A stretch of 13,639 nucleotides of DNA, from assembly GCA_034717985.1 (NCBI GenBank), contig JAYEMH010000025.1, positions 1 through 13,639 of the forward strand. The letters run 5' to 3'. This document shows positions 1 to 13,639 of the stretch, piece by piece. Below the pieces are notes generated by a model. The model made no database searches. It was given only the letters and a program-made list of their open reading frames with translations, and was not told the DNA's origin. The translations under genes and the position numbers were made by a program. Position 1 is the first letter of the stretch, and every line of letters begins with the position of its first letter. The DNA comes from JAYEMH01 sp034717985 [NCBI: Candidatus Ratteibacteria bacterium]. Its GTDB lineage: Bacteria > CAZDME01 > JAYEMH01.

Positions 1-66
1 TTTTTCCGTGTTCTCCGTGGTTATTTTGTTTTTTTCTTTTTCTCTTTGTCTTTTCTGTGGTTAATT
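1..66. repeat. Dispersed ACAGAG-type purine/pyrimidine repeat, left copy
   Basis: The plus strand has CCGTGTTCTCCGTGGTTATTTT followed by CTTTGTCTTTTCTGTGGTTAAT-like text, in two tandem units each ending in a GTGGTTA word. The same word type recurs at 9705-9780. Here it overlaps the 3' end of the rsfS reading frame. Function is unknown; the copy count genome-wide cannot be seen from one window. Confidence 0.6.
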
Positions 67-409
67 TCTGCTTTCTTTCTATTCGTTTGGCATCTCCCCA
101 GAGCTTTTCCAACCGATAAAATTCCCTGGCTTCATCGCGGAAAATGTGAACGATTACATCCCCGTAATCAAGGAGAATCCAATTTAAAAATTTAGACCCT
201 TCGATTCCCAGGGGCTTTTCCTTGTTTTTCGCCAGACCTTCTATGACACCGTCAGCTACCGCCTCAAGATGAACGGAAGATGTGCCGCTGCAGATAACAA
301 AATAATCAGTTATGGACATAAGCTTTTTCATCTCTAAGATAACAATACGTTTGGCCTTTTTATCCGCGGCAAAATTCCCGGCTAAAAGAGCTTTTTGTTT
401 GGATTTCAA
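1..409 (-). CDS. rsfS: Ribosomal silencing factor RsfS, open at left edge
   Basis: RsfS (RsfA/YbeB/Iojap family) binds ribosomal protein L14 and blocks joining of the 30S and 50S subunits when nutrients are scarce. The translated minus strand contains the family core: ITDYFVICSGTSS, then WILLDYGDVIVHIF, and REFYRLEKLWGDA near the end of the conserved domain. From the TTG at 407-409 there are 136 codons with no stop before the window edge; the family is usually about 105-120 residues, so the last 20 or more residues (basic, Lys/Arg/Gln-rich) are an extension read from the ACAGAG-type repeat at 1-66. There is no ATG. An in-frame TAA at 419-421 limits the start to ATC (416-418), ATT (413-415) or TTG (407-409). 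The AGGAGG at 424-429 lies 8 nt from ATT but 14 nt from TTG. I give the TTG start, but ATT is a serious alternative. It is last in the rplU-to-rsfS gene series. Identity is secure; both ends are uncertain. Confidence 0.9.
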   Translation of the reverse strand, partial: MKSKQKALLAGNFAADKKAKRIVILEMKKLMSITDYFVICSGTSSVHLEAVADGVIEGLAKNKEKPLGIEGSKFLNWILLDYGDVIVHIFRDEAREFYRLEKLWGDAKRIERKQKLTTEKTKRKRKKQNNHGEHGK

Positions 410-423
410 ATGAATGATTTAAA

Positions 424-429
424 CCTCCT
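424..429 (-). promoter_or_regulatory. Shine-Dalgarno AGGAGG of rsfS
   Basis: This is a perfect AGGAGG on the minus strand just upstream of rsfS. It is 8 nt from an in-frame ATT and 14 nt from the first in-frame TTG. Its position therefore favours a non-canonical ATT start, or weak TTG initiation. Confidence 0.7.
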
Positions 430-473
430 ATCGGTAAAGTTTTTAGGTTGTCACGAAACTCGTTCCAGCCTAT

Positions 474-558
474 GATTACACAGATTTTTGCAAAGATTAC
501 ACAGATGTTCTCGATGGTGTTTTTAATCTGTGTAATCTAAATTTTAATCGGCGTAATC
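474..558. repeat. Four-armed palindromic repeat with GATTACACAGAT units
   Basis: GATTACACAGAT occurs exactly at 474-485 and 495-506. Its inverse ATCTGTGTAATC occurs exactly at 526-537, and with two mismatches at 547-558. Both pairs are offset by 21 bp and share one dyad centre near 516, so the outer and inner arms can pair as a long stem. The repeat lies in the 162-nt gap between nadD and rsfS. It could attenuate or stabilise the nadD transcript, or be a non-autonomous mobile repeat. I know similar GATTACACAGA words only as dispersed repeats of unknown function. Confidence 0.8.
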
Positions 559-571
559 AAGGGCGGCACTT

Positions 572-1171
572 TTATGACGCCCTATAAAGCTTTCTTTTTT
601 GAATAAAACGCTCGACAGTAGCCGGTACAAATCGAGAAATACTCCGGCCATTTTTTATCATTTTTCTAATTTCGGTGGAGGAAATTTTCTGCGGCAGCAT
701 CGGGATAATTTCCAATTTATCTTTTAGATGCTTCATGGGAGACTTTATCGGAAAATTCGGCCTCCGGAAAACAATGAATTTACATAAGCGAAGCAGCCGG
801 TCAATTTTTCGCCAGGTAAACAGTTCCGTTAAAGAATCCGAACCGATGATAAAAAAAATTTCGGCTCCCGGCCCGAATTTTCCTTTAAAACTCTCAACAG
901 TCTTAACCGAATAAGATTTCCCGGGTTGTTTCAGTTCTTCATCTGAGACACAGAATCCAGCCCAGGGTATTACGGCCAGGCAGGTCATTCGATAACGCTC
1001 CTCCGGGGTAACTTTTTCTTCGATTTTTTTATGAGGCGGGCGGGCCGCCGGAACGAAAATAACCTTTTTTAAGTCCAGCTTTTTTTTGGCTAATTTCGCC
1101 ATTTCAAGGTGCACATTGTGAATCGGATTAAACGTCCCGCCGAATATACCGATGGCGCATTTCTTTTTCAT
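572..1171 (-). CDS. nadD: Nicotinate-nucleotide adenylyltransferase
   Basis: NadD transfers AMP from ATP to nicotinate mononucleotide to form deamido-NAD, in cytoplasmic NAD synthesis. The 199 residues carry the nucleotidyltransferase signature GGTFNPIH at 11-18, IIGSDSL at 108-114 and the C-terminal ISSTEIR at 163-169; the length is normal for the family. One oddity is that the usual HxGH motif reads H18-N-V-H21, with Val in place of the Gly. The two catalytic histidines are present. The ATG is 14 nt after the proA stop and has no clear Shine-Dalgarno, so translational coupling to proA is plausible. A NadD next to rsfS is a common bacterial arrangement. Identity is confident; the Val substitution is unexplained. 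Confidence 0.93.
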   Translation of the reverse strand: MKKKCAIGIFGGTFNPIHNVHLEMAKLAKKKLDLKKVIFVPAARPPHKKIEEKVTPEERYRMTCLAVIPWAGFCVSDEELKQPGKSYSVKTVESFKGKFGPGAEIFFIIGSDSLTELFTWRKIDRLLRLCKFIVFRRPNFPIKSPMKHLKDKLEIIPMLPQKISSTEIRKMIKNGRSISRFVPATVERFIQKRKLYRAS

Positions 1172-1185
1172 TGCCGAATTTGCAA

Positions 1186-2436
1186 TTATTCTCTGATTTG
1201 CCCGCTGCCCCGGATAAGATACTTATAGCTGGTTAATTCTTCCAGAGCCATTGGCCCGCGGGCATGAATCTTACTGGTGCTAATCCCGATTTCCGCCCCC
1301 ATCCCGAATTGATTGCCGTCGGTGAAACGGGTGGAGGCATTAACATAAAGACAAGCAGCATCGATTCCGTCCAAAAAGAGTTGAGCTGTTTTTCTATTCT
1401 CCGTAATAATCGCCTCAGAATGTTTTGAGCCGTATTTATTAATGTGGGCAACTGCTTCCTTGAGGCCGCCGACAACTTTTACAGCCAGGATTAAATCCAG
1501 GTATTCAGCCGACCAATCCTCTTCCGAAGCTTTTTGCGCGGCGGGGAAAATATTTTGAGTCTCGACACAGCCTCTTATTTTCACCCTGGCCTCTTTAAAA
1601 CGCTTAAGCATCCGGGGAAGAAAAACCCCGGCTATGTCCCGATGCACCAATAATGTTTCCATGGCGTTACAGGTTCCCGGACGATTCATTTTTGCGTTAT
1701 AAGAGATTGTCTCAGCTTGATTAAGGTCGGCTTCTCTGTCAACATAGGTATGACAGACACCTTTGTCATGTTTAATTACGGGGATACGGGAATTTTCCGT
1801 AACCGTCCGGATTAACTGCTCCCCGCCCCGGGGAATGATTAAATCAATAAATTTATCCATCTTTAGCAAAGTTTTCACCGCCTCATGCCGGGTGAATCCG
1901 ATAAAGCCCAGGATAGCCTCGGGTAACTTAACTTCGCTGAGAGCCTGGCTTAAAATATTAACAATTGCCTGATTGGAATGTATCGCTTCCGAACCTCCCC
2001 GAAGAATTACTCCGTTGCCTGATTTTAAGCAGAGACCGGCTACATCAGCGGTAACATTGGGGCGGGATTCATAAATTATACCGATGACCCCGATAGGCAC
2101 TCTGATTTTAGTAATCTCCAGGCCATTGGGTCTCTTCCATTTTTTTATTATTTCACCCACCGGATCCTTTAAAGCGGCCACTTCGTTCAAACCACCGGCC
2201 ATCGCCTTAATTCGTTTATCATTTAAAGCCAGACGGTCAATTAAAGCCGGCGGCAGCTTTTTCGCTTTAGCATAGCGGATATCTTTTTGATTAGCGGCAA
2301 TTATCAGCTTGGCATTGCGTTCCAAAAGCGCAGCCATCCTGCGCAGGGCTTTATTTTTAAGCTCGGTGGCGGTTTGACTGAGGATATAACTTGCCCTTTT
2401 AGTCCCCTCGGCAATTCCTTTAATTGTTTTTTCCAT
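1186..2436 (-). CDS. proA: Gamma-glutamyl phosphate reductase
   Basis: ProA reduces gamma-glutamyl phosphate with NADPH to glutamate-5-semialdehyde, the second step of proline synthesis, and is an aldehyde-dehydrogenase-fold enzyme. The 416 residues match the family length. Visible features are VPIGVIGIIYESRPNVT at about 113-129, LKSGNGVILRGGSEA at about 137-151, IPRGGEQLIR at about 201-210, the catalytic Cys256 in NRPGTCNAMET, and the C-terminal FGMGAEIGISTSK and HARGPMALEELTSYKY region. The ATG follows the proB stop by 10 nt, so the ProB/ProA pair, which hands over an unstable acyl phosphate, is co-transcribed. The Shine-Dalgarno is weak (GGGG). No truncation or frameshift is seen. Confidence 0.97.
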   Translation of the reverse strand: MEKTIKGIAEGTKRASYILSQTATELKNKALRRMAALLERNAKLIIAANQKDIRYAKAKKLPPALIDRLALNDKRIKAMAGGLNEVAALKDPVGEIIKKWKRPNGLEITKIRVPIGVIGIIYESRPNVTADVAGLCLKSGNGVILRGGSEAIHSNQAIVNILSQALSEVKLPEAILGFIGFTRHEAVKTLLKMDKFIDLIIPRGGEQLIRTVTENSRIPVIKHDKGVCHTYVDREADLNQAETISYNAKMNRPGTCNAMETLLVHRDIAGVFLPRMLKRFKEARVKIRGCVETQNIFPAAQKASEEDWSAEYLDLILAVKVVGGLKEAVAHINKYGSKHSEAIITENRKTAQLFLDGIDAACLYVNASTRFTDGNQFGMGAEIGISTSKIHARGPMALEELTSYKYLIRGSGQIRE

Positions 2437-2446
2437 TCGGACCCCG

Positions 2447-3574
2447 TTAAAGTATCACCATATTATTTCGATGAACTATCTCGTCATAATATTTGTAGCC
2501 TAAAATCTTTTCAATCTCCTGAGTCTTTTTGCCTTTAATCTTTTCCAGTTCGTCATGAGAATAATTAATCATACCTCGCGCAATTTCTCTTCCTTTATCG
2601 TCCTGAATGCTCACCACGTCTCCGGGCTGGAATTTCCCTTTACAGCCAAAAATCCCCGAAGGGAGCAAACTTTTCCCTCTGGAAACAAGCGCTTCCCTGG
2701 CTCCTTTATCCAGTAAAATCACTCCTTTAACACTCAAGCGAAAAGCAATCCAGCGCTTCCGGCTGGCCATTTTATCCTGCATTTCCGTAAGAAATAACGT
2801 TCCTGTTTTTTCCCCGGCAAAAAGTTTGGAAAGAATATTATGTTTAGTCCCATTGGCAATAATCATTGCCTCTCCGGCTCTGGTTACCATTTTGGCAGCT
2901 TGAATTTTCGTCTGCATTCCTCCGGCAGCTGTTTCCGTGGTTGTTCCGGAAGCCATAGATTCGACTTGTGCGGTAATCTTTTCCACCTCAAGAATCAACC
3001 TGGCCTTTTTGTCTTTTTTGGGATCCCCGGTATAAAACCCGTCAATATCAGAAAGTATAATCAGTAAATCCGCCTCGACCAGATTAGCAACTAAAGCGGA
3101 TAGAATATCGTTATCACCAACCTTAATTTCATCAACAGCGACGGTATCATTCTCATTAATGACGGGAAGAACATTTAAAGAAATTAAAGTCATTAAGGTA
3201 TTCCGGGCATTGAGATACCGCTTTCGATCCGTCAAAGCTTCCTGAGTCAGGAGAACCTGTCCGACCACCTGTCTGTAGCGGCGAAATAACTTGTCATAGA
3301 CAAACATAAGCTGGCTCTGGCCGACTGCCGCGGCCGCCTGTTGTAACGGAATAATCTGGGGCCTTCTTTTTAGATGAAGCCGGCCCATACCCGCTCCAAT
3401 GGCCCCGGAACTGACTAAAAAAACCTCTTTTCCTTTTTTCCTCAAGAGCGCAATATCCTTAACCATATTTTCGACACGTTTTAAATTCAAGGCATTATTT
3501 TTTTTAGTCAGGACATTGGTCCCTACTTTTATAACGATTCTTTTAGCCTGGTTAAAAATTTCCCCTCGTTTCAT
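2447..3574 (-). CDS. proB: Glutamate 5-kinase with PUA domain
   Basis: ProB phosphorylates glutamate to gamma-glutamyl phosphate, the committed and normally proline-inhibited step of proline synthesis. The amino-acid-kinase domain (about residues 8-260) shows RIVIKVGTNVLT, VSSGAIGAGM, VINENDTVAVDE, GDNDILSALVA and the LSDIDGFYTGDP segment, then GGMQTKIQAA. A C-terminal PUA domain (about 280-360) includes the GKFQPGDVVSIQD stretch. The 375 residues equal the long, PUA-containing form typified by E. coli. The ATG has an AAGGA about 8 nt upstream and lies 1 nt after the obgE stop. Identity is secure. Confidence 0.97.
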   Translation of the reverse strand: MKRGEIFNQAKRIVIKVGTNVLTKKNNALNLKRVENMVKDIALLRKKGKEVFLVSSGAIGAGMGRLHLKRRPQIIPLQQAAAAVGQSQLMFVYDKLFRRYRQVVGQVLLTQEALTDRKRYLNARNTLMTLISLNVLPVINENDTVAVDEIKVGDNDILSALVANLVEADLLIILSDIDGFYTGDPKKDKKARLILEVEKITAQVESMASGTTTETAAGGMQTKIQAAKMVTRAGEAMIIANGTKHNILSKLFAGEKTGTLFLTEMQDKMASRKRWIAFRLSVKGVILLDKGAREALVSRGKSLLPSGIFGCKGKFQPGDVVSIQDDKGREIARGMINYSHDELEKIKGKKTQEIEKILGYKYYDEIVHRNNMVIL

Positions 3575-3575
3575 C

Positions 3576-4842
<1,267 letters not shown>

Positions 4843-4843
<1 letters not shown>

Positions 4844-5163
4844 TATTTTTCTCCTGTTTTGATTTCTTTGATTTTCACCTGCATTTCACACTGGCGATGC
4901 CCAATCGTCCGGTGGTAATTTTCACGTTTAATATATCGAAATACCTTTATTTTCTTTCCCTTTCCCTGCCTGATTACTTCTCCGACTACCTCTGCCCCTT
5001 TTACCAGGGGGCAGCCTACGGTAACATTTTTCTTATCAGCGAGCAATAAAACCTTTTTAAATTCTATTTCTTTTTTCTTACGGTGAGAAAGGTTATTTAA
5101 AGTGACTACTTCCCCCGGGACCATCTTATATTGCTTTGATTTTACCTCAACTATGGCATACAT
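4843..5163 (-). CDS. rplU: 50S ribosomal protein L21
   Basis: L21 binds 23S rRNA in the large subunit. The 106 residues start [18 protein letters not shown], a typical L21 opening, and end with the family's basic loop [11 protein letters not shown] and QVKIKEI. Length is normal. The ATG has a strong GGGAGG at 5170-5175, 6 nt upstream. It is the first gene of the minus-strand block and lies 35 nt past a candidate promoter -10, so ribosomal demand probably sets expression of obgE and perhaps of proBA, nadD and rsfS too. Confidence 0.97.
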
Positions 5164-5197
5164 TGAAAGCCTCCCTTTCTTGCTGCATTGAGACTAT

Positions 5198-5226
5198 AGC
5201 CTAACATGGTTATATGGACGTGTCAA
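5198..5226 (-). promoter_or_regulatory. Candidate sigma70-type promoter of the rplU operon
   Basis: On the minus strand a consensus -35 TTGACA (5221-5226) is followed after exactly 17 nt by TAGGCT (5198-5203), which keeps the T, A and final T of TATAAT and is preceded by TGT, an extended -10. The leader would be about 28 nt and contains the rplU GGGAGG. It is the best promoter match I found in the window. Confidence 0.7.
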
Positions 5227-5232
5227 CTATAA

Positions 5233-5270
5233 TGTCCCTGCGAAGTGTCCCTGCGAAGTCCCCTGCGCGA
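5233..5270. repeat. 13-bp tandem repeat upstream of the rplU promoter
   Basis: TGTCCCTGCGAAG occurs twice in tandem (5233-5245, 5246-5258), followed by a degenerate third unit TCCCCTGCGCGA (5259-5270). It fills the gap between the dinB stop codon and the rplU -35 box. The GTCCC/GGGAC words resemble those at 12559-12596 and 13481-13490. It may be a REP-like remnant or a regulator-binding site; neither is shown. Confidence 0.7.
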
Positions 5271-5271
5271 A

Positions 5272-6450
5272 CTAATTTGAAACTCTCCTTTGACTGGCGG
5301 CGCGGCGGATAGCAGCCTCGCCGAATTTTTCTTTTATTTTATCCACCGCTTGATGAATTCTTTCTTTTTTCTCATCAACTATGTCATTAAAGAGGCTTTC
5401 GTTACCATTTCTTGAATCAAGATTAGAAACCTTAATTCCTATCAGGCGAATCTTCCTGCCTTTTAAGTTGAAATTGTTAAAAAGTCTTTTTGCTGTCTGG
5501 TAAATCGTATCTACAAAATTGGTAGTCTTCAATAAAGTCTTAGACCGGGTATAAGTATGAAAGCCTTCAAGCCGGATTTTTAAAGTAATGGTTCTGCCTT
5601 CAATGTTTTCCCGCCGAAGGCGGCCCGATACTTTCTCACAAAGGCCGATGAGAAAACCTTCTATTTTTTCTCTATCCCGAATGTCTTCAGCAAAGGTAAC
5701 CTCATTGCTTATGGATTGCCGTTCCTCATCGGTTTCAACTTCTCTTTCATCTATCCCATTGGCCAGCTGCCAGAGGTGCCCGCCATTTTTTCCCAACACA
5801 TCCACTACTTTTTTCAAATCTGTTCCGGCTAACTCTCCAATAGTTTTAATGCCCATCTTATTTAAAACCACTTTGCTTTTTTTACCCAGGCCCCAAATCT
5901 TTTCGATATCAAGCGGCCGGAGAAAATCAAGCAATCCTTGCCGAGTAACCGCAACTAAACCATCAGGCTTCTTTAAATCAGAAGCGATTTTTGCCGCCAT
6001 TTTTGTCGGCGCCAGTCCAACTGAAGCAGTCAAACCGGTTTCCGTCTTTATCCTGGATTTAAGCAATCTGCAAGTCTCAAGCGGAGTGCCGAAAATATGA
6101 TAACTGCCGCTTATATCTAAAAAAGCCTCATCAATACTTATCCCTTCGATTTCGGGCGTAAAACTGTAAAATAAATCAAAAATTTTCAAAGAGAGGCGGC
6201 TGTATTTTTCCATATCAACCGGCAAAAAGACCGCCCGGGGACACTTTCGGTATGCTATCGATATGGGCATCCCTGAAGAGATTCCGAATTTTCTGGCTTC
6301 ATAAGAACAGGCGCAGACAACCCCTCTGCCCTTTCCTCCTTTAGGGTCAGCGCCGACAATTACCGGCTTGCCTCGCAGGGCGGGATTATCACGCTGTTCG
6401 ACCGCGGCAAAAAACGCATCCATATCGATATGGATAATAAATTTTTCCAT
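5272..6450 (-). CDS. dinB: DNA polymerase IV (Y family)
   Basis: DinB copies past DNA lesions with low fidelity. The 392 residues show the palm motif HIDMDAFFAAVEQ (catalytic Asp9, likely steric gate Phe14), the fingers segment YEARKFGISSGMP at about 50-62 and SIDEAFLD with Asp107 and Glu108. Helix-hairpin-helix-type text follows (KIWGLGKKSKVVLNKMGIKTIGELA), then the little-finger domain with RTITLKIRLEGFHTYTRS. A C-terminal NESLF at about 350-354 is a weak sliding-clamp motif, followed by KEKFGEAAIRRAA. The ATG directly abuts the queE stop (TAAATG) with GAGG 3 nt upstream, so it is translated as the last gene of the gerMN-murI-queDCE-dinB operon. No SOS box is visible at this start. Confidence 0.95.
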   Translation of the reverse strand: MEKFIIHIDMDAFFAAVEQRDNPALRGKPVIVGADPKGGKGRGVVCACSYEARKFGISSGMPISIAYRKCPRAVFLPVDMEKYSRLSLKIFDLFYSFTPEIEGISIDEAFLDISGSYHIFGTPLETCRLLKSRIKTETGLTASVGLAPTKMAAKIASDLKKPDGLVAVTRQGLLDFLRPLDIEKIWGLGKKSKVVLNKMGIKTIGELAGTDLKKVVDVLGKNGGHLWQLANGIDEREVETDEERQSISNEVTFAEDIRDREKIEGFLIGLCEKVSGRLRRENIEGRTITLKIRLEGFHTYTRSKTLLKTTNFVDTIYQTAKRLFNNFNLKGRKIRLIGIKVSNLDSRNGNESLFNDIVDEKKERIHQAVDKIKEKFGEAAIRRAASQRRVSN

Positions 6451-7155
6451 TTACCTCAAACCCATTCGTTTGTGCAGTTGGGGAATAATTCTTACTTCAC
6501 TGAGTTTTTTTAAAGCGTATTTTTGAAAATCCAGCAGCTGTTTGCCGGAAACCGGGGCTCTAAAATTATCAACAGCCGTAACCGGCTGAAGAATCAAAGG
6601 AATATTCTTATCGATACCGGCGATTATTCCAACTGCTTTCTTTAAATCTTCCCGGGTGGTTTTTCCGGTAATTACCGCTTTGACGAAACAACTTTTCCTC
6701 CCGGCTAATTTTAAAAAACGGCGGTGACTTTCCCATAAAGCGTCCCGGCCGGTTGACGAGGGCAGTTTAAAATCGAGACTAACATAATCAATCCGGGAAG
6801 AAACTTTTTTGAATTCTTCAGGCAGTGTTCCGTTAGTGTCTAAATATATTTTTATTTTTTTTACCTGAGGGAGAAATTCTTTCAGAAATTCAACCTGAAG
6901 CAGCGGTTCGCCTCCGGTTAAACTTAGCGAATGATAAGGACCGGATTTCCTCATCCGTCTTTCCACTTCATCTCTAAGACCGGCAGGGCTAAAAATTCTG
7001 GTTTGATAGTTTGTCTCTGCCGGGACATCGCAAAAAAGACAAGCCAGGTTGCATCCGCTAAACCGGATAAAAATTTGCCTGACACCCGGATAAAGTCCTT
7101 CACCCTGCCGGCTGGAAAAGATTTCAAGAACTTTGGCCGTAATTTTAGACCGCAT
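6451..7155 (-). CDS. queE: 7-carboxy-7-deazaguanine synthase (radical SAM)
   Basis: QueE is a radical SAM enzyme that contracts the ring of 6-carboxy-tetrahydropterin to 7-carboxy-7-deazaguanine, on the way to queuosine. The CxxxCxxC cluster motif is Cys35, Cys39 and Cys42 in SGCNLACLFCD, preceded by IFSSRQGEGLYPG, the usual QueE opening. TGGEPLLQ at 80-87 is the SAM-binding GGE motif. The C-terminus QLHKRMGLR matches the family ending. Length (234) is normal. The start overlaps the end of queC by 11 nt without a good Shine-Dalgarno, which implies translational coupling. Confidence 0.95.
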   Translation of the reverse strand: MRSKITAKVLEIFSSRQGEGLYPGVRQIFIRFSGCNLACLFCDVPAETNYQTRIFSPAGLRDEVERRMRKSGPYHSLSLTGGEPLLQVEFLKEFLPQVKKIKIYLDTNGTLPEEFKKVSSRIDYVSLDFKLPSSTGRDALWESHRRFLKLAGRKSCFVKAVITGKTTREDLKKAVGIIAGIDKNIPLILQPVTAVDNFRAPVSGKQLLDFQKYALKKLSEVRIIPQLHKRMGLR

Positions 7156-7822
7156 TTCTATTGACTAACGGGTCCATAAGCCCGGCTTCGTTAAATCCCC
7201 TGGCCCTTAACTGACAGGCATCACACCGGCGGCAGGGATTTTTCCCTCCTTTATAACAAGACCAGGTCAATTCAAACGGCACGCCTAAATTCTCCCCGAG
7301 TCTGGCAATCTCGGCTTTGGTCTTATTTAACAAAGGGACCTTTATCTCTATTTTCTTCCCCTGGCGGCCGGCTTTTGTTCCGGCCTTTATCAATTTCTCC
7401 CAGGTTTTAAAATAATCCGGGGTACAGTCCGGATACCCGCTCCAATCCAGGGCATTAGCCCCGATAAAAACAGCTTGAGCTTTTACCGATTCGGCATAAG
7501 ATACGGCAAAGCTTAGAAAAATTGTATTCCGGCCAGTTACATAGGTTGAAGGAATATAAACAGAGGGATTTTTTAACTTTCTTCCGGGAATCGGTTTTTT
7601 CTTATTGATTAAGGCATCTTGTGCCCATGGAAGGGTTATTCGAATAACCGTAAAAGGTGAATCGGCCCGGCCGGAAATTTTTCTCGCCCCGGCAATTTCT
7701 TTTTTATGTCTTTGTCCATAGTCAAAAATCAGGGATAAACACCGGTAACTGGCTTTCTTAGCCAGATATAAGGTGGTAGCCGAATCTAATCCCCCGGAAA
7801 GCAACACCACTGCTTTTTTCAT
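7145..7822 (-). CDS. queC: 7-cyano-7-deazaguanine (preQ0) synthase
   Basis: QueC uses ATP and ammonia to convert 7-carboxy-7-deazaguanine to preQ0. The PP-loop ATP site SGGLDS is at 9-14, DYGQRHKKE at about 34-42 follows, and GRNTIFLSFA lies near 97-106. A zinc site is formed by Cys189, Cys197, Cys200 and Cys203 in the SCYKGGKNPCRRCDAC region. The 225 residues are typical. The gene starts 6 nt after queD and overlaps queE, so the three deazapurine genes act as one unit. No preQ1-riboswitch-like leader is seen upstream of the queD-queC-queE run. Confidence 0.96.
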   Translation of the reverse strand: MKKAVVLLSGGLDSATTLYLAKKASYRCLSLIFDYGQRHKKEIAGARKISGRADSPFTVIRITLPWAQDALINKKKPIPGRKLKNPSVYIPSTYVTGRNTIFLSFAVSYAESVKAQAVFIGANALDWSGYPDCTPDYFKTWEKLIKAGTKAGRQGKKIEIKVPLLNKTKAEIARLGENLGVPFELTWSCYKGGKNPCRRCDACQLRARGFNEAGLMDPLVNRNAV

Positions 7823-7828
7823 ACAAAT

Positions 7829-8200
7829 CTATATCTCACTATAACTGGCAAAAGCTCTTTCTGTCTCCCAGACAGTAACCCTGGCCAGCTTGAATGGCGG
7901 ACTGACGAAATTTTTCTTTAATTCCTCAAAAATAAAACGCGCCAGATGCTCTGAAGTCGGATTTAACCTGTCAAAAGGCGATATTTCGTTTAGATAATGA
8001 TGGTCCAGCCTTTGCAAAATATCTTTAAGCCGGGCTTTAACCTCTTTAAAATCAAGAAGCATCCCCAGTTTATCAACTTTCTCGCCCTGAATGCAGGCTT
8101 GAACTTTCCAATTATGCCCATGCAGCTCTTCGCATCTTCCCTGATAGCCCCTGAGCCGATGAGCGGCGCTAAAATAATCTTCTACCGTTATTTCAAACAT
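7829..8200 (-). CDS. queD: 6-carboxy-5,6,7,8-tetrahydropterin synthase
   Basis: QueD, of the PTPS fold, converts dihydroneopterin triphosphate (made by FolE, not in this window) to 6-carboxytetrahydropterin. The zinc ligands are His14 (FSAAHRL), His27 and His29 (ELHGHNW); the likely catalytic Cys23 is in GRCEE, and DHHYLN at 66-71 and the C-terminal VWETERAFA match the family. The 123 residues are the normal short QueD form. It starts 12 nt after murI, with GGGA about 7 nt before the ATG. It opens the queD-queC-queE run inside a larger operon. Confidence 0.95.
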   Translation of the reverse strand: MFEITVEDYFSAAHRLRGYQGRCEELHGHNWKVQACIQGEKVDKLGMLLDFKEVKARLKDILQRLDHHYLNEISPFDRLNPTSEHLARFIFEELKKNFVSPPFKLARVTVWETERAFASYSEI

Positions 8201-8212
8201 GTTATTTCCCGC

Positions 8213-9007
8213 TTAAAGGCGGTGGAGTTGAATTTTCCCTAATTTTCTTCCTAAAAATCTTTCGCCGATTTTTCTGAATTTCGGCGGCAAATCGCTTACA
8301 AAGAATCTATCCCGTGGCAGCCCTTTTTCTTTTAGCGGTAATCTTTTCGTTTTTAACACCTCATCCAATTCCTTAGCCACCTCCCGGGCAGAATCAATCA
8401 ATTTAACCTCTCTCCCGATTTCTTTTTGAATTAACGGCTTGAGCAAAGGATAATGAGTACATCCCAAAATCAGGGCATCAATTCCTGTCGCCTTAAGTGC
8501 CGATAAATATCTTTTGACAATAAATTTAGTTTCCGGTTTCTTAACCCAGTCTTCTTCAATCAGGGGAACAAACAACGGACAGGCCCGGGTAAATATTTTT
8601 GCCGAAGGATTATAACGCCGAAGAGCTTTTTCGTAAGCCCTGCTTTGGATGGTGCTTTCCGTCCCGATAACGCCGATTTTTTTATTCCGGGAGAAAAGAA
8701 GAGCCTGCCTTGCTCCCGGCTCAATAACGTTAATTACCGGAATCCTGAATTTTTTCTTGAGATTTAGAAGAACTGCCGAGGCAGTATTGCAGGCAATGAC
8801 AATTACTTTAACATCGTGATTTTTAAGAAAATTGATATTTTTAAGAGCAAATCGAACAATTGTTTCAGGCGATTTGGTGCCGTAAGGAAGGCGGGCAGTA
8901 TCGCCAAAATAAACTATATCTTCATAAGGAAACAAGCGGCGAATTTCACGGAAAACCGTTAATCCGCCAACACCAGAATCGAATATACCAATGGGGCCAT
9001 TCTTCAT
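8213..9007 (-). CDS. murI: Glutamate racemase
   Basis: MurI interconverts L- and D-glutamate to supply D-Glu for peptidoglycan. The 264 residues show IGIFDSGVGGLTV at the N-terminus (Asp10, Ser11), YFGDTARLPYG at 33-43, the catalytic cysteines Cys73 (ACNTASA) and Cys183 (GCTHYPLL), and VIEPGARQA at 94-102. Its ATG overlaps the stop of the GerMN gene by 4 nt (ATGA), and queD follows 12 nt later. A GerMN-domain protein beside murI fits a cell-envelope role for the head of this operon. It is intact with ordinary length. Confidence 0.96.
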   Translation of the reverse strand: MKNGPIGIFDSGVGGLTVFREIRRLFPYEDIVYFGDTARLPYGTKSPETIVRFALKNINFLKNHDVKVIVIACNTASAVLLNLKKKFRIPVINVIEPGARQALLFSRNKKIGVIGTESTIQSRAYEKALRRYNPSAKIFTRACPLFVPLIEEDWVKKPETKFIVKRYLSALKATGIDALILGCTHYPLLKPLIQKEIGREVKLIDSAREVAKELDEVLKTKRLPLKEKGLPRDRFFVSDLPPKFRKIGERFLGRKLGKIQLHRL

Positions 9008-9612
9008 CTTCCTTTAACAATACCTTCACTGAATCCAAGCGGACGGGTTAAATCGATATGGCCGGCTAAAGTTTGCGCTTCTTCCCCGTTAATCAGGATT
9101 TTAACCAGCTTAACTTCAGGAAAATTATCAATTATGGAATTAGTGATAGAATAGATTAAAAGCATTTCGCCGCTGCTACCCCCGGAAGAATATTTGGTAA
9201 TATTCCCGCTAAAGTCAACATAGGCAATGGCTTCGTTAAAATCAATATAAAGCGAACGAAGTTTTGTCTGGGGGGGGAGGGTTCTGGCTAAATCTTTATT
9301 CCGCGGCCCCCGGATTAATTCCTCAACCAGCTCTCTTATTTCTTTTACCTTATTGGGTTGGATGAAAATTTCCCTTTTCTCCCCTACCAATTTCTTCGCC
9401 TGGAGATTGGCAAAATACAGAGTAACTTCTCTGGTCATTTTCTCTCCAAGCTCGATTTTCGGCAGTTGTATTTCTTCTCCGGTAGAAAACCTTTTATAAA
9501 TCCAGAAACTGCCGGCAAACAGAATTAAACCTAAAATAACAATAAAAAAAGGCCAAAAGACATTTACCTTTTTGACCCGCCGGGCTTTTCTTCTTTTCCC
9601 TCTTCTGACCAT
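9004..9612 (-). CDS. Membrane-anchored GerMN-domain protein
   Basis: The 202-residue product has a very basic N-terminus (VRRGKRRKARRVKK), one transmembrane segment at about residues 17-39, and then an extracytoplasmic GerMN domain at about 62-190. The domain ends with the characteristic ILINGEEAQTLAGHIDLTRP stretch. GerMN domains occur in spore germination proteins and in lipoproteins such as LpqB of other bacteria; the molecular role is unclear, perhaps peptidoglycan-linked given murI. I chose the ATG at 9610-9612 because AAGGA lies 7 nt upstream. The longer GTG start at 9645 would read codons from inside the flanking repeat. Family is fairly sure, function is not. Confidence 0.75.
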   Translation of the reverse strand: MVRRGKRRKARRVKKVNVFWPFFIVILGLILFAGSFWIYKRFSTGEEIQLPKIELGEKMTREVTLYFANLQAKKLVGEKREIFIQPNKVKEIRELVEELIRGPRNKDLARTLPPQTKLRSLYIDFNEAIAYVDFSGNITKYSSGGSSGEMLLIYSITNSIIDNFPEVKLVKILINGEEAQTLAGHIDLTRPLGFSEGIVKGR

Positions 9613-9630
9613 TTTAATTTCCTTCTGCAG

Positions 9631-9780
9631 AGAGCACAGAGACACTTAAAAATAAAACGCTTTTTGTTTTTCCCCTTTTCCCTTTATTTTTTTCTTCTTT
9701 TTTCAGCGTCTCTGCTCTTCAGTGTTTCTGTGGTTTGTCCTTTGTTTCTTTTTTCTCTCTGTGGACTCTGTGGTTTATTT
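9631..9780. repeat. ACAGAG-type repeat cluster in the amidase-gerMN spacer
   Basis: AGAGCACAGAGACACT at 9631-9646 is inverted, with a one-base gap, as AGCGTCTCTGCTCT at 9705-9718. Then AGTGTTTCTGTGGTTT (9721-9736) and CTCTGTGGACTCTGTGGTTT (9757-9776) repeat the GTGGTTT word seen at 1-66. The interior 9655-9704 is nearly pure pyrimidine on the plus strand. The two halves could fold into a hairpin on either strand. It fills most of the 199-nt gene-free spacer 9613-9811; I see no convincing promoter there. Confidence 0.6.
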
Positions 9781-9811
9781 CATATCTTTTCATAACTTAT
9801 TTGACACGACC

Positions 9812-11074
9812 CTACCGGGTGAAACCGGCTTTCTTTTCGTAAACCTTTTTATAGCGTAAAATACTGTCCGCCAGAGCTCCAGCAATTTTCTCCCGGTGAG
9901 AAGTTTTACGCAGGCGGTTCTCTTCTACCACATTACTGATAAACCCGATTTCCACTAAAAGAGAAGGCATCTGGGCGCCTTTTAAAACATAAAACGGGCC
10001 GGGCTTTACTCCTCTATTTTCCCCCCTGACGCTTTTGGTCAGCTCCCGCATAAGTATTTCGCCCCATTCGATACTTTCCACCCGAAATTCAGTATACGCC
10101 AAATCCCAGAGGATAGCATGCAGGGTATCGTCTAACTTCTTTCTTGATCTTTTTCTTTCCAGTTCCAATACCGAGTTTTCTATTGCCGCCACCGCCCTGG
10201 CATGATCGTCAACGGCCTCAGAAACATAGAAGGTTTCAAGACCGCTGGCCCGACGGCTAAAAGCGGCGTTGGCGTGAATGCTTAAGAATAAATCCGCCCG
10301 GTTGCGGTTGGCAATTGCCGTCCGCTCATCCAGGGGGATAAATTTATCTTTGGAACGCGTCAAAATCACCCGGATTCCTTTCTTCTTCAATTTTCTCGCC
10401 ACCCGGTTAGCAACATCCAGAACCACATCTTTTTCTTTCAGACCCTTTCGCCCGATGGCGCCCGGATCACGACCGCCGTGCCCCGGGTCAAGAACCACTA
10501 AATCAATGCGATAAGTTCCTGAAGTAGAAGTTTTGCGTTTTTTTCTCAGATACCGGCCGGTTTTATCCCGGTCCTGCTTTTCTAATTGATGCGACGACAA
10601 TTCTACCCCGGTATAATCTTCCTCTTCTCCAATGATTACTTTGTCCTTTGTTGTTATTTCTAATCGGCGTTTCGGAATATCCCAGTTTATTCTATAATCT
10701 AAAACTTCCGGGAGCAAATCGGTTAAGAACTGCATCGGGATAATTATACCGCCGTTTAAAAGCCGGGGCGGATAAGTTAGATACCTGATTTCTTCATTAA
10801 CAATAAGGCGGGGATTATTAACCAGGAGTGAAATTTTTCCCCTTTTGGTTTTGAATACGACCCGCTGGGTAACCGCATCCCAGCTGACGGGAATATTCAG
10901 AAGGTCTCTTATCTCGGCTAAAGAGACATAATCTTTGTCTTCCAAATTATAAACAAAGAGACCGTCGGCATATTTCTTCCCGTCAAGGAAGGTAGAAATC
11001 TTTTCTGCCCGGGCATTATTTACGCAAATACAGGAAACTAATAATAGCACTAAAATTGCCGCTAATTTTTTCAT
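9812..11074 (-). CDS. Exported N-acetylmuramoyl-L-alanine amidase (Amidase_3)
   Basis: This zinc amidase cleaves the amide bond between muramic acid and the peptide stem, in daughter-cell separation or wall turnover. From the ATG at 11072-11074 (AAGG 5 nt upstream) the product has 420 residues. It has a signal peptide, MKK then a hydrophobic core to about residue 15, with a possible signal peptidase I site after ARA at 23. A copper-amine-oxidase-like N-domain spans about 25-145, a charged linker about 150-186, and Amidase_3 about 190-410. Zinc ligands His199 (LDPGHGG), Glu214 and His267 (SIHANA), and catalytic Glu375 (LVEIGFISN) are present. LVSC at 12-15 also fits a lipobox, so it may be a lipoprotein. 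It appears to have its own promoter. Confidence 0.9.
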   Translation of the reverse strand: MKKLAAILVLLLVSCICVNNARAEKISTFLDGKKYADGLFVYNLEDKDYVSLAEIRDLLNIPVSWDAVTQRVVFKTKRGKISLLVNNPRLIVNEEIRYLTYPPRLLNGGIIIPMQFLTDLLPEVLDYRINWDIPKRRLEITTKDKVIIGEEEDYTGVELSSHQLEKQDRDKTGRYLRKKRKTSTSGTYRIDLVVLDPGHGGRDPGAIGRKGLKEKDVVLDVANRVARKLKKKGIRVILTRSKDKFIPLDERTAIANRNRADLFLSIHANAAFSRRASGLETFYVSEAVDDHARAVAAIENSVLELERKRSRKKLDDTLHAILWDLAYTEFRVESIEWGEILMRELTKSVRGENRGVKPGPFYVLKGAQMPSLLVEIGFISNVVEENRLRKTSHREKIAGALADSILRYKKVYEKKAGFTR

Positions 11075-11117
11075 CATAGCCTTATTTATACCAGAAGTTC
11101 GCCCGAAAAGCAACAAA

Positions 11118-11146
11118 ATTATACTTATTCAAAAAATGAGGTTTAA
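11118..11146 (-). promoter_or_regulatory. Candidate promoter of the amidase gene
   Basis: On the minus strand TTAAAC (11141-11146) and a perfect TATAAT (11118-11123) are 17 nt apart. The -10 lies about 44 nt before the amidase ATG. The -35 is weak (3 of 6) and falls inside the preceding gene's terminator hairpin. A second box, extended TGG-TATAAA, is closer to the ATG but would leave almost no leader. Confidence 0.5.
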
Positions 11147-11151
11147 CCTCA
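11131..11151 (-). terminator. Short intrinsic terminator of the nuclease gene
   Basis: On the minus strand TGAGGT-TAA-ACCTCA forms a 6-bp stem with a 3-nt loop and runs into TTTTTT (11136 down to 11131). The TGA stop codon of the nuclease gene is the first three bases of the stem. The stem is short, so termination may be partial. Confidence 0.5.
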
Positions 11152-11904
11152 ACCAGCCACATCATTCACAGCATTTCGATAACTGCAGAAATCGCAATCC
11201 TTGCCGGTGAACGGAATTTGGTCGTTCTTAAGACAAGCATGAATATCTTTAATTGTGCCTTCAACCCAGTTGTCATTGCCTTCATAAGCAATCAAGGTCA
11301 TGTCAAATTCAAGCTTTCCGTCAAAGGCCTCTAAGTTAGTTTTTCCGTTACAATAAACAAAATATCCGGTATTTGACACTTTATAGTCATTTCGCCGCAA
11401 CAGCCATTGATAAATTTCCATCTGCCGCTTATAGCTATCCTGCCAATCCTTATTAAGCGCAACTATTTCTTCGTTTTTGCTGGTAGACTTATAATCTACT
11501 ACGATATATTCGCCGGCCGGATTTTGCCATAAGTCATCTATGGCACCGTGCACAAGCAAATTAGTCGATTCATGCAAGAACTGCACTCCTTTAAAGTTAT
11601 TCCGCCACTCATCAAGTTGCTTATGTGCTGCAGGCACAGCAGTTACGCCATATTTTTTCATCAATGGATGTGCCTGGCCATTCTTTCGTAAAAGATCAAA
11701 CTCCTTTTTAAGCAAAGTATCCACTGCAATGTTCAATGTATATGGGTAACTTAGAGGTCGCCCTACACCAAGCCTTCTATCCAAATAAAAACACCTCGGA
11801 CATTGCAAAAAAAGCTCTATTTTTGAACGACTTAATTTGAACGGAGGGGAACTACCAGGCTTATATACATTATTCAATCTTCTCGGACTATAATATTCAG
11901 ACAT
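11149..11904 (-). CDS. PD-(D/E)XK nuclease, Cas4/RecB-like
   Basis: The 251-residue product looks like a PD-(D/E)XK-superfamily exonuclease related to Cas4 and the AddB/RecB nuclease domain. Visible are SRSKIELFLQCPRCFYLDRR at about 25-44, GAIDDLW with Asp123, VVDYKS with Asp137 and Lys139 (the D...DxK core), and the family Q motif QMEIYQWLL from Gln161. Four cysteines form two CxxC pairs, Cys35/Cys38 and Cys237/Cys240, which could hold an iron-sulfur cluster. I chose the ATG at 11902-11904 because GGGGGGAG lies 7 nt upstream; a TTG at 11931 would add nine residues. The partial XRE ORF overlaps its start. It probably processes or degrades DNA ends; target and pathway are unknown, and no cas genes are nearby. 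Confidence 0.75.
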   Translation of the reverse strand: MSEYYSPRRLNNVYKPGSSPPFKLSRSKIELFLQCPRCFYLDRRLGVGRPLSYPYTLNIAVDTLLKKEFDLLRKNGQAHPLMKKYGVTAVPAAHKQLDEWRNNFKGVQFLHESTNLLVHGAIDDLWQNPAGEYIVVDYKSTSKNEEIVALNKDWQDSYKRQMEIYQWLLRRNDYKVSNTGYFVYCNGKTNLEAFDGKLEFDMTLIAYEGNDNWVEGTIKDIHACLKNDQIPFTGKDCDFCSYRNAVNDVAG

Positions 11905-12137
11905 TTTATTTCTCCCCCCAAACTTTTGCAATTCGGTCTTTGATTTTTGAAAGCGATTTTTGTAAGTGTATCAAGTGTGGGATTTTTGTTTAGGCCGGAT
12001 TCTATTTTGATAAGTGCGCTATATGTAATTCCTGCTTTTTGAGCAAGCTGTTCTAATGAAGTGTGTCCCTCGCCTAAACATTCGAAAAATCTCTTCGATA
12101 TTTTTTGAAGAGGCTTCGGGATAGTTTTGCTTCGCAA
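11874..12137 (-). pseudogene. XRE-family HTH regulator, probably degraded
   Basis: An 87-codon minus-strand frame contains a good lambda-repressor-type HTH: SLEQLAQKAGITYSALIKIE at about residues 27-46, then SGLNKNPTLDTLTKIA. After that the expected last helix is missing, and the frame continues as basic, unrelated residues into the first codons of the nuclease gene. The +1 frame there reads LSKIKDRIAKVWGEK then stops just before the nuclease ATG, so a one-base indel is plausible. The only start is a TTG inside a perfect hairpin (12123-12141), with no ribosome binding site, and the region before the HTH matches XRE helix 1 poorly. I judge it a remnant of a regulator once paired with the nuclease; a functional short protein is possible. 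Confidence 0.55.
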
Positions 12138-12458
12138 AACTTATGGTGGACCCGGTCACAACCAATTCGAACTACGGCTGAAATCCAAGCCCATATCAAA
12201 GTCCTACCTGCAAAGTACCCTCATTTATACCAGAAACTAGCCCAAAAAGCAACTGAATTGCATTTATTAGGTATGTCTTATAATCAAATCGGGAAGGCCT
12301 TAGGAATTGACCATAAAACAGCCATCAAGGCTATCCGGTCATGTTCTATTTATTATTCACCCTACGCAATCTACTCTACCCAAAACCCAAATACATCTGG
12401 GCCCAAGTCCACATTTTACATGAAACTGAAAAGGCTATCCTTGTTTACAACGGCATGA
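12105..12458 (+). pseudogene. Plus-strand HTH fragment, possibly transposase/recombinase remnant
   Basis: The frame is open from a TTG but lacks an ATG and any ribosome binding site. The first 20 codons are antisense to the XRE ORF. Only about residues 24-77 look protein-like: AEIQAHIKVLP, YPHLYQKLAQKATELHLLG, then the HTH MSYNQIGKALGIDHKTAIKAI, resembling helix-turn-helix domains of transposases and resolvases. The remainder is Ser/Tyr/Pro-rich with no family character, so the gene is probably broken. It is the only plus-strand coding signal in the window apart from the small ORF overlapping its end. I do not recognise a specific family. Confidence 0.4.
12123..12141. repeat. Perfect 8-bp hairpin at the XRE 5' end
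   Basis: AGTTTTGC (12123-12130), TTC loop, GCAAAACT (12134-12141). The word AGTTTTGCTTC recurs exactly at 13580-13590 in the right-edge hairpin. The hairpin interrupts the expected N-terminus of the XRE frame and may mark a junction of an inserted segment. Confidence 0.7.
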
Positions 12459-12547
12459 AAATCTGGATTCCAAAGTCACAAATATATAGGATAAGGCTAA
12501 GAAATAATGTTTTTGAGGTTTATGTTAGGAAAAGAATAGTGGGATAA
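12341..12547 (+). CDS. Small hypothetical protein, beta-rich
   Basis: A 68-codon frame overlaps the end of the HTH fragment in another frame. From about residue 19 it reads as a compact alternating hydrophobic/polar domain: WAQVHILHETEKAILVYNGM, KIWIPKSQIYRIR, then NNVFEVYVRKRIVG at the C-terminus. This resembles small proteins I associate loosely with phages and mobile elements (a HETEKAI...W(V/I)PKSQI pattern), but I cannot name a family. The first 18 residues look like non-native leader, so the original start may be lost. It ends just before REP-like words and converges tail-to-tail on the FRG gene. It may be a real gene or a fragment. Confidence 0.4.
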   Translation: MFYLLFTLRNLLYPKPKYIWAQVHILHETEKAILVYNGMKIWIPKSQIYRIRLRNNVFEVYVRKRIVG

Positions 12548-12549
12548 AT

Positions 12550-12600
12550 AAGTATCGTGTCCCCCGAATTAGAATTTGAATGCATCACCGTCCCCTAAGA
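12550..12600. repeat. REP-like GGGGAC words between convergent genes
   Basis: The plus strand reads CGTGTCCCCCGAATTAG, then after 14 nt CACCGTCCCCTAAG. On the minus strand these are paired GGGGAC words, one followed by GGTGATGC and the other by ACGATACTTA. The element fills the spacer between the small plus-strand ORF and the FRG gene, the usual place for REP sequences mobilised by RAYT (Y1) transposases. No RAYT gene is in the window. Confidence 0.45.
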
Positions 12601-12601
12601 T

Positions 12602-13423
12602 TTACTCCAGACATTTGTATAAACGCTCTATTTTTTCTCGCAAGGTTGCAAGTATCAGGTCTTTTTTATCGGGATATAAAGATTCTTTATCTATTTCTTT
12701 TTCCTTTAAATATTTAAGCGCTTCTTCTCTCTCAGAAACCGGTAAATGGCAACAGGCGATAAACTTTTCCTTATTCTCACCACCTGACTTTGAAGTATTA
12801 AACTTAAAAATATCTTGATGATCCCCACATTCATCTGCTGAAATTTCAACCTCAAGACCTTCCTCATCATGAGAATATATATAAACACATTCTTGCGCAC
12901 GTTGTCGAGGCAGTACAGATTTTGGTTCTTCCACCCAGACTATACGAGGATCTCGAGATGGACATTTTCCCCACGCATCATTATCAATGAGAAATATAGC
13001 CACTTCTTTCGATGCTTCACACATACCCTCAAAAGCAAAATATACTGCTTTAAAAGGATTGCACGTCCAGTCTAATAATGGTGTAGGTAATCTTAAATGT
13101 TGTAGTATTCCCATGACAACATTTTGATCTTTTTTACTATTTCGATTTACCTGACGTTCAATAAGCGACTCAATCTCTTTTCCACACTCAGCAAAAATAG
13201 TGCCTGTTAGCCAATCAATAAATCTTGGATGGCGACCTTTAAGTGTGCTTTTTATATATTCTGATTCTCGATACAAACTCGGGATCAATTTCCAGTTCTC
13301 CCAACTATTCCCTTGACCACGAAAAAGAGGCGTTTTTAACACCTTTGTAATTTCTGGAATTATGCAACAAATTTCTCGCCATGTTTTAATTGCAGAAAAC
13401 TGTTCCATAATATCTGCTGTCAT
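12602..13423 (-). CDS. FRG-domain protein
   Basis: The 273-residue product carries the FRG domain, named for its conserved Phe-Arg-Gly: LFRGQGNSWENWKLIPSLYR at about residues 33-52, then the second core block LPTPLLDWTCNPFKAVYFAF at about 112-131. FRG domains are widespread in bacteria and phages and recur in defence islands, but their biochemical role is not established. The C-terminal third is Glu/Lys-rich with no motif I recognise; no membrane segment or signal peptide is visible. I chose the ATG at 13421-13423, with GGAGA 7 nt upstream. A GTG at 13468 would add 15 residues read from a repeat. The gene looks AT-richer than the housekeeping genes, suggesting recent acquisition. It is flanked by REP-like words on both sides and by large hairpins upstream. 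Confidence 0.85.
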   Translation of the reverse strand: MTADIMEQFSAIKTWREICCIIPEITKVLKTPLFRGQGNSWENWKLIPSLYRESEYIKSTLKGRHPRFIDWLTGTIFAECGKEIESLIERQVNRNSKKDQNVVMGILQHLRLPTPLLDWTCNPFKAVYFAFEGMCEASKEVAIFLIDNDAWGKCPSRDPRIVWVEEPKSVLPRQRAQECVYIYSHDEEGLEVEISADECGDHQDIFKFNTSKSGGENKEKFIACCHLPVSEREEALKYLKEKEIDKESLYPDKKDLILATLREKIERLYKCLE

Positions 13424-13440
13424 CCGTCTATCTCCAGTAT

Positions 13441-13493
13441 AAAAAGGGACGATTTTATTTTTCACCACGGGTTATTAAGATCGTCCCCTTTTT
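13441..13493. repeat. Inverted repeat upstream of the FRG gene
   Basis: AAAAAGGGACGAT (13441-13453) and ATCGTCCCCTTTTT (13480-13493) are inverted copies with one extra C and a 26-nt spacer. It lies just before the FRG gene's ribosome binding site, so on the minus-strand mRNA a stem would form in the 5' leader. The GGGGACGAT word matches the REP-like words at 12550-12600. Confidence 0.65.
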
Positions 13494-13521
13494 ATTATAA
13501 ATTTCTTACACATAATGCGGA

Positions 13522-13593
13522 GCTAAGCGAACTTCGTATAATGAGGGTGATAACGGAGTTATCAGCCCGGGTTATGCGAAGTTTTGCTTCAGC
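13522..13593. repeat. 72-nt imperfect hairpin with one-sided bulges
   Basis: Base pairing in order: GCT (13522-13524) with AGC (13591-13593); AAGCGAA (13525-13531) with TTTTGCTT region; CTTCGTATAA (13532-13541) with TTATGCGAAG (13572-13581), one T-G wobble; an internal loop TGA/GGG; GGG (13545-13547) with CCC (13566-13568); TGATAAC (13548-13554) with GTTATCA (13558-13564) around a GGA loop. The single unpaired bases (G13565, one extra T near 13582-13585, C13590) all lie on the right arm. The architecture recalls folded recombination sites. There is no coding signal in 13424-13639. Confidence 0.75.
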
Positions 13594-13598
13594 GATTT

Positions 13599-13628
13599 GT
13601 TGGGCGGCGCAGCGCCGAGATGCCCAAC
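13599..13628. repeat. GTTGGGC/GCCCAAC palindrome with inner GC-rich hairpin
   Basis: GTTGGGC (13599-13605) and GCCCAAC (13622-13628) are perfect inverted 7-mers. Between them GGCG-CAG-CGCC forms a nested hairpin, with GAGAT unpaired on the right side. The 7-mers fit the integron attC core patterns GTTRRRY and RYYYAAC, but here GTTRRRY comes first, the reverse of a complete attC site. Confidence 0.7.
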
Positions 13629-13639
13629 TAATTCTAAAC

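What the first reader, a model, noticed from the sequence alone, without database searches (positions are those of the whole stretch)
13522..13593. Long hairpin with all single-base bulges on one arm
This stem extends from 13522 to 13593, with an internal loop, a wobble pair and three unpaired single bases, all on the right arm. One-sided extrahelical bases plus an unpaired internal spacer are hallmarks of single-stranded recombination substrates such as folded attC sites. The outer arm ACTTCGTATAA also resembles XerC-type half-sites. It is much larger than a terminator, and it has no U-tract.
Basis: partly seen in the sequence, partly recalled or inferred. Interest (0 to 1): 0.6.

Follow-up and report, generated by a model that had tools for sequence, protein, structure and literature searches.

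The report
Integron cassette recombination site (attC)
The hairpin is the folded core of an integron gene-cassette recombination site (attC) in a bacterium that resembles uncultivated Omnitrophota; the kind of site is well known, but it sits beside a candidate phage-defence gene and carries an unusual base at the crossover point.

Summary
The hairpin is real and stronger than chance. Read on the minus strand, it is the inner part of a 96-nt attC site, 13605 to 13510. A covariance model built from 31 attC sites near integron integrases in other genomes (window excluded) finds only this place in the window convincingly: 31.0 bits, E 6e-6, next 10.9 bits. A second model without the two most similar loci still finds it (26.2 bits, E 8e-5). 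The nearest relative found is a 96-nt attC in an array beside an integrase (L107); it shares the ends, while its loop stem has other letters but still pairs. The one-sided bulges fit attC extrahelical bases: T13583 and C13590, six bases between them, on the plus strand, which is the recombining bottom strand of attC. One defining feature is damaged: the crossover motif GTTRRRY reads ATTATGT, so this is probably a weak or decayed attC. The neighbouring gene encodes an FRG protein of a candidate phage-defence class. The XerC idea is not supported. New member of a known kind.

The parts
13510..13605 (-). whole attC site, 96 nt (top strand = minus strand; the recombining bottom strand = plus strand)
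   Evidence: CM R1 31.0 bits, E 6.2e-6; CM R2 without L107 and L111 26.2 bits, E 8.1e-5
13599..13605 (-). R'' box GCCCAAC, fits RYYYAAC in 7 of 7 positions
   Evidence: sequence; CM alignment
13584..13593 (-). L'' box, 9 bases in model pairs around the extrahelical base at 13590
13590..13590 (+). extrahelical base C on the bottom strand (canonical base is G; C in 7 of 31 training sites, inferred from their top strand)
13583..13583 (+). extrahelical base T on the bottom strand, six bases between it and C13590 (T-N6-C; T in 31 of 31 training sites); its exact place within the T run is interchangeable
13531..13582 (-). variable terminal structure, including the XerC-like arms and the 3-nt loop 13555-13557
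13522..13530 (-). L' box, pairs with L''
13517..13521 (-). unpaired spacer between L' and R' (faces 13594-13598)
13594..13598 (-). unpaired spacer between R'' and L''
13510..13516 (-). R' box ATTATGT; consensus is GTTRRRY, the crossover G is A here
   Evidence: 60 of 61 model hits in integron loci have G there
13606..13616 (+). GGCGCAGCGCC directly outside R''; GGCGCTGCGCC stands at the same place in L107 (6268-6278)
12602..13423 (-). FRG-domain gene, first gene after the attC in cassette direction; candidate phage-defence class PDC-S15; start taken as the ATG at 13423 with GGAG just upstream (inference)
   Evidence: Pfam FRG 1.8e-16 for 12602-13468, PADLOC PDC-S15 1.9e-30 for 12602-13423

Best explanation
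The hairpin is the L-box stem and variable end of an integron attC site, read in cassette direction from 13605 to 13510 on the minus strand. Inferred from the attC family: when the DNA is single-stranded, the plus (bottom) strand folds; integron integrase recognises the R and L boxes with the help of the extrahelical bases T13583 and C13590; the strand is cut in R', and the cassette is excised or inserted. Shown here: anatomy, homology, covariation in the homologs and the position of the extrahelical bases. Not shown: activity, or the presence of an integrase in this genome. Because the crossover base is A instead of G, I think the site most likely works poorly or is a relic, at the downstream edge of an array that would continue beyond the right end of the window.
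For: CM R1, 31 attC rows from 12 loci, window excluded: 31.0 bits, E 6.2e-6, other window hits at most 10.9 bits; also found with default filters among 87,841 bases, E 4e-5. Held-out CM R2: 26.2 bits, E 8.1e-5, next 11.6 bits. Controls: 0 hits with E up to 10 in 1,250,385 bases of 80 control loci with default filters; best 14.3 bits in 83,975 bases of 4 of these loci with filters off. Covariation in the training set: 89.8% of cells paired, 128 double-changed cells against a shuffled mean of 44.9. 18 of 384 genomes of the phylum of L036 (a Candidatus Omnitrophota record; G001) have a match over the TIGR02249 cut-off, and all 18 are among the 74 of 384 with attC hits; 12 of the 18 gave training rows, 6 did not. 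Nearest relative found, L107 6267-6172: shared R''-L'' and L', different variable end, in an array beside an integrase. On the bottom strand 19 of 20 model pairs are standard, on the top strand 16 of 20.
Against: R' is ATTATGT, not GTTRRRY. The R boxes pair poorly: in the fold of the 96 nt they stay open on both strands. The score is low for an attC: 55 of 61 hits in the integron loci score above 31 bits. Only one attC lies in the window, and single attC are treated with caution because of false positives (passages of PMC9024848). No attC follows the FRG gene. No integrase in the window (reading); the genome is not held. The pairing advantage of the bottom strand is not a general trait of the training set (0.898 top against 0.897 bottom).
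Confidence: 0.93

Rival explanations
1. Xer/dif-type site: the arms ACTTCGTATAA / TTATGCGAAGT are two inverted XerC half-sites, used as a double- or single-stranded Xer substrate.
For: ACTTCGCATAA is printed in papers on dif and pdif sites (search listing). One viral contig has such arms upstream of what reads like a tyrosine recombinase gene (named from reading the translation).
Against: The half-sites are 30 bases apart instead of the 6-8 of dif (recalled), no XerD half-site is adjacent, and the letters are mostly replaced in the attC homolog while the flanking attC boxes stay. 0 of 384 genomes of the phylum of G001 have the exact arm pattern.
Confidence: 0.02
2. Ordinary hairpin: a terminator-like or regulatory RNA structure, or a miniature inverted-repeat element.
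For: Strong fold as RNA (-46.2 kcal/mol, z -4.6). Other hairpins lie beside it.
Against: No Rfam family at gathering score in the window; weak matches that overlap the hairpin have E 7.6 or worse. The terminator scan lists none here. It matches attC in boxes, spacing and bulges.
Confidence: 0.03
3. A chance look-alike of attC: a strong palindrome plus accidental boxes.
For: Damaged R'; single site; modest score compared with relatives.
Against: E 6e-6 and 8e-5 in two models. A motif of R'', L'', L' and R' in register, written to allow the window's A, occurs 0 times in 2,500,770 control bases counting both strands, once in the window and 8 times in the 20 integron loci. 23 of the first 25 letters equal those of the L107 attC.
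Confidence: 0.02

Closest known systems
attC at L107 6267-6172 (minus), second attC from the integrase in an array of genome G165
   Same: 96 nt long; same R'' GCCCAAC, near-identical L'' region AAATCGCTnAAGC, L' side GTTCGCTTAGCTCCGC; a GGCGC(A/T)GCGCC outside R'' is shared too
   Different: R' is GTTAGCC (intact G); C instead of G at the top-strand extrahelical position; different variable terminal stem
Canonical attC sites of integron gene cassettes (such as aadB)
   Same: R''-L''-variable end-L'-R' layout, two extrahelical bases T-N6-x on the bottom strand (T-N6-G for aadB: passages of PMC3518468)
   Different: crossover G replaced by A; second extrahelical base C instead of G
dif/pdif sites of XerC/XerD
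   Same: letters of the XerC half-site in the variable arms
   Different: no XerD half-site, wrong spacing, letters not kept in the homolog

Membership tests
integron attC site | R'' box RYYYAAC at one end | tested here: met
   GCCCAAC at 13605-13599
integron attC site | R' box GTTRRRY with crossover between G and TT (passages of PMC3518468) | tested here: not met
   ATTATGT at 13516-13510: 5 of 7 positions fit, crossover G is A. I therefore claim descent from attC (homology), not that it is an intact, working attC.
integron attC site | L''/L' boxes paired with an extrahelical base | tested here: met
   9 pairs 13522-13530 with 13584-13593 on the bottom strand, one of them a wobble; C13590 unpaired
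integron attC site | two extrahelical bases on the same arm of the bottom strand, T-N6-G | tested here: inconclusive
   T13583-N6-C13590: arm and spacing fit, C instead of G; the same C is inferred in 7 of 31 training sites
integron attC site | unpaired central spacer and variable terminal structure | tested here: met
   13517-13521 and 13594-13598 unpaired; 13531-13582 stem
integron attC site | matches a covariance model of attC | tested here: met
   E 6.2e-6 and 8.1e-5 with models made here from attC beside integrases; the published IntegronFinder model is not on hand
integron attC site | integron integrase in the same genome, or several attC in a cluster | not testable with these tools
   no genome held; one attC only in the window
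integron attC site | recombined by an integron integrase as folded bottom strand | not tested
   needs an assay
dif / Xer site | XerC and XerD half-sites 6-8 bases apart (recalled) | tested here: not met
   no XerD half-site next to 13531-13541; the second XerC-like arm is 30 bases away

The most novel reading that the evidence does not exclude
The site is a working attC whose crossover triplet is ATT. That would mean an integrase lineage in Omnitrophota-like bacteria that tolerates a base otherwise nearly invariant, in an array that stores phage-defence genes such as the adjacent FRG gene.
Probability: 0.12. Interest if true: 0.55.

Novelty: new member of a known kind. Interest (0 to 1): 0.33.

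Why it matters
It shows that an attC can be suspected from raw sequence by its one-sided bulges. It also points to integrons as a common feature of a little-studied candidate phylum: 18 of 384 sampled genomes have an integrase and 74 of 384 have attC hits. Searches of the paper library: 'integron' with 'Omnitroph' gave 2 papers, each with the word 'integron' once (listing only); none when 'gene cassette' was added; 'attC' with 'Omnitroph' gave 2 papers whose titles are on other subjects (listing only). If the defence-like gene beside the site is or was a cassette, it adds to the idea that chromosomal integrons store defence genes (idea recalled, not searched here).

Tried and rejected
Rfam at gathering and E-value thresholds: nothing convincing on the hairpin. 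BLAST of the site region: no match in plasmids at E 0.1 or phages at E 1; in plasmids at E up to 10, 16 records with E 0.4 or worse, taken as chance. Arm pattern in viral contigs: one contig, taken as unrelated; in 384 genomes: none. attC-end pattern in viral contigs: none. The ObgE scan of genome contigs gave no close relative: the 80 loci kept have 44-54% identity. ProB: 40-50% in the 18 integrase genomes; matches at E 1e-110 or better in 2 of 193 genomes of the phylum, both 54%; no better match in the family of G007 (2 genomes) or the order of G078 (5 genomes). Placement in Omnitrophota therefore rests on gene order and is tentative. FRG relatives at E 1e-8 or better: 2 of 384 genomes, 28-30% identity; no attC hit in the short loci around them. 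My first attC scan, too strict and on short flanks, printed no site. Paper searches with no result.

Rows dropped: of 40 attC candidates, 30 went into A1 and 10 were left out (near-duplicates, very long or doubtful ones). One row of A1, L107:6172-6267, came; I had noticed its likeness to the window, which is why R2 leaves it out. A3 has 25 rows of A1 plus 4 hits, and drops all rows of L107 and L111 and one row of L108. The candidates were selected to have GTT, so the count of G at the crossover (60 of 61) is biased. One of the 61 hits (L104 12665-12747) is the same site on the other strand.

Considered and rejected: the plus strand as attC top strand (R'' would be ACATAAT; the full-length model hit is on the minus strand).

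Full report
Observation. The 121-nt region folds as DNA at -24.5 kcal/mol on the plus strand and -22.1 on the minus strand, z about -4.2 and -4.1, and none of 200 shuffles is as good on either. As RNA it gives -46.2 kcal/mol, z -4.6. The unpaired single bases do lie on the right arm.

Surroundings. Most of the window is a housekeeping block read on the minus strand: rsfS, nadD, proA, proB, obgE, rpmA, rplU, then dinB, queE, queC, queD, murI, a GerMN-like gene and an amidase (names other than the amidase are from reading the translations, the amidase). The order rplU-(rpmA)-obgE-proB-proA-nadD recurs in an Omnitrophota contig (L036, where no rpmA match was found) and in two genomes of the same phylum (L163, L164) at about 36-69% identity. 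I therefore take the organism to be Omnitrophota-like, tentatively. From about 11.1 kb on the region looks like an island: a PD-(D/E)XK/Cas4-like gene, an HTH gene, a possible transposon remnant (weak HTH matches only) and an FRG-domain gene. The attC ends at 13605, 34 bases before the end of the window.

From hairpin to attC. No whole genome is held for the window, so I looked at other genomes. In the phylum of L036, 18 of 384 genomes have a match over the TIGR02249 cut-off. The flanks that I fetched (20 regions) hold attC-like sites in many cases. One of them, L107 6267-6172, begins GCCCAACAAATCGCTCAAGCGAAAC and ends GGTTCGCTTAGCTCCGCGTTAGCC. The window, read on the minus strand from 13605, begins GCCCAACAAATCGCTGAAGCAAAAC and ends AGTTCGCTTAGCTCCGCATTATGT. 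Both are 96 nt long. The middle differs strongly but is a stem in both.

Test with covariance models. R1 was built from 31 attC of 12 loci without the window. The structure is well supported by those rows: 89.8% of cells paired against 70.2% in shuffles, 128 double-changed cells against 44.9, and slid structures fall to 30-45% paired. With filters off, R1 finds in the window 13605-13510(-) at 31.0 bits, E 6.2e-6; the next hit has 10.9 bits, E 0.87. R2, without any row of L107 or L111, gives 26.2 bits, E 8.1e-5, next 11.6 bits, and finds the left-out L107 and L111 sites. Controls: no hit with E up to 10 in 1.25 Mb of 80 loci with default filters, which can lose weak matches, and a best score of 14.3 bits in 84 kb (4 of those loci) with filters off. 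In the phylum, 74 of 384 genomes have hits at E 0.001 or better, under stricter filters. They include all 18 integrase genomes; 6 of these 18 gave no training row. E-values of these models are rough by the tool's own statement.

Anatomy. R'' 13605-13599 (GCCCAAC), spacer 13598-13594, L'' 13593-13584, variable terminal structure 13582-13531, L' 13530-13522, spacer 13521-13517, R' 13516-13510. On the plus strand, the bottom strand of attC, T13583 and C13590 are extrahelical with six bases between them; which T of the run is out cannot be told. A review passage says that recombination of the bottom strand is about 1000 times more efficient and that spacer, extrahelical bases and variable end steer this choice (PMC8946536, passages). 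The T-N6-G arrangement is reported for the most easily excised sites (PMC3518468, passages). In the 31 training sites the first base is T in all, and the second is G in 20, C in 7 and A in 4, inferred from the top strand. On the bottom strand 19 of 20 model pairs are standard, against 16 of 20 on the top strand, because three A.C mismatches become G.T wobbles. The training set as a whole shows no such difference, so this may be incidental. The bottom strand also folds slightly better (-18.7 against -16.4 kcal/mol).

What does not fit. R' reads ATTATGT, so the G of the crossover G/TT is lost. Of 61 model hits in the integron loci, 60 have G there and one weak hit has T; selection of the candidates for GTT biases this count. 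By the attC mechanism the G stays with the attC on recombination, so the A should be a later mutation (inference). The R boxes do not close in the predicted fold. The score is below 55 of the 61 hits. No attC follows the FRG gene. Three readings remain: a relic, a weak site, or a site used by a tolerant integrase. I favour relic or weak site.

Context of the cassette. In cassette direction the array would run from beyond 13639 towards lower coordinates: a preceding cassette, this attC, then the FRG gene. Upstream of R'' a short open frame (LELVGHLGAAPPNKSLKQNFA, stop) runs into the attC from the window edge, but in L107 the stretch before the sister attC has no ORF of 60 aa or more. A GGCGC(A/T)GCGCC stem directly outside R'' is shared with L107, which suggests that the two sites descend from one cassette end. 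The FRG protein matches PADLOC candidate class PDC-S15 at 1.9e-30. Whether the FRG gene is or was a cassette is not shown.

Xer idea. The arm letters resemble a XerC half-site (papers seen as search listing only). They lie in the variable end, are mostly replaced in the sister attC, and have no XerD half beside them. The one viral contig with the arm pattern has it upstream of what reads like a tyrosine recombinase, and shows no attC hit; I take it as unrelated.

Novelty. The kind is known: attC sites have been modelled for 11 taxa (PMC8352920, passages) and integrons are reported in many bacterial phyla and in archaea (PMC9668308, passages). Words beginning 'Omnitroph' do not occur in the main text of three integron papers in which I looked for them (PMC9668308, PMC8352920, PMC9024848), and three library searches listed no paper that is by its title on integrons of that phylum. 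That is a gap in the searched library, not proof of novelty.

Verdict. A real attC by descent, new member of a known kind, probably weak or decayed. Interest 0.33.

Noticed in passing
window 13599-13628: On the minus strand GTTGGGC (13628-13622) stands just before R'' GCCCAAC (13605-13599) and is its exact complement, as the R' of a preceding attC would be; this could mark a tiny ORF-less cassette, or just a GC-rich hairpin.
   Followed up: partly
L107 about 6347-6391 (+) and L111 about 11215-11260 (-): Short attC-like pieces with AGCTCCGCGTTGCGC ends, in the orientation opposite to the array, just upstream of the attC that resemble the window's site.
   Followed up: partly
genomes of the phylum of L036 / G001: Integrons look common in this phylum: 18 of 384 sampled genomes with an integron integrase, 74 of 384 with attC hits.
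   Followed up: partly
window 13440-13499: A second strong hairpin with GGGACGAT arms and T runs on both sides, between the attC and the FRG gene start; could be a two-way terminator or a small repeat element.
   Followed up: no
window 11077-11129 and 12216-12268: 53-nt repeat, 79% alike, one copy around the start of the amidase frame and one inside a frame with weak transposase-HTH matches.
   Followed up: no
window 14-68 and 9718-9781: A T-rich CTGTGG repeat of 55 nt in both places, 73% alike at best.
   Followed up: no
L001 4040-4200: Viral contig with several ACTTCGCATAA-like copies in both orientations directly upstream of what reads like a tyrosine recombinase gene, split into two frames.
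   Followed up: no
window 11149-12137: PD-(D/E)XK gene with Cas4 model matches beside a small HTH gene.
   Followed up: no
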